In this document: one piece after another, positions 1 to 64,000 of the stretch
How positions within the stretch are numbered: the first letter of the stretch is position 1
How the letters are laid out: the number at the start of each line of letters is the position of its first letter
Source: Holdemania massiliensis AP2
GTDB taxonomy: Bacteria; Bacillota_I; Bacilli_A; Erysipelotrichales; Erysipelotrichaceae
Reading direction: 5' to 3'
DNA length: 64,000 bases
Assembly: GCF_000327285.1 (NCBI RefSeq)
Contig: NZ_HE998567.1
Span: 822,290-886,289 of the forward strand
Made by a program: the position numbers and the translations under genes
Notes under the pieces: generated by a model
Seen by the model: only the letters and a program-made list of their open reading frames with translations
Databases searched by the model: none
What the model was told of the DNA's origin: nothing

Positions 1-87
1 CAAAATCTGCGCTGGATCCCAGAGCACATCGGTTGCCCAGCAATCCTTTCCTAACCAGATTTTGGCATTTCGTATTCTCGTTCGCAT
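1..87 (-). CDS. Amidohydrolase-like protein, N-terminal fragment (partial)
   Basis: Only the first 29 codons lie in the window; the gene runs off the left edge. The frame starts at an ATG preceded by a good AAGGAG ribosome binding site. The peptide begins MRTRIRNAKIWLG, which resembles the opening beta strand of cyclic amidohydrolases (imidazolonepropionase, dihydroorotase or deaminase type), where an 'I-x-N-A-x-I' strand precedes the metal-binding HxH. The metal ligands would lie outside the window, so the family assignment is only a guess. A sigma-A promoter and an attenuator-like hairpin lie upstream, so expression is probably controlled by premature termination. Confidence 0.4.
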   Translation of the reverse strand, partial: MRTRIRNAKIWLGKDCWATDVLWDPAQIL

Positions 88-130
88 TATTTTTCTCCTT
101 TGCCTGACTTACAGGGCAGACTCATCGCAG

Positions 131-159
131 AAAAAAATCAGCGGTCCCCCAACCTCTGA
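131..159 (-). terminator. Intrinsic terminator inside a 5' leader (attenuator)
   Basis: On the minus strand the arms TCAG-x-GGT and ACC-x-CTGA (138-159) close a G-rich loop and are followed at once by seven T. The hairpin sits about 45 nt upstream of the start codon at 87 and downstream of the promoter at 262-290, so it can only end leader transcription. Three further hairpins precede it: 232-254, 189-230 and 171-186. This is the layout of a riboswitch or attenuation leader; I could not match it to a known class. Confidence 0.65.
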
Positions 160-261
160 TTCCAATTTCTTTCCTTCAAACAGGAATGCAGTGAGCCCCA
201 CCAAGAGTCCATGGCGATTCTAAATCACTGATTGATAAACCACTCGTCTATCAATGAAGTA

Positions 262-290
262 ATCATACACAATCTTGTAAAAAAAGTCAA
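262..290 (-). promoter_or_regulatory. Sigma-A promoter for the leader of the partial amidohydrolase gene
   Basis: TTGACT (285-290) and TATGAT (262-267) are separated by exactly 17 bases on the minus strand. Transcription would start near 255, giving a leader of about 170 nt before the start codon at 87. Confidence 0.75.
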
Positions 291-371
291 TTCCTCATGT
301 AACAGTGAAAAACCACAAATCAAACAATCATTTCTTTTCTTTCATTCATTTACATTTCTTTCAGTGCAAAC

Positions 372-878
372 TCACTGCGAATTTCCGGATAAGATCTTTT
401 TTTCGTAGAGCTGAAATTCCAGGCTTACGTGCGGCACAATCTGTTTCTGTGAAGCCAGCGTCAAGAATTCCTCCCGCGTCACGCTGCGGGCGGCAACGAC
501 TTCTTCCGGCTGCAGCGTCAGTGCTGCAACATCAAAATCATGATCAAAGCGGTAAAGATCAACGATCGACCAGCCGCGGACAACCGTTCCGATATAGACC
601 AGATCTTCCGGCGGACACATCAGCCCAACTTCTTCCCGCAGTTCACGGCTGGCGCCTTCCCGGCTTGTTTCCCCAGCCAGAACCGATCCGCCGCTCATTT
701 CCCACAGGCAGCCATAGGGTTTATCCGGATGCCGTTGGGTTAGCAGAATCTCGCCCCGCCGGTTCACCGTCCAGATTTCCACGACCAGATGGTACTCCCC
801 CTGTGCCAGGGGTACACCGCGCGGATGCTGATGATCCAGTTTTTGCCGGTCCCAGGTATAACAATCCCACATTTCCAT
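372..878 (-). CDS. NUDIX hydrolase
   Basis: 168 residues. The Nudix box is complete: G64, E70, R78-E79, E82-E83 and G85 fit G-x5-E-x7-RE-x2-EE-x-G, so metal-dependent hydrolysis of a nucleoside diphosphate linked to another group is expected. The N-terminus (WDCYTWDRQKLD followed by HPRG and a YHLVVEIW strand) resembles Nudix proteins of the isopentenyl-diphosphate isomerase-like/YfcD group. The substrate cannot be read from sequence. AGGAGG lies just before the ATG. Only 13 bases separate it from the GGDEF gene upstream, so the two are probably co-transcribed. Confidence 0.85.
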   Translation of the reverse strand: MEMWDCYTWDRQKLDHQHPRGVPLAQGEYHLVVEIWTVNRRGEILLTQRHPDKPYGCLWEMSGGSVLAGETSREGASRELREEVGLMCPPEDLVYIGTVVRGWSIVDLYRFDHDFDVAALTLQPEEVVAARSVTREEFLTLASQKQIVPHVSLEFQLYEKKILSGNSQ

Positions 879-891
879 ATTCTGACCTCCT

Positions 892-1992
892 TTAATTCAC
901 TGCAATGTGATTCTTTCCACAGGCCTTCGCACAATACAGCGCCTCATCGGCATGTCGGAAACTCTGCAGCGCGGATTCTCCGCCCTGATGTTGATGAATG
1001 CCCAGGCTGATCGTCATCGACAGCTGCGGAAACCGTGTTTTCATCCGCTGATGAAAGCGTTCCTGAAGCTTCCGCATCTGGTTCTCTGCTTCTTCGTTGT
1101 CCGTGTCGCTCAGCACCAGACAAAATTCATCACCGCCGAAACGATACGCTGTCCCCTTTCCACAGGCTTCATTCAGCAGGCTTCCCAATTCACTTAATAC
1201 CTGATCCCCGTTGAGATGACCGAGCTGATCATTGATTTGTTTGAAATCATCAATATCCAGCAAAACCAGAACATAGTTTCGCTGCATTTCCAAGTCTTCA
1301 AAGCACCGGTTCAGTGCGCTGCGGCTGCCCACTCCCGTTAAGGCATCATGGCTGACCTTCTGCTGCAGGGAAAACCGTTCCATATCATGCCGGCGGCTGA
1401 TCTGCTGGCGGCGGTGCTGAAACTCCAGAAGCTCCCAGCAAGCGGCAAGCGTTCCGGCCTGAACCAAAAGACAGATCAAAATATCACTGAAATAGTAAGC
1501 TGTGATAATTTTGTCTGGATCCCAGGATGGCATAAACGCACTGAACACACACAGCACCATGCCCAGCACGGCAATCGTCACCGTCAGCCGTTTACGCTCA
1601 TACAAGGTTGTCAGCAGCGTCGGCAGAACAAACATCATATATACGGACGTAAAAGCGCCATGGATGACGGTAATCACAAAGCAAAGCAGCGTCATCGTGA
1701 TTGCCACCATGCGGTCTTTTTGATTTTCTTTCCATTTGGGATTCTCAATGAACTTCCGGCAGCCCAGCACCAGCGCTCCATTGATGACGGTCGGCACCAC
1801 AACATAACGAAGCAGATAAGTTGGTACAGTACAGCTGATCAGCGATGCGGCATCCAAGACAAAGAACAGTAAAATCTCCGCTATCGCCGTCCCGGCAGCC
1901 AAAACAGCGCAGACACGCCAATGCAGATTCCGCCAATAGGTTGAGAGCTGGCGTTCCTGTTTCTGAATTTCAACCAGAACTTTTTCTTCCAC
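892..1992 (-). CDS. Membrane diguanylate cyclase (GGDEF)
   Basis: 366 residues, GTG start with a GGGAGG site 8 bases upstream. The first 190 residues contain about six hydrophobic segments (roughly 26-47, 51-77, 96-115, 116-131, 137-154, 168-187) forming an integral membrane sensor. A short linker leads to a GGDEF domain from about residue 213 (DALTGVGSRSALN) with an intact GGDEF signature at 286-290. An enzyme making cyclic di-GMP from two GTP is therefore expected. The usual RxxD product-inhibition site upstream of GGDEF is not present, so feedback inhibition may be absent. The signal sensed by the membrane part is unknown. It is followed closely by a Nudix gene. Confidence 0.9.
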   Translation of the reverse strand: MEEKVLVEIQKQERQLSTYWRNLHWRVCAVLAAGTAIAEILLFFVLDAASLISCTVPTYLLRYVVVPTVINGALVLGCRKFIENPKWKENQKDRMVAITMTLLCFVITVIHGAFTSVYMMFVLPTLLTTLYERKRLTVTIAVLGMVLCVFSAFMPSWDPDKIITAYYFSDILICLLVQAGTLAACWELLEFQHRRQQISRRHDMERFSLQQKVSHDALTGVGSRSALNRCFEDLEMQRNYVLVLLDIDDFKQINDQLGHLNGDQVLSELGSLLNEACGKGTAYRFGGDEFCLVLSDTDNEEAENQMRKLQERFHQRMKTRFPQLSMTISLGIHQHQGGESALQSFRHADEALYCAKACGKNHIAVN

Positions 1993-2103
1993 GCCTGAAC
2001 CCTCCCGTCTTTTTTTAAGTTTATCACACTCTGCCCCCTGTCCTCAAGAAATTTTCCTGATCCCCACTTCTCGGCTGAAATCTCAAAGTCATTTTTTGGG
2101 GCT

Positions 2104-2137
2104 GCAAAACAAAAACTGCCGGCGTTTCACCGACAGT
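2104..2137 (-). terminator. Terminator of the methionine-uptake operon
   Basis: Just after the stop of the last metQ gene the minus strand carries ACTG-x-CGG, a six-base loop, CCG-x-CAGT and a T-rich tail (TTTTTGTTTT). This is a standard intrinsic terminator. Confidence 0.7.
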
Positions 2138-2146
2138 CTGCTGCAT

Positions 2147-2992
2147 TTATTTTACAGGGACAACCAGGCCGTTGTAATGCTCGCTGATATAACTGCGAAT
2201 CTCATCGCTGGTCAGAACATCAATCAGAACCTGCGTCTTTGCCGATGCTTCTTCCCCTTCACGCACCGCAATGATATTGGCATAGGTCTGAGCACCTTCG
2301 GAATCCGCTTGTTCCGAGGTCAGAAGCAAATCCGTAATCTTAGCATCCAGCGCATAGTTTCCGTTGACAATCGCAAAATCCACATCGTTCTTTGTCTGAG
2401 CCACTAAGGAAGCATCAATTTCTACAATGCTGACGTTGTATGGATTTTCCACGATATCGACCGGCGTTGCTTTCAAGCCGACCCCATCCTTCAGTTTGAT
2501 ATAACCTAAGCTTTCCAACAGCTGCAAAGCCCGTGCTTCATTGGTTCCGTCATTCGGTACGGCAAAGCTGCATCCGCCTTGTTCAATTACAGCCAGATCG
2601 CTGGAACGCCCGGCATAAATCCCTAACGGTTCAAAGTGGATGCCTCCGGCAGAGACCAGATGCGTGCCATGATCTTCGTTGAATTGTTCCAGATATGGAT
2701 AATGCTGGAAATAGTTCGCATCCAGATCGCCTTGTTCCAAGGCTGTGTTCGGGGTTACATAATCCGAGAACTCAACAATTTTCAGCGTATATCCCTGCGC
2801 TTCAAATAACGGTTCAGCCTGTTCCAGAATTTCCGCATGCGGAGAGGTTGTTGCGCCAATCGTAATGACGACTTTTTCCTCAGGATCCTGCGGGACTGCC
2901 GAAGGATCAGCAACGGATGGTTTGGACGAACAGCCGGCGATCAGTCCGGCACACACCAACAGTGTGCTTAAGCGTTTCAAAGTTGTTTTCAT
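2147..2992 (-). CDS. metQ: MetQ/NlpA-family substrate-binding lipoprotein (second copy)
   Basis: 281 residues. The signal peptide ends in the lipobox LIAGC at residues 17-21, predicting a lipid-anchored binding protein outside the membrane. The body has the NlpA/MetQ pattern: 'IGATTSPHAEILEQ', 'EFSDYVTPNTALEQGDLDANYFQH' (in pieces) and an 'IVNGNYALDA' segment near the ligand cleft. It should deliver methionine, or a related amino acid, to the MetNI permease encoded just upstream in the same direction. It has its own Met-specific T-box leader at 3021-3290, so it can be induced separately from metNIQ. It is clearly diverged from the other MetQ at 3346-4176, so ligand preference may differ. Confidence 0.88.
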   Translation of the reverse strand: MKTTLKRLSTLLVCAGLIAGCSSKPSVADPSAVPQDPEEKVVITIGATTSPHAEILEQAEPLFEAQGYTLKIVEFSDYVTPNTALEQGDLDANYFQHYPYLEQFNEDHGTHLVSAGGIHFEPLGIYAGRSSDLAVIEQGGCSFAVPNDGTNEARALQLLESLGYIKLKDGVGLKATPVDIVENPYNVSIVEIDASLVAQTKNDVDFAIVNGNYALDAKITDLLLTSEQADSEGAQTYANIIAVREGEEASAKTQVLIDVLTSDEIRSYISEHYNGLVVPVK

Positions 2993-3020
2993 CTTGATTT
3001 CTCCTTTAAATTTTTATAAC

Positions 3021-3290
3021 AAAAGGCTCCCATCCTTGATCAAGGACGGAAGCCTCCGTGTTACCACCTTTATTTGCCAAACCCTCACGGATTCAGCCTC
3101 ATTCAGTTCTGTCTTTTGATGAAGAAGAACTGCATCGCGCTAACGGGCGACTCCCGTCGGCAGCTACCCCTGAAATTTCTGGCTCGCGGCCGCGGCTTGC
3201 AGACCATGTTCCAACGGTTTTCCCTTCGGCCTTTCACCCTCTGCCGATCGCTTTTTCAGTTCTTCCCGCTGTACTCTTCTGCGCACTGCC
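3021..3290 (-). promoter_or_regulatory. T-box leader, methionine specifier, upstream of second metQ
   Basis: On the minus strand the T-box proper reads AAGGTGGTAACACGG (3056-3070). It is followed by a strong terminator hairpin whose arms (GGCTTCCGTCC and its partner ending GGGAGCC) span 3025-3054 with a short T run at 3021-3024. Upstream, a stem I-like region contains GAACATGGTCT; its ATG at 3205-3207 is in the position expected of the specifier codon, matching tRNA-Met. Uncharged tRNA-Met should stabilise the antiterminator and switch on the metQ gene. The exact 5' end is not resolved; no clean promoter was found, so part of the signal may come from readthrough of metQ. Confidence 0.85.
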
Positions 3291-3345
3291 TTGACTATTC
3301 TTATTTTCAAGTTCTTTTTTCTATTTTTTGGGAATCTGACGAAGC

Positions 3346-4176
3346 TTATTTCCAAGCTGGAATCAGAGCACCGTCATACTGATCATTGATGATCTGTGCC
3401 ACGGCATCCGTCTGGAACAGTTCGCAGATTTTCTTATATACCGCATCATCCTTATCCGCCGTACGGGCCGCAATGATATTGATATAGGGATTGTCTGAGC
3501 CTTCCTGCACCGTTTCCATAAAGATCGAATCCTTATTTGGAGATAATCCGGAGTCAATCGCAATCGTACCGTTGATGAAGCCCGCGGTCACATCCGGAAG
3601 AATGCTTGGAATCGTATTGGCTTCAATTTCGATCAGTTCAATGTTGACGTTGTACTTAGTAATATCGGTCACCGACGGCGTATAGCCTTTGGACGGATCC
3701 ACTTCCAGATAGCCTAAGCTTTCCAGCAGCTTGATCGCCCGGCCGCCGTTGGTAACATCTGAGGCAATCGCGATCTTATCGCCGTCCTGAATTTCATCAA
3801 TGCTTGTAATTTTCTTGGAATACAGACTTAACGGCGCTAATACCGTTTCGCCGATGGCCGTCAGATCATAGCCGTTGGCTTCACAATCCTTATCAAAGTA
3901 AGCGTAATGCTGGAAGCTGTCAATATCAATATCTCCGGCGGCCAGGGCTTTGTTGACCATCGCATAATCACTGAACGTGACAAATTCAATCGTGACGTTG
4001 TCCTTTGCCATTTCATCGATGATCGGCTGCCAATATTCATTGTTTTCCCCGATCACGCCGACCTTGACCGTCCGGGCTTCCGAGCCTTCCGGTGTTGAAT
4101 TGGAATTTTCTTTTGGTGCTGAGCTGCAGCCGGCAAGAACCAGTGCCGCCAATAAACAACATAATAATTTTTTCAT
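3346..4176 (-). CDS. metQ: Methionine ABC transporter substrate-binding lipoprotein
   Basis: 276 residues with an N-terminal signal peptide and lipobox LAGC (residues 14-17). The mature part has the NlpA/MetQ fold signatures 'VKVGVIGENNEYWQPI', 'FVTFSDYAMVNKAL', 'GDIDIDSFQHYAYF' and 'FINGTIAIDSGL'. It is 13 bases behind metI, which fixes its role as the binding protein of the MetNIQ importer for methionine. It ends just before a second T-box leader. Confidence 0.92.
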   Translation of the reverse strand: MKKLLCCLLAALVLAGCSSAPKENSNSTPEGSEARTVKVGVIGENNEYWQPIIDEMAKDNVTIEFVTFSDYAMVNKALAAGDIDIDSFQHYAYFDKDCEANGYDLTAIGETVLAPLSLYSKKITSIDEIQDGDKIAIASDVTNGGRAIKLLESLGYLEVDPSKGYTPSVTDITKYNVNIELIEIEANTIPSILPDVTAGFINGTIAIDSGLSPNKDSIFMETVQEGSDNPYINIIAARTADKDDAVYKKICELFQTDAVAQIINDQYDGALIPAWK

Positions 4177-4189
4177 TTTCTTTTCCCCC

Positions 4190-4861
4190 TTAATGTGTTG
4201 TTTTCTTGATGATCACGTCGCCGATCGCCTGCGCGACGGTAACGAGAATCAAAATAATCAGAATCGTAACCCAGATGACATCCGGCTCGCTGCGTTGGTG
4301 ACCGTAGCGAATCGCAAAATCGCCTAACCCGCCGGCCCCGACAACGCCAGCCATGGCAGTCAATCCGATTAACGAGATGAACGTGATCGTCGTTGCCCGG
4401 GCAATCGCAGGAATCGACTCTTTCAGATAGACTCGAAAGATGATCTGCAGCGGAGAATCCCCCATCGCCTGAGCAGCCTCAATCAGACCGCCGTCTACCT
4501 CGGCCAGCGCCAGTTCAATCTGACGGGAGAAAAACGGCACCGTTCCGATAATCAGCGGGATGATCGCTCCTTTGACGCCGATGCCCGTTCCCATGATCGC
4601 CCGCGACAGGAATAACGTCGCCGGTACCAAGATAATAAACGGAATCGAACGCAGGATGTTGATGATCTTATCCAAAATCCAGTAAACCGGATGGCATTCC
4701 ATGATGCCCCCTCTGCGGGTGACGATCAGGATGACGCCGAAGAACAGACCGAGGATAAACGAGATGGATCCCGACCAGCCCATCATCTGAAACGTTTCCA
4801 GAATGCTTTGAATCAGCTTGGGAATCTTGACCATGACATTGGGGATTAATTGTTCCAGCAT
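4190..4861 (-). CDS. metI: Methionine ABC transporter permease
   Basis: 223 residues with about five hydrophobic segments and the EAA loop 'EAAQAMGDSPLQIIFRVYLKESIP' region (near residue 130) that docks on the ATPase. Length and sequence fit MetI. Its start overlaps the end of metN by 16 bases, so the two are translationally coupled, and metQ follows after 13 bases. Confidence 0.94.
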   Translation of the reverse strand: MLEQLIPNVMVKIPKLIQSILETFQMMGWSGSISFILGLFFGVILIVTRRGGIMECHPVYWILDKIINILRSIPFIILVPATLFLSRAIMGTGIGVKGAIIPLIIGTVPFFSRQIELALAEVDGGLIEAAQAMGDSPLQIIFRVYLKESIPAIARATTITFISLIGLTAMAGVVGAGGLGDFAIRYGHQRSEPDVIWVTILIILILVTVAQAIGDVIIKKTTH

Positions 4862-5886
4862 TTCAGCACCTCCACTTCAATGTTGTAATGCTTGAGCTCA
4901 GCTTCCGCCTTGCGCATCGCTTCCTCACTGCCTTCCAGCATGACGATCAAACTGCCCAAGGCCGCCTGCTGGATCACTTCGACATTGCCGAACACGATGT
5001 TGCAGACAACGTCATATTTTTTTGACAGCTGCGAAATCAGCGCTTCCTTGGTTTCTTCCGCTCCATAGGTCAACTTCAATAACCGCTGGCCTTTGTGCAG
5101 CTGGACGATTTCCGCGCCGTTGTCGATCAGCTCGTAAATCTTGGTGATCGGATTGGTGGAATTGATGAAATCCATCGTCATCTGCGCTTTGGGATGAGAG
5201 AAGATATCGAGAATGTTGCCTGTTTCTACAACCTTGCCCAATTCCATAACCGCGACCCGATTGCAGATTTCCTTGATCACAGCCATCTCATGCGTAATCA
5301 GAACAATCGTAATCCCCAGCTTCTGATTGACTTCCTTTAACAGCTTGAGAATGCTGGAAGTCGTCTGCGGATCCAATGCGCTGGTTGCTTCATCGCACAG
5401 CAGCACTTTCGGATCGTTGGCCAAGGCCCGGGCGATCGCAACACGCTGTTTCTGTCCGCCGGACAGCTCAGAGGGATAAGCGTTCAGCTTTTCACTCAAG
5501 CCGACCAGTTCCAGCAAATCCTTCACCTTTTTATCGATCTGCGCCTTAGTCAGCTTGCTTCCCTTTAATGGATAGGCAATGTTCTGATACACCGTGCGCG
5601 AACGCATCAGATTGAAGTGCTGGAAGATCATGCCGATCTTCTTGCGGATTTTGCGGAGCTCAGTTTCTTTCAGCTTTGTGATATCGACGCCGTCAATCCG
5701 TACCTGACCGGAAGTCGGCCGTTCCAGCAGATTGACGCAGCGGACCAGCGTGGATTTACCAGCCCCGGAAAAACCGATAATACCGAAGATATCCCCGTCT
5801 TCGATTCTCAGATTGACATCTTTGCAGGCCTCGACATTCAGGTCCTTTGTCGTAAATGTTTTATTGACTCCGACCAGTTCTATCAT
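4846..5886 (-). CDS. metN: Methionine ABC transporter ATP-binding protein
   Basis: 346 residues. Walker A is GFSGAGKST near residue 39, the ABC signature is LSGGQKQR and Walker B is VLLCDEATSALD. The last 80 residues form a C-terminal NIL domain ('YDVVCNIVFGNVEVIQQAALGSL' in pieces) that binds methionine and trans-inhibits transport in MetN proteins. It is the first gene of the T-box-controlled metN-metI-metQ operon. Confidence 0.95.
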   Translation of the reverse strand: MIELVGVNKTFTTKDLNVEACKDVNLRIEDGDIFGIIGFSGAGKSTLVRCVNLLERPTSGQVRIDGVDITKLKETELRKIRKKIGMIFQHFNLMRSRTVYQNIAYPLKGSKLTKAQIDKKVKDLLELVGLSEKLNAYPSELSGGQKQRVAIARALANDPKVLLCDEATSALDPQTTSSILKLLKEVNQKLGITIVLITHEMAVIKEICNRVAVMELGKVVETGNILDIFSHPKAQMTMDFINSTNPITKIYELIDNGAEIVQLHKGQRLLKLTYGAEETKEALISQLSKKYDVVCNIVFGNVEVIQQAALGSLIVMLEGSEEAMRKAEAELKHYNIEVEVLKCWNN

Positions 5887-5907
5887 TTTCCTCTTCCTTC
5901 CTTAAAA

Positions 5908-6179
5908 TAAAAACTCCCGTCCCCAACAAGGACGAGAGTTGATTTCCCGTGTTACCACCTTAATTTACAGTCCACTCACGCTGACTGCCTCTTCCGGTAC
6001 GCGTTTGTTCAACGTTATACCGTATCACGTTAACGGGTGAATCCGTCATAGCCTAAGTTTCCCTCGGTATGCAGCTCCAAGACCATTTTCACAACGATTT
6101 TCACTGCCCTTTTTCAGCATCCGGGCTCTCTGTCCAGTTTCCATCGAAGTTACTATTCTTTTCAAAGCCTTTGTTTATG
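5908..6179 (-). promoter_or_regulatory. T-box leader, methionine specifier, upstream of metNIQ
   Basis: The minus strand carries the T-box AAGGTGGTAACACGGG (about 5949-5964) followed by a terminator hairpin AACTCTCGTCC / GGGACGGGAGTT with a T-rich tail (5908-5940). In the stem I region the context GAAAATGGTCTTGG places an ATG at 6084-6086 as the specifier codon. That core (ATGGTCT) is shared with the leader at 3021-3290. A perfect promoter lies at 6186-6214, so the leader is about 240 nt from start site to terminator. Methionine starvation, through uncharged tRNA-Met, should induce the importer. Confidence 0.9.
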
Positions 6180-6185
6180 TACCTG

Positions 6186-6214
6186 ATTATAGTTCACTCT
6201 TTTTACAGAGTCAA
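6186..6214 (-). promoter_or_regulatory. Sigma-A promoter of the metNIQ operon
   Basis: TTGACT (6209-6214), a 17-base spacer and a consensus TATAAT (6186-6191) on the minus strand. It lies directly upstream of the T-box leader. Confidence 0.9.
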
Positions 6215-6322
6215 TCTTTTTTTCAAATTTTCTTCAGTTTCATGTCAAAGCTTGCAGAAACTCGCTGTCCAATTTACAAAATCTGAACAGGACCTGACTT
6301 CTGCCCATTTTTTAAGCAGCGT

Positions 6323-7042
6323 TTACAACACATCCAGACCTAAGTATTCACGAATCAGCTCCGGGTTGGAATTGACAATCAGTGAAGTCGGCAGCTGTGC
6401 AGCTGCACAGACTTCCTCGCAGCGCTGAAACTGGCCGATTGCATCGCAATAGTGAGCGTCGCTGCCAAACAGTACCGGAACATTGTGCTGCCTGCAATAT
6501 TGCAGCATCCCCAGCATATTCTCACGGCCGCCGACGCGGGAGCTTTTCGGATTCATCGAGGAATTGTTGACCTCGATTAAAGTATGCGTTTCTTTGCAGG
6601 CCAGAACCACCGCTTCCTGATCAATCGGATAGCGGGAGTCATCCGGATGGCCCAGGATTTTGACAAAGGGATTATGCACGGCGTTGATCATCGCCTGGGT
6701 ATTTTCAGCTTCGGTGTGGTGGGGGCCGAAGCAGGGAACATGCAGCGATGCAATCGCATAATCGAGCATTTTCAGCGTGCTTTCATCGAGATCCACATGA
6801 CCTTCTACATCCATAATGTTGAGTTCCGCGCCTTTCAGCACCCGAATCCCCTGCACCAAATCCGGTACGACATGAAGATTACGGAAGTAGAACAAATGCG
6901 TGGAGCCCGGCATTTTCGGGGCATGATCGCTGATCCCGTAAATTTTCAAACCGTGCTGCTTCGCGGCTGCAATATTTTCGTTCAGCGTGCTGTAAGCATG
7001 ACCACTGACGATGGTATGGGTATGCAGATCCAAATAAATCAT
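6323..7042 (-). CDS. PHP-domain phosphoesterase (YcdX-like)
   Basis: 239 residues. The opening DLHTHTIVSGHAYST motif supplies the first metal ligands (HxH). Further ligands appear in GISDHAP, in the glutamate of 'LKGAELNI', in 'ILGHPDD' and in the C-terminal 'GSDAHY'. This set matches the polymerase-and-histidinol-phosphatase superfamily, YcdX branch, which uses a trinuclear metal site to hydrolyse phosphate esters. The substrate is unknown. The start overlaps the end of the serine hydrolase gene by four bases (ATGA), so the two proteins are translationally coupled and may share a pathway. Confidence 0.88.
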   Translation of the reverse strand: MIYLDLHTHTIVSGHAYSTLNENIAAAKQHGLKIYGISDHAPKMPGSTHLFYFRNLHVVPDLVQGIRVLKGAELNIMDVEGHVDLDESTLKMLDYAIASLHVPCFGPHHTEAENTQAMINAVHNPFVKILGHPDDSRYPIDQEAVVLACKETHTLIEVNNSSMNPKSSRVGGRENMLGMLQYCRQHNVPVLFGSDAHYCDAIGQFQRCEEVCAAAQLPTSLIVNSNPELIREYLGLDVL

Positions 7043-8955
7043 GCGTTGTCCTCCATATACTGCAGACTGATTTTACTGTTGAGTTCACCAAAGAAGCCAA
7101 TCCGCTTGCCGCGCAGGGACGACGGCAGCTGACTGGAAAGCATGCTGTCAAATTCAACCTGACCGTTTTCATCCAGCACCACGACGCGGGCTATGCCGTC
7201 GATCTTCAATGTATCCAGCGGAGCGGCTCCGATATACCAGTGAATGAGCGGATCGCGCAGCGTCATTTCACGTGCGTCAAGCTCCGGCAGATTCTCACAG
7301 AGGACATAATGATACTGACCGTTTTGAATGGAACCGTCAGCCAGCCAAAGTACACTGGACATCTCGCGGGAATAGTTGCCTGGAATTTCAAGTGCAGGGA
7401 CAGCTTCGTAATCATTGACGATTCTTAACGGATACGGAGCCAAAAGCAGATCATCGTAACCCTTTTCCATCTGCACATTGAAGGTCATCGGCACATTGCC
7501 CAGAGTCCGCTGCTGCAGATATTCATTGTCCATGATCCAGGTTTTGCCAGCCAAGCTTTGCCAGCCGCTGACTTTCCCTGACGGCTTCAGCTTCTGCATG
7601 AAAACCTGACGCTCTTCCTGTTGTGCAGCCGCGCAGCCGGACTGCTGGTAAACGAGGTATAATTCATCTCCCTGCGGCACAAAACCGATTTTTAATGCTT
7701 CTCTTTTAAACACCTGCGTTCCGGCCGGGGCAACGAACAAACCATGATCTTCCTTCAAGCCGGAAGCTTCGGTGCGCCATCCGCCGCCAGCTTCACGAAC
7801 TTCCAGCGTCAGATCGCCGTGTTCAAAAAGCGCCCGCACAACCTGATCTTTATTCCCATACAGGCCGGTAATTTCGACCGGATGTACGACCGTTTTCATG
7901 GTCGCCAACGGTGCCGCCTCAAATTCAGCACCCTGAGCCTTGAGAATCTCAAAGACCAGCTTTTGATTCAGTTGGGAAGCACTGCCTTCCTCGGTACACA
8001 AAACCACCGCGGCGCTCAGCTGACAGTCAGGAATAAGAATGGAATGTGAATTGAAGCCAAAGGTCGAACCCGACTTGCACAGCGCCTGTTTCTTAAAGCC
8101 TTCAAACAACCGCATTGATACACAGTCCCAGCCCAGACCATATCGTTCCGTTGTATTGTCCGCAACGACTAACCCCTGCGGCTGCTGATCACGGTTCATT
8201 TCCGCCAAGCCCTCTGCATCCACCAGTTTTCCCTCACGCAGCGCGTCTAGGAAAAGGCACAGATCCGAAGCCGTGCTGTAAATGCCGCCGGAGCCGATGC
8301 CATTGACATATTCCTGCGGAAAATCCAGATCAAACGGCGATTTGGCCTTGATGATTTTGCCGTCCATGATTTCATGGATCGGAAAATCCGTATGTTCCAT
8401 ACCTAACGGTTCCAGAATTCTTTCATAAATAAAGGAGGAATAGCTCTGACCGCTGACGACTTCGATTAAAAGTTCGGCCAGCGAAAATCCGTCGTTGCAG
8501 TAAACGCTGAACTTGCCCGGCTGATCTTTCAGCTTGCTTACGGCGGCGTATTCGATTTCTTCCTTGAGATGATTGCGGTTGCGGGCGTTGGCATATTTGC
8601 CTTTGAAGCAGTTGCCCGGCAGGCCGCTGCTGTGGTTCAGCAGCATCCGCACGGTAATATTTTTATACCGTGCATCCGGCATTTTGAACATCGGCAATTT
8701 TTTATAAACCGGCTCATCGAGCGTCAGTTTGCCTTCCTGCACCAGCATCATCACGGCTGTTGTGGTCAGCATCTTGCTGATGGAGCCGATTGAAAACATC
8801 GTTTTCCCCGTAATCTTAGCGCCTTTTGACGCGGTTTTACCGCTGCGGTAATGATAGATTTCTAAGCCCTGCTGATGCACGGCAACATCCATTGCGCGGA
8901 CAGAATGTTCGGTAAAAAAGGCTTCGCACAAAGCGTCCAGCTTTTGATTTTCCAT
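7039..8955 (-). CDS. Beta-lactamase-family serine hydrolase
   Basis: 638 residues. Residues 1-350 form a class C beta-lactamase/DD-peptidase fold with nucleophile motif SISK (S58-K61), YCN (152-154) as the second motif and a KSG as the third. The remaining 280 residues are a beta-rich C-terminal region of the sort found in EstB/PBP4*-type esterases. There is no signal peptide, so a cytoplasmic esterase, amidase or peptidase is more likely than a beta-lactamase. GGAGGA precedes the ATG. It shares an ATGA overlap with the PHP phosphoesterase gene. The true substrate is unknown. Confidence 0.85.
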   Translation of the reverse strand: MENQKLDALCEAFFTEHSVRAMDVAVHQQGLEIYHYRSGKTASKGAKITGKTMFSIGSISKMLTTTAVMMLVQEGKLTLDEPVYKKLPMFKMPDARYKNITVRMLLNHSSGLPGNCFKGKYANARNRNHLKEEIEYAAVSKLKDQPGKFSVYCNDGFSLAELLIEVVSGQSYSSFIYERILEPLGMEHTDFPIHEIMDGKIIKAKSPFDLDFPQEYVNGIGSGGIYSTASDLCLFLDALREGKLVDAEGLAEMNRDQQPQGLVVADNTTERYGLGWDCVSMRLFEGFKKQALCKSGSTFGFNSHSILIPDCQLSAAVVLCTEEGSASQLNQKLVFEILKAQGAEFEAAPLATMKTVVHPVEITGLYGNKDQVVRALFEHGDLTLEVREAGGGWRTEASGLKEDHGLFVAPAGTQVFKREALKIGFVPQGDELYLVYQQSGCAAAQQEERQVFMQKLKPSGKVSGWQSLAGKTWIMDNEYLQQRTLGNVPMTFNVQMEKGYDDLLLAPYPLRIVNDYEAVPALEIPGNYSREMSSVLWLADGSIQNGQYHYVLCENLPELDAREMTLRDPLIHWYIGAAPLDTLKIDGIARVVVLDENGQVEFDSMLSSQLPSSLRGKRIGFFGELNSKISLQYMEDNA

Positions 8956-9032
8956 TGAGTTCCTCCTCTTTTTCTATTTTCAGTATTCCTCAGCATCAAG
9001 CTGGAAATACATTGAAGTCCAAAGACCTATTT

Positions 9033-9061
9033 ATTATACTTGGTTTACGCTTAAATCACAA
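9033..9061 (-). promoter_or_regulatory. Promoter of the serine hydrolase/PHP operon
   Basis: TTGTGA (9056-9061), 17-base spacer, TATAAT (9033-9038) on the minus strand, about 80 bases upstream of the start codon. A plus-strand TATAAT near 9117 probably serves the divergent HAD gene, with a weak -35. Confidence 0.65.
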
Positions 9062-9143
9062 CCAGCCGAAAGCGTTTCCGCAGGATTTTCGGGATGATTT
9101 TTACCGGAGTTCTTAGTATAATAAAGACCATGAGGTGAACGGT

Positions 9144-9932
9144 ATGAAAGAATTTCAAATGTTTTTCTTTGACGTCGATGGAACGCTTTTGGATAATCGC
9201 AGCCATCGGATTTCCCCGGCAGTCATTGAAGCCCTGCACACGCTGCAGCAGCGTGGCAAAAAGATCGTGATCAGTTCAGGCCGGGATGTCCATACGATCA
9301 TGTCGATGCCGCAGCTGGCCGCGATCCAGTGGGATGGCTATATCTGCCGCAACGGCAGCGTTGTTGCCGACCAACATCAGAATGAGCTGTACCGCTATTT
9401 CTTCGATCTGGAAACGATGCACAGACTCGAAGAAGTATCCCAAAAACTCGGATCCCCCATTCAATACATGGGCCATACAGACTGGCTGAACCTACCACCC
9501 ACCGAGGATTTCAGGGCCGCCTGCGCTTTCTTTCACCGTGATCCCAACGCGATTGAGATACGTCCGACCTTGCCCGACGAGCAGGCCACCATGGCGCTGG
9601 CTTTTGACAAAGCGCAAAGCGATTATACCGAATATCGTCAAATTCCCGGGCTGACTGTGCTGCCGACACCGTTTCACTATGCCGATTTAGTCGCCAAAGG
9701 GATTGACAAAAGCACTGGCATTACATTGCTTTGTCAGCATCTGAACCTTAATCCGCGGGATACCATGGCTTTTGGCGATGGGATCAATGATTTGGAAATG
9801 CTGCAGGCTGCCGGCATTGGCGTGGCCATGGGACAGGGACGGGATGAAATTAAAGCTATCGCTGATTATGTCAGTGACAGCGTGGAAAAGGACGGCATTG
9901 TCAGCGCATTGAAAGCCTTTGGTCAGATTTAA
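9144..9932 (+). CDS. Cof-type HAD-IIB phosphatase
   Basis: 262 residues from the ATG at 9144; a longer frame beginning with GTG at 9135 starts inside the AGGTG ribosome binding site and is unlikely. Motif I is FDVDGTLLD (both catalytic aspartates), motif II lies in 'VISSGR' and motif IV is GDGINDLEML. The large alpha/beta cap between motifs places it in the Cof/YidA group, which dephosphorylates sugar phosphates, flavin precursors or similar small molecules in the cytoplasm. It is followed by its own terminator. Confidence 0.9.
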   Translation: MKEFQMFFFDVDGTLLDNRSHRISPAVIEALHTLQQRGKKIVISSGRDVHTIMSMPQLAAIQWDGYICRNGSVVADQHQNELYRYFFDLETMHRLEEVSQKLGSPIQYMGHTDWLNLPPTEDFRAACAFFHRDPNAIEIRPTLPDEQATMALAFDKAQSDYTEYRQIPGLTVLPTPFHYADLVAKGIDKSTGITLLCQHLNLNPRDTMAFGDGINDLEMLQAAGIGVAMGQGRDEIKAIADYVSDSVEKDGIVSALKAFGQI

Positions 9933-9960
9933 GCGGATCTCACTCCGCTTTTCATTTTTT
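9931..9960 (+). terminator. Terminator after the HAD gene
   Basis: AAGCGGA, six-base loop, TCCGCTT and a T-rich tail, beginning at the stop codon. It insulates the HAD gene from the operon that follows. Confidence 0.8.
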
Positions 9961-9966
9961 CAAAAT

Positions 9967-9998
9967 TTATTTGACTTAGTCAAATAAGTGATTATAAT
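9967..9998 (+). promoter_or_regulatory. Promoter with overlapping MarR-type operator
   Basis: TTGACT (9971-9976), 16-base spacer and TATAAT (9993-9998). The -35 box lies inside a perfect 21-base palindrome, TTATTTGACT-T-AGTCAAATAA (9967-9987). MarR dimers typically bind such 18-22 base dyads and block RNA polymerase, so autorepression of the downstream operon by its first gene product is likely. Confidence 0.85.
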
Positions 9999-10020
9999 GA
10001 AGCGTATCAGGAGGTGTCTT

Positions 10021-10443
10021 ATGCAAGTTTCTTTTTCTTATCTGATCTGCCAGCTGCGCAAGGATTACACGGCCTTTCTGCAGTCGCGGCTGGATGCGTT
10101 TGAATTAACCGTCGGTCTGTTCCCGTATCTGATTTATCTTGAGCATGCCGGTGCCTGTACCCCCTCCGCAATGGCAAAGCAGCTGCGCCAGGATAACGGC
10201 CACATCACCCGCTGTCTGGACAAGCTGGAAAAACTGGACTGTCTGAAGCGTTGCCGCAGCGAACAGGATGGCCGCGCATTTGTCGTATCGCTGACGGAAA
10301 AGGGCCGGCAGATCTGTCAGGAAATCACGGCGGCCAACCGGCAATGGGAGCAGCGGGCGCTCGAAAACCTTTCAGAGGATCAGAAAAATCAGCTGAATCA
10401 GCTTTTAACTCAGGTGGTTCAGGATCTGAGGCCAGCCCGATGA
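10021..10443 (+). CDS. bilQ: MarR-family regulator of the bilirubin-reductase-type operon (BilQ-like)
   Basis: 140 residues from the ATG at 10021, which has AGGAGGTG 5 bases upstream. The winged helix is visible from 'CTPSAMAKQLRQDNGHITRCLDKLEK' (in pieces) to the wing 'CRSEQDGRAFVVSLTEKGR', the most conserved MarR segment. It is first in an operon with the reductase and flavodoxin genes (four-base ATGA overlaps throughout) and sits directly behind a palindromic operator. By position and family it corresponds to bilQ, described next to bilR and bilS in gut Firmicutes. The inducer is presumably bilirubin or a related tetrapyrrole; that is inference. Confidence 0.8.
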   Translation: MQVSFSYLICQLRKDYTAFLQSRLDAFELTVGLFPYLIYLEHAGACTPSAMAKQLRQDNGHITRCLDKLEKLDCLKRCRSEQDGRAFVVSLTEKGRQICQEITAANRQWEQRALENLSEDQKNQLNQLLTQVVQDLRPAR

Positions 10444-11546
10444 AGCACGCCTGCTTAGACCCGATTGTTATCGGCGGCTGTGAGTTCAAAAACCGGATCT
10501 TTTTCGCACCGACAACGTTGGGCTTAAAAGCGGAGGAAAAAACGCTTAAGCTGAAAGCGATTGCGACGGGTCAGACGGCGCTGATCATCCTGCCGGACAT
10601 TCCCGTCCTAGGTGCCGGCAGCCTGCAGAATCATCGGACATTTGCGGCTTATCAGCAGCTCATCCAGCAGCTGCACGCGGAAGGCTGCAAGGTTTCTGCC
10701 CAGCTGCATCTGTCGGATACCAATTTTAAAGTGATGCTGAAATCGGTGCCGGCGTTATTCACCCATAAGCTCAGCGCGGATCAGCTGCGCCAGAAAGTCA
10801 ACGATTCTGCCGCTGTCACAGTCAACGAAATGTCGTTATCCCGAATCCAGGAAATCATTACTGCTTTTGGCCGCAGTGCCCAGCTGGCCCAAAAAGCCGG
10901 GTTCGACATGGTGCAGATTCATGGTGATCGGCTAGTCGGCAGCTTTAGTTCCTCGCTCATCAACCAGCGCAAGGATGACTACGGCGGCAGTTTAACGCAT
11001 CGAATGCGGTTTGCCCTGGAAGTCATCCGTGAAGTTCGGCAGCACTGCACGCTGCCCATCGATTATAAATTGGCCGTTCGCCAGACCGATCCGGATTACG
11101 GCAAAGCCGGCGTTTGGGAGCAGGATTTAGATCCTGTGGTCAGCTGGCTGGATCAGGCTGGCGTTGACTGCTTCCACGTTACCTTAGCCAATCATGGCGC
11201 TCTGACTGATACAATTCCGCCGGCCAATCATCCAGTTTTCTCTGGGGAAGGCTGTTTTCACAAATTTGCGGAGCAGGTCAAAGCTCTGACAGCCAAACCG
11301 GTAATTGGTGTCGGCAGTCTGCGCCATCCGGATATGATTGATCAGGCGATTGAAAGCGGACGCATCGACGCGGCTGCCATGAGCCGGCAGCTGATCGCGG
11401 ATTCTAACTGGGTTATTAAACTCATGGAAGATCATCCGGAGCAGATCCAATATTGTATCGGATGCAATCAGAAATGTCTGCAGGGTTTGATGAATCATCA
11501 GGGAATTCATTGTATCTATGAACAGAAAGGAAGTAAAATGGAATGA
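10440..11546 (+). CDS. bilR: Bilirubin reductase BilR (Old Yellow Enzyme family)
   Basis: 368 residues from the ATG at 10440, which overlaps the stop of the MarR gene. The TIM-barrel FMN fold is shown by 'IGGCEFKNRIFFAPTT', 'VSAQLHLSD', 'FDMVQIHGD' and 'SSLINQRKDDYGGS'. Ordinary members have an HGAHGYL-like loop; here it is HGDR (161-164), the active-site signature reported for bilirubin reductase. The C-terminus has CIGCNQKC plus a later cysteine, the four-cysteine iron-sulfur site of the 2,4-dienoyl-CoA reductase group, but the FAD/NADPH domain of that group is missing. Electrons probably come from the adjacent flavodoxin. Predicted role: stepwise reduction of bilirubin bridges to urobilinogen in the gut. 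The identification rests on motif plus neighbourhood. Confidence 0.82.
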   Translation: MKHACLDPIVIGGCEFKNRIFFAPTTLGLKAEEKTLKLKAIATGQTALIILPDIPVLGAGSLQNHRTFAAYQQLIQQLHAEGCKVSAQLHLSDTNFKVMLKSVPALFTHKLSADQLRQKVNDSAAVTVNEMSLSRIQEIITAFGRSAQLAQKAGFDMVQIHGDRLVGSFSSSLINQRKDDYGGSLTHRMRFALEVIREVRQHCTLPIDYKLAVRQTDPDYGKAGVWEQDLDPVVSWLDQAGVDCFHVTLANHGALTDTIPPANHPVFSGEGCFHKFAEQVKALTAKPVIGVGSLRHPDMIDQAIESGRIDAAAMSRQLIADSNWVIKLMEDHPEQIQYCIGCNQKCLQGLMNHQGIHCIYEQKGSKME

Positions 11547-12055
11547 AAATCTCGATTGTCTATCAAAGTTTGACCGGAAATACCCGTCAGCTGGCAGAAG
11601 CTGTCCAAGCCGTTCTGCCAAGTGAAATGCTTTTCTACATCGGAACCCCGGACACTGAAGCGCTAAAAGCAGATTTGATTTTTGCCGGATCCTGGACTGA
11701 CAAAGGGCTCTTTTCCCAACCGATGCTTGATTTTCTGGCACAATGCCACAACAAGTCTCTGGCCTTGTTTGCGACCTGCGGTTTTGGCCAGGCAGAAGAA
11801 TACTATCAAGCGATTCTGCAGCGAACAGCCGCTAAAATTCCTGCTGACAATTTGATTTTGGCCAGCTTTGCCTGCCAGGGACGTATGCATGAGTCCGTCA
11901 AACAGCGCTATCAAACGATGCAGGCCAAGGAGCCGGATAACCCACGCTGGACTTCCTTGCTGGAAAACTATGACAGCGCTTTATCCCACCCTGACAATAC
12001 CGATTTACAGCGCTGCCAACAGTTTGCCCGCGATGTTTTGACAAAAATAAAATAG
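11543..12055 (+). CDS. bilS: Flavodoxin-like electron carrier (BilS-like)
   Basis: 170 residues, overlapping the stop of bilR by four bases. The N-terminus KISIVYQSLTGNTRQLAE contains the flavodoxin phosphate-binding loop (S-x-T-G-N-T), and 'FAGSWTDKG' and 'LFATCGFG' match the loops that hold the isoalloxazine ring. It probably supplies electrons through FMN to the reductase, which lacks its own NAD(P)H domain. A flavodoxin next to the MarR and OYE genes is the reported bilQRS arrangement. A terminator follows. Confidence 0.82.
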   Translation: MKISIVYQSLTGNTRQLAEAVQAVLPSEMLFYIGTPDTEALKADLIFAGSWTDKGLFSQPMLDFLAQCHNKSLALFATCGFGQAEEYYQAILQRTAAKIPADNLILASFACQGRMHESVKQRYQTMQAKEPDNPRWTSLLENYDSALSHPDNTDLQRCQQFARDVLTKIK

Positions 12056-12093
12056 AGGAAAAATCTCTCACTGACACGATGTTTGAGAGAACC

Positions 12094-12132
12094 AAAAAAT
12101 CAGCAGAAAACAAATTTCCGCTGATTTTTTAT
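12094..12132. terminator. Bidirectional terminator
   Basis: AAAAAATCAGC, a 15-base loop and GCTGATTTTTT. The A/T-flanked stem can act on both strands, ending the bil operon from the left and the methyltransferase gene from the right. Confidence 0.8.
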
Positions 12133-12182
12133 TGATTTTATGAACGAAGATTATGCGCTTGCTTCGCACTTACACTATTTGC

Positions 12183-12833
12183 TTATTTTCTGCATAAACA
12201 ATGCAGCACAGTTCCATCTTCCGGTTTATATATTTCGCCTTTTTCACACAACAAGACAGTATATCCGGTATCTTCTGCAAATCGGATTAATTCATTTGAA
12301 TCGAAGGTTTCCCAATATATTTTTGCATCAGCATACGGATAAAATCGTCGGCCTTTCATATATTCTTTATAGTTATCCATTTCAAACCCGTAATCATGAC
12401 CTGAAAAGCTCAATAAACCATCTGTTGTTAAAACGCGTTTACACTCTGATAACAATTCATGTTTATATTCATTGCCATATAACAAGCCAAACGTTTGCGC
12501 CCAGATAATAACGGCATCAAACGAATTATTTTCAAAAGGCAGTTTATGCCCGTCATACCATTTAAACGTAATATCATAACCTTTTTCAGACGATAACGCT
12601 GTGACTCGAGTGATGACTTCATGAGAAATATCAATCCCTGTAACCACAAACCCCATATCAGACAAGACAAAAGCCTCTCTTCCCAAGCCGCATCCCACGT
12701 CCAAGATTTTTGATTTTTCGGGGAAAAGCTTTGCAACTGTTAGCTCCCATTTTTTCAAATGCGAACTTTCCAAGTGCTCCATTTCATTAACATTTTCCTT
12801 TGTTTCATACCATTCGGTAACAATACTGCGCAT
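12183..12833 (-). CDS. Class I SAM-dependent methyltransferase
   Basis: 216 residues with motif I ILDVGCGLGREA (near residue 43), the acidic end of strand 2 in 'VTGIDIS' and motif IV-like 'FDAVIIWAQTFGLL'. This is a Methyltransf_11/25-type small-molecule or natural-product methylase; the substrate cannot be assigned. TAGGAGG lies upstream of the ATG. The gene is noticeably more A/T-rich than its neighbours and stands alone between terminator and intergenic DNA, hinting at separate acquisition. Residue 1 begins MRSIVTEWYETKENVNEMEH. Confidence 0.85.
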   Translation of the reverse strand: MRSIVTEWYETKENVNEMEHLESSHLKKWELTVAKLFPEKSKILDVGCGLGREAFVLSDMGFVVTGIDISHEVITRVTALSSEKGYDITFKWYDGHKLPFENNSFDAVIIWAQTFGLLYGNEYKHELLSECKRVLTTDGLLSFSGHDYGFEMDNYKEYMKGRRFYPYADAKIYWETFDSNELIRFAEDTGYTVLLCEKGEIYKPEDGTVLHCLCRK

Positions 12834-13067
12834 TAGGACGTGCCTCCTATGACATAAAATAGCATCAACGCTGATAACGGAGAAATTACACCGTATATCC
12901 CATTATCGTATAACTTAATCCTATAGGCATCCTGTAGGCTCCCATTGAAGAAATTCACTGAGAATAGGGACTGCTTCATAACAAACCATTTTGTGGAAGA
13001 GGATCCCTTCTTTCAAAAGGGCCTGACCGAGAAACTGTCTTCAGTCCCACGTCTTTCCTGCGTCAGT

Positions 13068-13952
13068 CTACTCTGCTCTGTGATTCGCTCGTACAAACGG
13101 CTCGTCGATATGTTCATCTACCAACAGCCCGTATTTTTGAGGTCTTCTGTAGGCATTGCCGTGGACTTCGCTGCGGCGATATTCCCGCAGCTGTTTTAAA
13201 TCTAATTCCGCGAGATAGATCCCCTCTTTTTCATCCGCCTGTAAAATACAGGTATCTCTTGACCCTTCCAAACCTGGCAAATACGCAACACCGTCGAAGA
13301 CCGTTGAATTTCCATTGCAGTCAGGCACCGTATCCGGATAGTTGCAGGTTGCCACGCAAAGCATATTTTCGTAAGCTCTGGCGCGAAGCTGCGACAGCCG
13401 ATTGATCTCCATCGGACAAGCGTTGGGCGTAAGAATGACCTCTGCGCCTTTGAGCATCAGAATCCGGGCACTTTCAGGAAATTCACGGTCAAAGCAGATC
13501 ATGGCGCCAACCTTTACTTTTCCGCAGGCTGTATCCAATTCCTCCACATAAAAATCTTCCCCGCGGGTTAAATGACTTTCGACATCAAAATCACACGTAT
13601 GAAATTTGGCGAAGGTCAATATCCGATGTCCTAAACGGTCAAATAAAATCAGCGTATTGCGCGGGCCAGTTGCGTAAGTTTCCAGCAGTGTGATGCCGAT
13701 GGCCATTTCTAATTCCTGGGCAAGTTTTCCAAACTGACAGATAAAATCACTATCAGTCGGAATGGCTTCCGCCATCCATTCAGAACCAGGACGGTCATAT
13801 ATCGCATAGCCATTGCTCCACATCTCCGGAAACAAAGCAAGATCAGCACCCATTTTTTTCGCTTTCCTGCAGGCATCCAGACCTTTTTCAAGATTTCCCT
13901 GCAGACTGCCTGTCGGAGTAAGCTGCAGCAAAGCTATTTTTAACTTATCCAT
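13068..13952 (-). CDS. Carbon-nitrogen hydrolase (nitrilase superfamily)
   Basis: 294 residues from the ATG at 13952, preceded by GGAGGA; a longer frame upstream lacks a binding site. The catalytic triad is complete: E43 (FPEMW), K116 (FAKFHTC) and C153 (MICFDREFPE). These enzymes hydrolyse amides or nitriles through a cysteine thioester; the overall pattern is closest to amidases of the omega-amidase/N-carbamoyl-putrescine type. The protein is cytoplasmic with no signal peptide. It lies downstream of the DUF6176-like and Nudix genes on the same strand and may be co-transcribed with them. Confidence 0.87.
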   Translation of the reverse strand: MDKLKIALLQLTPTGSLQGNLEKGLDACRKAKKMGADLALFPEMWSNGYAIYDRPGSEWMAEAIPTDSDFICQFGKLAQELEMAIGITLLETYATGPRNTLILFDRLGHRILTFAKFHTCDFDVESHLTRGEDFYVEELDTACGKVKVGAMICFDREFPESARILMLKGAEVILTPNACPMEINRLSQLRARAYENMLCVATCNYPDTVPDCNGNSTVFDGVAYLPGLEGSRDTCILQADEKEGIYLAELDLKQLREYRRSEVHGNAYRRPQKYGLLVDEHIDEPFVRANHRAE

Positions 13953-13978
13953 TTTAAGTCCTCCAATTCGAAAGTTTT

Positions 13979-14359
13979 TCAACGGTGAATGATAGAACTG
14001 TCCTGTTCCCCGATGGCCGCCAGCAGTGCCTGCTGAACCCGTGTATCGGCAAAACAGTTGACCGAAAGCAGCTCGACAGGAGAAACCGCAGGATCAATGC
14101 ACTCCCGCCAGTATTTCAAGTGGACCTGATCAATCGGATGCTCTGATACCAAGACATCCTGACCCGCACCCTGCAGATCAACCCAGGTCAGAGTCATGCC
14201 AGTTTCCCCTTCTTCTATAAAAATAGCTTCCAGCGCCATTTTTTCATCCGCCAATGTTGCCTGCACTTCAGCATGACGTTGATTCAGTACTTCCATCCAT
14301 TCACGGGCTAGCGTTTCTTTTCCCGGCCGCACCACGTAGCGGGTCATTGTCAGCTTCAT
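13979..14359 (-). CDS. DUF6176-like small protein
   Basis: 126 residues from the ATG at 14359, which overlaps the stop of the Nudix gene (ATGA); the longer frame that starts upstream lies inside the Nudix gene. The opening 'MTRYVVRPGKETLAREWMEVLNQRH' (in pieces), with a basic GK and a W/H pair followed by 'MALEAIFIEE', resembles the DUF6176 dimeric ferredoxin-like alpha-beta-barrel family. There is no recognisable catalytic motif. Tight coupling to the Nudix gene suggests a joint function, still unknown. Confidence 0.6.
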   Translation of the reverse strand: MKLTMTRYVVRPGKETLAREWMEVLNQRHAEVQATLADEKMALEAIFIEEGETGMTLTWVDLQGAGQDVLVSEHPIDQVHLKYWRECIDPAVSPVELLSVNCFADTRVQQALLAAIGEQDSSIIHR

Positions 14360-14877
14360 CCTTTCAGAATCTCCTGAATCAGCGGCGGCACCCAAACTGA
14401 AAAATCGGCGAACTTTCCGGCCATCATCCAGGCTTCAAAATCTTCCAGCGCAAGCCAGCGTGCTTCTGTCACTTCTTCGTTCTGCAGTATTAGCTCTGAG
14501 GTATCTATATCCATGCGAATATGAAAGACGGCGATTTTCTGATGGGAACGAAATACATTTCCTAACCATTCGCAGTTTGAAGGAGCAACGGAAATTCCCA
14601 ATTCTTCTTTGAGTTCACGCTGGATGGCAGCGAAACAGGATTCCCGAAAACGCACCATGCTGCCCGGATACTCCCATTTTCCGCCCTGACTTTTTTGGTT
14701 TGCCCGGCGTGAAACGAGGATCTGATGATCATGATTTTCAATAAAAGCGATGGCGCCTAAAAGCAAAACTGATTCCGGGACTGAATGATTCCGCAGCACC
14801 GGATAAGAAAGCCGTCGGCCTTGACTATCGCAGGCTGCCAGCGGCTCAGCTTCTTGTTTCAGATCTGTCTTCTGCAT
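14356..14877 (-). CDS. NUDIX hydrolase (MutT/CTP-pyrophosphohydrolase-like)
   Basis: 173 residues from the ATG at 14877 (AAAGGGTGG upstream). The Nudix helix is clear in 'ESCFAAIQRELKEELGI', giving the metal-binding REx2EE residues. The first glycine of G-x5-E is one position out of register (GSMVRFRE), so that position is serine in the canonical spacing. The strand 'ILVSRRANQKSQGGKWEYPG' fits MutT-type enzymes that cleave (oxidised) nucleoside triphosphates. It is coupled to the DUF6176-like gene. Confidence 0.82.
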   Translation of the reverse strand: MQKTDLKQEAEPLAACDSQGRRLSYPVLRNHSVPESVLLLGAIAFIENHDHQILVSRRANQKSQGGKWEYPGSMVRFRESCFAAIQRELKEELGISVAPSNCEWLGNVFRSHQKIAVFHIRMDIDTSELILQNEEVTEARWLALEDFEAWMMAGKFADFSVWVPPLIQEILKG

Positions 14878-14922
14878 CTTCCTTCCACCCTTTCCGGCAT
14901 TCCGCCCAAACAAATTGCGCGA

Positions 14923-16548
14923 TTATTTCAGCGGCGCAAATTTTTCATCATATTCTTCTTTGGAAATGACCGGGGCTTCATAGACCCAGTCGATACTGAA
15001 AGAGATTGCCTTCGGCGAGTTGATCTCACTATCCTGATTGAACACTCTGTGAATCGCTTTTTTGTTATCCTCGATTGAACCCTGATACAATCGTACAATC
15101 GACATCCGGTTGGGCGCCCGATCATTGACGCCGGAAATTCGAGTGCCGATCAGATTAAACACATTCTGATTCTGAACATAACTGCGGTCCATTTTCTTCA
15201 TCGTTAAATTGAACAAACCGATCATCTGTTCCATGCTTAAATTCGTCGACACGTTCTCTCCCGCCGCATCCAGCACCTTCAGAGCTTTGTTTACGTCTTT
15301 GAGCCGCACCGCCTCGGTTAAGATCGCCTGGATCACCTGCTGCTGATTGCTCTGCCGCTGGAAATCACCGGAGTTGTACGAATGGCGTTCCCGGGCAAAC
15401 GCCAGCGTCTGTTCACCATTGAGGCGATTGACGCCCTGCGGCACCCATACCGTCTGATGACCGCGTTCATCCGAAGAATCCTGACCGACAAATTCTTTCG
15501 GATTGTCAATGATCACCCCGCCCAGGGCATCGACAATTTCAATAATCCCATGGAAATTGCTTTCAAAGTAGAAATCGATGTCCACATCCAGCAACTGTTT
15601 CACCGTATCCATCGTACATTGCCGTCCCCGCACGCGGGAATTGTTGATCTTATCGGATTTCTGATTGGTATAACAGGCAATCGGCACATAGCTGTCGCGC
15701 GGAATAGACGTCAGCAGCACGGTCATGCTGCTCGGATTAACGGTGGCCAGCATCAGCGCATCGGAACGATCATCATCAACACCGATAATCAGTACGGTAA
15801 ACGGCTCCGTCGTCACATCCTTATCGCTGCCCGGTTCCGTTTTGATCGTCAGCATGCGGTTAAAATGATGCACATCCCGCAGCGTTCCCAGCGTATCTGC
15901 GACTTCCTCATTGGTTTCAAACATGCCTTTGTAATTCTCCGGCAGCGCCGCAACATCAATTTCCTTGTTCAGCAGACCTTTTAACAGGCGCGTGTAATCG
16001 GAATATTCACGATAGGTCGCCTTCAGCTTCAGTTTTTCAATCTCGTTTTTCGGCATCTGATACCCTTGCTGGGCCTGTTCGTCATCCAGAATTCCGAACA
16101 CCTTGCCGTTGAGATCATTGGCACTCTGCAACCCCGCATGTTCCTCATCGCCCAGCACAACAAAGGAAACACCGACGGTTTCCTGCACTGATCCCTGATT
16201 CATCATTTTATCCAGATTCACGTTCAACCGGCCTTCAACATACACACCGAAAGCACTGATCAAGCCGATCACAATGGCCGCAGTCATCGTCGTTTTCAAC
16301 AAGCTGACACTGCGGCGTCCGACTGCTAAAATCGCCAAAAGATTCAAAATTAATGCCACGATCAGCACGATCAGATTCAGACGGATAAATAAAGTACGGC
16401 TCAGCGAGCTGAACTGCGTCAGTCCGATCATCGCCAGCACCAGAAACAAATTGGCAGTCAGCACGAAAAAAGCCATGATCTGATTGATCAAGGTTAAATC
16501 GCGCCGAACCTTCTTTTTCTTGCGCGGCTGAGTTTTGCGTTTGTCCAT
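14923..16548 (-). CDS. LytR-CpsA-Psr (LCP) family cell-wall ligase
   Basis: 541 residues from the ATG at 16548 (GGAGGA upstream). A lysine-rich cytoplasmic start is followed by four hydrophobic segments in the first 130 residues. An extra extracellular domain (about 130-260) precedes the LCP catalytic domain, opened by 'FTVLIIGVDDDRSDALML'. Conserved LCP residues appear in RSDALML, SIPRDSYVPI and FARERHSYNSGDFQRQSNQQ (in pieces). LCP enzymes transfer undecaprenyl-linked polymers such as teichoic acid or capsule to peptidoglycan. The extra N-terminal module is like the periplasmic-binding-type domain seen in larger LCP proteins. Confidence 0.9.
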   Translation of the reverse strand: MDKRKTQPRKKKKVRRDLTLINQIMAFFVLTANLFLVLAMIGLTQFSSLSRTLFIRLNLIVLIVALILNLLAILAVGRRSVSLLKTTMTAAIVIGLISAFGVYVEGRLNVNLDKMMNQGSVQETVGVSFVVLGDEEHAGLQSANDLNGKVFGILDDEQAQQGYQMPKNEIEKLKLKATYREYSDYTRLLKGLLNKEIDVAALPENYKGMFETNEEVADTLGTLRDVHHFNRMLTIKTEPGSDKDVTTEPFTVLIIGVDDDRSDALMLATVNPSSMTVLLTSIPRDSYVPIACYTNQKSDKINNSRVRGRQCTMDTVKQLLDVDIDFYFESNFHGIIEIVDALGGVIIDNPKEFVGQDSSDERGHQTVWVPQGVNRLNGEQTLAFARERHSYNSGDFQRQSNQQQVIQAILTEAVRLKDVNKALKVLDAAGENVSTNLSMEQMIGLFNLTMKKMDRSYVQNQNVFNLIGTRISGVNDRAPNRMSIVRLYQGSIEDNKKAIHRVFNQDSEINSPKAISFSIDWVYEAPVISKEEYDEKFAPLK

Positions 16549-16671
16549 GTCGGCAGTCCTCCAGAGGTTTATCATTTCGTCATCATTTCAGGATAACGAT
16601 CTTTTTAGCAACTGGATTTATTTTAACATAGAGTCCTTTTCTGTACAGGGATTTCTTTTTTTGTAAGAATT

Positions 16672-16704
16672 TTGAAAAACTCCCGAACTAATCGTTCTGG
16701 GAGT
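16672..16704 (-). terminator. Terminator overlapping the end of the P-type ATPase gene
   Basis: AACTCCCGAAC, a five-base loop and GTTC-x-GGGAGTT with a TTTTTC tail on the minus strand. The TAG stop at 16688-16690 lies in the hairpin, so the last codons of the ATPase form part of the stem. Confidence 0.85.
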
Positions 16705-19309
16705 TTGCATGCGAGCGGTGATTGACGGGATTGAATAATTTGGAAATTTCATTGATCAGAATCAAACTTGCGGACAAACCGAAGACGATCCCCCAACAGG
16801 CCCAATCCAACGGCGCGGTTTTTAAAATCATTTGGAATACCGGCAGTTTGACAACCATCACCTGCAAGGCAACGCCGATCACAAATGTCGCTAACAACAG
16901 CTTGTTGCGGAAAATTCCAACTTTAAAAATGGAATGATCGAGACTGCGAAGATTCAGGCTGTGAAACAGCTGAGCAATGGACAGCACCATAAACGTCATC
17001 GTATGGGCTGTGCGGACATCGTAGCTGGAACCATATTTGAAGGCAACCAGCGAAATCGTTCCGATATACAGTCCGTTCAGCACCATAAATGCCCAGCCGC
17101 CGTTGGCGAACAGACTCTCCCGCGCATCACGGGGTTTCTGATCCATAATGTAAGGATCCTGCGGTTCCGCGGCTAGGGAGAGTGCCGGAAAGGCATCGGT
17201 GACTAAATTGATCCACAGAATCTGGATGGCCGAGAGCGGAGCCGGGGCGATCGGCATTAAGACGATCGCCAGAAACAGCGTCGTAATTTCACCCAGATTG
17301 CAGGAAAGCAGATACAGCACCGCTTTTTGAATATTGAGATAAATGTTGCGGCCTTCCTCAACAGCGTTGATGATCGTCGCAAAGTTATCATCCGCCAGAA
17401 TCAGATCGGACGTCTGCCGTGAAACTTCGGTGCCGCTGCCCATCGCGATGCCGACATCCGCCTGTTTGAGCGACGGAGCATCGTTTACGCCATCGCCGGT
17501 CATCGCGACGATCTTCGCATCGAGCCGGTAGGCTTTGACAATCCGCACCTTATCCTGCGGCGTTGCACGGGCCACAATGCGGATGCGCTGACATGCCTGG
17601 GCCAGTTGATCATCGCTTAAATCCTGCATCTGAACCGAAGTCAGCACCTGCGAAAGCGACTGGGCAATGCCCAGCTTCCGGCCGATTGCCAGCGCGGTTT
17701 CCGGATGATCGCCGGTAATCATGACCACGTCAATGCCGGCTTTATGCGCCAGCTCAATCGCTTCTTTGACGCCTTCTTTCGGCGGATCGATCATGCCGGC
17801 CATCCCGACAAAACACAGCCGGGTTTCAAATTGATTTTCATCCAGCGAGGCGACCGAACGTGTTGCCAGAACCAGGACGCGCAAAGCTTCCCCAGCCATC
17901 TGTGCAGCTGCTTCCTCAATCTGCCGCCGCAAAGTGGCCGTCATTTCCATCCGCCGGCCATCCTGCCACAGATGTGTGCACAGCGGCAGAACGCTTTCAA
18001 GCGCGCCTTTGACATAGACGATTTTTTCCAGTCCAGTCTGATGCACGGTGCTCATCCGCTTGCGTCTGGAATCAAACGGGATTTCCCCTACCCGCGGAAA
18101 CTGCCGGACAATCTGCGCCGTATCGACGCCGTTATCCAAAGCCCAGCGCATTAACGCCACCTCGGTCGGATCACCAATTGCCCCACTCGCATCCAGCTTA
18201 GCATTGCAGCACAAATAGAAGCCTTCCTTAAAGCGCCGCTCGGTTACTTTCTGCGAGCTGGACTGAATTTTGCCATTGAGATAATAAGCGACAACGGTCA
18301 TGCGGTTCTGTGTCAGCGTTCCGGTTTTATCCGTGCAGATGACCGAAACCTGCCCTAGTGTTTCCACGGCATGCAGCTTGCGGGCGATCGCGTGATGATC
18401 GCTCATCTTCTGAACGCCTAAGGCCAGCGAAATGGTCACCACCGCCGGCAGCCCCTCTGGAATCGCGGCCACAGCCAGTGAAATCGACGTCAGCAGCATT
18501 TCAAACAAATCGCGTTTCTGAATGATCGCAATCACAAAAATCGCAGCGCAGATAATGACCGATAAGGCGCCCAGCACTTTGGACAGTTCCGCCAGCCGCC
18601 GCTGCAGCGGTGTCAGCAGCTTTTCTTCATGCTGCAGCAGTTTCGCAATTTTGCCGATCTCGCTGTCCATCCCTGTCGCCACCACCAGACCCGCAGCGTT
18701 GCCGTCGAGAACGATCGTCGATGAAAAAGCCATATTTTTCTGATCGGCCAGCGGCAGCGTCTGATCTTTAGGATAACGGGCAGAAGCATCCTTGTCCACC
18801 GGTACGGATTCGCCGGTCAGACTGGATTCCTCGACTTTCAGATGTACAGTCTCAATCAGACGCAGATCCGCCGGAACAAAATTTCCGGCTTCCAGAAAGA
18901 CCAGATCGCCCAGCACCAGCTCTGCCGCATCAATCTGTTTCAGCTGACCGTCACGTTTGACCAGGGCTTTCATCGCGGTCATTTTTTCTAAGGCATGCAG
19001 CGCTTTTTCCGCCCGGTATTCCTGGAAAACACCGATCAGGGCATTGATTGTGATCACCGCTACAATGATGACGGAATCCATCACCTCATGCAGAAAAATG
19101 GAAATCACCGCGCCGAGAATCAAAATTAAAATCATCGGATCATTGAACTGTTCCGCGACTTTTTTCAGCAGAGATGCTTCTTTTTTCTTTTCCAGCTCAT
19201 TGCCGCCGAAGCGCTGCAGCCGGGCGGCCGCTTCTTTTTCACTCAGTCCCTCGCGGGCATTGGTCAGTGTTGCAGCTTCCAGTTCCTGTATAGTTTGACG
19301 ATAGGGCAT
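16688..19309 (-). CDS. P-type calcium-transporting ATPase (PMR1/SERCA-like)
   Basis: 873 residues. The N-terminal cation-ATPase domain (residues 1-70) is followed by two membrane helices, the TGES phosphatase loop, 'IPEGLPAVVTISLALG' in helix 4, and the phosphorylation site CTDKTGTLTQ. The nucleotide domain leads to 'MTGDGVNDAPSLKQADVGIAMG', and six C-terminal helices complete the pump. The PEGLP helix 4 and N-D-x-x-T-like 'ILWINLVTDAFPAL' in helix 6 are typical of P2A calcium pumps; manganese is a possible second ion. It exports or sequesters divalent cations using ATP. Confidence 0.92.
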   Translation of the reverse strand: MPYRQTIQELEAATLTNAREGLSEKEAAARLQRFGGNELEKKKEASLLKKVAEQFNDPMILILILGAVISIFLHEVMDSVIIVAVITINALIGVFQEYRAEKALHALEKMTAMKALVKRDGQLKQIDAAELVLGDLVFLEAGNFVPADLRLIETVHLKVEESSLTGESVPVDKDASARYPKDQTLPLADQKNMAFSSTIVLDGNAAGLVVATGMDSEIGKIAKLLQHEEKLLTPLQRRLAELSKVLGALSVIICAAIFVIAIIQKRDLFEMLLTSISLAVAAIPEGLPAVVTISLALGVQKMSDHHAIARKLHAVETLGQVSVICTDKTGTLTQNRMTVVAYYLNGKIQSSSQKVTERRFKEGFYLCCNAKLDASGAIGDPTEVALMRWALDNGVDTAQIVRQFPRVGEIPFDSRRKRMSTVHQTGLEKIVYVKGALESVLPLCTHLWQDGRRMEMTATLRRQIEEAAAQMAGEALRVLVLATRSVASLDENQFETRLCFVGMAGMIDPPKEGVKEAIELAHKAGIDVVMITGDHPETALAIGRKLGIAQSLSQVLTSVQMQDLSDDQLAQACQRIRIVARATPQDKVRIVKAYRLDAKIVAMTGDGVNDAPSLKQADVGIAMGSGTEVSRQTSDLILADDNFATIINAVEEGRNIYLNIQKAVLYLLSCNLGEITTLFLAIVLMPIAPAPLSAIQILWINLVTDAFPALSLAAEPQDPYIMDQKPRDARESLFANGGWAFMVLNGLYIGTISLVAFKYGSSYDVRTAHTMTFMVLSIAQLFHSLNLRSLDHSIFKVGIFRNKLLLATFVIGVALQVMVVKLPVFQMILKTAPLDWACWGIVFGLSASLILINEISKLFNPVNHRSHANSQND

Positions 19310-19397
19310 AGCACATCTCCTTTACCTATTCCCATCTATATCAAAAACCGAAGAAGAATAGAACGGAAGACGCGTCAGGATCGAACGCAAAGCTCAT

Positions 19398-19429
19398 CAA
19401 AAAAAGCCGGTAAGCTCCGGCTTTTTTCC
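19398..19429. terminator. Terminator downstream of the lipoprotein gene
   Basis: AAAAAAGCCGG, six-base loop, CCGGCTTTTTT. It is symmetrical enough to work in both directions. It separates the lipoprotein gene from the ATPase gene. Confidence 0.82.
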
Positions 19430-19441
19430 TTCTTTGACAAA

Positions 19442-21061
19442 TTAATTCGGATTGCGCCGGCTTCCGCCCCACTCGACCAGCGTGAAACCTTTTCGTTCCG
19501 GCGCAGGCGTCAGCACCTGTGGCTCAATTTCTATTGGTTCTTCAAGCCCTTCAGATACCATATAAACCCGGATTACCGTATTCGGCTGCGGATCACAATC
19601 CATCGGCATCCCATCAGCATAGACAGCGGAAGGAAACTGGATTTGGTTATACGGAGACTGAGCCAGGATCGGCAGCCAATAAGTAATGAAATCTGCGCTT
19701 TCCTGGTAGTTTAGCCCCAGCAATGCCAGCTTTTCTTCCAAAAAAGAAATTGTATCTTCCCTCGCTACAACAAAACCCTCGTTCTGATCAAAACGATCCG
19801 GAATCATTGCCTCATAATACAGATAAGGATAATCGCGCCCCTGCAAGATCAGCTGATCACCGCTCACCCTACCCGTCCAGCCCTGGTCATAAACTGGATA
19901 GCTCAACGTCGGTTCCTGTCCAAGCTTCAGCGTAAAATCAAGCGGTGTATCATGATAAAGATAGATCACCGGCTTATCGGCTCCCATCTCATTTCGCGGT
20001 GGTTCCCCTTCGAAGCTAGCATCAATTTCCTTTTCCTCGCACAGCGCTATGAGCTGCAGCCGCTGCGCTTCACTTAACAGTTCATCCCAGCCTCGGAAAT
20101 GAACTGAATGATAATCCTCGCGAATTTTCTGCAGCTGCGGCCAGAGCTGCTGCCAATCGAGCTTCTGCGTTTCTGCTTCCTGAAGCTGCTCAGCGGTCAG
20201 CTGATAATAATCAGGATCGCAGTAGAGTAAGATATAGGGATGATCTGGATCCTCGGATGGACTTAAAGCAAAGCTTTCCATCCTCTGATAATCCCGCATC
20301 AGAGCTGCTGCATCATATTCCTCCTGATAGGCGTAATCCACGCCATATTTCTGCATCAGAGTATCAATGTAGGAACGCTCTTTTTCTTCCAAGGGAAGTT
20401 CCAGATCAAGAAAACTGTAAAAAATCGGATCCCCATCACGATATTGATCGGAAAGCAGCTGATCTTCCAACGTGCCGCCATAATACGGTGCCGTGATTTC
20501 ACAAAATGAAGCTTCCTTTCCTGGCAGCAGCGCGAATTGATAGCCATCCTGTTCCTCTCTGACCAAGACGGTATAACCATCGTTAATCAGAAACTCACGC
20601 TCGGACTTCTCTGGCATAAAGCTTTGCCTTTTCTCAGTATCCCAATCCACCTCGGTTACTTCTGCACTGTCTTCGGATTGAAAGCGGAGCCGGGCCATCG
20701 GATCCTTATCGGTGCGGGTTTCTCCTTCAAAGAGAAATGTTTCCATGGTCTTCGGCGCAATCCAGCGTTCGATCTCAATTTCACGCACCCCTCCGATGTT
20801 GACTTTATAGGCAAAGGAAACAATTTTCTGGGCCTGTTCGGTATGATTCGTAATTTCAATTTGCCTTAAAGGCCGGGTAATATCATAGCCAGTTTCATCC
20901 GCCGGCGTGATTTCAACGGTAAACATTGATTTAATGGACTGCGGATCAGAAGAAGGATCCGGGGTCGGCTGAACTGAATTGGTTTGGGCACAGGCTGTCA
21001 GCATCAGACCCATCGCCATCAGGATCGCTCTGCGGCTGAATCCGTTGTGATTAAACTTCAT
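19442..21061 (-). CDS. Lipoprotein of unknown function with a KPVIYLY-type C-terminal domain
   Basis: 539 residues from the ATG at 21061; the longer frame starts with a GTG inside the GAGGTG binding site. A signal peptide with lipobox LTAC (about residues 22-25) predicts surface anchoring. Residues 40-150 are beta-rich, the middle is acidic and tyrosine-rich, and the C-terminal 200 residues begin 'KPVIYLYHDTPLDFTLKLG' and contain 'YLYYEAMIP'. Domains opening KPVIYLYP recur in hypothetical extracellular clostridial proteins, with no function known to me. The gene is 15 bases behind a broken Sel1-repeat gene, so they form a small operon. Confidence 0.7.
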   Translation of the reverse strand: MKFNHNGFSRRAILMAMGLMLTACAQTNSVQPTPDPSSDPQSIKSMFTVEITPADETGYDITRPLRQIEITNHTEQAQKIVSFAYKVNIGGVREIEIERWIAPKTMETFLFEGETRTDKDPMARLRFQSEDSAEVTEVDWDTEKRQSFMPEKSEREFLINDGYTVLVREEQDGYQFALLPGKEASFCEITAPYYGGTLEDQLLSDQYRDGDPIFYSFLDLELPLEEKERSYIDTLMQKYGVDYAYQEEYDAAALMRDYQRMESFALSPSEDPDHPYILLYCDPDYYQLTAEQLQEAETQKLDWQQLWPQLQKIREDYHSVHFRGWDELLSEAQRLQLIALCEEKEIDASFEGEPPRNEMGADKPVIYLYHDTPLDFTLKLGQEPTLSYPVYDQGWTGRVSGDQLILQGRDYPYLYYEAMIPDRFDQNEGFVVAREDTISFLEEKLALLGLNYQESADFITYWLPILAQSPYNQIQFPSAVYADGMPMDCDPQPNTVIRVYMVSEGLEEPIEIEPQVLTPAPERKGFTLVEWGGSRRNPN

Positions 21062-21076
21062 CTCGATCACCTCTTT

Positions 21077-21658
21077 TCAGGCTTTTCTGTCGGCTTGGTT
21101 CTCGGCGGCTAGTTTTTGATCGCATTTCCGAATCATTTCTTCCGCTTGTTTCCGCTGTTTTGGATAGTAAAAATAAACATGTTCCCGCTGCCGATAATAC
21201 GCCGCGGCCATTTCAAAATATGTACGCGCCTGCTGGATGTCTTTCTTCGTTCCCATACCCGAGTAAGCACAGTTACCTAAACGCAGACAAACTTCCGGAT
21301 ATTCTTCGATTTCTCCAATTTCCTGTAAATGGTGGTAAAGTTTTAAATACATTTTATACGCGTTGATTTCATCTTTTTCTACAAATTTGCCTTTTTGATA
21401 AGCATCCGCTACTTTCATAACGGCTTCAAAATTGCCTAATTTTGCGGCTTGAATAAAATATTGGAACCCGCGTTTTTGATCTACTTGAACCCCGCGTCCA
21501 TAAGTATAACAGTATCCCAGATTGGTCATCGCCTGACTGTTTCCCAGAGCTGCCTATTTCTGATAGTAAGCTACCGCTGTTTTAAAGCCTTCCGGTGTTC
21601 CTGTTTGATACGCTTCCGCGCCTAAATTTAATAGAATATCACTCTCATCTAAAGTCAT
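21077..21658 (-). pseudogene. Sel1-repeat protein gene interrupted by an amber codon
   Basis: A frame with a strong GGAGG site starts at ATG 21658 (MTLDESDILLNLGAEAYQ) and reads through a Sel1/TPR-like repeat ending YYQK. Codon 35 is TAG (21554-21556), and the same frame continues AALGNSQAMTNLGYCYTYGRG to the stop at 21077, for 193 codons in all. The Sel1 consensus (YYxKAAxxGxxxAxxxLGxxY) runs straight across the stop, so a single nonsense substitution is the simplest reading. An internal ATG at 21529 could give a 150-residue product, but it lacks a good binding site. Suppression or a sequencing error cannot be excluded. Confidence 0.8.
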
Positions 21659-21702
21659 CCTTGGCCTCCTGCCTTCTGCTTTTCTGCAGCAGATTCATGA
21701 AC

Positions 21703-22845
21703 CTACCCTTCCTCATTTTCCGCCAACAGCGCGGTTAACAGCACCCCGCTAAGCAGCACTGTCATGGAAGAAAGCGGACAGCGCCGCTGGCCATCCAGCT
21801 CCAGGCAGGCATCCTTGTTGACGCAGCAGTTATCAATCACGATATCCGCGGTTTCAAATAAACGCCGGCCGCTGGGATGATCGGATTTGATCACCGGTGA
21901 TTGCTTCATGTTGGTGATCACCGCCACGGTCGTCTTATTCGACCAAAGCAACCGGGCCAATTCCACATTCATGACGCTTTTTCCCGTGTTGGACGGCATT
22001 AAAAACACATCCTGGGGCTGTATTTTATATTTATCAATCAGCATCTGAGCATAATCCCGCTGCTTCTGCGTCCAGCCGCTCTGCACCGGATCAAAGATCA
22101 TCAGCTCGCTTTCCAGGATCGGGATGATTTTATCGTTGTGAATCCCGGCCATTAAATCCTGCAGCATATGCGAATGTCCGCTGCCCATGACAATCAGCCG
22201 GCCTTGTTTGCGCATTAACTCCTGAGCGATCTTTTCAATCGATCCCAATTGCGTCTGTTCAAATTGTTCAAGGATATCCAATACCACTTTATTGAGCTGA
22301 TGCACGACACCGCTGGGTTCGAGTCCAGCCTGAACGGCGAAGCTGACTGCATTGACAGCCTGAGCACCATAGGTCTGTAACATCGGCAGAAACGACTGCT
22401 CCACCGCAAACAGATTTGGATTCCCATCCTGTCGGCTGACTTCCAGCGCAAGCCATTCGATTCCCAGACGCCGGCAATGTTTTTCCATCGCGGCATACAG
22501 CGGCGTATCCTGACTGTGAAAAGTCAGAACTAAATCATGCCGCTGAATCCCCCAGGCCTGAATCAAGACTTTGGCATATTCCGGACACTGAATCAGCGCA
22601 GAATACCGACGATCATACGTCATCAATTCCTGCGGAAACAAACCGATGACTTCCGCATGTCCCTGCAGCCTGGCGGTCAGTTCTTCCGCAAACAGATGGT
22701 CTTCCCCGATCCCAAACGCAAAGACATGACGTCCTTCATTCAGCCCTTCTGCCAACCGCGTTCCGATTCGCACGAAACAGCCCATCTGGGTTTCCGCCCA
22801 ACCCAGCCAGCACTTCTGAAACTGACGGCAATTCTCTTTCAGCAT
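21703..22845 (-). CDS. Tandem SIS-domain sugar isomerase-like protein (UPF0309-related)
   Basis: 380 residues from the ATG at 22845 (GAGGTG upstream); a longer frame lacks a site. Two SIS-like phosphosugar-binding halves are visible. The N-terminal half contains 'HVFAFGIGEDHLFAEEL' and the C-terminal half 'LIVMGSGHSHMLQDLMAGI' followed by 'DVFLMPSNTGKSVMNVELA', as in UPF0309 and related isomerase-domain proteins. SIS modules bind phosphosugars as isomerases or sensors. The first half is more degenerate and may be structural. No other sugar-pathway gene is adjacent. Confidence 0.72.
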   Translation of the reverse strand: MLKENCRQFQKCWLGWAETQMGCFVRIGTRLAEGLNEGRHVFAFGIGEDHLFAEELTARLQGHAEVIGLFPQELMTYDRRYSALIQCPEYAKVLIQAWGIQRHDLVLTFHSQDTPLYAAMEKHCRRLGIEWLALEVSRQDGNPNLFAVEQSFLPMLQTYGAQAVNAVSFAVQAGLEPSGVVHQLNKVVLDILEQFEQTQLGSIEKIAQELMRKQGRLIVMGSGHSHMLQDLMAGIHNDKIIPILESELMIFDPVQSGWTQKQRDYAQMLIDKYKIQPQDVFLMPSNTGKSVMNVELARLLWSNKTTVAVITNMKQSPVIKSDHPSGRRLFETADIVIDNCCVNKDACLELDGQRRCPLSSMTVLLSGVLLTALLAENEEG

Positions 22846-22918
22846 ACACAACACCTCTTCTTTAATTATACGGACAATCAAGCAAAAAGGAAGCCTGCGC
22901 TTCCTTAAAATTCAATGA

Positions 22919-23329
22919 CTATTCGACAACGATCCGGACTTTATCGCCTTCCGCAGAAACGACGTCAACCAGTTCGCCAACCTGACCTTCTTCCACCAAT
23001 TTCAGAATCAAATCCAGATCCACACCCTTAAGATCCACATTCATGCCGCTCAGTTCCATTTGCTTCGTAAAATCCAATCCAGCCCGGATCAGCGCTACCG
23101 GAACATTGACGCGAACGCGGTCATTGTTCGCGGATTCGACCTGAATCCGCAGCATTTTCGGCTGGGAAGGAGCGCTGTAAATTAACGGCCGAACCTGAGG
23201 TTCAGCGGATTTCTGCGGTTTTTCCGCCCGCTTTTCGCTTTCTTCAATCGCATCCAGCAGCCGCAGTCCTTCTTCCACGCTCAGCGTACCATCTTTGACC
23301 ATTTCCATAATTTTTTCTCGGGAGTTCAT
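22919..23329 (-). CDS. SHOCT-like/YvlB-N-type domain protein
   Basis: 136 residues. Residues 1-33 ('IMEMVKDGTLSVEEGLRLLDAIEESE' in pieces) form the short helical hairpin of the SHOCT-like/YvlB N-terminal family. A variable linker is followed by a beta-rich segment from about residue 58 (MLRIQVES, VRVNVPVALIRAGL) ending in 'DKVRIVVE'. This fits proteins annotated 'SHOCT-like domain' that accompany DUF2089 proteins. Last gene of a three-gene operon (11-base gap from the DUF2089 gene). Function unknown; possibly an oligomerising cytoplasmic or membrane-stress protein. Confidence 0.7.
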   Translation of the reverse strand: MNSREKIMEMVKDGTLSVEEGLRLLDAIEESEKRAEKPQKSAEPQVRPLIYSAPSQPKMLRIQVESANNDRVRVNVPVALIRAGLDFTKQMELSGMNVDLKGVDLDLILKLVEEGQVGELVDVVSAEGDKVRIVVE

Positions 23330-23339
23330 GTTGTTCCTC

Positions 23340-23708
23340 CTATTTTTTTAACAGCGCAATCGCTTCTTCCGCGCTGATCTCACCCTGCTGCAGACGGGTC
23401 AGCACATCATCGGCCCGGGCAGGTGATTCTTCTTCCCGTTTGACTGTAAACCCCATTTTGGTGATGATGGAATCCAGCATTTTCTTCACAGTTGGATAGG
23501 AAATATTAAATTCTTTTTCCATTTCCTTGATATTGCCCTGAACCCGAATAAAGGTTTCGACAAACTGCAGTTCATCGCGATTCAGATAGCTGAACCGGGA
23601 TAAGGCAAACTCACCCGTAATCTCGGTATGACAGCGGGTACAGGTTAACCGCGTTGCCAGCAGCTGATTGCCGCAGACCGGGCATGTCCCAAAAACTTCA
23701 TTTCGCAT
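23340..23708 (-). CDS. DUF2089 zinc-ribbon/HTH protein
   Basis: 122 residues. A zinc ribbon formed by CPVCGN and CTRCHTEI (residues 9-30) is followed by 'FVETFIRVQGNIKEMEKEFNISYPTVKKMLD' (in pieces), a sigma-factor-like helix-turn-helix typical of DUF2089. The C-terminal 25 residues (DVLTRLQQGEISAEEAIALLKK) repeat the same helical SHOCT-like motif that opens the neighbouring protein. Likely a DNA-binding regulator of its own operon; that role is inference. Confidence 0.82.
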   Translation of the reverse strand: MRNEVFGTCPVCGNQLLATRLTCTRCHTEITGEFALSRFSYLNRDELQFVETFIRVQGNIKEMEKEFNISYPTVKKMLDSIITKMGFTVKREEESPARADDVLTRLQQGEISAEEAIALLKK

Positions 23709-23720
23709 CGTGTTTCCTCC

Positions 23721-24005
23721 TTATCCTAAAATATCAATGAGCACGCGATTCGGTCCGGATTCCACTTCCACCAGCCGAAACGGCTCACATTCCTTTAATT
23801 CCTTCACCGATGTCTGAACAAACTGGAGTATCGCTTCGCGATTGTCCAGCAGGATCTGTACGGTTTCATCACGCGACTGCGCCGGAACATACTGTGATCC
23901 CCAAAGCACCACTTTTAAGATTGCGGCGGCAGCACTCAGCGGGATTGCCGGAATCGTCACATTCTGTTCAACGGATTCCACAACAATTTTAATCTTTTTG
24001 GCCAT
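23721..24005 (-). CDS. Small conserved-looking protein, first gene of the DUF2089 operon
   Basis: 94 residues, no family recognised. It has a beta-rich start (KKIKIVVESVEQNVTIPAIPLS), a helix (AAAAILKVVLWGSQYV) and a closing strand 'RVLIDIL'. It resembles the C-terminal half of the SHOCT-like protein two genes on (both pair a 'V-x-I-P-[VL]-x-L' strand with a helix and a final I-V/L-I strand), suggesting duplication of that module. Transcription starts from a promoter at 24026-24053, with AGGAGGA before the ATG. Not seen to be membrane-bound. Confidence 0.6.
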   Translation of the reverse strand: MAKKIKIVVESVEQNVTIPAIPLSAAAAILKVVLWGSQYVPAQSRDETVQILLDNREAILQFVQTSVKELKECEPFRLVEVESGPNRVLIDILG

Positions 24006-24025
24006 CCTCGTGTCCTCCTGAGATT

Positions 24026-24053
24026 ATTATAAATGTTATTTAAATTATTTCAA
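24026..24053 (-). promoter_or_regulatory. Promoter of the three-gene DUF2089 operon
   Basis: TTGAAA (24048-24053), 16-base spacer, TATAAT (24026-24031) on the minus strand, in an A/T-rich stretch upstream of the first gene. Confidence 0.7.
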
Positions 24054-24100
24054 GTTATTTTTAAGAATATTGAATTTTCATATTAATTAAATTAATCAAA

Positions 24101-24559
24101 TCAGTTCAATATCTTATGAATTCCATTGCGGATTCGAATATAAACGTACGCTGAATGCAGATCTGAGAAGGTTTTCATATGATGGTAATACGCAAAGGAC
24201 GGATCACTCAGCATGTCCAGAACGATATACCGCCAGCGAACGCCGCGCTCCGTCTGAATCCAGGCCGCCGCTCCCGGCTCGGGCTGAATCTGTTGATCCC
24301 CGCATTTCAGACCGGTTGCGGACAAGGCCACGGACAATTCTTCAAGCTGTTCGCTGGGATGCTGATCATCAAGAAAGTAACGGACAAAAGAACAGGCTTG
24401 TTTCAGACTGTCCCACACTTCCTGATTGACTTCATTGACCTGCGTGACTGCAATTAACACCGGCGGATGGTCCTGCACGTAGCGGATAAATCGTTTCCGG
24501 CAAAGCCTTGCATCATAACTGTCGCCGAGAATCGCCGCATCCAGCAACACCAGATCCAT
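24101..24559 (-). CDS. Hypothetical protein
   Basis: 152 residues from the ATG at 24559, which has AAGGAGGG upstream. It opens MDLVLLDAAILGDSYDARLCRKRFIRY (in pieces), a Rossmann-like strand start, and later contains 'VRWRYIVLDMLSDPSFAYYHHMK'. No catalytic motif, signal peptide or membrane segment was recognised. It stands alone between the ftsZ terminator and the DUF2089 operon. Confidence 0.6.
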   Translation of the reverse strand: MDLVLLDAAILGDSYDARLCRKRFIRYVQDHPPVLIAVTQVNEVNQEVWDSLKQACSFVRYFLDDQHPSEQLEELSVALSATGLKCGDQQIQPEPGAAAWIQTERGVRWRYIVLDMLSDPSFAYYHHMKTFSDLHSAYVYIRIRNGIHKILN

Positions 24560-24626
24560 GATGAATCCCTCCTTCCGGATCATTACACTTTTATTTTACC
24601 ACGATGAAGCGCTTTCAACCAGTTGG

Positions 24627-24658
24627 AAAGAAAAAGACGGAATTTCTGGTTCCGTCTC
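24627..24658 (-). terminator. Terminator of ftsA-ftsZ
   Basis: On the minus strand AGACGGA, a loop and TCCGTCT followed by TTTTCTTT, 16 bases after the ftsZ stop. Confidence 0.8.
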
Positions 24659-24673
24659 CCTCTTACTGACTGT

Positions 24674-25756
24674 TTATTTCCGGGAAAGAAAGAAGCTCGG
24701 AATTCCGCTGTTGTCTTCCTCGTCTTCTTCCGTTTCCTTTTTGATTTCCTCAGTGATCTTATTGGCGACCTTCACTGACGGCTTCGCTTGAGAAGGCACC
24801 TTAATCTTTGGCAGATCAAACCCGGTTGCGATCACTGTAACAATGATCGATTCGCCGATCTTTTCATTGATCGCCACGCCGAAGATGATATCGATATCAT
24901 TGCCGGCCGCTTCGCGAATGTATTCAACGGCATCATTCGCATCATAGATGGAAATATTGGCGCCGCCGGTAACATTGACGATGGCCTTTTTGGCCCCGTT
25001 GATCTGCGCTTCCAAAAGCGGCGACTGAATCGCTTTCTGGGCCGCTTCCTGAGCTTTGTTGTCACCCTGCGAAATCCCGATGCCGATCAAGGCGCTGCCC
25101 TGACCTTCCATGACTGAACGCACATCCGCAAAATCCAAGTTAATCATCGCCGGAACCGCAATCAAATCAGTGATCGTCTGCACGCCCTGACGCAGGACGT
25201 TATCAGCTTCCTTAAACGCTTCGACAAAGGGAATGCGGCCGATGACCTGAAGCAGCTGATTGTTGGAAACGATAATCAAAGAATCAATGAATTCACTTAA
25301 CTGACCTAAACCGGCTTCGGCCTGAGCCATCCGCCGCGGTCCTTCAAAGGAGAACGGCTTGGTGACAATTCCAACTGTCAGCGCGCCCATTTCCTTGGCG
25401 ATCTTCGCAAACAACGGAGACGCGCCAGTTCCTGTGCCGCCGCCCATGCCGGCTGTGATAAAGACCATATCGGCACCCGACATCGCCTCGCGGATTTCTT
25501 CTTCATTTTCTAACGCTGCCTTGCGTCCCATTTCCGGATTGGCACCCGCGCCTAAACCCCGCGTCGTTTCCCGACCCAGTATAATTTTATTTTCAACCGG
25601 GGATTTGTTGAGATCCTGCATGTCGGTATTGGCAACGTAGAATTCAACACCCTGAACGCCTTCCTCGACCATGCGGTTAACGGCGTTGCAGCCGGCGCCG
25701 CCGATGCCGAAGACTTTAATTTTCGCAACCTGATTGTATTCTAAATCCATCTTCAT
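24674..25756 (-). CDS. ftsZ: Cell division GTPase FtsZ
   Basis: 360 residues. The tubulin signature GGGTGTG is at residues 105-111, preceded by '[10 protein letters not shown]' and followed by the T7 loop '[14 protein letters not shown]'. A short variable linker ends in IPSFFLSRK, a C-terminal conserved peptide able to bind FtsA. It polymerises with GTP to form the division ring. It follows ftsA after 15 bases. Confidence 0.97.
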
Positions 25757-25771
25757 TCATCCTCTCGTTTC

Positions 25772-27037
25772 CTATTTCTGTTTGGCTTCAAAAAGCATAT
25801 CCTTTAATCGTTTTGTAATCGAATCGTCGACGCTGGTTTTCTCTTTTTTCAGACCGCCGATCGTTACGGCTTTTTCAAACTGCGCAGCATTGACACCAAC
25901 CTGATCGGTATTGAGCAGCGGCTGCTGATCCTTATACGCATAGAACAGACCCAGACAAGCCGTCAACGCACTGTCGCGCACGCCCAAGGTTTCCGGATAA
26001 TACACCTTGGTCGGAGCATTCAGATGATCCTGAACATACTCTGCAATTTCCTGCAGCTCACCGCCTTCGCCGACAATCACAACCTGCGTCCTGCCGGCTT
26101 TAAGAATTGGCCGGCACATCTGTTCGATCTCACTCATCCAGCTTTCCAGAGGTTCGCGGATCGCTTCGCAAAGTTCCTTTTCCGACAGCGTATACGTCTT
26201 TGTATTCTTGGACCAGATGTAAATCGGTGTCTGCAGCGGCCGGCGTTGATTCAAACGCGTGTTGTATTTCACTAACCGCACCGCTTCCGCTAAAGGCAGC
26301 TCATAGCGTTCAACCAACGCTTGGCTCCACTGATCAATCCCTTGTTCAATAATTTCACAGCTGGCGAGCTTGCCTTTGGACAGCAGCGACAGCGTCGTCG
26401 TCTGTTCTTCCAACCGAATCAAAATCAAATTCTGATCCATCGTCTGTTCAAACAAAGCTGCTTCTTTGGCAATGGCGAAACTGTCCAGACTGATATCCAG
26501 CACTTCCAATCCCGCCTGTTCCACACAGTTGACATATTCAAACGCGATTTTGCGATTGGCGCACAGCAGATCCACATCCACTGTCAGCTCATCGCACAGC
26601 TCGCCAATCGGCATCCGCCGCGTCGATATTCCATTGCAGGTATACCGCACGCAGACAGCGCTGATTAATGCCAGTCCGTTTTCAATCTTGGTTTTCATCG
26701 CATTTTTGACCGCTTCCCGAACATCGAGAACGGTAACACGGCGGTCAAAAGAAGAAACCGGCACCGTTATTTTCAGCGATTTGCGCATCATATCCCGAGA
26801 AGGAATCGACAACAAAACACGTTCAATTCGAGCACCGATCATTCGGGAAGCGTTCTCCGCCGCCCTTCGAATCGCTTTGACAACCTCATTGGGTTCACTC
26901 AGCTGATGAAACTGAACACCTGCCACAGGAACCCGTTCGACTTTGATTATATTAAAGCGAGTGTTGAAGAACTCGCCTACCAGCAATCTTACTTCGTGAT
27001 CCGCTATATCCAGCGCCGCGAAAATCTGCTTGTCCAT
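25772..27037 (-). CDS. ftsA: Cell division protein FtsA
   Basis: 421 residues with actin-fold features: N-terminal phosphate-1 strand 'FAALDIADHEVRLLVGEF', the 1C-domain region 'VLLSIPSRDMMRKS', phosphate-2 'LILIRLEEQTTTLS' and adenosine region 'VVIVGEGGELQEI'. The C-terminal 'SITKRLKDMLFEAKQK' is the amphipathic membrane-targeting helix. The divergence from textbook FtsA (phosphate-2 has E-E instead of D-x-G) suggests altered ATP binding. It anchors FtsZ to the membrane. Confidence 0.9.
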   Translation of the reverse strand: MDKQIFAALDIADHEVRLLVGEFFNTRFNIIKVERVPVAGVQFHQLSEPNEVVKAIRRAAENASRMIGARIERVLLSIPSRDMMRKSLKITVPVSSFDRRVTVLDVREAVKNAMKTKIENGLALISAVCVRYTCNGISTRRMPIGELCDELTVDVDLLCANRKIAFEYVNCVEQAGLEVLDISLDSFAIAKEAALFEQTMDQNLILIRLEEQTTTLSLLSKGKLASCEIIEQGIDQWSQALVERYELPLAEAVRLVKYNTRLNQRRPLQTPIYIWSKNTKTYTLSEKELCEAIREPLESWMSEIEQMCRPILKAGRTQVVIVGEGGELQEIAEYVQDHLNAPTKVYYPETLGVRDSALTACLGLFYAYKDQQPLLNTDQVGVNAAQFEKAVTIGGLKKEKTSVDDSITKRLKDMLFEAKQK

Positions 27038-27064
27038 GCCTTTTTCGACCCCCTGAGCTACACA

Positions 27065-27093
27065 TATATACTATATCATAAAACGGTATTCAA
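27065..27093 (-). promoter_or_regulatory. Promoter of ftsA-ftsZ
   Basis: TTGAAT (27088-27093), 17-base spacer, TATATA (27065-27070) on the minus strand, about 30 bases upstream of the ftsA start. An alternative -10 (TATAGT) lies a few bases upstream with poor spacing. Confidence 0.55.
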
Positions 27094-27259
27094 CAAAAGA
27101 ATTTTTCCAACAATTCGCATTGTGTGCCCAGCGTTGTAAAATTGTTGTCAATTTCATACGGAAGCTGCCGAATTTCATAAAATTATTGGTGTTTTCAGCC
27201 CTTCCTGAACTTACTTGTAAAAAAATCCTTTTTCTTTCTCACCTTTTTCCGATAACGCC

Positions 27260-27288
27260 TTGCATTTTTTGGATGATCATGTTATAGT
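27260..27288 (+). promoter_or_regulatory. Promoter of rpmB
   Basis: TTGCAT (27260-27265), 17-base spacer, TATAGT (27283-27288), 39 bases upstream of the rpmB start. Confidence 0.7.
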
Positions 27289-27327
27289 TTACAAGCGAAA
27301 TTAAGACAGAAAGGGGGGTTACGGTTA

Positions 27328-27522
27328 ATGTCTAGAGTATGTGCCGTATCCGGTAAAAAAGCCTTATCAGGAAATAAGCGTTCTCATTCCATGCATGCAT
27401 CCCGCCGCAAATGGAACGTTAATTTACAAAAAGTTAAAGTGATGGTTGATGGTAAGCCACAGCGAATCCGTATTTCCGCCCGTGCTTTAAAAACACTGAA
27501 GGCTCAGCAGAAAAACGGTTAA
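27328..27522 (+). CDS. rpmB: 50S ribosomal protein L28
   Basis: 64 residues of the usual size for L28: '[18 protein letters not shown]' start, '[13 protein letters not shown]' core and '[13 protein letters not shown]' tail. The zinc-binding CxxC of some L28 paralogues is absent (only one cysteine, CAVSG), so this is the zinc-free form. AAAGGGGGG lies upstream of the ATG. Monocistronic, divergent from ftsA and followed by a terminator. Confidence 0.97.
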
Positions 27523-27524
27523 TT

Positions 27525-27549
27525 AAAAAGGAGTTCTGCTCCTTTTTTT
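27525..27549 (+). terminator. Terminator of rpmB
   Basis: AAAAAGGAG, five-base loop, CTCCTTTTTTT directly after the stop codon. Confidence 0.88.
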
Positions 27550-27559
27550 CTTTGCATTC

Positions 27560-27620
27560 AAAAATAACAGCCTCAGGGGCGGGAAGCTCATTGCTTTCAA
27601 CACCTGGGGCTGTTTTCTTT
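27560..27620 (-). terminator. Terminator of the XRE membrane-protein gene
   Basis: Arms AACAGCC-x-CAGG (27566-27577) and CCTG-x-GGCTGTT (27603-27614) with T-rich sequence on both sides. On the minus strand the ATTTTT tail ends transcripts of the gene at 27651-29573; it may also catch rpmB readthrough. Confidence 0.7.
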
Positions 27621-27650
27621 TTGATTGTCGATCAGTCTGACAGAATTCGG

Positions 27651-29573
27651 CTAAGCTTTCTCGCGAATGGCCACGGTATATTCACCCTCACTCCAAATTT
27701 GTCCGTCGCTGTGCTTCCAATCCGGCCCTTCGCAGCGGACAAGCCAGAAACGATAGTTCTGCCGATCCTCGCTAATTCCATCGTAAAGCAGCCACAAAGT
27801 TTGATTACCTTTTTCTTCCAGAAGGGCCTGCTGCCCGTCTTCGCTGATGACTGCCGTTTTCTCAGCAAAGTCTTGTTCCAGCAGAAACTGCAGAGCCTGA
27901 GCTGGAGAGCGGCGGCTGACATACATATAGGTCGTATCATAAGCGCCGCTGACAAAGCTATGGGATAGTTCATTTTTTGGAAGAATTGGTTCATCTTCCG
28001 TTAGTTTCAAGCCGGTTGTCCCGTCAGTCAGGGTGTGAATGACTGCGGCCAGCACCGCTTCCTGTCCCTGCATCAGCCGGATTCGATAGGTCATCGCAAA
28101 CGCTTCGCCCGTCGGGCCTGCGCCTTGATTGCCCGGCGAAACTGCCCATTCCGCAGTCTTCACTTCTAACAATTGATCTTCCGCAGTGCCCGCCAGCCGC
28201 TGCACAGAGGTGATTTTCATCCGCACATCAACGCCGTTGACACGGTAAGCCTCAGCCTGCTGCGTCAGTGTCAATAAGCTCAACCACACCGGATCGGTGC
28301 TGCGAGTCTGCAATTTCATCGTTCCTTCCGGCAGTTCCTGCTGCAGCTGCGGATCCGTTTGGATCGTCTGCCGCATCGCTTCAATCAACATGACCTCCGC
28401 TTCCTCAGCACTGAATTCTGGACTTTCTGAGAAACTCACTTCCGGCAGGGGAGCGTTCCGCACAAAGTTCATCGGCTGGGTCGGCTGCATCGCAACCGGG
28501 CACAGAATCAGCTGCCCTTCCACAAACAGATCCTGTTCATTCAAAATCCCATCGTCTCCCAATACCAAACTCCACTGCGGCTGGCCCTCACGGCATAGGG
28601 CCAGAGCGAGCGTACCGAACGGCACACAGTCACTGTAAGCATAATCTTCCTGCAACCCATCCTTTTCCAGATGGATCCCCTCGCGGTCCGTCATGATCTT
28701 CCATTCTGTCCCCGCGGTTTCCGCAGCTGACCATTCCCCGCTGATGGAGGAGATCGGGTTATGATAGCTGATCGGATTGCCGCGGTCGCCGAAAGTTGCA
28801 ATTTGTTGATGGACGCTGTAATCGGTTGTTCGATAGGTAATCGTACAAACATCGTCAGCCAGCCACTGCAGCTTCATTTTTCCCTCAACGGGATAAGGAA
28901 ATGCTTCTTGCTCGCGGCGGTAAAGAAGATAACGGCTGCGGCAGAGAGACGCTTCACCGGAATTCCGATCTTGTTTGACCACAACCCAAAAACGGCCGTT
29001 TTCCGATAGACTGATCGTCGTTGGATGCTGCTGAAGGGCCTGTTGGAGCTGCAGGCTAAATCCAATGGTCAGAAGCAGCGCAGCACCCGCTCCGATTTTA
29101 CGCAGGGCAGTTTTTTTAATAAAAACGCTGCCGCTGAAGGTCAGCGCGCCAACCAGCATCAAATTAAGCAAAGGATTGATCCAATCCGCAATGTATTCCC
29201 AACCTCGTGGATAAACGATGATCCAGCTGACAAGCTGCAGCGTGCCAATGCCTGCCGCCAGGATCAGGCATACAATTGCTGCCGCGATCCATCCCTGCCG
29301 CTGTTGACGAAATTGACGTTTTTGATTCATCTCGATTAACGAAGGCATCTCCTCCGCGGCTTCACTGTTCAAAAAAACTTCCGTATCCTGAAACTCAGCG
29401 GGTGAAACATTAAAAATATCCGCCAGGATATGCAGCTGATCAGCACTCGGAACCGCTTGTCCGCTCTCCCATTGTGATATTTGATAACGTGGCACAGAAC
29501 ACTGCTCGGCCAGCTGTTTTGGGGTCAGACCTGCCGCCTGTCGCAACCGCTTTATTTTTTTCGCTAAGTTCAT
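27651..29573 (-). CDS. Membrane-anchored XRE-family protein with large extracytoplasmic domain
   Basis: 640 residues from the ATG at 29573 (AAAGGAG upstream); a longer frame upstream has no binding site. Residues 5-60 form a cro/C1-type helix-turn-helix (LTPKQLAEQCSVPRYQISQWESG). Hydrophobic segments lie at about 95-121, 131-152 and 158-177. About 460 residues follow with no recognised domain, including 'VWLSLLTLTQQAEAYRVNGVDV' and a final 'GEYTVAIREKA'. An odd or even number of spans decides whether this tail is outside; three spans after a cytoplasmic HTH would place it outside. It may couple an external signal to transcription. Located between rpmB and a GNAT gene. Confidence 0.75.
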   Translation of the reverse strand: MNLAKKIKRLRQAAGLTPKQLAEQCSVPRYQISQWESGQAVPSADQLHILADIFNVSPAEFQDTEVFLNSEAAEEMPSLIEMNQKRQFRQQRQGWIAAAIVCLILAAGIGTLQLVSWIIVYPRGWEYIADWINPLLNLMLVGALTFSGSVFIKKTALRKIGAGAALLLTIGFSLQLQQALQQHPTTISLSENGRFWVVVKQDRNSGEASLCRSRYLLYRREQEAFPYPVEGKMKLQWLADDVCTITYRTTDYSVHQQIATFGDRGNPISYHNPISSISGEWSAAETAGTEWKIMTDREGIHLEKDGLQEDYAYSDCVPFGTLALALCREGQPQWSLVLGDDGILNEQDLFVEGQLILCPVAMQPTQPMNFVRNAPLPEVSFSESPEFSAEEAEVMLIEAMRQTIQTDPQLQQELPEGTMKLQTRSTDPVWLSLLTLTQQAEAYRVNGVDVRMKITSVQRLAGTAEDQLLEVKTAEWAVSPGNQGAGPTGEAFAMTYRIRLMQGQEAVLAAVIHTLTDGTTGLKLTEDEPILPKNELSHSFVSGAYDTTYMYVSRRSPAQALQFLLEQDFAEKTAVISEDGQQALLEEKGNQTLWLLYDGISEDRQNYRFWLVRCEGPDWKHSDGQIWSEGEYTVAIREKA

Positions 29574-29849
29574 CGTTGTCAACTCCTTTGGATAGGCATC
29601 AGTGTAGCACGAACAAGCCGGCTTTTCCAGTCCAGTCCAATCCAAAATAAAAGGCGGCCCATGGCTGCCCACTCAAAGCGAACTTATTATTTCAATCCAA
29701 GCTCGATCATTGAACAGAGTACGATCTCCTCTTTCGTTGATTGACTTCATGTCAGTCGTGAATACCGATTTCTCTCCGCCACTGCCGTTAATCTTGTTTT
29801 TAGTGATTCCGCTTTCCAACGATAGAGGTGAAAGAATTCGCGCTTATTC

Positions 29850-30350
29850 TTATTGAACACGGAAAAGAAAAGCGATCTGATCGAGAGAACGATCCGCATG
29901 CCCCAAGTCCAGGGCGATTTCTTCCCCATCCCTTCGTTTGTAGAAAGCTAAAGCTCGGTGGTTATGGGCATTACAACGGCAGCCGATGACCGTTTGACCC
30001 GCGACTTTGGCCCGGCGCAGAATTTCCGTCCAAACCTGAGAACCCAGACCCTGATGCTGAAAATCGAAAGTCAGATAAAGAGCATTCACGCTCATGGCAA
30101 CGCCAATTATCGGATGCTTCGGTTTTCCCAGAATAAAGTAACCCGCATCCTGTCCATCGGCTAGAATAAGACAGACCTGAGATTCATGATCTGCGATCGC
30201 CTCACGAAATTTTTCAGCATGCCCAGCTTCATCAAACTCCCTCAGCCAGGATTCGGGATAAATTCCGGCGTAGGTTTCCTGCCACACCCTTCGCTTCAGC
30301 CTGACCAGCCGGTCAAGACAATCTTTACTTGCTGCAGCAAACGTCATCAT
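29850..30350 (-). CDS. GNAT-family N-acetyltransferase
   Basis: 166 residues. The acetyl-CoA loop is 'FDFQHQGLGSQVW' (Q-x-x-G-x-G), followed by 'NAHNHRALAFYKRRDGEE', the usual C-terminal N-x-x-A-x-x-F-Y-x-x-x-G motif (the G position shifted by RD). Substrate unknown. The start overlaps the stop of the P-loop kinase gene (ATGA), so the two are coupled. Confidence 0.88.
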   Translation of the reverse strand: MMTFAAASKDCLDRLVRLKRRVWQETYAGIYPESWLREFDEAGHAEKFREAIADHESQVCLILADGQDAGYFILGKPKHPIIGVAMSVNALYLTFDFQHQGLGSQVWTEILRRAKVAGQTVIGCRCNAHNHRALAFYKRRDGEEIALDLGHADRSLDQIAFLFRVQ

Positions 30351-30955
30351 GAGTTCATCAACTCAGTCAGCTGACGGCTCAGCGCTTCCACGGAAATCGC
30401 GGAAGGATCCGTACAGTCCACGGGAATCAACGTTCCAATCGCAAAGCGACGATAGCCGCCTTGTTCAATGCTTTGTTCAAAATCAGCGAAGCGGATTGGG
30501 TCAGGAATCCGATAGGGTTCCACCGCCGGATACCGGTCGTTAACGACATGTCCCCGATGTCGGGAAGACGATTGATCCCGCTTGACAAACCGCTCATAAA
30601 TGGTTCGGGTATCGCCGTCGAACAAGATTGTGATCATCTGACAGCCGGTCTTTTTCGCCAGCCTCTGCAAGCCCGGCAGCGAAAGATCCTCAAAGTTATT
30701 TTCCAGAATGACCGATTGTCCTGCCGTTAAACATTGCAGCGCCGCGTAATAGAGAATATCCATCGCAGCCAGCCCCAGCTGAACTTTTTCCTGCCGGCTT
30801 TGAAAACCCAGACGGTCAAAAAGATCCTCTTTGATGGAATCTTTGGAAAACATCGGGATTCCCAGTTTCTGACTTAACTGAATCGCCAGCGTCGTTTTGC
30901 CGCTGGCCGGCATTCCCGCAAGACACACGCACGTTGGCTTTTTGTTTTTATTCAT
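30347..30955 (-). CDS. P-loop kinase/AAA-type ATP-binding protein
   Basis: 202 residues. Walker A GMPASGKT at residues 14-21, a 'MFSKDSIKEDLFDRLG' substrate-binding helix and 'VILENNFEDLS' as the Walker B-like strand are typical of small kinases of the zeta-toxin/chloramphenicol-phosphotransferase-like AAA_33 group. The substrate is unknown. Coupled to the downstream GNAT gene; a pair of this type could modify an antibiotic or a nucleotide, but nothing in the sequence decides this. Confidence 0.8.
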   Translation of the reverse strand: MNKNKKPTCVCLAGMPASGKTTLAIQLSQKLGIPMFSKDSIKEDLFDRLGFQSRQEKVQLGLAAMDILYYAALQCLTAGQSVILENNFEDLSLPGLQRLAKKTGCQMITILFDGDTRTIYERFVKRDQSSSRHRGHVVNDRYPAVEPYRIPDPIRFADFEQSIEQGGYRRFAIGTLIPVDCTDPSAISVEALSRQLTELMNS

Positions 30956-30980
30956 TGACTTATCCTTTCCTATCCTTCAA

Positions 30981-31604
30981 TCAGGAATTCAGCTTGGCGT
31001 CGTTGCAGCGAACGACCAGGATCCGTCCCTGATCCAGCGTCACCACCGCTTCCTGATCGACAATTTCATTGGATATCCCGATCGTATCGCCGCGATCCAT
31101 GAAATAATGATCGAGCGGATAAAGAAAACCTTCCAGCGTAATCACCGCCGGCTCAATCGCGAAAAAGGAAATAAACCGAGCGGCATTGGCCTTAAACACA
31201 TGCCGTCCAGGTTCCAGGCAAGACAATTCATTGTTTTTTTCACGCAGGATAATCGGGACTTCCTGATACATGACCAGAAGCAGATTCGCCAGCTGGTGAT
31301 CCTGTCTTCCGCCGAGGCCGCCGGTCAAAATGATCGGCTGATACCCCTGTTCCTTTGCCCAGTGCAGCGCCGAGAGCGCGTCGGTTTCATCCTTCATTAC
31401 CGGAAGCACTTCCACTTGATCGGCATACTGACGGATCATTGTCATTTCTTCCGCATTGACTGAGTCGAAATCCCCGATCGCCATCACCATTCGCCGTTGT
31501 TGTCTGGCACATACGAGCGCCCCGCGGTCAGCACCGATCAAATCGCCTTCCGCCTGATCACAGTTCTGCGCCATCCCCAAAACAATAGTACAGGGTTTTA
31601 ACAT
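30981..31604 (-). CDS. thiN: Thiamine diphosphokinase
   Basis: 207 residues with the catalytic IGDFDSVN motif (residues about 43-50), 'ILTGGLGGRQDHQLANLLL' and 'SNEIVDQEAVVTLDQGRILV' (in pieces), the ThiN/TPK signature. It transfers pyrophosphate from ATP to thiamine. Overlaps the end of rpe by seven bases, as the last gene of the thiN-rpe-rsgA-prkC block. Confidence 0.94.
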   Translation of the reverse strand: MLKPCTIVLGMAQNCDQAEGDLIGADRGALVCARQQRRMVMAIGDFDSVNAEEMTMIRQYADQVEVLPVMKDETDALSALHWAKEQGYQPIILTGGLGGRQDHQLANLLLVMYQEVPIILREKNNELSCLEPGRHVFKANAARFISFFAIEPAVITLEGFLYPLDHYFMDRGDTIGISNEIVDQEAVVTLDQGRILVVRCNDAKLNS

Positions 31605-32245
31605 AGCGAATCAACGGCGTCCACAATGTTGTTTTTAAAGATGTAACTGCCCGCAACCAATACATCTGCGCCAGCCTGCTTACACAGCTTTCCGGTTTCG
31701 GCATTGATCCCGCCGTCTACCTCAATCCGCAGATCGACGTTTTCAGCCTGAGCCCAAGCCCGCAGCTGAGCGATTTTTTCCAAAGCGGACGGATCAAACT
31801 GCTGCCCGCCGAAGCCCGGTTCCACCGACATCACTAAAACTAGATCAAAGTCCTGCCACAGATCCTTTAAGACTTCCACCGGGGTTTTCGGTTTGATCGA
31901 AATGCCCGGCTTTACGCCCCACTGCCGCAGCTGCTTCGCCAGCTTACGGCAGGCCTCTGCATTTTCCATCGCTTCATAATGAAAGGTGAGCCACTGCGCT
32001 CCGGCCTCGATGAAAACCGGCGCATACGTTTCTGGATCGGTGATCATCAGATGCACATCCAGTTCACAATCCGTCAGTTTGCGGAAGGCTTTGAGAATGT
32101 CCGGGCCGAAGGTCAGATTCGGGACAAAATGGCCGTCCATCACATCGTAATGCAGCCACTGAGCTTGGGAAGCGTTGACCGCTTCCATCTGCGTGTTCAG
32201 CTGGGTAAAATCCAGCGATAAAATTGAGGGGGATATGATCGTCAT
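31598..32245 (-). CDS. rpe: Ribulose-phosphate 3-epimerase
   Basis: 215 residues from the ATG at 32245, which shares one base with the rsgA stop. The TIM-barrel shows 'SPSILSLDFTQL', 'LHYDVMDGHFVPNLTFGP' with metal and acid/base residues, 'VHLMITDP', 'MSVEPGFGGQQF' and 'EVDGGINAETG'. It interconverts ribulose 5-phosphate and xylulose 5-phosphate in the pentose phosphate pathway. Confidence 0.96.
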   Translation of the reverse strand: MTIISPSILSLDFTQLNTQMEAVNASQAQWLHYDVMDGHFVPNLTFGPDILKAFRKLTDCELDVHLMITDPETYAPVFIEAGAQWLTFHYEAMENAEACRKLAKQLRQWGVKPGISIKPKTPVEVLKDLWQDFDLVLVMSVEPGFGGQQFDPSALEKIAQLRAWAQAENVDLRIEVDGGINAETGKLCKQAGADVLVAGSYIFKNNIVDAVDSLC

Positions 32246-33108
32246 CAATATTTCTCCTTTCGGCCCTGAACGAGGGTCAGACAATCCAAATAATCCGCAT
32301 AGCGAATGCGGGAAACCTGCTGCGCCTCAACCGCCTGCTTGATCGCGCAGCCCGGTTCATTCTGATGAATGCAGTCGCGGAACCGGCACTTGCCTAAATA
32401 AGGGGCAAAATCAGGAACACTCTGCGCCAGTTCCGTCGGCGTCATGCGGCTGAAGTCCAGCGACGAAAAACCTGGCGTATCCGCTACCCAGCCGCCGGCC
32501 ACCTCATGCAGCTCGACATGCCGGGTCGTGTGCTTGCCCCGTCCCAGGGCTTTGGAAATTTCCTGGGTCTGCAGCTGAAAGGCTGGATTCAGCTTATTTA
32601 ATAAGGAAGACTTGCCGACGCCGCTCTGCCCGGTCAGCACCGTAACTTTGTCCTTTAAAACGCCGGCCAGATTTTCATCGAGTTCTTCCCGGCCGCTCAG
32701 CACGACTTCATATCCGCTGCGGCGGTAATCCTCAATCCAGGCATAGACTGGATCCTGGGCCTGCACCAAATCCATCTTGGTAATGCACAAGACCGGCTGA
32801 ATCGAAGCGTTGACAATCAGAAACAGAATCCGGTCCACCAGCGTGCAGGAAAAGTCCGGATCTTTGGCAGACATGACGATCAAAGCTTGATCGACATTGG
32901 CCACCGGCGGACGGATCAGGGAATTCTTACGCGGAAGGATCCGCTCAATTCCGGTTTGATCGCCGAAATCCGTGTATTCGACCCAATCCCCGGTGCGCGG
33001 CTTATCCTGCAGCCGAACCTTGCCCATAGCCACGCATTCCACGCGCCGTCCGTCCTCGTCCGCAACCAGATACTGGTTGGAAATAATTCTGATTATTCTT
33101 CCGATCAT
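32245..33108 (-). CDS. rsgA: Ribosome small subunit-dependent GTPase A
   Basis: 287 residues. N-terminal OB fold (1-70), then a circularly permuted GTPase with 'CITKMDL' before 'LTGQSGVGKSSLLN'. The C-terminal zinc site reads CRFRDCIHQNEPGC (C-x4-C-x-H-x5-C). RsgA matures the 30S subunit. It sits between prkC and rpe in the usual Firmicute order. Confidence 0.96.
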   Translation of the reverse strand: MIGRIIRIISNQYLVADEDGRRVECVAMGKVRLQDKPRTGDWVEYTDFGDQTGIERILPRKNSLIRPPVANVDQALIVMSAKDPDFSCTLVDRILFLIVNASIQPVLCITKMDLVQAQDPVYAWIEDYRRSGYEVVLSGREELDENLAGVLKDKVTVLTGQSGVGKSSLLNKLNPAFQLQTQEISKALGRGKHTTRHVELHEVAGGWVADTPGFSSLDFSRMTPTELAQSVPDFAPYLGKCRFRDCIHQNEPGCAIKQAVEAQQVSRIRYADYLDCLTLVQGRKEKY

Positions 33109-33177
33109 AACGCTCCTTTACTAATCGCTTCGATACGCTGCGGCCACTTCCCGCCGTTTTGCTTTTTATTCAGCTGT

Positions 33178-34874
<1,697 letters not shown>

Positions 34875-34878
<4 letters not shown>

Positions 34879-35624
34879 CGCTTATCCCCCGCTTCCTTTT
34901 GGATCAGGATGATCGTGATGTTGTCATAACCACCCTGCAGAAGCGCCAGATTCATCAGCTGCTTGCTTTTGCCCTGCAGCGTCTGACGCGGATCGAGCAT
35001 TACTTTGGCAATCACGCTGTCCGGCACATAACCATGCAGGCCATCCGAACACAATAAAAACGTATCGACCGGATCGTCAATCCGGGTTAAATCAATGCGG
35101 ATATTCGACCAGATTCCCAACGCGTTGGTCAGCATGTTCCGCTTCGGATGATTCATCATCTCTTCTTCGCTCAGCTCGCCATGATTGACCAGCTCCTGCA
35201 CCAGCGTGTGATCCTGCGTCAGGCAGCGGAAGCTGCCATCCTGAAAGGAAGCATAGGCACGGCTGTCGCCGATGTTGATCACATAGCTGCCCTGCGGGAT
35301 CAGCAGCACGCCGACTAACGTCGTCCCCATCCCCTGATAATCCTTGCGGGTCGTGGAAAGGGTGAACACCGTGTCGTTAGCCTTGCGCACCTGATAGCGC
35401 AGCCACGTCAGAGCCTCTTCCTCATCCTTGAACCCCTGGTTCGCGCTGAACACCTCGCTGAAATACTGAATTGCCGTCTGCGAAGCGACATCACCGGAAT
35501 TGCCTCCGCCGATCCCATCGCAGACCAAAGCGAAAACATCGCCAACCTCATTGGAGGCGATGACATAGCTGTCCTGATTGCACGCGCGGACTAAGCCGGT
35601 ATCCGTAGCGCCGAAGCACTTCAT
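34875..35624 (-). CDS. prpC: PP2C-family serine/threonine phosphatase
   Basis: 249 residues with PPM motifs 'TDTGLVRACNQDSYVI', 'VCDGIGGGNSGDVAS', 'INIGDSRAY' and 'LLCSDGLHGYV', and a final 'GGYDNITIILI', giving the two-metal aspartate set. Reverses PrkC phosphorylation. Four-base overlaps with both rlmN and prkC indicate strict coupling. Confidence 0.95.
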
Positions 35625-36664
35625 TGTTGGCGCATCCTTTCATGCTTGGCGCGCAGCTGACCGCAGGCTGCGTCGATATCGTTGCCGTGCTCCTGGCGCA
35701 GCGTCGCTTTCACACCCTGCTTCATCAAGGCATCGTAAAACCGCATCGCGGATTTGTAATCCGTACTCTTATAGCCGTTTTCATCCACCTGGTTGTACGG
35801 AATCAGATTGACGTAAGCATTCATGCCGCGGATAAGCGCAGCCAGCTTGCCCGCCATTTCCGGCGTATCGTTGACACCTTTGAGCAAAATGTATTCAAAC
35901 GTCAGCCGGCGGTTATTTTCAACGGAATAGCGGCGCAGACAGGCCATCAGCGGACCTAAAGGATAGGCTTTATTGACAGGCATGATTTTGCTTCTGAGCT
36001 CATCGGTCGGAGCGTGCAGCGAAATCGCCAGATTGTACTGCTTGTGTTCGGCCGCAAACCGATCAATGCTCGGGACCAGTCCGCTGGTCGAAATCGTAAT
36101 ATGCCGAGCGCCGATGGCCAACCCCTTATCATGGTTAATCGTGTTGCAGAAATTCAAAACGTTGTCATAGTTGTCAAACGGTTCGCCTGTGCCCATAACG
36201 ACGACATGCGAAATCCGATCAGGTTCTTTATCCAGCTCCAGCTGCACGCTCATAACCTGGGCGACCATTTCACCGCTGGTCAGATCCCGCTGCTTCTTCA
36301 ACAAACCGCTGGCACAGAACGTACAGCCCATGTTGCAGCCGATCTGCGAAGTCACGCATAAGGAACGGCCGTAGTTATAAGTCATTAACACGCACTCAAC
36401 GAAGGCGCCGTCGCCCAGTTCAAATAAAAACTTAATCGTTCCGTCGCGCGACACCTGCTTTTCAACGAGCTGAATCGGATTGATGCAGAACTGCGCGTTC
36501 AGCTGAGCGATCATGTCCTTGCTTAAATCGGTCATCTGATCAAATGTGACGGCATGTTTGCGGTACAGCCATTGAAAAATCTGATCGGCCCGATATTTTT
36601 TCCAGCCTAAACTAAGAACGAGTTCTTCCAGTTGTAAGTAACTGTAATCATAAATTGTTTTCAT
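35621..36664 (-). CDS. rlmN: 23S rRNA (adenine-2503-C2)-methyltransferase (radical SAM)
   Basis: 347 residues. The radical SAM cluster motif is CNMGCTFC (C-x3-C-x2-C) followed by ASGLLKKQRDLT. A second cysteine near the C-terminus, in 'DIDAACGQLR', is the methyl-carrying cysteine. RlmN methylates A2503 of 23S rRNA and A37 of some tRNAs. Standard position between rsmB and the phosphatase. Confidence 0.96.
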   Translation of the reverse strand: MKTIYDYSYLQLEELVLSLGWKKYRADQIFQWLYRKHAVTFDQMTDLSKDMIAQLNAQFCINPIQLVEKQVSRDGTIKFLFELGDGAFVECVLMTYNYGRSLCVTSQIGCNMGCTFCASGLLKKQRDLTSGEMVAQVMSVQLELDKEPDRISHVVVMGTGEPFDNYDNVLNFCNTINHDKGLAIGARHITISTSGLVPSIDRFAAEHKQYNLAISLHAPTDELRSKIMPVNKAYPLGPLMACLRRYSVENNRRLTFEYILLKGVNDTPEMAGKLAALIRGMNAYVNLIPYNQVDENGYKSTDYKSAMRFYDALMKQGVKATLRQEHGNDIDAACGQLRAKHERMRQQ

Positions 36665-36694
36665 AGTATCACCGTCCCTTATTCTACCATATTT

Positions 36695-37933
36695 TTAACG
36701 GCGGCGGATCATTTTCGCGATATAAAAGCCATCCTGATCCCCTTCGTCCGGGAAGAACGTTTTCTCATCCTGCAGTTCAAAATCCGGATGCTGGGCTAAA
36801 AACGCTGACGTCTGCTTGTCATTTTCCTTGCGGTTGAGCGTGCAGGTGCTGTAAACCAGCGTCCCGCCCACCCGGCACAGCGGCGCGCAGTGGTTTAAAA
36901 TTTCCGCCTGCAGATTGGCAATTTCGTCCAATGCTTCTGGGGTTAAGCGCAGAAGAATCTCCGGCTTATGCCGCAGCACGCCCAAACCGCTGCACGGCAC
37001 ATCCAAAAGCACCTTGTCAAACTGCCGGCCAGCCAGCTGCTGATCAGCACAGGCAGCATCCAGCATCCGGGTTTCAATGATTGAAGCCCCGACGCGCTGC
37101 GCCGCTTCTTCCACTAATTTTAAACGGTGCGGATGCAGATCGCAGGCCAGAATCGAGCCCTGATTGTCCATCATCGCCGCCAGCTGCGTCGTCTTGGTTC
37201 CCGGAGCGCTGCAGGCGTCAAAGACGGATTCCCCTGGTTGAGGATCCAGCCACAGCGCGACCTGTTGGCTGGATCGATCCTGGATGACGATTTTCCCTTC
37301 GCCAAGCCAAGGATCAGCGACGGGATTGCCGGTGGTCGAAATCGTCCAGCCATTGGACTGCAAAGTCCAGTTCGGGCGCAAAATCAGCTCCTCGGCTTTC
37401 AGCTTCAGCGGATTGATCCGCACGCTGACCGCCGCTTCTTCTAAATCGGCCAGTGCGATCGAACGCATTTTATCCTCCCCGTAATGGGCTTTCCACAGAT
37501 TTAACAACCATTGCGGATGGCTGGTGACCAATGCCAGATTTGCGATGGAATCCGGCTGGGGCAGCGGTCTCTGTCCCCGCCGCAGCACTTGCCTTAACAC
37601 CGCGTTGACCAACCCTTTCATTGGCTGCGGGCACATCTTTACGGCCTCGTTAACAACCGCGTAGTCAGTGCCCTTATCCAGATAAAAAAGCTGGTACACG
37701 CTCATATCCAGCAGCACTGCGACCTTGGCTTCCGGGATCCGCTTCACCAAATCCCGCCATTGCCAGCGCAGCGGCTCCCGATGACGCAGCACACCGTACA
37801 GGACAGCCGTCACCCAGCGCTTTTCTTCCTCACTGAGCGCCAAGCCATGCTGACGCAGCCACAAACTGGCATATTGTCCTTCATTGATCACCGCATGCAA
37901 GCCCTGCCATGCGGTTTTTCTCGTATTGTTCAT
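36695..37933 (-). CDS. rsmB: 16S rRNA (cytosine-967-C5)-methyltransferase
   Basis: 412 residues from the ATG at 37933 (AAAGGAG site); a longer frame upstream lacks one. The NusB-like RNA-binding domain (1-130) precedes a Rossmann methylase: 'SVFDACSAPGTKTTQLA' binds SAM, 'LLDVPCSGLGVL' and 'LVYSTCTLN' carry the two catalytic cysteines. Followed by rlmN. The def and fmt genes that often precede rsmB are absent. Confidence 0.94.
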   Translation of the reverse strand: MNNTRKTAWQGLHAVINEGQYASLWLRQHGLALSEEEKRWVTAVLYGVLRHREPLRWQWRDLVKRIPEAKVAVLLDMSVYQLFYLDKGTDYAVVNEAVKMCPQPMKGLVNAVLRQVLRRGQRPLPQPDSIANLALVTSHPQWLLNLWKAHYGEDKMRSIALADLEEAAVSVRINPLKLKAEELILRPNWTLQSNGWTISTTGNPVADPWLGEGKIVIQDRSSQQVALWLDPQPGESVFDACSAPGTKTTQLAAMMDNQGSILACDLHPHRLKLVEEAAQRVGASIIETRMLDAACADQQLAGRQFDKVLLDVPCSGLGVLRHKPEILLRLTPEALDEIANLQAEILNHCAPLCRVGGTLVYSTCTLNRKENDKQTSAFLAQHPDFELQDEKTFFPDEGDQDGFYIAKMIRRR

Positions 37934-38011
37934 CCGCCCTGCTCCTTTGCTTCTTATTGAATCCACTACCGCGGTTTCGCAGTCAGTGCTTGTCTTCATT
38001 GCTTCACGCCG

Positions 38012-40177
38012 CTAATCCAGAATCAGTGGATTGACATCAATGCTCAAATGCGCCTGAGCCCGTTGTGAGCGATACTCTTCCAAGACTTGGGAAAGAACCG
38101 CTTTCATCTGATCCAGATTTTTGCTTTTCAGCACCAAGCGGCTGCGGTAACGATCCTGCAGCTTAAACAAATCGCTCGGCCCCAGCACCTTAAACGCGTC
38201 GGTCTGTCTCAGCGCCTGGGCAAACCATTGCGCCGACTGCTTCGGCCGCTCCGGATGGCTGTCGGAAAAGGTCAATGCGATCAAATAGGTATACGGCGGG
38301 TAACCGCCTAAATGCCGATACTGCATTTCCTGATAGAAAAATCCGGAATAATCCTGCCGGCTGCCGGCTGCCACAGCAAAATGATTCGGATCAAAAGCCT
38401 GAATAATCACTTCGCCGGGCGTTGACGAACGACCACTGCGGCCGGCAGCCTGCATGATCAGATCAAAGGTCATTTCCACACTGCGAAAATCCGGCCGGGC
38501 GGTTCCGGCATCGGCATTGAGAATGCCGACCAGAGTCACCTGCGGATAATCCAGACCTTTGGCAATCATCTGCGTGCCCACAAGAATATCTGCTTCATGG
38601 TGCCCGAATTGTTCCAACAGCGTCTGGTGTGCCTGTTTGCGCGAGGTTGTATCGGCATCCATGCGCAGGATCCGAGCCTGCGGGAATAACCGAGCAACTT
38701 CCTCTTCCAGCTTCTGGGTGCCGTAACCCGGAGCCGCAAACGTCCGGGAACCGCATTTCGGGCAGACGGTAATTAACGGATATTCCGACCCGCACAGATG
38801 ACATTTCATCTTGTTGATTGATTTATGATAGGAAAGCGCCACATCACAATGCGGACACTGCAAGGTTTCCCCGCACTGGCCGCACTTGATCAGCGGGCTG
38901 TACCCACGCCGGTTCAATAACAGAATCACCTGTTCTTTCCGGTCTAAGCGTTCCGCAATCTTCTGTTTCAGCTCATCGCTGAGAATGCCTGACTGCGAGC
39001 GGCTCTGATTCTTCATGTCCACAACGGTACAGACCGGCAGCTGACGGTTGACCCGCTCTTTCAGCTCCGTCAGTCCATAGACGCCTTTTAACGCTCGGGC
39101 ATAGGATTCTAAGGAAGGCGTTGCGCTGCCCAAAATCACCTTGCAGCCAAAATACTGCGCGCGATGAATTGCGATATCGCGGCAATGATACTGCGGCAGC
39201 GAGTCCTGCTTATAGCTGGAATCATGTTCCTCATCCAGGATGATCAAGCCCAAATGATCAAATGGCATAAAAACCGCTGAGCGCGTGCCGACGACAATCG
39301 ACGCCTGCTTTTCAAAGACGCGGCAGTATTGTTCATATTTCTGTTGATTGTTCAGCGCGGAATGATAGATCGCAACCTCGGTTGGAAAACGCCCTTTGAC
39401 CCGCGCGACCATCTGCGGTGTCAGTGAGATTTCCGGCACCAGAATCAAAACCTGTTTGCCCTGGTTCAGCACTTGCCGGGCCAGATGCAGATAGACCTCG
39501 GTTTTCCCGCTGCCGGTCACGCCGTGCAGCAACATGACCGCTTTGGAGCTGGTTTCAATCTCATGAACAACCCGCTGCTGATCGGCATTGAGCGGCAAAA
39601 AGGCTTCGGCTTGGGCAGCCTGAGGGACGCTGGCTTTTACGGTTCGGCTGTCCAGTCGGACACAGCCCAGCTTTTCCAAGGTCCGCGTGATCGCCGGCGA
39701 TTGTTTGCGCCAGAGCGACAAGCCTGTCGGTCCCTGTTGCTTCAGCCAGTCCAGCACTTCCTTCTGCCGCGGCGTTAAGTGAGGATGATCGGCAACATAA
39801 ACCGCAATCTGTTCCATTTTAATTTTCTGATTGGAGCTTTTCGGCTTCAGCTTCGACGGCAGCATCGCCTGAAAACAGGAGATTACCGGAGACAGGGTAT
39901 CCTTCGCCATCCACTTGGCCAGATCAAACAATTCCGGTGTGATCAGCGCGTTCTCATCAAGCACTGCCAAAATCGGTTTTAATGGACGGCCCTTAGCTAA
40001 CGTTTTCGCTGGATCTTCTACTTCCGCCACTTCATCGACGAATCCGACGATCTGCCGGCCGTTAAAATCAACGATCACCCGCTTGCCTTTTTCCGCCGGA
40101 AGCTGCAGCGCATCATAGGAATAAACCTGGTCCAGCTGCAAAACTGGATGCTCAATCCAAACTTTCGCTACGCGCAT
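38012..40177 (-). CDS. priA: Primosomal replication restart helicase PriA
   Basis: 721 residues: N-terminal 3'-DNA-binding domain, winged helix, then Walker A in 'LLHGVTGSGKTEVYLH', 'LILDEEHDSSYKQ' (DEEH box), and a zinc insertion with eight cysteines (CGQCGETLQCPHC, CHLCG, CPKCG). 'MQAAGRSGRSSTPGEVIIQ' (in pieces) is helicase motif VI. It reloads the replicative helicase at stalled forks. First gene of the long minus-strand housekeeping block. Confidence 0.95.
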   Translation of the reverse strand: MRVAKVWIEHPVLQLDQVYSYDALQLPAEKGKRVIVDFNGRQIVGFVDEVAEVEDPAKTLAKGRPLKPILAVLDENALITPELFDLAKWMAKDTLSPVISCFQAMLPSKLKPKSSNQKIKMEQIAVYVADHPHLTPRQKEVLDWLKQQGPTGLSLWRKQSPAITRTLEKLGCVRLDSRTVKASVPQAAQAEAFLPLNADQQRVVHEIETSSKAVMLLHGVTGSGKTEVYLHLARQVLNQGKQVLILVPEISLTPQMVARVKGRFPTEVAIYHSALNNQQKYEQYCRVFEKQASIVVGTRSAVFMPFDHLGLIILDEEHDSSYKQDSLPQYHCRDIAIHRAQYFGCKVILGSATPSLESYARALKGVYGLTELKERVNRQLPVCTVVDMKNQSRSQSGILSDELKQKIAERLDRKEQVILLLNRRGYSPLIKCGQCGETLQCPHCDVALSYHKSINKMKCHLCGSEYPLITVCPKCGSRTFAAPGYGTQKLEEEVARLFPQARILRMDADTTSRKQAHQTLLEQFGHHEADILVGTQMIAKGLDYPQVTLVGILNADAGTARPDFRSVEMTFDLIMQAAGRSGRSSTPGEVIIQAFDPNHFAVAAGSRQDYSGFFYQEMQYRHLGGYPPYTYLIALTFSDSHPERPKQSAQWFAQALRQTDAFKVLGPSDLFKLQDRYRSRLVLKSKNLDQMKAVLSQVLEEYRSQRAQAHLSIDVNPLILD

Positions 40178-40295
40178 ACCCTCACCTCCGAATTCTGTCC
40201 TTAATCATACCATAATTTAAACGCGGCGAAAATGGCCGATCGGAAAAAGCAGGCTTCGTTCCATGGCTCTGAAATCCATTCTGCCGGCTTTCTGT

Positions 40296-40916
40296 TTACT
40301 GGCTTCCCGTTTCCTGCCGCTGGAGTTTGCGGCAGGTCCGGTAAAACTTTTGATACGACATGCCGCTTTGTGCGATCAGTTCTTTGGATGGCCGGCTCTT
40401 TTGCCGCCATTGATGATACAGCGGCATAAATTCCGACGGCACCCTCAGCGGGGGACGGCCTAAATGCACACCCTTTTCCTTGGCGATCCGAATGCCCTCA
40501 GCCTGCCGCTGGCGAATCATCTTCCGCTCATTTTCCGCGACAAACGAAAGCAGTTCCAGAACCAGATTGCAGATCAGCGTGCCGACCAGATCCTGATCGA
40601 CGCTGGTATCGAGAATCGGCATATCGAGAATTTTGATATGAACTCTGCGCGTGCGCGTAATCCATTTCCACTCTTCCAGAATTTCTTCATAATTGCGCCC
40701 CAGCCGATCCAGACTTTGAACAACAATTAAATCTCCCGGCTTGACCTTGCGGCGTGTAAGCTTCTGATAGCTTGGCCGATTGAAATCTTTTCCGCTGAGC
40801 TTATCCATATAAATCCGCTGCGGGGCAACGCCATACGCAATGAGTTCTTTCATCTGCCGCTCAATGTTCTGATCTTTTGAGGATACGCGGACATATCCAT
40901 AAATCGTCTGTGACAT
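40296..40916 (-). CDS. Serine recombinase (resolvase/invertase family)
   Basis: 206 residues from the ATG at 40916, which has GGAGGAGG upstream. The catalytic domain has the nucleophile serine in 'YGYVRVSSKDQNIERQ' and arginines in 'VQSLDRLGRNYEEI'. The long E helix 'ENERKMIRQRQAEGIRIAKEKGVHLGRPP' (in pieces) leads to a C-terminal helix-turn-helix (SKELIAQSGMSYQKFYR). It would catalyse site-specific resolution or inversion through a 5'-phosphoserine. No transposase is nearby; palindromes in the flank at 40968-41148 are candidate binding sites. Confidence 0.88.
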   Translation of the reverse strand: MSQTIYGYVRVSSKDQNIERQMKELIAYGVAPQRIYMDKLSGKDFNRPSYQKLTRRKVKPGDLIVVQSLDRLGRNYEEILEEWKWITRTRRVHIKILDMPILDTSVDQDLVGTLICNLVLELLSFVAENERKMIRQRQAEGIRIAKEKGVHLGRPPLRVPSEFMPLYHQWRQKSRPSKELIAQSGMSYQKFYRTCRKLQRQETGSQ

Positions 40917-40967
40917 AACTTCCTCCTCCATGAATTCATTACATCATAGACTCAGAAAAAAAGAGAA

Positions 40968-41148
40968 GGTAAAAATTACCTCCGATTTTTGCAAGGGACT
41001 GTACTAAAAAGGTGTACCTTTTTGAAACAGGTGGGACAAGCTGTAAAAATTACCAGGAAAAGCCAAAATAGGTTTTGACAGGATTCGATCTACCTATTAA
41101 AATAAAGAATAGAGAAGTTTGATCAGTGTTTTATAAAAGTACACTTTA
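40968..41148. repeat. Cluster of small palindromes next to the serine recombinase
   Basis: The gene-free interval upstream of the recombinase holds four dyads: GGTAA-AAA-TTACC (40968-40980), a second copy of its core GTAAAAATTACC (41043-41054), AAAAAGGT-GT-ACCTTTTT (41006-41023) and AAAGT-AC-ACTTT (41137-41148). The last two share an A/T-rich arm with a central GTAC or GTGTAC. Spaced dyads are typical of resolvase sites and autoregulatory operators. Confidence 0.55.
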
Positions 41149-41170
41149 CTGAAACGATGAAGGAGTGTGA

Positions 41171-41404
41171 TTGAGGATGGCATTAATCGATGAAGTCGCG
41201 GATCAATGCGGATTGTTCATCTCCGATTTAAAAGCACAGGACAATCACTCCGTCGTTGCCGGAGTTTTAAAACAGATCGACGCCGAGGCCTTTTCGGCTG
41301 CGGACTGGAATCATTTCATGGCTTATCTGTTTGAAGAAGAGGAAACGTTCACGGACGTGAAGCAGGCCCGGCAAGCATGTCTGGATAAATTGAAACCCCA
41401 ATAA
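41171..41404 (+). CDS. Small hypothetical protein
   Basis: 77 residues if the TTG at 41171 is used (AAGGAG five bases upstream), or 75 from the ATG at 41177. An acidic helical protein (ALIDEVADQCGLFISDLKAQ, HFMAYLFEEEETFTDVKQAR) with no family recognised. Followed by an intrinsic terminator, and opposite in direction to the recombinase. The good ribosome site and terminator support a real gene. Confidence 0.6.
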   Translation: MRMALIDEVADQCGLFISDLKAQDNHSVVAGVLKQIDAEAFSAADWNHFMAYLFEEEETFTDVKQARQACLDKLKPQ

Positions 41405-41424
41405 GGAGCGCAAGCTTCTTTTTT
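41403..41424 (+). terminator. Terminator of the small hypothetical gene
   Basis: AAGGAGC, GCAA loop, GCTTCTT and TTTTC, starting at the stop codon (one G-U pair). Confidence 0.65.
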
Positions 41425-41433
41425 CTTGGATAA

Positions 41434-41469
41434 AAAGAAAAAGTGATTCTCCGCATGAGAGTATCACTT
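41434..41469 (-). terminator. Terminator of the suf operon
   Basis: On the minus strand AAGTGAT, loop with internal CTC/GAG pairing, and ATCACTT followed by TTTCTTTTT. It lies 42 bases after the cyclo-ligase stop. Confidence 0.8.
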
Positions 41470-41510
41470 GATCCAATAAGTCAAAAGATTTGTTTTCTTT
41501 CTGTTCAAGT

Positions 41511-42068
41511 TTATAGCGAGCCTTGTTCTGTAAGAATCATATCCAGCGGTATATCAAAGACTTCCGGCTGGAAATTCTCTACGCGCTGCATCGTGTAAGC
41601 CAGTCCGACCTTCAGACCGGAAAAATGACACAATACTGAATCATAATAGCCCCGGCCATAGCCGATGCGATTCTTTTCCAAATCAAAGCCCACCACCGGC
41701 ACAATCATCAGCTCCAGCTCGGACAGCTCCGCTTTGTGCGAAGGCTGGGCAACAGGTTCCAAAAGTTCAAACCGGGAAGGAAGGCAGTCCTGTAAACCTG
41801 TAATCCAGTAGAAATCCAGGGTATTCATGCCATCCCGCACAACACATTTAGGCACGGCAACCTGTTTTCCCTGATCTAAAAGATGCTGCAGGATCCGCCG
41901 GGTATCGGCTTCATCCTGGATTGAAATATACAGGCCGATCTTTTGGTAGGGTTCCTGCACCTTCATCAGCTGTTCCCGAATATTTTCATCAAACTGGGCC
42001 TTTAACAAGGGCGGCAGCTCATGCCGCTTCATCTGCGCCAGCTTCCGCAGGGCTTTTTTATCCAACAC
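41511..42068 (-). CDS. fthC: 5-formyltetrahydrofolate cyclo-ligase
   Basis: 185 residues: '[14 protein letters not shown]' start, '[21 protein letters not shown]', and the ATP/substrate motif '[22 protein letters not shown]', which is the MTHFS hallmark. It converts 5-formyl-THF to 5,10-methenyl-THF with ATP. Its start overlaps the end of sufB by 11 bases, so it is translated as part of the SUF operon, an unusual location for it. Confidence 0.93.
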
Positions 42069-43467
42069 TGCCCTCCATATCCAGCTTCAGCAGCTGGTTC
42101 AGCTCAACCGCATATTCCATCGGCAGCTCACGCGTAAACGGCTCCAAAAAGCCCATGATGATCATTTCGGTTGCCTGTGACTTCGTCAATCCGCGCGACA
42201 TCAGATAGAACAGCTGTTCCTCGGAAATCTTGGATACCGTCGCTTCGTGTTCGATTGTTGACGTCCTAGAAGAAGAAACGTTGGTCGGAATCGTATCGCT
42301 GCGGGATTGTTCATCCAGAATCAGCGTGTCGCATTCAACTTTGGAACGGGCATATTCGGCCTTCGGCCCATGCTGAACCAGACCGCGGTAATTCACCTCA
42401 CCGCCTAACCGGGAGACCGATTTGGAAATAATCGTACTCGACGTATGCGGCGCCAGATGAATCATCTTCGCTCCGGCATCCTGGATCTGATGGCGGGCAG
42501 CCACGGCGATGGAAATGCACATTCCGCGGGCATATTCACCGACCAACAGACACGCCGGGTATTTCATATTTGTTTGGGAACCAATGTTGCCGTCAATCCA
42601 CTCCATCGCCCCATGCGCGTAGACTTTCGCCCGCTTGGTCACGAGATTGATGATGTTGTCCGACCAGTTCTGCACTGTCGAGTACCGGCACTTGCCGCCT
42701 TCCTTGATGATGATCTCCACCACGGCGGCATGCAGCGAATCCTTGGAATAGGTCGGTGCGGTGCAGCCTTCAACATAATGCACATCCGCTCCCTCATCGA
42801 CGATGATCAGGGTTCTCTCAAACTGACCCATCTGCTCCGAATTGATGCGGAAATAGGACTGCAGCGGTTTTTCCAGCTTTACCCCTTTCGGGACATAGAT
42901 GAAGGATCCGCCCGACCACACCGCACTGTTCAGAGCAGCAAATTTGTTGTCGGTATACGGAACAACGCTGGCAAAATATTCTTTCAACAGCTCTGGATAC
43001 TGCTGCAAGGCAGAATCGGTATCCAAGAAAATAACGCCTTTTTCCTCGACCTCTTTCAGCATGTTGTGATAGACGGTTTCGGATTCATACTGGGTGTTGA
43101 CGCCGGCCAGAAACTTCTGTTCCGCCTCCGGAATTCCCAGCTTATCAAAGGTTTCTTTAATTGTTTCCGGCACTTCCTCCCAATCCGTTTCTTTCTTGTT
43201 GCTTGGACGGATATAGTAGGTATAGTCGTCAAAATTCAGGCTGCTTAAATCCGGTCCCCAGTCCTGAATCGGCATGCTGACAAAGGCATCATAGGCTTTC
43301 AGACGGAAATCCAGCATCCACTGCGGTTCGTTTTTGATCTGAGAAATCTCAATCACGGTTTCCCGCGTCAATCCTTTTTTCGTCTTGAAGACGCTGACAT
43401 CCTCATCATGAAAGCCGTATTGGTAATCGTCCTGTGTTTTCAGGACTGCTTCTTGTTCGCGGCTCAT
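42058..43467 (-). CDS. sufB: Fe-S cluster assembly scaffold SufB
   Basis: 469 residues from the ATG at 43467, overlapping the sufU stop (ATGA) with GGGAGA upstream; an ATG 15 bases further up lies inside sufU. Typical SufB sequence: '[24 protein letters not shown]' (in pieces), '[20 protein letters not shown]', '[24 protein letters not shown]' (in pieces). Forms the SufBC(D) complex that builds iron-sulfur clusters. The beta-helix core and C-terminal helices are intact. Confidence 0.96.
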
Positions 43468-43913
43468 TGATTTTTCTCCCATTCTTCAATCATTTCCTGC
43501 ATCGCTTTCCAGCCGATCGTCGCACATTTGATGCGATTGGCCTGCTTGCTGACATTTTTAAAGGCAATTGCCTCCTGCAGCAGCTCCGGATCATAATTCT
43601 GCTCTTCAATCATCGCAAAGTAATCGGCGATGATCGCTTTGGCTTCAGCAATGCTTTTGCCTTTGAGCAGCTCCGTCATAATCGAGGTGGACGAGGTGGA
43701 AATCGTACAGGCCACCCCATCGAAACGCACGTCTTCAATGCTGCCGTTAGGATTGATCTTGGACTGCACTGTAATATCGTCAATACAGGATTCTGAAGCC
43801 ATGTGTACCTGATGATAGCCCGCTTCTTCCGTCAGCTGGTGATTGTGGGGATATTGATAATGATCCATGATGATCTGACGCAGGATCATCGGATCGTCTA
43901 ACATACTGGACAT
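43464..43913 (-). CDS. sufU: Sulfur transfer/scaffold protein SufU
   Basis: 149 residues of the IscU/SufU fold with three cysteines in the expected places: 'SESCIDDI', 'VACTIS' and 'RIKCATIGW'. The family's zinc-binding aspartate would be in the 'SESCIDD' loop. SufU accepts persulfide from SufS. In Gram-positive SUF operons it lies between sufS and sufB, as here. The first motif is C-I-D-D, where C-G-D usually occurs, a small deviation. Confidence 0.93.
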
Positions 43914-43930
43914 AAACTTCCTCCTTTCGA

Positions 43931-45163
43931 TCAGAAGAACAGACCGACGCAGTTTTCCAGCGTGATTTCACTGCACGCCTGGACAAACCGGTCGACGTCT
44001 TCTTTGGTGTTGTAAAAATACAAACTGGCACGGATCGTTTCCGAAGTTTTTAAGACATTGAGCAAAATTTTTGCACAATGATTGCCGGAACGCACAGCGA
44101 TCCCCTGAGAATTCAGATAGCCCGCCGCATCCTGGGCAAAGACATCCTTCACATTAAAGGCGATGATGCCGGTCGGCGAGGTTGGGTTATACAGAATCAG
44201 ATGATCCAGTTTTTTCAGTTTTTCAATCGCATAGGCCTTCAGCTCGTGCTCATAGGCCTGAATCTGTTCCATTCCGATGCTTTCCAGATAGCGCACGGCC
44301 TGCTGCAGACCCAGCACTCCTTCAATGTTGGGCGTACCGGCTTCAAATTTATACGGCGCGTCTTTGAGCAGGATGTTGCCGCACATATCAAAGCGGGCGT
44401 TGCTGCCGCCCCCGAGCATAAACGGATCGGTTTTCTGCAGCAGTTCATATTTTCCATACAACACGCCGATGCCGGTCGGGCCACACATCTTATGCGCGCT
44501 GAAGGCTAAAAAATCTACTCCCCAGGCTTGGACGTCGGTCGGCGTATGCGGCACCGACTGCGCGCCATCGCAGACGACAATCGCTCCGCTTTCGTGCGCA
44601 ATCCGGGTCATTTCTTCAATCGGGGCAATATAGCCCAGCACGTTGGTAATGTCCGCCACCGCGACGATCTTGACGTTCTCGTGCATCGCCTGACGGAAGT
44701 TGTCCAGGGTCAGCTGACCGTCCTCGGTTAAAGGGATATATTCAATTTTAGCGCCGGTTTCTTCCGCCACTTTAAACCAGGGCAGAATGTTGGAGGCATG
44801 TTCCGCCTCCGTCGACAAAATAACATCTCCGGCTTTTAAATATTTCCGGCCATAGCCATACGCCACTAAATTCAGCGAAGCGCTGGCTCCGGCCGTAAAG
44901 ACAATTTCTTTCGGCTGGGCATGGATAAACCGCGCGACATCCTCACGGGTCTTCTCATAGGCTTCCGAGACTTGATAGGAAATCTCATAGTCCCCGCGGT
45001 GCACGTTCGCAGTTTGATCGGTATAGTAACGCACGACAGCGTCAATCACACACTGCGGCTTAAACGTGGTCGCCGCGTTGTCCAGATACACTAACGGATG
45101 CGACTGCATCGTGTGATGGTGAAGCATTGGAAAATCCTGTCTTATTTTGAGGACGTCAAACAT
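43931..45163 (-). CDS. sufS: Cysteine desulfurase SufS
   Basis: 410 residues. PLP lysine in 'FLAFSAHKMCGPTGIG' and the catalytic cysteine in 'VRSGNHCAKILL'; N-terminal 'LVYLDNAATTFKP' is the class II desulfurase start. It supplies sulfur from cysteine to SufU. Its start overlaps the end of sufD by 22 bases, with AAGGTG as ribosome site. Confidence 0.96.
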   Translation of the reverse strand: MFDVLKIRQDFPMLHHHTMQSHPLVYLDNAATTFKPQCVIDAVVRYYTDQTANVHRGDYEISYQVSEAYEKTREDVARFIHAQPKEIVFTAGASASLNLVAYGYGRKYLKAGDVILSTEAEHASNILPWFKVAEETGAKIEYIPLTEDGQLTLDNFRQAMHENVKIVAVADITNVLGYIAPIEEMTRIAHESGAIVVCDGAQSVPHTPTDVQAWGVDFLAFSAHKMCGPTGIGVLYGKYELLQKTDPFMLGGGSNARFDMCGNILLKDAPYKFEAGTPNIEGVLGLQQAVRYLESIGMEQIQAYEHELKAYAIEKLKKLDHLILYNPTSPTGIIAFNVKDVFAQDAAGYLNSQGIAVRSGNHCAKILLNVLKTSETIRASLYFYNTKEDVDRFVQACSEITLENCVGLFF

Positions 45164-45981
45164 ACTTCATTCACCTTCGTTTCAATTTCCTGCGCCAAGG
45201 CCTTCTGCAGATCCGGATCTTCACTGATCCGCACAATCGGCAGTAAATATCCGATGGTAACCAGGCGAATCGCCTCGTCTTCGCTTAAGCCGCGGCTTTG
45301 CAGATAATACATCTGGTTTTCATCCATCTGTCCGATCGTCGTTGCATGGCTGGCTTCCACGTCGTTTTCATCAATTAAAAGCTTCGGCAGAATCGAAGCC
45401 GTCTGTTTGGCGTCAAAGGTCAGCGCCCGGCTGGTCTGATGACTCTTCGCTTGGCGCGCCCCCTTTTCGATCTTGCCGGTCGCTTCCATGCGGTAACGGC
45501 CACCCTGCAGCACAATGCTGTAATTCTCCATGATCCCGCTGGTCTGCCCGGCTTCATGAATGCAGTCGATCACAAACCGTTTTTCCGTCTGGGCAATCAC
45601 GGCGGACTGCAGCAAGGCTTCCGCACCCGGTTCCTTGAGCATGGTTTTTGAGGACTGCTCAACCGTACCCGGATTCAGCTGGACATAAGCCGCCTTGAAC
45701 TGGGCATCGCGGTATACTTCATTTTCCTCGGTGATCGTGATCGGCGCGCTGCTTTCATTCCAATACAGCAGCGTAACGCGGCTGCCGGCTTCCGCTTTCA
45801 CCCTAATCGTCAAGGCGCTGGCCTGACGAATCCGCACAACCACAGCGCAGCAGCTCTGTTTCGGCGCGCTTAAAGCCAGGGTCAGCGGCGCGGGTGCATC
45901 AATGACAATCTCACGAATTTGGGAATCTAAGACAACGGAACTGACCGGACTTTCATGCAGGGTCAGCACTGTTTCAGTCAT
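45142..45981 (-). CDS. sufD: Fe-S cluster assembly protein SufD
   Basis: 279 residues, shorter than typical SufD (over 400), because the N-terminal helical domain is reduced. The beta-helix and C-terminal part are clear: 'GARQAKSHQTSRALTF', 'LPKLLIDENDVEASHATTIGQMDENQMYYLQSRGLSEDEA' (in pieces), including the conserved ASH histidine. Partner of SufB and SufC. Overlaps sufC by eight bases and sufS by 22. Confidence 0.9.
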   Translation of the reverse strand: MTETVLTLHESPVSSVVLDSQIREIVIDAPAPLTLALSAPKQSCCAVVVRIRQASALTIRVKAEAGSRVTLLYWNESSAPITITEENEVYRDAQFKAAYVQLNPGTVEQSSKTMLKEPGAEALLQSAVIAQTEKRFVIDCIHEAGQTSGIMENYSIVLQGGRYRMEATGKIEKGARQAKSHQTSRALTFDAKQTASILPKLLIDENDVEASHATTIGQMDENQMYYLQSRGLSEDEAIRLVTIGYLLPIVRISEDPDLQKALAQEIETKVNEVCLTSSK

Positions 45982-46801
45982 GCTTGCGGCCCCTGGCGCT
46001 GGCGGCGCAGCTGCCCAGCGTGAAGGTCAGCTTCACTTCTTCTTTCACCGGCTGCAGATCCAGCTCTTGATACAGCCAGTCGTAGCCGTCCTGATCAATT
46101 TTCTGTACCAGCGTTTCATCGCCTTCCATGACAATCCGGCCGTTGATCAGCACGTGCGCATGCGTCGGCTTCAACAATTGATAGAAGCGTTCATAGTGGG
46201 AAACGACCACCAGACCCAATCCGGTTTCCTGCTGCATCTGGTTGACGGCATCAGCAACAATTTTCAAAGCATCGACGTCCAAACCGCTGTCGATCTCATC
46301 GAGCATCGCCAAGGAAGGCTTCAGCATTTTCATCTGGACGATCTCGTTGCGTTTTTTCTCTCCGCCGGAAAAGCCTTCGTTGAGGAAACGATGCGCCAAG
46401 TCCGGCTTCATCTGCAGATCCTGAATGGTCTTTTCCATTTCCTTGATAAAAGCAAACAAAGAAATCGGATTTTCCCGACGGGCATTCATCGCCGCACGCA
46501 AAAAGTCAGAGTTGGTGACTCCCGGCACTTCCTGCGGATACTGCATCGCCAGAAACAAACCGGCGCGGCTGCGTTCATCCACGCTCATTTCCAAGACATT
46601 GCGGCCATCCAATTCAATTGTGCCTTGGGTCACGGTATATTTCGGATGACCCATAATCGCCGCCAGCAAGGTGGATTTACCATTGCCGTTCGGCCCCATT
46701 AAAGCATGTATTTCATGATCGGCGACGGTCAGATCAATCCCTTTCAGGATTTCCTTGCCTTCGACCTCAACATGAAGATTTTTAATCATCAGCTGACTCA
46801 T
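45974..46801 (-). CDS. sufC: Fe-S assembly ATPase SufC
   Basis: 275 residues from the ATG at 46801 (AAAGGA site); an upstream in-frame ATG gives a longer version without a site. Walker A GPNGNGKST, signature FSGGEKKRNEI, Walker B 'LAMLDEIDSGLDVDAL'. An extra C-terminal tail of about 20 residues (ending SARGRKHD) is not usual for SufC and arises where the frame overlaps sufD. Energises the SufBCD scaffold. First gene of the operon. Confidence 0.95.
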   Translation of the reverse strand: MSQLMIKNLHVEVEGKEILKGIDLTVADHEIHALMGPNGNGKSTLLAAIMGHPKYTVTQGTIELDGRNVLEMSVDERSRAGLFLAMQYPQEVPGVTNSDFLRAAMNARRENPISLFAFIKEMEKTIQDLQMKPDLAHRFLNEGFSGGEKKRNEIVQMKMLKPSLAMLDEIDSGLDVDALKIVADAVNQMQQETGLGLVVVSHYERFYQLLKPTHAHVLINGRIVMEGDETLVQKIDQDGYDWLYQELDLQPVKEEVKLTFTLGSCAASARGRKHD

Positions 46802-46860
46802 TCTCTCATCCTTTCCGCTCATGATTCGAGTTGTTATTCAGACAAAAAATGTCCAGAATG

Positions 46861-46869
46861 ATTATAGCA
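46861..46869 (-). promoter_or_regulatory. Extended -10 promoter of the suf operon
   Basis: TG-C-TATAAT on the minus strand, about 60 bases upstream of sufC. The -35 region is poor, consistent with an extended -10 promoter or an activator-dependent one. No IscR/RirA-like site was recognised. Confidence 0.6.
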
Positions 46870-47015
46870 TATTCTGTTTCAGGATGTGCGGATTATTATC
46901 TCTCTAAACCCGCCTGCCGAGCGTCTTTTTCCCCTTTTTCTTCCAGGGATGATAGAAAAATGCGCTGAAATGGGGTTGTTCACATAAAATTCAGATAGAA
47001 AGGCCGCCGTTCAAA

Positions 47016-47044
47016 TTGCAAAGTCCCTGGAAATACCCTATAAT
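47016..47044 (+). promoter_or_regulatory. Promoter of the foldase operon
   Basis: TTGCAA (47016-47021), 17-base spacer, TATAAT (47039-47044), 26 bases upstream of the first foldase start. It is divergent from the suf promoter. Confidence 0.85.
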
Positions 47045-47070
47045 AATAAAGTTCATTAGGAGGTACATTC

Positions 47071-48159
47071 ATGTTACAAACAATCAAAAAGTACTGGTTT
47101 GTGTGCCTTGTTGGCGTTCTGTTAATTGGAGCCAGCATTTATTTTGCATACGACCAGAACAAAGGAAAGCTCCCAGGAAAGACAGTCGGCGGCGAGGACG
47201 TCGTGTTCTCGATCGGCGATGAGGATATCACAGCCGGCGAGTTCTACGACACGCTGTTTAACGAAATGGGCGTAGCCGGCGTTTATCAGTTCATGGAGAA
47301 AGCGGTCGTTGACCCTTCCATTGAAACCACCGAGGAAATGAAGACGCAGGCCAAGAGCTACGCCGATTCCATTACCGCTCAGTATCAGTCCACTTATGGC
47401 GATGAGTACAAGGACATGCTGCTGACGGCACTCAACGGCGTAGGCTACAGCAAGCTTTCAGAGCTGACCGACTACTTCATCCATATCCAGAAAACACAGC
47501 AGATGATCAAGGATTACATCAACAATCATGCCGACGAATACATTCCGGCCTATGTCGAAGCCAAGAAGCCGCGGATTGTTAGCCATATTCTAATTAAGAT
47601 GGATGATCCGGCGAATCCAACCGAAGAAGAAACGAATCGTGTCAATGCCGTTAAGGATGCCTTAGCCAGCGGCCGGGATTTCGGGGAAGTTGCTCAGGAA
47701 TTATCTGAAGATTCAGGATCTGCCGTTCAGAATGGCTCAATCGGCTATATGGATGCGGATACGCAGTTGGTTTCACCGTTCTTAGAAACCGCTTTGGCGA
47801 TGAATGAAGGCGATGTCAGCGAATGGATTCAGACAACTTACGGCTGGCACATCATTCAATGCGATGTTTCCGATGTTGAATCCTTAAAAGAATATGATGA
47901 ATTCTACGATGCTTTGGCCACCTATTATCCAAACCTGCAGCCGAAGGTCGTCTGGGAAAAAGCCCAGGAAATGGATCTCGACTTCAAGGGCAATGAAGCG
48001 CTGCAGAACAAATTGCTGATCTACATGGGATTAAATGAAACTAACGAACCGGAAGATCAGCCGGAAAATACCGACAATGCTGACAACGCGGATGGCAATC
48101 AGGACAACACTGAGGGGCAGCCGCAGGATAATCAGGATGAACAGGGAGGAAACGAATAA
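47071..48159 (+). CDS. PrsA/SurA-like membrane-anchored peptidyl-prolyl isomerase
   Basis: 362 residues, AGGAGG upstream. A single N-terminal hydrophobic segment (about 9-27) without lipobox anchors it. A SurA-N-like helical domain is followed by a parvulin rotamase: 'RIVSHILIKMDDPANPTEEE', 'DFGEVAQELSEDSGSA', 'IGYMDAD' and 'TTYGWHIIQCDV'. The last 40 residues are acidic and rich in N, D and Q, a low-complexity tail. It probably folds secreted proteins. It shares one base with the next gene. Confidence 0.9.
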   Translation: MLQTIKKYWFVCLVGVLLIGASIYFAYDQNKGKLPGKTVGGEDVVFSIGDEDITAGEFYDTLFNEMGVAGVYQFMEKAVVDPSIETTEEMKTQAKSYADSITAQYQSTYGDEYKDMLLTALNGVGYSKLSELTDYFIHIQKTQQMIKDYINNHADEYIPAYVEAKKPRIVSHILIKMDDPANPTEEETNRVNAVKDALASGRDFGEVAQELSEDSGSAVQNGSIGYMDADTQLVSPFLETALAMNEGDVSEWIQTTYGWHIIQCDVSDVESLKEYDEFYDALATYYPNLQPKVVWEKAQEMDLDFKGNEALQNKLLIYMGLNETNEPEDQPENTDNADNADGNQDNTEGQPQDNQDEQGGNE

Positions 48160-49022
48160 TGAAGAAGCTAGTTCTTTTAGCCCTTGGGGCCTTATTGTTA
48201 GCGGGCTGCAGCGATGCGCGCGCGTCCCTGAAAGATCCGAAAACCGCAGTCTTCTCCGTCGGCGGTCAGACCTTGACCAAAGGTGAGATGTACAACTTCA
48301 TGCTGGCGCGGGACGCCGGCTACTTCACGATCAATGAAGCGAAGAAAGTCATTTTTGAAAAAGAAGTTCCGGTTACCGATGAAATGCGCAGCGAAGCGGA
48401 AGAAACGCTGAACACGTATAAAACGATGCTGGGCGATTCCTTTGCCAGCTATCTGCAGTCTTACGGCTTTGCAGATGAAGAAGAGTATTTGAACAACAGT
48501 CTGTTATTGAGCCTGCAGTCGCAGGAATTGACAAAGGTTTATGTCAACGAGAAGTTCTCCGACCTGGTAACCCGGTATTCTCCTAAGAAAATCCGGATTA
48601 TGCAGTTCACGGATCAGGATACTGCCAACCAGGCACTGGAACAGGTCAAGGGCGGCGCTAACTTTGAAGAAACAGCGACGAGCTTAGGTTCCAGCGTTTC
48701 TGCCGCAGAGACGATCGCCACGACGCAGAGCAGCTATGCCACCAACGTGCTGTCCTATCTGTCAGTGATCACGGATCCGACCTTATCGGATGTCATCGCG
48801 GATGACAACGGTGCTAATTTCTACATCATCCAGGTCATTGCCACGGATGCCAACAGCTTCAAGGACGAAGCTGTCGATACGATCTCCGCGATCAGCGCTC
48901 TGTCTTCGGAGTCTTCCATCTACTACTTTGAAAAATACAACTTCACCGTGTATGACAAGACGATCTTTGATCAGCTGCAGTCCAATTATGCAGACTATCT
49001 GATTCAGGCGAAATCAAAATAA
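48159..49022 (+). CDS. PrsA-like lipoprotein with degenerate rotamase region
   Basis: 287 residues with signal peptide and lipobox LAGC (14-17). A SurA-N-like region ('VFSVGGQTLTKGEMYNFML', 'YLQSYGFADEEEYLNN') is followed by a segment matching the parvulin position ('IRIMQFTDQDTANQALEQVKGGANFEETATSLG' in pieces), but the catalytic-face motifs (SHIL, GWHII) are lost. Likely an extracytoplasmic chaperone without isomerase activity. Coupled to the preceding foldase gene. Confidence 0.82.
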   Translation: MKKLVLLALGALLLAGCSDARASLKDPKTAVFSVGGQTLTKGEMYNFMLARDAGYFTINEAKKVIFEKEVPVTDEMRSEAEETLNTYKTMLGDSFASYLQSYGFADEEEYLNNSLLLSLQSQELTKVYVNEKFSDLVTRYSPKKIRIMQFTDQDTANQALEQVKGGANFEETATSLGSSVSAAETIATTQSSYATNVLSYLSVITDPTLSDVIADDNGANFYIIQVIATDANSFKDEAVDTISAISALSSESSIYYFEKYNFTVYDKTIFDQLQSNYADYLIQAKSK

Positions 49023-49028
49023 ACGCAG

Positions 49029-49074
49029 AAAGACCTGAGGTTTTGCATAAGCAAAAATCCCAGGTCTTTTTTAT
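49029..49074 (+). terminator. Terminator of the foldase operon
   Basis: AAAGACCTG and CAGGTCTTTTTT enclose a 23-base loop that itself can pair (TTTTGC with GCAAAA). Confidence 0.85.
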
Positions 49075-49205
49075 TGTCTCAGGCCATAAATTGTTTTCTT
49101 ATTCTCATGCTGAATAAGCACTGCGAATATTTTTCCAATCACTGCGTCAAAGCTGGAAAACTATTCCGCTTTCCTCTATAATAAAGGGCATGGAGGAATA
49201 GGAAT

Positions 49206-50312
49206 ATGGAGAAAGCAAAAGTTTATACAACGGATTTGAGAACACATGGAACCACCAGTCTGTTAGACAAGCTGGAACGCTTAGTCAAACAGGCCGGAAT
49301 TGAAAATCTGGACTTCCAGGATAAATATGTCGCGATTAAAATTCACTTCGGAGAACCGGGAAATCTTGCTTATCTGCGGCCTAATTATGCCCACCGTATC
49401 GTCGATGTCATTAAAGCCCTGGGCGGCAAGCCGTTTTTAACAGACTGTAATACGCTTTATGTCGGCGGCCGTAAAAACGCCTTGGATCACATTGAATCAG
49501 CCTACCAGAATGGCTACAACCCATTCAGCTGCGGCTGTCACATCCTGATTGCGGATGGGTTGAAGGGAACGGATGAAGCGTTAGTTCCCATCCATCAGAA
49601 ACATGTTCAGGAAGCCAAGATCGGCCGGGCCATCATGGACGCCGATATCTTCATTACGATGACCCATTTCAAAGGGCATGAATCGACAGGTTTCGGCGGT
49701 GCGCTGAAGAATATCGGCATGGGCTGCGGCTCCCGCGCCGGAAAGATGGAAATGCACAGCAGCTCCAAGCCGCAGGTGAATCCGGATCAGTGCCGCAGCT
49801 GCGGGATGTGTCAGAAGATCTGTGCTCACAGCGCATTGAGCTTTGATGAGAATCACAAGATGCATATCGATCACAGCCGCTGTGTAGGCTGCGGCCGCTG
49901 CATCGGCATGTGCAACTTTGACGCGATTGAACCGATGAACGATGAAGCCAATGATATCCTCAACGAGAAGATCGCTGAATACTCCCTGGCCGTTGTTCAG
50001 GGTCGTCCGCACTTCCATATCAGCTTTATTATGGACGTTTCGCCTTGCTGCGACTGTCACGCTGAGAATGACCTGCCGATTGTTCCGGATATCGGAATCT
50101 TTGCTTCCTTTGATCCTGTCGCTTTGGATCAGGCCTGCGTGGATGCCGTGAATCAGTCTCCGGTCATTGCCGGCAGCGTCTTGGATGAACATGCTCACGA
50201 GCATCATGATCACTTTACCGATACCCATCCGGATACCAACTGGCAGTCCTGCTTAGCCCATGCTGAAGAAATCGGATTGGGTGTCCGGGAATACGAATTA
50301 ATTCACTGTTAA
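49206..50312 (+). CDS. DUF362 protein with two [4Fe-4S] ferredoxin motifs
   Basis: 368 residues. The DUF362 core comprises 'VAIKIHFGEPGNLAYLRP', 'FLTDCNTLYVGGR', and 'FITMTHFKGHESTGFGGALKNIGMGCGSR' (in pieces). Two ferredoxin motifs follow: CRSCGMCQKIC and CVGCGRCIGMC. The C-terminal 'MDVSPCCDCHAEND' and 'FASFDPVALDQA' complete the pattern. A histidine-rich patch (HAHEHHDHFTDTHPD) is near the end, possibly metal-binding. Function unknown; expected cytoplasmic redox or metal-chelate enzyme. GGAGGA site. Followed after 12 bases by the HIT gene. Confidence 0.85.
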   Translation: MEKAKVYTTDLRTHGTTSLLDKLERLVKQAGIENLDFQDKYVAIKIHFGEPGNLAYLRPNYAHRIVDVIKALGGKPFLTDCNTLYVGGRKNALDHIESAYQNGYNPFSCGCHILIADGLKGTDEALVPIHQKHVQEAKIGRAIMDADIFITMTHFKGHESTGFGGALKNIGMGCGSRAGKMEMHSSSKPQVNPDQCRSCGMCQKICAHSALSFDENHKMHIDHSRCVGCGRCIGMCNFDAIEPMNDEANDILNEKIAEYSLAVVQGRPHFHISFIMDVSPCCDCHAENDLPIVPDIGIFASFDPVALDQACVDAVNQSPVIAGSVLDEHAHEHHDHFTDTHPDTNWQSCLAHAEEIGLGVREYELIHC

Positions 50313-50324
50313 GGAGGAACTTCT

Positions 50325-50717
50325 ATGTGCATTTTCTGCGATATCATTCACCACGAAATCCCATCCAAGGTGGTTTATGAAGATGATCAGGTCTTAGCCA
50401 TCTTAGACATCGCTCAGGTCACGAAAGGCCATACGCTTGTCATGCCGAAGAAACACGTTGAGAACTTACTGGAATGCGATGACGAAACCGCGGCTCGCTT
50501 AATTCAAGTCGTGAAAAAACTCGCCGTTCAAATTCAAGAAAGAACCGGCGCTGCCGCCATCAACATTCTCAACAACAATGGCGAACTGGCTGGCCAAACA
50601 GTCAAGCACCTGCACTTCCACATCATTCCTCGCTATAGTGAGAACGATGCTTTCGTTTGTGAGTTCAAAAAATCAGAAAAACAGGATTTGGATGAGGTCT
50701 TAGCTCTGATCCACTAA
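50325..50717 (+). CDS. HIT-family hydrolase
   Basis: 130 residues. The N-terminal 'CIFCDIIHHEIPS' and the triad HLHFHIIPR (H-x-H-x-H) define the Hint branch, which hydrolyses adenosine 5'-phosphoramidates and related nucleotides. AAGGAGG site. Co-transcribed with the DUF362 gene. Confidence 0.94.
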   Translation: MCIFCDIIHHEIPSKVVYEDDQVLAILDIAQVTKGHTLVMPKKHVENLLECDDETAARLIQVVKKLAVQIQERTGAAAINILNNNGELAGQTVKHLHFHIIPRYSENDAFVCEFKKSEKQDLDEVLALIH

Positions 50718-50723
50718 CGTCAA

Positions 50724-50758
50724 AAGGCATGGAAAATCGAGGCTCCATGCTTTTTTCA
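50724..50758 (+). terminator. Terminator after the HIT gene
   Basis: AAGGCATGGA, loop, TCCATGCTTTTTTC. It marks the end of the housekeeping DNA; the accessory, A/T-rich DNA starts just beyond. Confidence 0.8.
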
Positions 50759-50900
50759 TGATTATAGATAAAGCAATAAGTAAGGTTCTATTTCACATGA
50801 AAACAAAATAATTCAAAATGAAATATCCATATTAATTTCATATGATAATGCGCACAATAGAAATAAAGAAGCAATACGCATAACGAAAGAGATTCTTCCC

Positions 50901-51233
50901 ATGTTAAACCCTAATCCTCAGAATACGAATCAAAACAAAAACGATTCGAAAGTCCAAGAACTGGATTATAGCAAGCTGACCATAATATGTCAGGCAGCAA
51001 CACGCGATCATGCCTCTATCAAAATACCGAAGGACACGCTTTTAGTAGCACTTAAAATTTTGGCTTCAGACGGCAATTCTTTCCTTACGCTAGATGACAT
51101 TGCCAAGGCTTCCAGATATCTTGACTATGAGCAATTTCTCCAAGTAGTGGAACTGGAAAACTCGGATGCATACGGAAAAAACGTATCTGGTCGGATTGAT
51201 ATTCCAGATGTTTATGGAACATGGAACATGTGA
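50901..51233 (+). CDS. Hypothetical protein, possible gene remnant
   Basis: 110 residues with a weak GAAAGAG site. An N/Q-rich start (NPNPQNTNQNKNDSK) is followed by 'KLTIICQAATRDHASIKIPKDTLLVALKILASD' (in pieces), which reads as a folded alpha/beta segment. No family recognised. The A/T-rich base composition and neighbouring broken frames suggest a foreign, possibly decaying gene. Confidence 0.45.
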   Translation: MLNPNPQNTNQNKNDSKVQELDYSKLTIICQAATRDHASIKIPKDTLLVALKILASDGNSFLTLDDIAKASRYLDYEQFLQVVELENSDAYGKNVSGRIDIPDVYGTWNM

Positions 51234-51338
51234 TACATCTAGGATGGCTGCTTTAGCAATACGGTCATCTAGCAGAAAAATAGTATAGGCAAAGTCGTAT
51301 AATTTAAAATTAGCTCCGATTACAACTAAAAAATCGAA

Positions 51339-51578
51339 GTGAATACGAACACAGATCCTGAACTCACCGATATCAAAACAGGCGGTAATATTCCGATGAA
51401 TAAACCCATTTCTGTCAAGATCTCTTCATCCTAGTCCTGCAAAAAGATCACCTTCAAACAATCGACCTGTGATCGCACCACAATTTACATACCAGGAGGC
51501 AGCAAAATAAAACTGACGGTTTCTTCGCAATATAAGAGAAGAGTCGATTGCCCTATAAGGTATGGAAATCAACGTTGA
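51339..51578 (+). pseudogene. Possible decayed coding fragment
   Basis: A 79-codon frame interrupted once by TAG (51432-51434). It opens VNTNTDPELTDIKTGGNIP and after the stop continues with 'TTIYIPGGSKIKLTVSSQYK', which has the alternating pattern of beta strands. No start signal or family is recognised. The rest of 51234-51675 holds nothing else that I can support. Confidence 0.3.
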
Positions 51579-51675
51579 ACGCATTTCTACAGAGATGTTT
51601 CATATCGTAGAAGAAAGGTAGAAACAATTTACTCGAAATTTATCAAAAAAAGGCTAGATATTCGCATCCAACCTT

Positions 51676-52305
51676 TTATTCGAGTTCTTCAACATCAACG
51701 CCCAAAGCTTTTGCCAGGGCTAAAGCTGATTTTAATGATAAATTCTCGACTTTTCGTTCACCATATTCCAATCGTTGCACTTGTGAAATACTCATGTGAG
51801 CTCGCTCCGCCAATTCCTGCTGCGTCATTCCACGTACAAGACGCAAATTACTGATTGAAGTCTTCTTTACTGGTTTCTGAAGCGCAGCTAATATTTCTAC
51901 AGTCTTCTGAATATCCGCTTCATGAAGCGTAGGATACAACCTCTGCAGCATTCGAATACTAACACTCCTCCATATCTCTGAAAAGGATTTCGCTGTATAC
52001 CATTGATAATAAGCGAGTACCCATCCGCACCAATACAGATCGCTTCGTTCTTCTCGCCATGCTGGCTGAGGAAATTCATCCTTGTAATCCATCGATAGCA
52101 GAATCATGTAGGCTAACTCTGGTCCTGACTTTCCAGAAACAATCGCGGCCTCCCCAGCTTCAAAGCGACGAGCTACATCACTCTGAACAAACATTTTCCA
52201 AAATCCATCAGGATCATAGCCACAATCCAAGCAAGCGTATTCAAGCATGTCGCCCATGCGGATCATAGCACCTTCTACATACATTTCATCGTAAGCGTGT
52301 ATCAT
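51676..52305 (-). CDS. XRE-family antitoxin-like protein
   Basis: 209 residues from an ATG with AAGGAG upstream. The N-terminal 140 residues ('MLEYACLDCGYDPDGFWKMFVQSDVARRFEAGE' in pieces) match a conserved region seen next to DUF3990 genes in gut Firmicutes. The C-terminal 55 residues are a helix-turn-helix (MTQQELAERAHMSISQVQRLEYGE). The gene overlaps the end of the DUF3990 gene by 20 bases. Probable role: neutralise the partner and repress the shared promoter. Confidence 0.78.
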   Translation of the reverse strand: MIHAYDEMYVEGAMIRMGDMLEYACLDCGYDPDGFWKMFVQSDVARRFEAGEAAIVSGKSGPELAYMILLSMDYKDEFPQPAWREERSDLYWCGWVLAYYQWYTAKSFSEIWRSVSIRMLQRLYPTLHEADIQKTVEILAALQKPVKKTSISNLRLVRGMTQQELAERAHMSISQVQRLEYGERKVENLSLKSALALAKALGVDVEELE

Positions 52306-52960
52306 CAGCTTTCACTCCTTGCCGCATAATATCCAGCATATACAGTTCATCTGTACCATAGCTTGATCTACGTTCACTATTTAAATATTCAAATCGTGCA
52401 GCTTTATCTCTCTTGGATCTTAACACAAAGTATTTGCTTCTCGGTACACTTTCTGCATGAATAAATCGAATTTGTTCAAATGCTGCTGGCGAAATCAAAA
52501 CAAACTGTTCACCTAAATTTCCGAGCCGCATTGCCTTTTCCAGCTTCTTCACCGATATTGCATTATTCAGAAAATCCTCCGCAAAAGAGAAATAAGAATC
52601 ATCCGCACGATAGCCTATGATCACATCGCAAGAGGTCGTATTAACCGAAAAATTCTCTAACAAGTATTCCTTTGCGTCTTTTGCGATAGAATTTGTCAAC
52701 CGGAATGTACGATTCTTTAAGAGTACAGTTAACCAATGGAGTATTGTAAAATTCGCAGCATTCAAATTCAAGATATCCAATCCAGCAGTATCCATTTCGT
52801 AAGCATTGACAAAACCATCATGTTCTGCCGTACAGCTCCATTCTTTAGCCAGTTCAATAGCTTCAGTACAATAAAAGCCTAATCCATAATCATTATACGG
52901 CTTTCCTTTCCCATACTCTGGTTTTTCAATCTTATCTTTCGATCCATGATAAATTAACAT
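52286..52960 (-). CDS. DUF3990 protein, probable ADP-ribosyltransferase-fold toxin
   Basis: 224 residues from the ATG at 52960 (GAGGAGTG upstream). The opening 'MLIYHGSKDKIEKPEYGKGKPYNDYGLGFYCTE' (in pieces) is the DUF3990 hallmark; the family belongs to the ADP-ribosyltransferase superfamily, with Y-H-G near the start as the NAD-binding H motif and 'GFYCT' as the second strand. It is the first gene of a two-gene operon with the XRE protein and a palindromic promoter, the usual arrangement of a toxin-antitoxin module. Toxic activity is inferred. Confidence 0.78.
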   Translation of the reverse strand: MLIYHGSKDKIEKPEYGKGKPYNDYGLGFYCTEAIELAKEWSCTAEHDGFVNAYEMDTAGLDILNLNAANFTILHWLTVLLKNRTFRLTNSIAKDAKEYLLENFSVNTTSCDVIIGYRADDSYFSFAEDFLNNAISVKKLEKAMRLGNLGEQFVLISPAAFEQIRFIHAESVPRSKYFVLRSKRDKAARFEYLNSERRSSYGTDELYMLDIMRQGVKADDTRLR

Positions 52961-52984
52961 TTCTACACTCCTCTCGCCAATGAC

Positions 52985-53014
52985 ACTATACCCCCATTTG
53001 GGGGCTATAGTCAA
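52985..53014 (-). promoter_or_regulatory. Promoter with embedded palindromic operator
   Basis: TTGACT (53009-53014), 18-base spacer and TATAGT (52985-52990) on the minus strand. Between the two boxes lies CTATAG-CCCCC-AAAT-GGGGG-TATAG (52986-53010), a G/C-cored dyad in A/T-rich DNA. Its position between -35 and -10 fits repression by the XRE partner. Confidence 0.85.
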
Positions 53015-53707
53015 GAGAGTTTATAAATTTAAATGATGTTCTGCCTAAAAGATTAGGTTGACACCATTTGGAAATTATTCTTTCTACTTCATATTGGTTA
53101 TTCAATTCTATATTAAGCAGGTTGTTTTTCTTCCTGCTTTTATTATTCGAAAAAGCTGACACCTATGAAAATAATGAGAGTGTAAAATAAAGGGGTGTGG
53201 CAGATAACCTAGGAAAAAAACAAGGGGCTGTGACAGATAGCCCCTTTATGTTTTTCAAGAAAAGTATATAAGCAATAGCTTAGAAAAGAAATGATTTATT
53301 ACTATTTACAGTCAAAATAAATAAGGTATGATAAAAACACAGTTAAAATGAGTAAGTACTTAAGCTCTACATCGTGTCTTTTCATTTCTTCCAACATAAT
53401 TAGATTTTCAGCAATATCAATACTACTGTACTCTGAGCATGTCTAAGGCTTGTTTCTTCTATGTAGCTTTTACTTTCTAAATTGAGAACCATTCTTTTCA
53501 TTTAGCTAGAAGCATACAATTCTATGGTACAGAACATAGGACAATCAACAATCGATAAATAGATTCAGGTGCCGGCTCCAATTCATGCTTGTAAAATTTT
53601 ATCTTATTCTATATTAATCATACTATTATCAAGTTATCGAATCACCCAACACCTATCATCAAACTTTCCGACATTTTTAATTTCGCGTATCTGTCTTTTG
53701 TTTTGCA
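53015..53707. other. Gene-poor stretch with repeated hairpins
   Basis: No complete gene. AAGCAGG and CCTGCTT (about 53114-53141) form one terminator-like stem. Two related 20-base elements occur at 53190-53210 and 53222-53242: AAGGGG-TGTGGCAGATAACC and AAGGGGCTGTGACAGATAGCC; the second is a clear intrinsic terminator (AGGGGCT, loop, AGCCCCT, then T-rich). The duplication looks like the end of a lost mobile element. The remainder is A/T-rich with no other support. Confidence 0.5.
53302..53442 (-). pseudogene. Possible C-terminal fragment with a membrane segment
   Basis: A 46-codon minus-strand frame without a normal start reads 'IDIAENLIMLEEMKRHDVEL' then a hydrophobic 'KYLLILTVFLSYLIYF' segment and stop. 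A charged helix plus C-terminal membrane span could be the tail of a deleted gene or a small membrane peptide starting at an internal ATG. There is no ribosome site. Confidence 0.25.
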
Positions 53708-54910
53708 CTAATTAAAGTAATTTCGAATTTTTGAATATATATTAATTATTCCGTTTGGGATAAATGCTAAGAGTAAAAGTTTGTACCTTGCAATTTTTGA
53801 TGGTATCTTAGAAAATTTATTGTTAACTATTTTCCAATCGTTAGTAAATATAACATTATATAACTCATCTCTTTCTGTTGGTCGTACATATGGGTGTTTA
53901 AGTTGATGATTATAGTTTGCTTCTCTTTGAACGTCTAATGAGACATAATCAAATTCTTTTTTTACAGCATTCCATATTTTTCTCGCCTTTTCACTATTGA
54001 TTAACAAAATAGAATTAGATTCTTTAGGATGAAAATCTGGATAAAACATCTTGCTATCACAATCACCCATTGTAAAATCACCAGGTCGAGTTAAACAAGC
54101 ATACCTACATTGATAGCAACTCTCCCTAAACGACATTCCCTGCATAAACAAATTGAAGTATGGATCATTTTTTGGTTCTCGAACAATAGGTAAGCCCCGC
54201 ATCATCTTCATCATCATAATATAGGAAGAAGTGGATTTCGTAATAGGATTCTTGTGTCGAAACTTATAGCTTACAACTTTGCCTTGTTTTGTTTTCGAAT
54301 TCTCATCCAATGATCTTTTCAAAAAAAACGGACTTGGAACACCATGACAAACAATATCCGCAGTGTAAAGATTTGAATACTCTTTTTGAGGTAATGATGC
54401 ATATAACCCTGCAATTTGGCAAGGAGTTCCTGTGAAAAGCACGATTTTATTGTTTTTCAGCGCCTCAGCAACAATTTTATATATATTTCCAATATTACTT
54501 TGAACATACTTTGAATTCTGCAGTTTTGTGATTTCTTTGCTTGAACTAATTACAATATGTCGTACAACAAGGTCATCACATAAAGAAGCTCCTACTACTA
54601 ATGCTTTACACTTTTCTAAAAAATATATCGCTAATCCTACAAATGCCCCACCAGATGCACTCTGTTTTGTCAATTTAGTTTTTCCGTATTGTACAACATA
54701 ACCAACCTCGGCTAAATTTTTACAATAATCTGTATTTGAAGGACATTTCACATAACACTTTCCACATTCAATACATATATTTTTATCAATTTGCGGAGCT
54801 AAAAAACCTTCTCTATCTGCAAGGAAGGAAATTGCATTCACAGGGCAGTTTGTCTCACATGCACGGCATCCAGTACATTTATCTTTGTCTACTATCACTT
54901 TTATGTTCAA
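53708..54910 (-). CDS. Coenzyme F420 hydrogenase beta-subunit-like ferredoxin protein
   Basis: 400 residues. Two N-terminal [4Fe-4S] motifs, CTGCRACETNCP and CIECGKCYVKCP, precede an FrhB-like domain ('FTGTPCQIAGLYASLP', 'YTADIVCHGVPSP', 'CYQCRYACLTRPGDFTMGDC' in pieces). Proteins of this type recur in polysaccharide loci beside pyruvyltransferase genes and probably perform a reduction on the polymer or its precursor. Four-base overlap with the flippase gene. It is the last gene of the operon. Confidence 0.88.
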   Translation of the reverse strand: MNIKVIVDKDKCTGCRACETNCPVNAISFLADREGFLAPQIDKNICIECGKCYVKCPSNTDYCKNLAEVGYVVQYGKTKLTKQSASGGAFVGLAIYFLEKCKALVVGASLCDDLVVRHIVISSSKEITKLQNSKYVQSNIGNIYKIVAEALKNNKIVLFTGTPCQIAGLYASLPQKEYSNLYTADIVCHGVPSPFFLKRSLDENSKTKQGKVVSYKFRHKNPITKSTSSYIMMMKMMRGLPIVREPKNDPYFNLFMQGMSFRESCYQCRYACLTRPGDFTMGDCDSKMFYPDFHPKESNSILLINSEKARKIWNAVKKEFDYVSLDVQREANYNHQLKHPYVRPTERDELYNVIFTNDWKIVNNKFSKIPSKIARYKLLLLAFIPNGIINIYSKIRNYFN

Positions 54911-56361
54911 TCTTCCACCTTCTTTTTATGTAATATTTTTTTTATAATACTCGATATATAAGTAAATTCAGCCATCCTAAACAATTTGGCACCATCTATA
55001 TAAATCAGTACACCTATCGAAATCTGCAATAACAGCTTAATTGCTAGTGGTAGGGCAATTTTCCCAACAGCATACACAACCAAGGACATAAATAGAGCAA
55101 GTAATAAAGCAGGTACATAATCTCTTATGATTTCTTTGATTAAATATTTATATTCTCGAATAACAAAATAGGAAAAGATAATAGTACCTAATCCTGATAC
55201 AATTACATAGCTCCAAGCTATTAACTCAACGCTTTTCCAAATAAAAGCTGCCATCAATACCAAAATAATCGTCAAAACCGATGTAACAATTTCGTGAAAC
55301 AGATTTACTCCGCTTTTTCCAATAGAAAGTAACGAGTTTTTCATCACTGTATTTAACGATCTGCTCATATACACAAGACTGAGTATACGCAAATATGGAA
55401 CACAAGGTAACCATTTTTCTGTTAGAACTAACTCAATAAATACATCTGCAATGCCTATGAGACCAAATATCATAGGGAGTACAATAAAACTGCTAATTCT
55501 AATAGACATCCTCATCAGACCCTTGTTTTTCTCCTTATCATCTTGCTGCTCAGAAAAAGCTGGCAAAAGAACTTTTCCAACCGAATTAACAATATCATTT
55601 ACTAACAACTGAGGAAATCTTTTTCCCTGATTGTAATATGCCAAATCAGACTCAGAAAACACTTTACCAACAACCAAACTCCGGATATTATCTTTTAAAG
55701 TATCAACCATAGTCGCCAGGAAAACTTTACAACCATACCCCCACATTGTTTGAATACTATTTTTTGAACACATAAACTTTGGTTTCCAGGCAATTACGAT
55801 ATATAAGAATCCTGTGCTTAATGCAATGTAGAGCAATTGCTGAATGATAAGCGCCCAAACACCAGCTCCATAAATAGCCGCTAATACTCCTGCTGTCCCA
55901 GAGAGAATTGCTGCAGATGTTGAAGTAAAAAATAATCTTCTAAACTGCATTACCTTTTGTATATAAGCATGTTGAATAGAATTGAAAGCTGAAAAGATCA
56001 ATCTAATGCCTAAAATACGAGTAATCAAGGTCAGACTTGGTTCATTATAAAAAGAAGTGATATATGGAGCACAAAAAAATAGAATCAGATACAACGCAAC
56101 AGATATGCTTATGCTAAGCCAAAAAACAGAGTTAAAATCTTGCTCATCTGCATCTTTTTTTTGAATCAGAGCAATTCCGAATCCTCCAATAACTAATGCA
56201 TCGGCAATTGAAACGAATACATTCACTAGAGCTAAAATTCCATAATCTTCTGGAGCCAAAAGTCTAGCTAAAACTATCGAAACAATAAAAGTAACGATTT
56301 GTGATACTAATCGTTCAGCAAATGACCATCCGACTCCAGAGACTATTTTTTGACCCTTCAC
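54907..56361 (-). CDS. Wzx-like polysaccharide flippase (MOP superfamily)
   Basis: 484 residues with about 12-14 hydrophobic segments and the N-terminal 'GVGWSFAERLVSQIVTFIVSIVLARLLAPEDYGILAL' (in pieces), typical of Polysacc_synt proteins. It would flip lipid-linked repeat units across the membrane. ATGA overlaps link it to both neighbours. Confidence 0.92.
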   Translation of the reverse strand: MKGQKIVSGVGWSFAERLVSQIVTFIVSIVLARLLAPEDYGILALVNVFVSIADALVIGGFGIALIQKKDADEQDFNSVFWLSISISVALYLILFFCAPYITSFYNEPSLTLITRILGIRLIFSAFNSIQHAYIQKVMQFRRLFFTSTSAAILSGTAGVLAAIYGAGVWALIIQQLLYIALSTGFLYIVIAWKPKFMCSKNSIQTMWGYGCKVFLATMVDTLKDNIRSLVVGKVFSESDLAYYNQGKRFPQLLVNDIVNSVGKVLLPAFSEQQDDKEKNKGLMRMSIRISSFIVLPMIFGLIGIADVFIELVLTEKWLPCVPYLRILSLVYMSRSLNTVMKNSLLSIGKSGVNLFHEIVTSVLTIILVLMAAFIWKSVELIAWSYVIVSGLGTIIFSYFVIREYKYLIKEIIRDYVPALLLALFMSLVVYAVGKIALPLAIKLLLQISIGVLIYIDGAKLFRMAEFTYISSIIKKILHKKKVED

Positions 56362-57455
56362 TGTTTTTTCACCTTGTTATTTATAATCGACTGCAACGAA
56401 TTTCTTGAACGAGCGATATACGATGTAAGTTTTGGCAAAACACGCTCATAGTTTATTGGTTCCATTAGTAAATTGGCAGATTTGTTATTGATAATACGAT
56501 ATTGACATTCCATTTCTCGCAAGAAATCTTCCATTCGCGAGAATGTCCCATCATTACAATCTGCTATTACTACCTGCCGTTCAAAAATAAAGCTAAAAAT
56601 CATTCCATGAAATGAATTTGTCACTATATGATCAGCATTGTGGATCAAATACAACCATTCAGCTGGGCCTACTCCCTTGAACATTCGATGATCGGATTTT
56701 CTATTAATCAGTATATCGCTAATTTCATAAACTGGCATTCCCATTTTCTTCGACATTGCATCTGCGTATTCTTTCATGTACGGATTCTTCCCAAATCCAT
56801 AGCATAAAATATAATGCGACGGAGTATTGATTTTATGTTCCATCTCTTCCCAAGTTTCTTTATTTAGCAAGAATGTTGGATCGCAAACAAGAGTACTATT
56901 ATAAATTCCAATTTGATTAAGTATATCTTGTCCTGTTCGTTCCCGAATAAGAACCTTGCGATAATCCTTTATATATCTGTATAACCAACATTGCTCTCGC
57001 TCATTCAATTCAGCAAGCCCAACACTCGCTGCATAAGAACAACATTTGCCTTTATCCTTAACAAAGCCTAATAAGTATGTGTCATCAAAGTCTACGATAC
57101 GTGGGTTAAAAACTTGATCGCTTCCAGTTAAGAACAATTTATACTCATCCTCGTTTATACTTTCAATATTAGTTTTCGTATATCGTCTTGTCGAAACATT
57201 TGCATTCTTAGTGAGGAATTCATTAAACCGTTTAGCCTTAAGGCGAACTTTTCCAGACAAAAGATATTTCACAATTGTTATTACTGGATTTGAAGCTTTA
57301 TAAGTAATCTCATAGTGTTCATAGAGTTTATCCACATAATCAATTAGTTCGGATTCCTCTCCCATATCTATGATCGCTCGCTGCAGAGCTATTGCCTGAA
57401 GAATAGCCCCATAATTTATTGCACGATGAAATGTAATTACACCAACTTTTTCCAT
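56358..57455 (-). CDS. Polysaccharide pyruvyl transferase family protein
   Basis: 365 residues: 'GVITFHRAINYGAILQAIALQ' start, 'LFLTGSDQVFNP', 'CCSYAASVGLAEL', 'LVCDPTFLL' and 'HIVTNSFHGMIFSFIF'. These are the hallmark blocks of the CsaB/WcaK family, which adds ketal-linked pyruvate from PEP to sugars. The neighbouring F420-hydrogenase-like gene is a usual companion. Confidence 0.92.
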   Translation of the reverse strand: MEKVGVITFHRAINYGAILQAIALQRAIIDMGEESELIDYVDKLYEHYEITYKASNPVITIVKYLLSGKVRLKAKRFNEFLTKNANVSTRRYTKTNIESINEDEYKLFLTGSDQVFNPRIVDFDDTYLLGFVKDKGKCCSYAASVGLAELNEREQCWLYRYIKDYRKVLIRERTGQDILNQIGIYNSTLVCDPTFLLNKETWEEMEHKINTPSHYILCYGFGKNPYMKEYADAMSKKMGMPVYEISDILINRKSDHRMFKGVGPAEWLYLIHNADHIVTNSFHGMIFSFIFERQVVIADCNDGTFSRMEDFLREMECQYRIINNKSANLLMEPINYERVLPKLTSYIARSRNSLQSIINNKVKKQ

Positions 57456-57470
57456 TTTATCAACCTCCCA

Positions 57471-58328
57471 TCAGCATCTCGTCAACTTATTGATTACTCT
57501 CTGCACAAATTGAAAAGTACATTCATATCCATCTACAATAATAAAACCATCATAAGTATTAAATGTATGTAACCCGAGGTTATATCTGTCTGAGCTATGA
57601 GAAGAAATCGTTTTAACATACTCTTCGCAATAGTTATTTCTATCCAATTGTGTTACCCGCATAATCCGTATATCTTCACCGTAAAGGTGTTCACAGTTTT
57701 GAGCAGGACGATATAATTCGCCTTTGAACCAAAAGAACTTGCCCCCAGGACGAGCTGAGTTTATACTAAATTTAACTGGATTTTTATAATGAGGAATAAA
57801 TTTACCATCCTCTTCTATAAAAATACTTAACTTACTATTGGAATCTATCTCTTGCTCCTTCGTTGTCCCGAATAACCACTTTTTGCCACAATACTCAACA
57901 AAGGTAGGATCAATCAGCGGAATATCTAAAATCTTTGTTTTCTTAACTATACCACTCTCAGACACAAACCGACTTAAACAACCACTTTTATAATTTTCCG
58001 CAACGATAGATCCATCCTCAAAATTAGGATAGGACAGATGATATTCATCAACGATGATTTCCTTCCTATTTACAAGTTTCATTGTTCTTTTGTTCACTTT
58101 TAAAAGGACAATTGTTCCTTTCCGTTTTGCAAAAATCAATTCTTCTGCTAAAATATAATAATGACTTTCATCTTGATGATGCAAAAAGGGATCAGCAAAG
58201 AAACGATCTTTATATCGATGCTTCATCCATCTTATTTCATATGATTCATCAGACATTACGGATTCGATGCTTTTCTCTATTACACCAACATTCCAATAAC
58301 CTATTCTAAATTTATCAATAAACTTCAT
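57471..58328 (-). CDS. Beta-propeller glycosyltransferase-like protein (GINT1 N-terminal-like)
   Basis: 285 residues. 'RFFADPFLHHQDESHYYILAEEL' (in pieces), 'YHLSYPNFED', 'PLIDPTFVEYCGKKWLFGTT' and 'SARPGGKFFWFKGELYRPAQNC' fit the five-blade propeller domain also found in glucosamine inositolphosphorylceramide transferases and resembling GH43. Bacterial members occur in polysaccharide clusters with unknown activity. The start follows the other minus-strand genes closely. Confidence 0.65.
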   Translation of the reverse strand: MKFIDKFRIGYWNVGVIEKSIESVMSDESYEIRWMKHRYKDRFFADPFLHHQDESHYYILAEELIFAKRKGTIVLLKVNKRTMKLVNRKEIIVDEYHLSYPNFEDGSIVAENYKSGCLSRFVSESGIVKKTKILDIPLIDPTFVEYCGKKWLFGTTKEQEIDSNSKLSIFIEEDGKFIPHYKNPVKFSINSARPGGKFFWFKGELYRPAQNCEHLYGEDIRIMRVTQLDRNNYCEEYVKTISSHSSDRYNLGLHTFNTYDGFIIVDGYECTFQFVQRVINKLTRC

Positions 58329-58367
58329 ACTATTACCTCATTAACGTCAACCAGACTTACTGTTAAA

Positions 58368-59564
58368 CTATAGCTGACCATTGATCAGCTTAATAAAGGA
58401 GTTGCAGTCTTCCATTTCTGCGTTGTTATGCAAAATATTCTTCATTTTTTGAAGTTGTTCAGGGGTATTGATTAACACTTTTAACCTATCGGCAACAGAT
58501 TCAGACGAGAAATCTGCAATATAACCACTTTCTCCATCAACAATCAATTCATTGGCTGAAGGTATCGGAGTTAACACGACTGGAACTCCTAGAAGCAATG
58601 CTTCCTTAACTGTAATAGAAAATGCCTCATAATCTGATGTCAAAACAAAGACATCCGCATTTTTTACATACGGGTATGGATTATCTTTTTCTCCAACAAA
58701 AAAAATGATGTCATCAACATCTTCCACTTTTGCCAAAGAGCGAAGATATGTGTTATCAATTCCATTCCCGACAACAGTCCAATGGATTATATTTCCAAAT
58801 TCTTTCTTTAGTATGGCTGCACATTTGATGGCTCGATCTATGCGTTTAGACTTATTGTCTAATCTGCACACTGTAACAATTTTAAACACTTCTTTTTCTA
58901 ATTCTACATATGGATCAAAATCGGCTGCTTGCTTACGAATAATATCTGCACCACATAGATTGTAAAAAACCTTCGACTTAAATACCAATTCTGGGCATAT
59001 TTCATCGAAGATCTGTTTGCAGCCTTTTGATACATTTACAACTGCGTCAAACTTGCTGTATACTCTTTGACATACTTCATTTGTAAAGCCAAGCCTTGCA
59101 GGATCACTATGAATCCACGCTAGCTTTCTAGTTGCTTGCACTCTGTCCATTACATAGAACTCACAACCACCTGAGAAATTTACAGAACCCTTAGTCCAAA
59201 TTCCATTTGTATAGGATATCGCCACATCATAACCAGAATAAGCAGGAGCATGAGAAATCAAACGTCTGATTACCTTTTCCCTGTTCCATAGCCTACATTC
59301 TATCCCATAAACTATCTTAAGAAACTTACTGGAAATGCCTTTTTGCAATTTTAATGTACTGCCATAAACATTCGTTTTTTCACAAATAAAGCAATTTTCA
59401 ACGCCTAGGCCAGCTATCTGATGTTTGATATCTTCCAACTCTCCGCGCAACACCAGCAAATCTATTTTTATATTTTCCTGATTTTTTAATGCATATAGTA
59501 GGTTTAATAGGGATTTTCTGATGCCTCCCATTTCCATATGCATAGTTACAAATAATATTCTCAT
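58368..59564 (-). CDS. Glycosyltransferase family 4-like (GT-B)
   Basis: 398 residues from the ATG at 59564 (AGAGGT site); an ATG 18 bases upstream overlaps the previous stop. 'ILFVTMHMEMGGIRKSLLNLL' is the acceptor-side GT-B start; 'VTVCRLDNKSKRIDRAI' and 'SDYEAFSITVKEALLLGVPVV' (E-x7-E) are the GT4 donor-binding motif. It adds a sugar to the repeat unit from a nucleotide sugar in the cytoplasm. Confidence 0.9.
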   Translation of the reverse strand: MRILFVTMHMEMGGIRKSLLNLLYALKNQENIKIDLLVLRGELEDIKHQIAGLGVENCFICEKTNVYGSTLKLQKGISSKFLKIVYGIECRLWNREKVIRRLISHAPAYSGYDVAISYTNGIWTKGSVNFSGGCEFYVMDRVQATRKLAWIHSDPARLGFTNEVCQRVYSKFDAVVNVSKGCKQIFDEICPELVFKSKVFYNLCGADIIRKQAADFDPYVELEKEVFKIVTVCRLDNKSKRIDRAIKCAAILKKEFGNIIHWTVVGNGIDNTYLRSLAKVEDVDDIIFFVGEKDNPYPYVKNADVFVLTSDYEAFSITVKEALLLGVPVVLTPIPSANELIVDGESGYIADFSSESVADRLKVLINTPEQLQKMKNILHNNAEMEDCNSFIKLINGQL

Positions 59565-59581
59565 TGAAATACCTCTAAACA

Positions 59582-60982
59582 TTAAGAAATAGCTAAGTAA
59601 ATTACTGCAAATATAGCAAGTATGAAAAGGATAAAAATAGCGTCTATTTTGTATTTTTGTCTGTTACTTGCCGCTAGCCCGCGCGATGAAAGAATAAACA
59701 TATATGGGTACATTAAAATGAAATGCCTAAAAGTAAAGGTTGTTATTGCAATAATGCAGAACATCATGACATAAATAAATACCGTTTTATCCCACTGCTT
59801 CTTAATCCCGCGCATCACATTGGGATAATTTATAATCTGCCAGATTGTACCGCACGATATGAAAAAATTTGCAAAATGATAATAATCACTAAATAGACGA
59901 CTAAAATTTAAGATTCCCAGTGGTAATGGGAAAACTGCAGCATACATTAATCTCACAAGGAAACCGAAAGGAAATAAAGGTATTCGGAATACATTGGCAG
60001 AAAGGCCATCTGATGATATGTTTTGACGGTATCCAGTATAATTGATAATTTTACTTTCCACTATTTTTCCAAGCTCTGTAAATACCAAAAAGGATGACAA
60101 TATAAACCCTATGAACAAGATGTTCTTTAAATTTTTTCTAATGGTTTCTGGATAAGTAAAACAAAGCGTTATCATTATTGCAATCAAGTTGATATATAAG
60201 GTCTCACTACGAATCGTATAATCTAAATAAATCAATACTACACTTAATGCACCGTTAAAAAATATTTGCAACGAACCATTGGAGCTAATCGCAAACATCT
60301 TAATTTTATCAGATCCTCCAGATGATTGACAGCTTCTAATAGCGACACAATCCCATAAATATACTATAGCGAAAGTTAAAAACATACTTAACGTATCTCG
60401 AAAAACATGAGCAGAGATATATAGACAATTGGGAAAAATTGTAATTGCCAAGAATGTGCGGAGATACATCTTTGGTTTCTGTTCACACATTTTATTATTT
60501 GCCATATACTTATAAGCCAAGGCACCTGTTGCTAACAATAAAAAGAGGTTCATAATTCGAGGCATCATCGTATGATATCCTCCAAAGCTATTACACAACA
60601 ATTTAATCCAAGCTAAGACCAAAATGAAACCCTTTGAGTTATTTCCTAAAGGAATATAATCATTCGCCAATTGCCACGGGAGAAACTTCCCATTCGCCAT
60701 GACATAGTTGAGGGCAGAATTCTCAAAATTGTAATCATCGCTGCCTCCTGCATAATAGGGAACTCCGTAATCACTAATATACCAATAATATTGAAGAACG
60801 ACAATAAATATACCAATCAAAAACGCTGCTATTGCATAATACCAAAAGCGCCCATGTATTTCTTTTGCGCAAAGTAAAAAAACTGATAGAAACAATAGTG
60901 TAATAATTAATATCCCAAAATTCCAGTATAAAGCACTAAGGGTTGTGCTCACGCAAACAACCACTAAAACAAACAAAATCAT
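59582..60982 (-). CDS. Multi-spanning membrane protein, Wzy polymerase or GT-C glycosyltransferase
   Basis: 466 residues with at least ten hydrophobic segments. The first long external loop has 'AGGSDDYNFE', an acidic pair placed as in GT-C glycosyltransferases, followed by 'LPWQLANDYIPLGNNSKGF'. The C-terminus is a long hydrophobic series. No Wzy-specific motif was recognised, so it is either the polymerase of the cluster or a lipid-linked sugar transferase. The stop touches the next gene's alternate start. Confidence 0.7.
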   Translation of the reverse strand: MILFVLVVVCVSTTLSALYWNFGILIITLLFLSVFLLCAKEIHGRFWYYAIAAFLIGIFIVVLQYYWYISDYGVPYYAGGSDDYNFENSALNYVMANGKFLPWQLANDYIPLGNNSKGFILVLAWIKLLCNSFGGYHTMMPRIMNLFLLLATGALAYKYMANNKMCEQKPKMYLRTFLAITIFPNCLYISAHVFRDTLSMFLTFAIVYLWDCVAIRSCQSSGGSDKIKMFAISSNGSLQIFFNGALSVVLIYLDYTIRSETLYINLIAIMITLCFTYPETIRKNLKNILFIGFILSSFLVFTELGKIVESKIINYTGYRQNISSDGLSANVFRIPLFPFGFLVRLMYAAVFPLPLGILNFSRLFSDYYHFANFFISCGTIWQIINYPNVMRGIKKQWDKTVFIYVMMFCIIAITTFTFRHFILMYPYMFILSSRGLAASNRQKYKIDAIFILFILAIFAVIYLAIS

Positions 60983-61111
60983 ATTTCACCCGTTTTAAAT
61001 ACAATAACCCTTCATAATATATATCAAAACATCTGAATAGAGTTTTAAGCATCTCTTCCATTCTTAAGCGCAATCCATATAACATTGTCAACAATAATCA
61101 AACTGATGTTC

Positions 61112-62284
61112 TTATTTAAAATGAAGCATCTTATTAACCACAAATACTGGTTCTAGCTGATTTGATGGCTCCCAATTTTTATTTTCATATACAATATATC
61201 TTAAGGCGCTAGCAATAGCATCGGCATGATTTGCACAAAAATAGTAGCGTTCAAATGTTGACAAATATTCTTTAATTTCGTTTCCTGCTTCTCCGTCAAG
61301 AATAACCAGTACAGGCTTGTCCGTTGCGGCATCGTGATATACTTTTCCCGGAATTTGTGTTCCAGAGTTATTTAAAACACAGATATAAATATCTGTACAT
61401 TTTTCATCCTCTGATACATCTCCTCTTGGTTTGATCTCGATATTATCTTTACCCTCAAGATCCAGATCTGAGTCACCAACAATCAGGAAATCAAAATAAT
61501 CTCTTACTTTTAATGCAGCATCATAGAGTGGGACAATATTACGAATATCTGATTTGTATGAACCAAAATAGCTGACCAGCGGTCTACGATTATTCGTCTT
61601 CCCGTAACACTTCTTTTCAATAAAGGGAGTTGGTACAAAGATCATTTTGTTCTTATATTGCCTATGTAATAGTGCTTCATTCTGTAACGTAAATGGAGAA
61701 GTGTACACGATTTTGTCACACGATGCAAATAGTTTGCGTTCCTCGTGTGCCAATACGAACTTTGGATAAACACTCTTATTCGTAATGTCTCCTACCAAGG
61801 GATCCCCCCAATATTGAATCCATTTATCAAATTTCAATCCTTGAGCCTTCAATCTCCGAAGCGCAATATGAGAACTTTTAGGATCAGAAATAGTAAAAAC
61901 ATATTTATATTTTTTTTCTGAAAGGGATAATATATTGACTTTATTTGCAATAGTCTGTGTGTAGTCATACATAGAAAATGCATGATACATCTTACGTAAA
62001 AAGTTAGTCAATCTTGCCTTTACTCCTTTTTTATGTGTAACGATTTTATCATACACTTGAAAGTTATTCGCAAAAATATAGTTTACTTTGTTCATAAAAT
62101 CATATTCAGCCATATTTCTAAGCGTATGTACTGCACTGGGAGCAATCGTCAGCCAGTCAATGGAATATCCCATTTCTTGTAACCCCTTTATCAATGCTAT
62201 AGTTCGCATATTGGAGGAAGTCAAAGCATTGTAAGGCGATAATTTAACAATCAAAACCTTTGAGGAATTATCAACTGTGTTCAT
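61112..62284 (-). CDS. Glycosyltransferase, GT-B type
   Basis: 390 residues from the ATG at 62284; a GTG 12 bases upstream is an alternative start. 'VLIVKLSPYNALTSSNMRTIALIKGL' (in pieces) is a GT-B N-terminus, 'YVFTISDPKSSHIALRR', 'WIQYWGDPLVGD' and 'KIVYTSPFTLQNE' lie in the acceptor half, and 'VPTPFIEKKC', 'YFGSYKSDIRNIVPLYDA' in the donor half. Its start overlaps the deacetylase end. Donor and acceptor unknown. Confidence 0.82.
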   Translation of the reverse strand: MNTVDNSSKVLIVKLSPYNALTSSNMRTIALIKGLQEMGYSIDWLTIAPSAVHTLRNMAEYDFMNKVNYIFANNFQVYDKIVTHKKGVKARLTNFLRKMYHAFSMYDYTQTIANKVNILSLSEKKYKYVFTISDPKSSHIALRRLKAQGLKFDKWIQYWGDPLVGDITNKSVYPKFVLAHEERKLFASCDKIVYTSPFTLQNEALLHRQYKNKMIFVPTPFIEKKCYGKTNNRRPLVSYFGSYKSDIRNIVPLYDAALKVRDYFDFLIVGDSDLDLEGKDNIEIKPRGDVSEDEKCTDIYICVLNNSGTQIPGKVYHDAATDKPVLVILDGEAGNEIKEYLSTFERYYFCANHADAIASALRYIVYENKNWEPSNQLEPVFVVNKMLHFK

Positions 62285-63254
62285 CCTTAATTTCACCCTT
62301 TACTACTTTACTAGAAAGTTTCATTTTCAATACATGTATCGCTCGTTTGCCAAAATAAAGAAATGATTTTAATCCTTTCATTTCTACATATTTTAGAGAA
62401 GGAATTAACTCTCGCTCCTTCGTTTCATTCAACAGCTGTTCGAGCGACACATTTTTAACACTTTGTTTTTCCTCTAGACACTGGAACATTCTTTCTAATT
62501 GTAGGGCAAGTTTCAAATTAGCCTTTGGACTATCCTTTCTTGTCCTCCAATCAATTAGAGAGAAACTATGTGCAAAAGAAACAATTACATCAACCTCGTC
62601 ACTTCTTACCAATTGAGGCACAATCTTCCTGAACTCCCCTAAATCCATATTTGTATCCAGCTTATCAAATCTGGAATAACCAAACTGATTAAAACTCATA
62701 TAAGCAGTTGTAGGAACTTCCAGCAAGCTTTTGTATCTAACCAATTTCGTACAAGTCAAAGGTGGATTAATTCCACACCATTTCTGGCCATAAAATTCAG
62801 AAAAATCTGCAAGATAGCCAAGTTTGGAAAGAATATCTAAAGTATCATAATTTGCACCATACTTACCTGCCCGAAAGGCAATAGGTTTCTTACCTAATGT
62901 ACATACATAGAACTCAGTACATTTCTTGATAATTTCATATTGTTCCTCATATGTATATTCCCAAAGGAACAGTCTTTTACGATCTGCCATATGATCTGGG
63001 TGAATGTGAACACCTACATCATGACCTCTAGCCTGAATATGCTTTAAGACCCCAGCAATTTTTTCTTCTCCATAATCCCAAGCTTCTGCAATATCTACAA
63101 AAAACAGACCTTTTACTCCGTAGGCTTTGCAAATATCCATAATCTTATCGATACCCCATTTACCTTTGTTACCTAAATCGGCATAAATCAGATTATTTAC
63201 TGGGTCTGTTCCAACATGCCCTTCTACATCAACAGTAAAAATATTGTATTTCAT
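62271..63254 (-). CDS. NodB-type polysaccharide deacetylase
   Basis: 327 residues. CE4 motif 1 TVDVEGH, motif 2 'GVHIHPDH' (metal-binding H-x-H) and motif 3 'FRAGKYGANYDTL' are visible, plus 'FADFSEFYG'-like and 'VSFAHSFSLIDW' near the end. No signal peptide, so it should act in the cytoplasm on a precursor, unlike secreted chitin or peptidoglycan deacetylases. Sits between two glycosyltransferases. Confidence 0.85.
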   Translation of the reverse strand: MKYNIFTVDVEGHVGTDPVNNLIYADLGNKGKWGIDKIMDICKAYGVKGLFFVDIAEAWDYGEEKIAGVLKHIQARGHDVGVHIHPDHMADRKRLFLWEYTYEEQYEIIKKCTEFYVCTLGKKPIAFRAGKYGANYDTLDILSKLGYLADFSEFYGQKWCGINPPLTCTKLVRYKSLLEVPTTAYMSFNQFGYSRFDKLDTNMDLGEFRKIVPQLVRSDEVDVIVSFAHSFSLIDWRTRKDSPKANLKLALQLERMFQCLEEKQSVKNVSLEQLLNETKERELIPSLKYVEMKGLKSFLYFGKRAIHVLKMKLSSKVVKGEIKDEHS

Positions 63255-63268
63255 ACAATTACCCTATC

Positions 63269-64000
63269 TTATTCCTTTTCCAGGGTATTCATACAGTTCA
63301 AAAGCTTATCCGCATAGATCATCCAGTTAGCGTCTGATTTTTGCAAAGTGCAGGAGTCAACCATCTCAGAAAACATCTGTTTATTATTCTTTAATTGATC
63401 TAAAGCATCTTTCAACTCTTCGATATTATCATATGCAACAGTTACACCAACTCCCCATTTCTGAACTATTTCTGCAAGGTATGTATTCTTTGCAACGATT
63501 ATCGGAAGTCCACAGTATACCGATTCATAAAGTTTGTTAGGAAGAGCGATTCTTACATTTGCATTAGAAGCATCATACACCGAATAGACACAATCCACTG
63601 CGCCATACAGTTTGGCAATATCTCGATTGTAATCATAACGGCCAGTAAAGCTAACATAAGTTTTTCCTTGACAGTATTTCTGGATTTCCTTATATTCCTG
63701 ATTTGTTCCACCAGCTCCCGCAAATAGTACTTTACAATGCGACATTTTAGCTGCATCTACTAGCATTTTCATTTGATTAAGGTACCGAATACCACCAATA
63801 AATCCAACTGTGAATTCACCATTCTGCTTTTTTGTATAATTCTTAAATGCAGATAAATCGGGGACATTGGGAATAAACAGCATTTTTTCTTTGGAAATCA
63901 AATTGTAATAATATAAATCATAGAACTTTTCTGATGTGACAACCAATCTGTCAACATACTTAAATAAGTTTTTTTCCAGCTTTTTTATTGCTGTAGAGAA
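63269..64000 (-). CDS. Glycosyltransferase (partial, runs off the right edge)
   Basis: The frame stays open to the window end, giving at least 243 residues; the N-terminus lies outside. 'FTVGFIGGIRYLNQMKMLVDAA', 'FTGRYDYNRDIAKLYGAVDCVYSVYD' (in pieces) and 'NKLYESVYCGLPIIVAKNTYLAEIV' are the C-terminal half of a GT-B (GT4-like) enzyme with the E-x7-E region. Last readable gene upstream in the operon; the promoter is beyond the window. Confidence 0.85.
   Translation of the reverse strand, partial: FSTAIKKLEKNLFKYVDRLVVTSEKFYDLYYYNLISKEKMLFIPNVPDLSAFKNYTKKQNGEFTVGFIGGIRYLNQMKMLVDAAKMSHCKVLFAGAGGTNQEYKEIQKYCQGKTYVSFTGRYDYNRDIAKLYGAVDCVYSVYDASNANVRIALPNKLYESVYCGLPIIVAKNTYLAEIVQKWGVGVTVAYDNIEELKDALDQLKNNKQMFSEMVDSCTLQKSDANWMIYADKLLNCMNTLEKE

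Follow-up and report, generated by a model that had tools for sequence, protein, structure and literature searches.

The window, the 64,000-nucleotide stretch of the Holdemania massiliensis AP2 genome that was analyzed, carries on its forward strand three tightly packed genes, encoding a MarR-family regulator of 140 aa (bilQ, 10021..10443), a short-form bilirubin reductase of 368 aa (bilR, 10440..11546) and a flavodoxin of 170 aa with the FMN phosphate loop SLTGNT (bilS, 11543..12055). The bilQ/bilR and bilR/bilS junctions both read ATGA, with 4-nt overlaps. The first gene extends from an ATG at 10021 to a TGA at 10443; an ORF finder lists a GTG-initiated extension to 9988, and we regard the ATG as the better start, since AGGAGG precedes it and the GTG would fall between the -35 and -10 boxes. 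Transcription would begin from a sigma-70 promoter on the same strand, TTGACT - 16 bp - TATAAT (9971..9998), which matches 11 of 12 consensus positions (-35 at 9971-9976, -10 at 9993-9998) and is arranged alike in relatives. Its -35 box is covered by a perfect palindrome of 21 bp at 9967..9987, TTATTTGACTTAGTCAAATAA, with the core TTTGACTTAGTCAAA. The palindrome is built as TTATTTGACT-T-AGTCAAATAA, two 10-nt arms that are 100% complementary, and it is the sole perfect odd palindrome with 10-nt arms in the window, where 0.15 were expected from mononucleotide shuffles. An intrinsic terminator hairpin, whose 11-bp outer stem leads into a run of T, follows the genes on the forward strand (12094..12130); it is preceded by a second hairpin (12064-12090), the region folding with z = -5.5, and was missed by a simple terminator scan, for which the long, interrupted loop is the probable reason. 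Directly upstream of the operon lies a gene for a Cof-type HAD-IIB phosphatase (9135-9932). This layout agrees with the preliminary description of the locus, which had named a 21-base palindromic operator over the promoter, then MarR, FMN reductase and flavodoxin genes overlapping by four bases, and a terminator after them.

All three proteins exceeded the cut-offs of the corresponding NCBIfam models. BilR scored 501.3 bits against NF045592, an equivalog-domain model of the BilR N-domain (curated cut-off 425), while BilQ reached 175.1 bits against NF045593 (cut-off 125) and BilS 211.3 bits against NF045594 (cut-off 155), both genes being adjacent to bilR. Pfam assigned MarR, Oxidored_FMN and Flavodoxin_3 domains, respectively. 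At the catalytic loop the reductase carries HGDR in place of the HSAHGYL, HFAHGWL, HGAGYYL and similar sequences of the other host OYEs compared, and the loop has two residues fewer than that of 1ps9. The motif CIGCNQKC is present, and the Fe-S cysteines, as read from the sequence, are spaced C-x2-C-x3-C-x11-C. A C-terminal flavin/NAD(P)H domain is absent from the 368 residues, so the protein matches the BilR-short subtype (about 370 aa).

Our main reading, to which we assign a probability of roughly 0.92, is that of a self-regulated operon for the reduction of bilirubin and biliverdin, fed by BilS, with divinyl-urobilinogen as the expected product without BilV. A BilQ dimer would occupy the palindrome at the -35 box and repress the promoter of its own operon until a ligand, probably a bile pigment, releases it. 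Electrons would reach BilR from the flavodoxin BilS, which in turn is probably reduced by pyruvate:ferredoxin/flavodoxin oxidoreductase (PFOR), an enzyme that is encoded in the host genome (1666 bits) and could plausibly fill this role. Long BilR has flavodoxin-like and NAD(P)H domains that are missing from the short form, for which bilS supplies a flavodoxin, and short bilR was expressed together with bilS in earlier work (PMC10769871). We infer, as the literature has done, that BilS is the electron donor of BilR.

The end product depends on a further enzyme. According to a 2026 preprint (PMC13252198), the action of BilR on bilirubin and biliverdin is confined to the C5/C15 methine bridges, the vinyl groups are reduced by BilV, a vinyl reductase, and bilV is almost never present in genomes with bilR-short. 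A BilV profile, built from AHAH genes located beside long BilR or in genomes with long BilR, gave a best score of 347 bits in the host genome, as compared with 1291 bits in the control G043, whose BilV is one of the profile's own members. The host genome is 96.8% complete, so a bilV gene may have been missed. Since no BilV is detectable in the host and vinyl reduction needs BilV, the predicted product, following the preprint, is probably divinyl-urobilinogen and not full urobilinogen. Of the earlier proposal that the strain reduces bilirubin to urobilinogen, the bilirubin-reducing bilQRS identity is retained, and urobilinogen as its end point probably goes too far, no BilV having been found. 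The best surviving alternative, though an unlikely one, is that the strain makes full urobilinogen alone, through relaxed BilR specificity or an unrecognized vinyl reductase; the host has several other long OYEs, but none of the host OYEs compared carries the AHAH motif or has a BilV-like score, and although the 2024 paper reported urobilin itself as a product of short bilRS, detected from E. coli carrying these genes (PMC10769871), this is at odds with the 2026 preprint, where BilR alone yielded only divinyl products (PMC13252198). Absence of BilV predicts vinyl-bearing urobilinoids from this strain, and this is relevant to the mixed products that have long been observed in faecal cultures.

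In a maximum likelihood tree of 38 proteins, with no functionally characterized sequence included by name, the window BilR and two congeners grouped together (100/100) inside a clade of short HGDR forms (99/96). This clade was sister to the long HGDR forms, short and long BilR being united at 100/99, and BilV (AHAH) and other OYEs, the host's included, fell outside the BilR clade. Phylogeny had been named in the preliminary description as the check on whether the reductase belongs among ordinary enoate reductases; such a placement is not borne out, because BilR lies in the short HGDR clade. With three proteins over their cut-offs and an HGDR-bearing BilR in the short-BilR clade, the operon is, judged from its sequence, an ordinary and well-supported member of the known bilirubin-reduction system of the short BilR type. 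The curated models, motif, operon order and tree likewise support the original assignment as bilQRS with a carrier-dependent short BilR, and the HGDR and CIGCNQKC motifs and lack of an NADPH domain on which it drew are all confirmed in the protein sequence.

The nearest named relatives found, by a scan that may leave out close relatives, were short BilRs of Agathobaculum at about 54% identity. The host genus is represented by three other genomes, two of which have the same operon, at about 78% identity, with the same gene order and with the upstream HAD hydrolase gene kept in the same place beside it (L038, L039); in the third, of 2 Mb, no BilR exceeded the cut-off. A deep-branching reductase of the short HGDR type, from a Eubacteriales MAG (L066, 5983-8177), has bilQ downstream instead of upstream, and this locus contains two operator-like sites 34 bp apart.

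More doubtful than full urobilinogen production is the proposal that BilR is an OYE paralog within the HGDR clade and has as its true substrate not bilirubin but another bilin or linear tetrapyrrole (for example biliverdin, a dietary phycobilin or a chlorophyll catabolite). Its appeal comes from birds, which excrete biliverdin and in which short BilR dominates, from the activity of C. difficile BilRS on biliverdin (PMC13252198), and from the protein remotely resembling CpeT bilin lyases that accompanies BilQ in some operons; however, bilirubin is a substrate of short BilRS from C. difficile as well as from C. symbiosum (PMC10769871), and the window BilR lies in the short HGDR clade. An ordinary enoate or xenobiotic reductase (2,4-dienoyl-CoA reductase or YqjM type) that stands beside a flavodoxin by chance is hardly credible, given that HGDR in a shortened loop replaces the usual catalytic loop and that the equivalog score, the tree and the operon agree in indicating BilR. 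What speaks for this reading is the solved structure that is closest in sequence.

Turning from the enzyme to its control, the palindrome at 9967-9987 is probably the BilQ operator. Its core, TTGACnnnGTCAA, is common to the bilQ upstream regions of other loci, even though the BilQ proteins of other genera share only about 25-35% identity with that of the window. Across 21 bil loci, TTGACnnnGTCAA sites with at most one mismatch numbered 37 in the 6.5 kb upstream of bilQ/bilR versus 19 in 296 kb elsewhere, and within 300 bp upstream such sites preceded 15/16 BilQ genes (those over the NCBIfam cut-off) versus 0/37 other MarR genes (those below it), counts that do not represent independent events, since many loci are related to each other. 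Four of the 16 BilQ genes had already been seen before the test; among the 12 new ones, 11 had a site. The site usually occurs in two copies, and wherever two were found before bilQ their spacing was exactly 28 bp. In these pairs the first site contains the -35 hexamer, the -10 box (mostly TATACT) follows 17 bp later, and its last T doubles as the first T of the second site. Only the first site is present in the window and in its congeners, where the promoter spacer is 16 bp. A mismatch-free YTTGACTWAGTCAAR form occurs once in the host genome, at the bil promoter, so the BilQ regulon of this host may consist of the bil operon alone. Looser patterns, with any inner bases, appeared at chance-level frequency across whole genomes, and our claim is therefore limited to sites at bil genes. 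Nine loci with genes for long BilR, BilV or both were also read, and the operator was absent from all of them.

Among the papers searched, no published account of this operator was found; the only one on BilQ together with BilS, the 2024 BilR paper (PMC10769871), is silent on it, the 2026 preprint (PMC13252198) does not mention BilQ, and neither describes how the pigment is sensed and the genes are switched on. The BilQ operator is apparently an undescribed DNA switch, and the new content of this study lies in the operator and in the wider regulon that it implies, the enzyme being already known. Gut bilirubin reduction affects serum bilirubin and jaundice, and a defined operator makes pigment sensing testable and provides a sequence by which further bile-pigment genes could be sought.

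Among relatives, operator sites also occur at genes apart from a contiguous bilQRS. In one genome (G027) bilR is unlinked from bilQS, with paired sites at both places, and in two genomes of one genus (G594 and G598) bilQ heads an operon with a protein of ~182 aa under an operator pair, the unlinked bilR having its own pair in G594 and a single site in G598. This ~182-aa family was found in 14 of 316 genomes of the order and not in the host genome, and only four members occur with BilQ and operator sites (L074, L076, L102, L103). Its only recurrent Pfam match was CpeT/CpcT, a cyanobacterial bilin-lyase family, in 10/12 members, below the curated cut-off (best E 0.0018). Because the curated CpeT model gave no match at E <= 0.001 in 21 genomes, the link comes from sub-threshold hits only; the family profiles had no match among PDB sequences, and no publication joining CpcT, CpeT and bilirubin was found. 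The CpeT likeness is, at the level of sequence, a lead and not a result. In two genomes with the BilQ-CpeT-like pair (G038, G157) no BilR exceeded the cut-off, and BilQ may therefore have a role that goes beyond reduction.

Several further arrangements were seen. The other members of the ~182-aa family (L124-L136) have no BilQ or operator pair nearby; one of these loci (L135) is in the small genome of the host genus (G001), in which the CpeT-like gene is present without BilQ or operator and there is no bilR over the cut-off. Pairs of bilQ and bilS without an adjacent bilR were found at L071, L073, L075, L105 and L108, with bilR elsewhere in the genome for the pairs of G027, G048, G433 and G434, and none over the cut-off in G356. 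A predicted membrane-like protein of ~109 aa, without a significant Pfam match, recurs beside bilQ/bilS (L071, 2472-2801; L074, 1911-2237; L102, 1161-1490).

We see an even chance that BilQ is a repressor that senses bile pigments and has a conserved operator embedded in the promoter (two TTGACnnnGTCAA sites at 28-bp spacing, site 1 supplying the -35 hexamer and site 2 starting with the last T of the -10 box), through which it controls bilR, bilS and, in some relatives, the CpeT/CpcT-like small protein, in cis and in trans. If true, the bile-pigment regulon would be wider than the reductase alone.

Among known systems, BilQ shows a general resemblance to FabT-like MarR-family autorepressors, winged-helix regulators with a palindromic operator over their own promoter, from which it differs in the operator sequence, TTGACnnnGTCAA, found before none of the 37 non-BilQ MarR genes, and in the fixed 28-bp spacing of the pair. 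Enzymes of the 2,4-dienoyl-CoA reductase type share with BilR the FMN TIM barrel and the 4Fe-4S motif CIGCNQ-C, but have no HGDR, carry a C-terminal FAD/NADPH domain and act on a different substrate. The BilR-insertion or long BilR forms with BilV, of Ruminococcus gnavus and Faecalibacillus intestinalis (PMC13252198), share the HGDR active site and the methine-bridge reaction, whereas they carry additional fused domains (flavodoxin-like and NAD(P)H), often neighbor bilV, and lacked a BilQ-type operator in the nine loci read. Closest are the short-BilR bilQRS operons of Clostridioides difficile CD3 and Clostridium symbiosum (PMC10769871), with the same three genes, HGDR, a single-domain reductase, a separate flavodoxin and a MarR regulator. 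Compared with these, the operon of the window represents another lineage, and its promoter is a single-operator variant of a bil promoter that usually carries two.

Follow-up and report, generated by a model that had tools for sequence, protein, structure and literature searches.

How is the bil operon, which encodes a bilirubin reductase, switched on and off, and does the inverted repeat in front of it serve as the operator of its own regulator? The operon consists of three genes in the order bilQ–bilR–bilS, on the plus strand at positions 10021–12055 of the window, i.e., the whole 64-kb stretch of DNA analyzed here. The first gene, bilQ (10021..10443), encodes a 140-aa MarR-family regulator that scored 175.1 bits against the NCBIfam model NF045593, passing the cut-off of 125. 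It overlaps by the sequence ATGA with bilR (10440..11546), which encodes the short form of the reductase, 368 aa in length with an HGDR motif (501.3 bits against NF045592, cut-off 425), followed by bilS (11543..12055), which encodes a 170-aa flavodoxin-like protein (211.3 bits against NF045594, cut-off 155). Gene set and order are the same as in the bilQRS operon of Hall et al. 2024 (PMC10769871), who tied the HGDR motif to bilirubin reductase; in the parts of that article available to us, bilQ is named only as a MarR-family regulator, with no operator, regulon or ligand given.

BilQ contains the winged-helix domain of MarR proteins (PF01047, 37.1 bits, cut-off 24.6). E. coli MarR and S. aureus MepR are autorepressors of their own operons, with operators and ligands that differ from BilQ's. 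These two proteins were the best Foldseek matches (3vod and 5fb2, E 9.3e-9) of the BilQ AlphaFold2 model, which had a pLDDT of 93.3. One cysteine, C46, is invariant in 26/26 aligned BilQs. A role for BilQ as a cysteine-based redox sensor was nevertheless rejected: in the BilQs of G853 and G901 this residue is replaced by Ala, so a redox-active cysteine is not essential to BilQ.

The gene upstream of the operon encodes a HAD-type hydrolase (PF08282) and is separated from it by an 88-bp gap. A terminator-like hairpin followed by a T-rich tail (9931..9950, plus strand) belongs to the hydrolase gene, so transcription of the bil operon probably starts from a separate promoter within the gap; such terminator-like sites were no commoner in the scan than in shuffled sequence. 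The best promoter-like match within 9800–12250, agreeing with the consensus at 11/12 positions, was the pair TTGACT (−35, 9971..9976) and TATAAT (−10, 9993..9998), separated by a 16-bp spacer on the plus strand, and AGGAGG (10009..10014, plus strand) is the likely ribosome-binding site of bilQ.

The dyad, TTATTTGACT-T-AGTCAAATAA, occupies exactly 9967..9987 and was assigned to neither strand. The original prediction, which described it as exactly palindromic around one center base and as containing the −35 element, was right on both counts. Of the span it had given, 9967–9998, the start is correct, and the end is that of the −10 box, the dyad itself stopping at 9987. The exact 21-bp sequence, TTATTTGACTTAGTCAAATAA, is unique: at ≤3 mismatches it had no other match in the window, where shuffles gave an expectation of 0.01, and none elsewhere in the 3.81-Mb genome. 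We considered the full 21-bp symmetry as the functional unit and rejected it, as the outer pairs are broken in the two sister species (TTATTTGACTTAGTCAAATTA, ...ATTT). Conservation is confined to a 13-bp core, TTGAC-N3-GTCAA, plus one or two flanking bases, spelled TTGAC-TTA-GTCAA at 9971–9983. The bare core is not rare on its own, with 6 places in the genome vs. 9 for a reversed control pattern; the other 5 of the 6 all lie inside open reading frames.

A search upstream of other bilQ homologues, which the original prediction had proposed, showed that the core recurs, and the prediction passed the refutation test it had set on conservation near homologues. We collected 48 bilR-type loci, counting the duplicates L090 and L092 once with L017 and L025, and determined for each whether bilQ is adjacent and whether the core is present at ≤1 mismatch. 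Wherever bilQ lies directly before bilR, the core was found upstream (23/23 loci, including L101, where bilR is truncated and the site was read separately from the other 22). Among short-form bilR genes (≥40% identity) with no adjacent bilQ, half of the loci carried the site (5/10; L007–L010 and L091) and half lacked it (L028, L094, L095, L098 and L099). In a further locus, L032, the site precedes bilR, and bilQ sits farther along in that cluster. No core at ≤1 mismatch was found at the long or divergent HGDR forms (0/10 loci; L100 has a site with 2 mismatches), and four more distant OYE relatives lacking HGDR (L033–L036), whose genomes lay outside the BilQ search, had no site either.

The genomes behind bilR loci lacking an adjacent bilQ were then sorted with a BilQ profile. 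It gave 191–198 bits in G024, G110, G144 and G853, all of which have the site at bilR, and 158 bits in G826, whose bilR site is degraded (2 mismatches) and whose bilQ has a 1-mismatch site. In G561, the genome of L032, the profile gave 118 bits, and the NCBIfam score of 123.4 fell just under the cut-off of 125, by 1.6 bits; this genome was entered as having BilQ, with a site at bilR. The best hit was ≤80.4 bits, which we took to mean a genome without BilQ, in those of the five site-less short-form bilR genes and of nine long or divergent loci (L011–L016, L070, L071 and L102), which likewise have no site. Since the five short-form genes without a site sit in genomes lacking BilQ, bilR is under other regulation in some genomes. 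Overall, the site was present at bilR in 28/29 loci with BilQ in the genome vs. 1/15 without (Fisher p 1.9e-9, which is only a guide, as the loci are related). Restricted to the short, non-adjacent bilR loci, the counts were 4/4 vs. 1/6 (p 0.048). The exception, G130, has a double site before bilR and no BilQ was found in its genome, which is 80% complete.

In G024, G110, G144 and G853, bilR lies apart from bilQ and the site is found at both genes, which makes it hard to invoke inheritance of a single promoter. All four bilQ genes have exact or near-exact double sites, and the bilR genes have one exact copy (G110) or two copies at ≤1 mismatch (G024, G144 and G853). The BilQ calls at the split and newly found loci that pass NF045593 are those of L086, L087, L089, L107, L115, L121, L156, L158 and L159. 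That the motif might be common to MarR genes in general was also considered and rejected: besides bilQ, 19 MarR-type genes of this genome were examined, and none had the core upstream at ≤1 mismatch; this control covered 20 of 27 MarR matches including bilQ, left out seven weak ones (L060, L061, L063–L066 and L068), and used gene starts approximated by the open frame. Covariation of the arms outside the core was weak: at ±7, 35/47 pairs were complementary vs. 28.0 expected, and there was no excess at ±8 or ±10.

Most bilQ promoters carry not one but two copies of the core. We assembled 28 promoters, comprising the 23 adjacent to bilR and those of G024, G144 and G110 (bilQ first found via the motif scan), G853 (found by BilQ profile and motif) and G040 (found via the CpcT-like gene described below); not in the set are bilQ from G826, bilQ from G561 and the genes that turned up afterwards in the Agathobaculum-order scan. 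An exact core was present in 26/28 and a core at ≤1 mismatch in 28/28, compared to means of 0.004 and 0.14 promoters (maximum 2 for the latter) in 500 dinucleotide shuffles. Nineteen of the 28 have two copies, in every case spaced by exactly 28 bp (19/19). In these double promoters the −35 hexamer is part of the first copy. Following it at 17 bp is TATACT or a near-identical hexamer, which reaches into the second copy (TATACTTGAC); the second copy thus overlaps the −10 box. A single copy with a 16-bp spacer is found in the window, its two sister species, L096, L097 and L101, and G044, L027 and L093 also have a single copy. Neither the window nor its two sister species has the −10-overlapping copy at the 28-bp distance, and with one copy here vs. 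two in most bilQ promoters, the promoter in the window is a reduced version of a common two-operator design. Window positions 9999–10009 and the sister species L003 and L004 show a possible relic of a lost second operator; in the sisters, TGA-N4-GTCA is retained behind the −10 box and extends into the ribosome-binding site.

Scans for the double site at ≤2 mismatches, requiring no gene, led back to the same genes. There were 11 double-site places in 10 genomes among 394 genomes of the order of Agathobaculum, and 11 in 10 genomes among 272 of the window's family; the reversed control pattern was matched in 2/394 and 4/272 genomes, respectively, as read from the tables. In both scans together, all 15 places at ≤1 mismatch were at bilQ, at bilR or at a BilQ-linked membrane-protein gene (alone, in G913). 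Of those with exactly 2 mismatches, 3/7 were bil-linked (bilQ in G639 and G040, bilS–bilR in G956) and 4/7 were not (G858, G997, G082 and G126).

Taken as a whole, conservation before bilQ and bilR, co-occurrence with BilQ, presence at split loci and the landing of motif-only scans on bil genes strongly support this part of the original prediction: the dyad is very probably the operator of BilQ, the MarR-type product of the operon's first gene. In the mechanism that we propose, a BilQ dimer would sit on TTGAC-N3-GTCAA and, as the site contains the −35 box, would keep RNA polymerase off the promoter, so that BilQ would repress bilQRS, itself included. In most relatives, the second site 28 bp downstream would place both promoter hexamers under BilQ, the window's genus keeping only the first. 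The tight repression expected from promoter overlap is plausible on this layout, with one operator in the window's genus and two in most relatives. Computation establishes the site and how well it is conserved, the link to BilQ and the regulon; BilQ binding, repression as the direction of control, its steric mechanism and the ligand are points that we infer, steric repression from the overlap with the −35 box, the autogenous position and the MarR fold.

The genes that share the site with bilR bear on the question of the ligand. A membrane protein of 107–109 aa follows or accompanies bilQ in G024, G144, G853, G826 and G901, and in G913 (L160) its gene has its own double operator (L086:2533-2859, L087:745-1071, L115:2057-2377, L121:1028-1354, L158:2038-2361 and L160:1124-1447). 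It had no Pfam match at the gathering level, one member weakly matching DUF2838, and no such protein is encoded within the 64-kb window. The second candidate is a 183-aa protein encoded behind bilQ, in BilQ-operator operons, in G110, G144, G040 and G639 (Agathobaculum order; L089:1961-2509, L087:183-731, L107:1501-2049 and L156:1994-2542). PF06206 (CpcT/CpeT) matched 8/9 of its members with a best E of 0.0018, member 1 reaching 15.0 bits, below the gathering cut-off of 21. Its predicted structure (pLDDT 91.7) has the CpcT fold: it superimposed on 4o4s, CpcT with phycocyanobilin, with Z 17.5 and rmsd 2.9 over 170/183 residues. CpcT, CpeT and CRL made up the first four structural rows, the next having a Z of 11.0, and the top Foldseek match was CpeT (E 1.3e-3). 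The link between this protein and the site is partial, because 7/10 genomes with the protein had no core site in the stretch fetched around the gene. It was not found in the window's genome (E ≤ 1e-8), and the query had no relative in viral contigs. G040 and G639 carry BilQ, the 183-aa protein and the site with no bilR match, which argues that bilirubin reduction is not the sole output of the system.

A small molecule would release BilQ. Bile pigments, the substrates of BilR, are its likeliest class, with bilirubin, biliverdin and reduced bilins as the candidates. This choice is favored because bilR, bilS and the CpcT-fold protein share the site, and the presence of the latter in a BilQ-operator operon of four genomes makes a bilin more likely, if circumstantially. 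We give a bilin ligand, whether bilirubin or another, roughly an even chance. Only tentatively, and a shade short of probable, do we extend this to a reading of BilQ as a sensor devoted to bile pigments in gut bacteria. It would act through two operators, spaced by 28 bp and covering the −35 and −10 boxes, so that the same bases would govern both promoter strength and occupancy by the repressor. Its bilin regulon would go beyond bilRS to include the membrane protein and a bilin carrier or trap; the CpcT-fold protein, whose predicted structure relates it to the phycobilin lyases of cyanobacteria, would then carry or trap bilins in non-photosynthetic bacteria.

The alternative that survives best accepts the dyad as the BilQ operator and makes the ligand generic (bile acids, phenolics, heme or porphyrin, or redox stress), with bilQRS switched on in a detoxification response. 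Aromatic acids and oxidants are often bound by MarR proteins. The invariance of C46 in the alignment fits this alternative, as do the BilQs of G040 and G639 with no detected bilR, and the MarR-family proteins PefR (PMC8044140) and HsmR (PMC12839281) sense heme, according to the parts of those sources available. Against it stand the Ala at position 46 in two BilQs and the bilin-related character of the genes sharing the site, and we regard it as a serious possibility that is somewhat doubtful. That a different, unlinked regulator binds the dyad and happens to control the bil genes is very unlikely: the contact between BilQ and the operator is deduced from sequence comparison, and G130 has the site with no BilQ detected, but site and BilQ co-occur almost completely, also where bilQ lies away from bilR, and the site is absent from 14/15 bilR loci of genomes without BilQ. 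Finally, we dismiss as extremely improbable a chance origin of the dyad, in which a TTGAC −35 box happened to be followed by its complement and was kept only with the promoter, for while the left arm also serves as the −35 box and the bare core is about as frequent in the genome as its reversed control, the right arm GTCAA is kept with no known promoter role (an observation favored by selecting sites at ≤1 mismatch), second copies lie exactly 28 bp downstream and the same 14/15 loci lack the site at the bilR promoter.

With the dyad as the BilQ operator, the nearest precedents for a tetrapyrrole ligand are, by analogy, PefR and HsmR. PefR of Streptococcus agalactiae (PMC8044140, PMC2858704), as described in the available parts of these sources, is like BilQ a MarR-family protein that represses its own operon; it has two operator copies before pefRCD, and its ligand, heme or porphyrin, is a tetrapyrrole, as a bilin ligand of BilQ would be. 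Its operator, within TAAAATAGTTCTCACGATAACTA, is unrelated to TTGAC-N3-GTCAA, and it controls efflux pumps, unlike the regulon proposed for BilQ. No chain named PefR was among the 35 PDB sequences nearest BilQ at E ≤ 1e-10. In Clostridioides difficile, the MarR-type repressor HsmR is paired with the membrane protein HsmA and is released by heme (PMC12839281, in part). Several genomes pair BilQ with a small membrane protein too, and the likeness is one of gene pairing; as a structural match to the BilQ model, HsmR ranked 47th, with 14% identity.

Searching open-licence PMC for operator spellings including TTGACTAAGTCAA and TTGACTTAGTCAA returned only an unrelated plant-virus match, and the articles on MarR proteins and TTGAC palindromes, as far as their text was available, showed no BilQ-type operator. 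The text of the BilV preprint contains none of the words "MarR", "regulator", "promoter" or "transcription", and no description of a bilQ operator or of the switching-on of bil genes was found in the open-licence PMC literature. Thus, BilQ as a MarR regulator was already known, and the description of its operator was not found in that literature, to the extent its text was available. Through bilirubin reduction, gut bacteria influence the balance between excretion and reabsorption of bile pigment. With the operator and regulon defined, there are two more candidate bilin genes and, should the ligand be confirmed, parts for a bilirubin biosensor.

Two minor observations concern individual operators and proteins. 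In G826, diverged operators are found at both bilR (TTGATTAAGTCAG, L100:251-263) and bilQ (TTGACTTAGTCAG, L121:1993-2005), and their occurrence at both loci is a hint that the specificity of BilQ may have shifted there. All 26/26 aligned BilQs share W109 and, around the recognition helix, D58, G60 and R64 (encoded within window positions 10021–10440), and the complete quartet is present in 0/16 other aligned MarR proteins of this genome.
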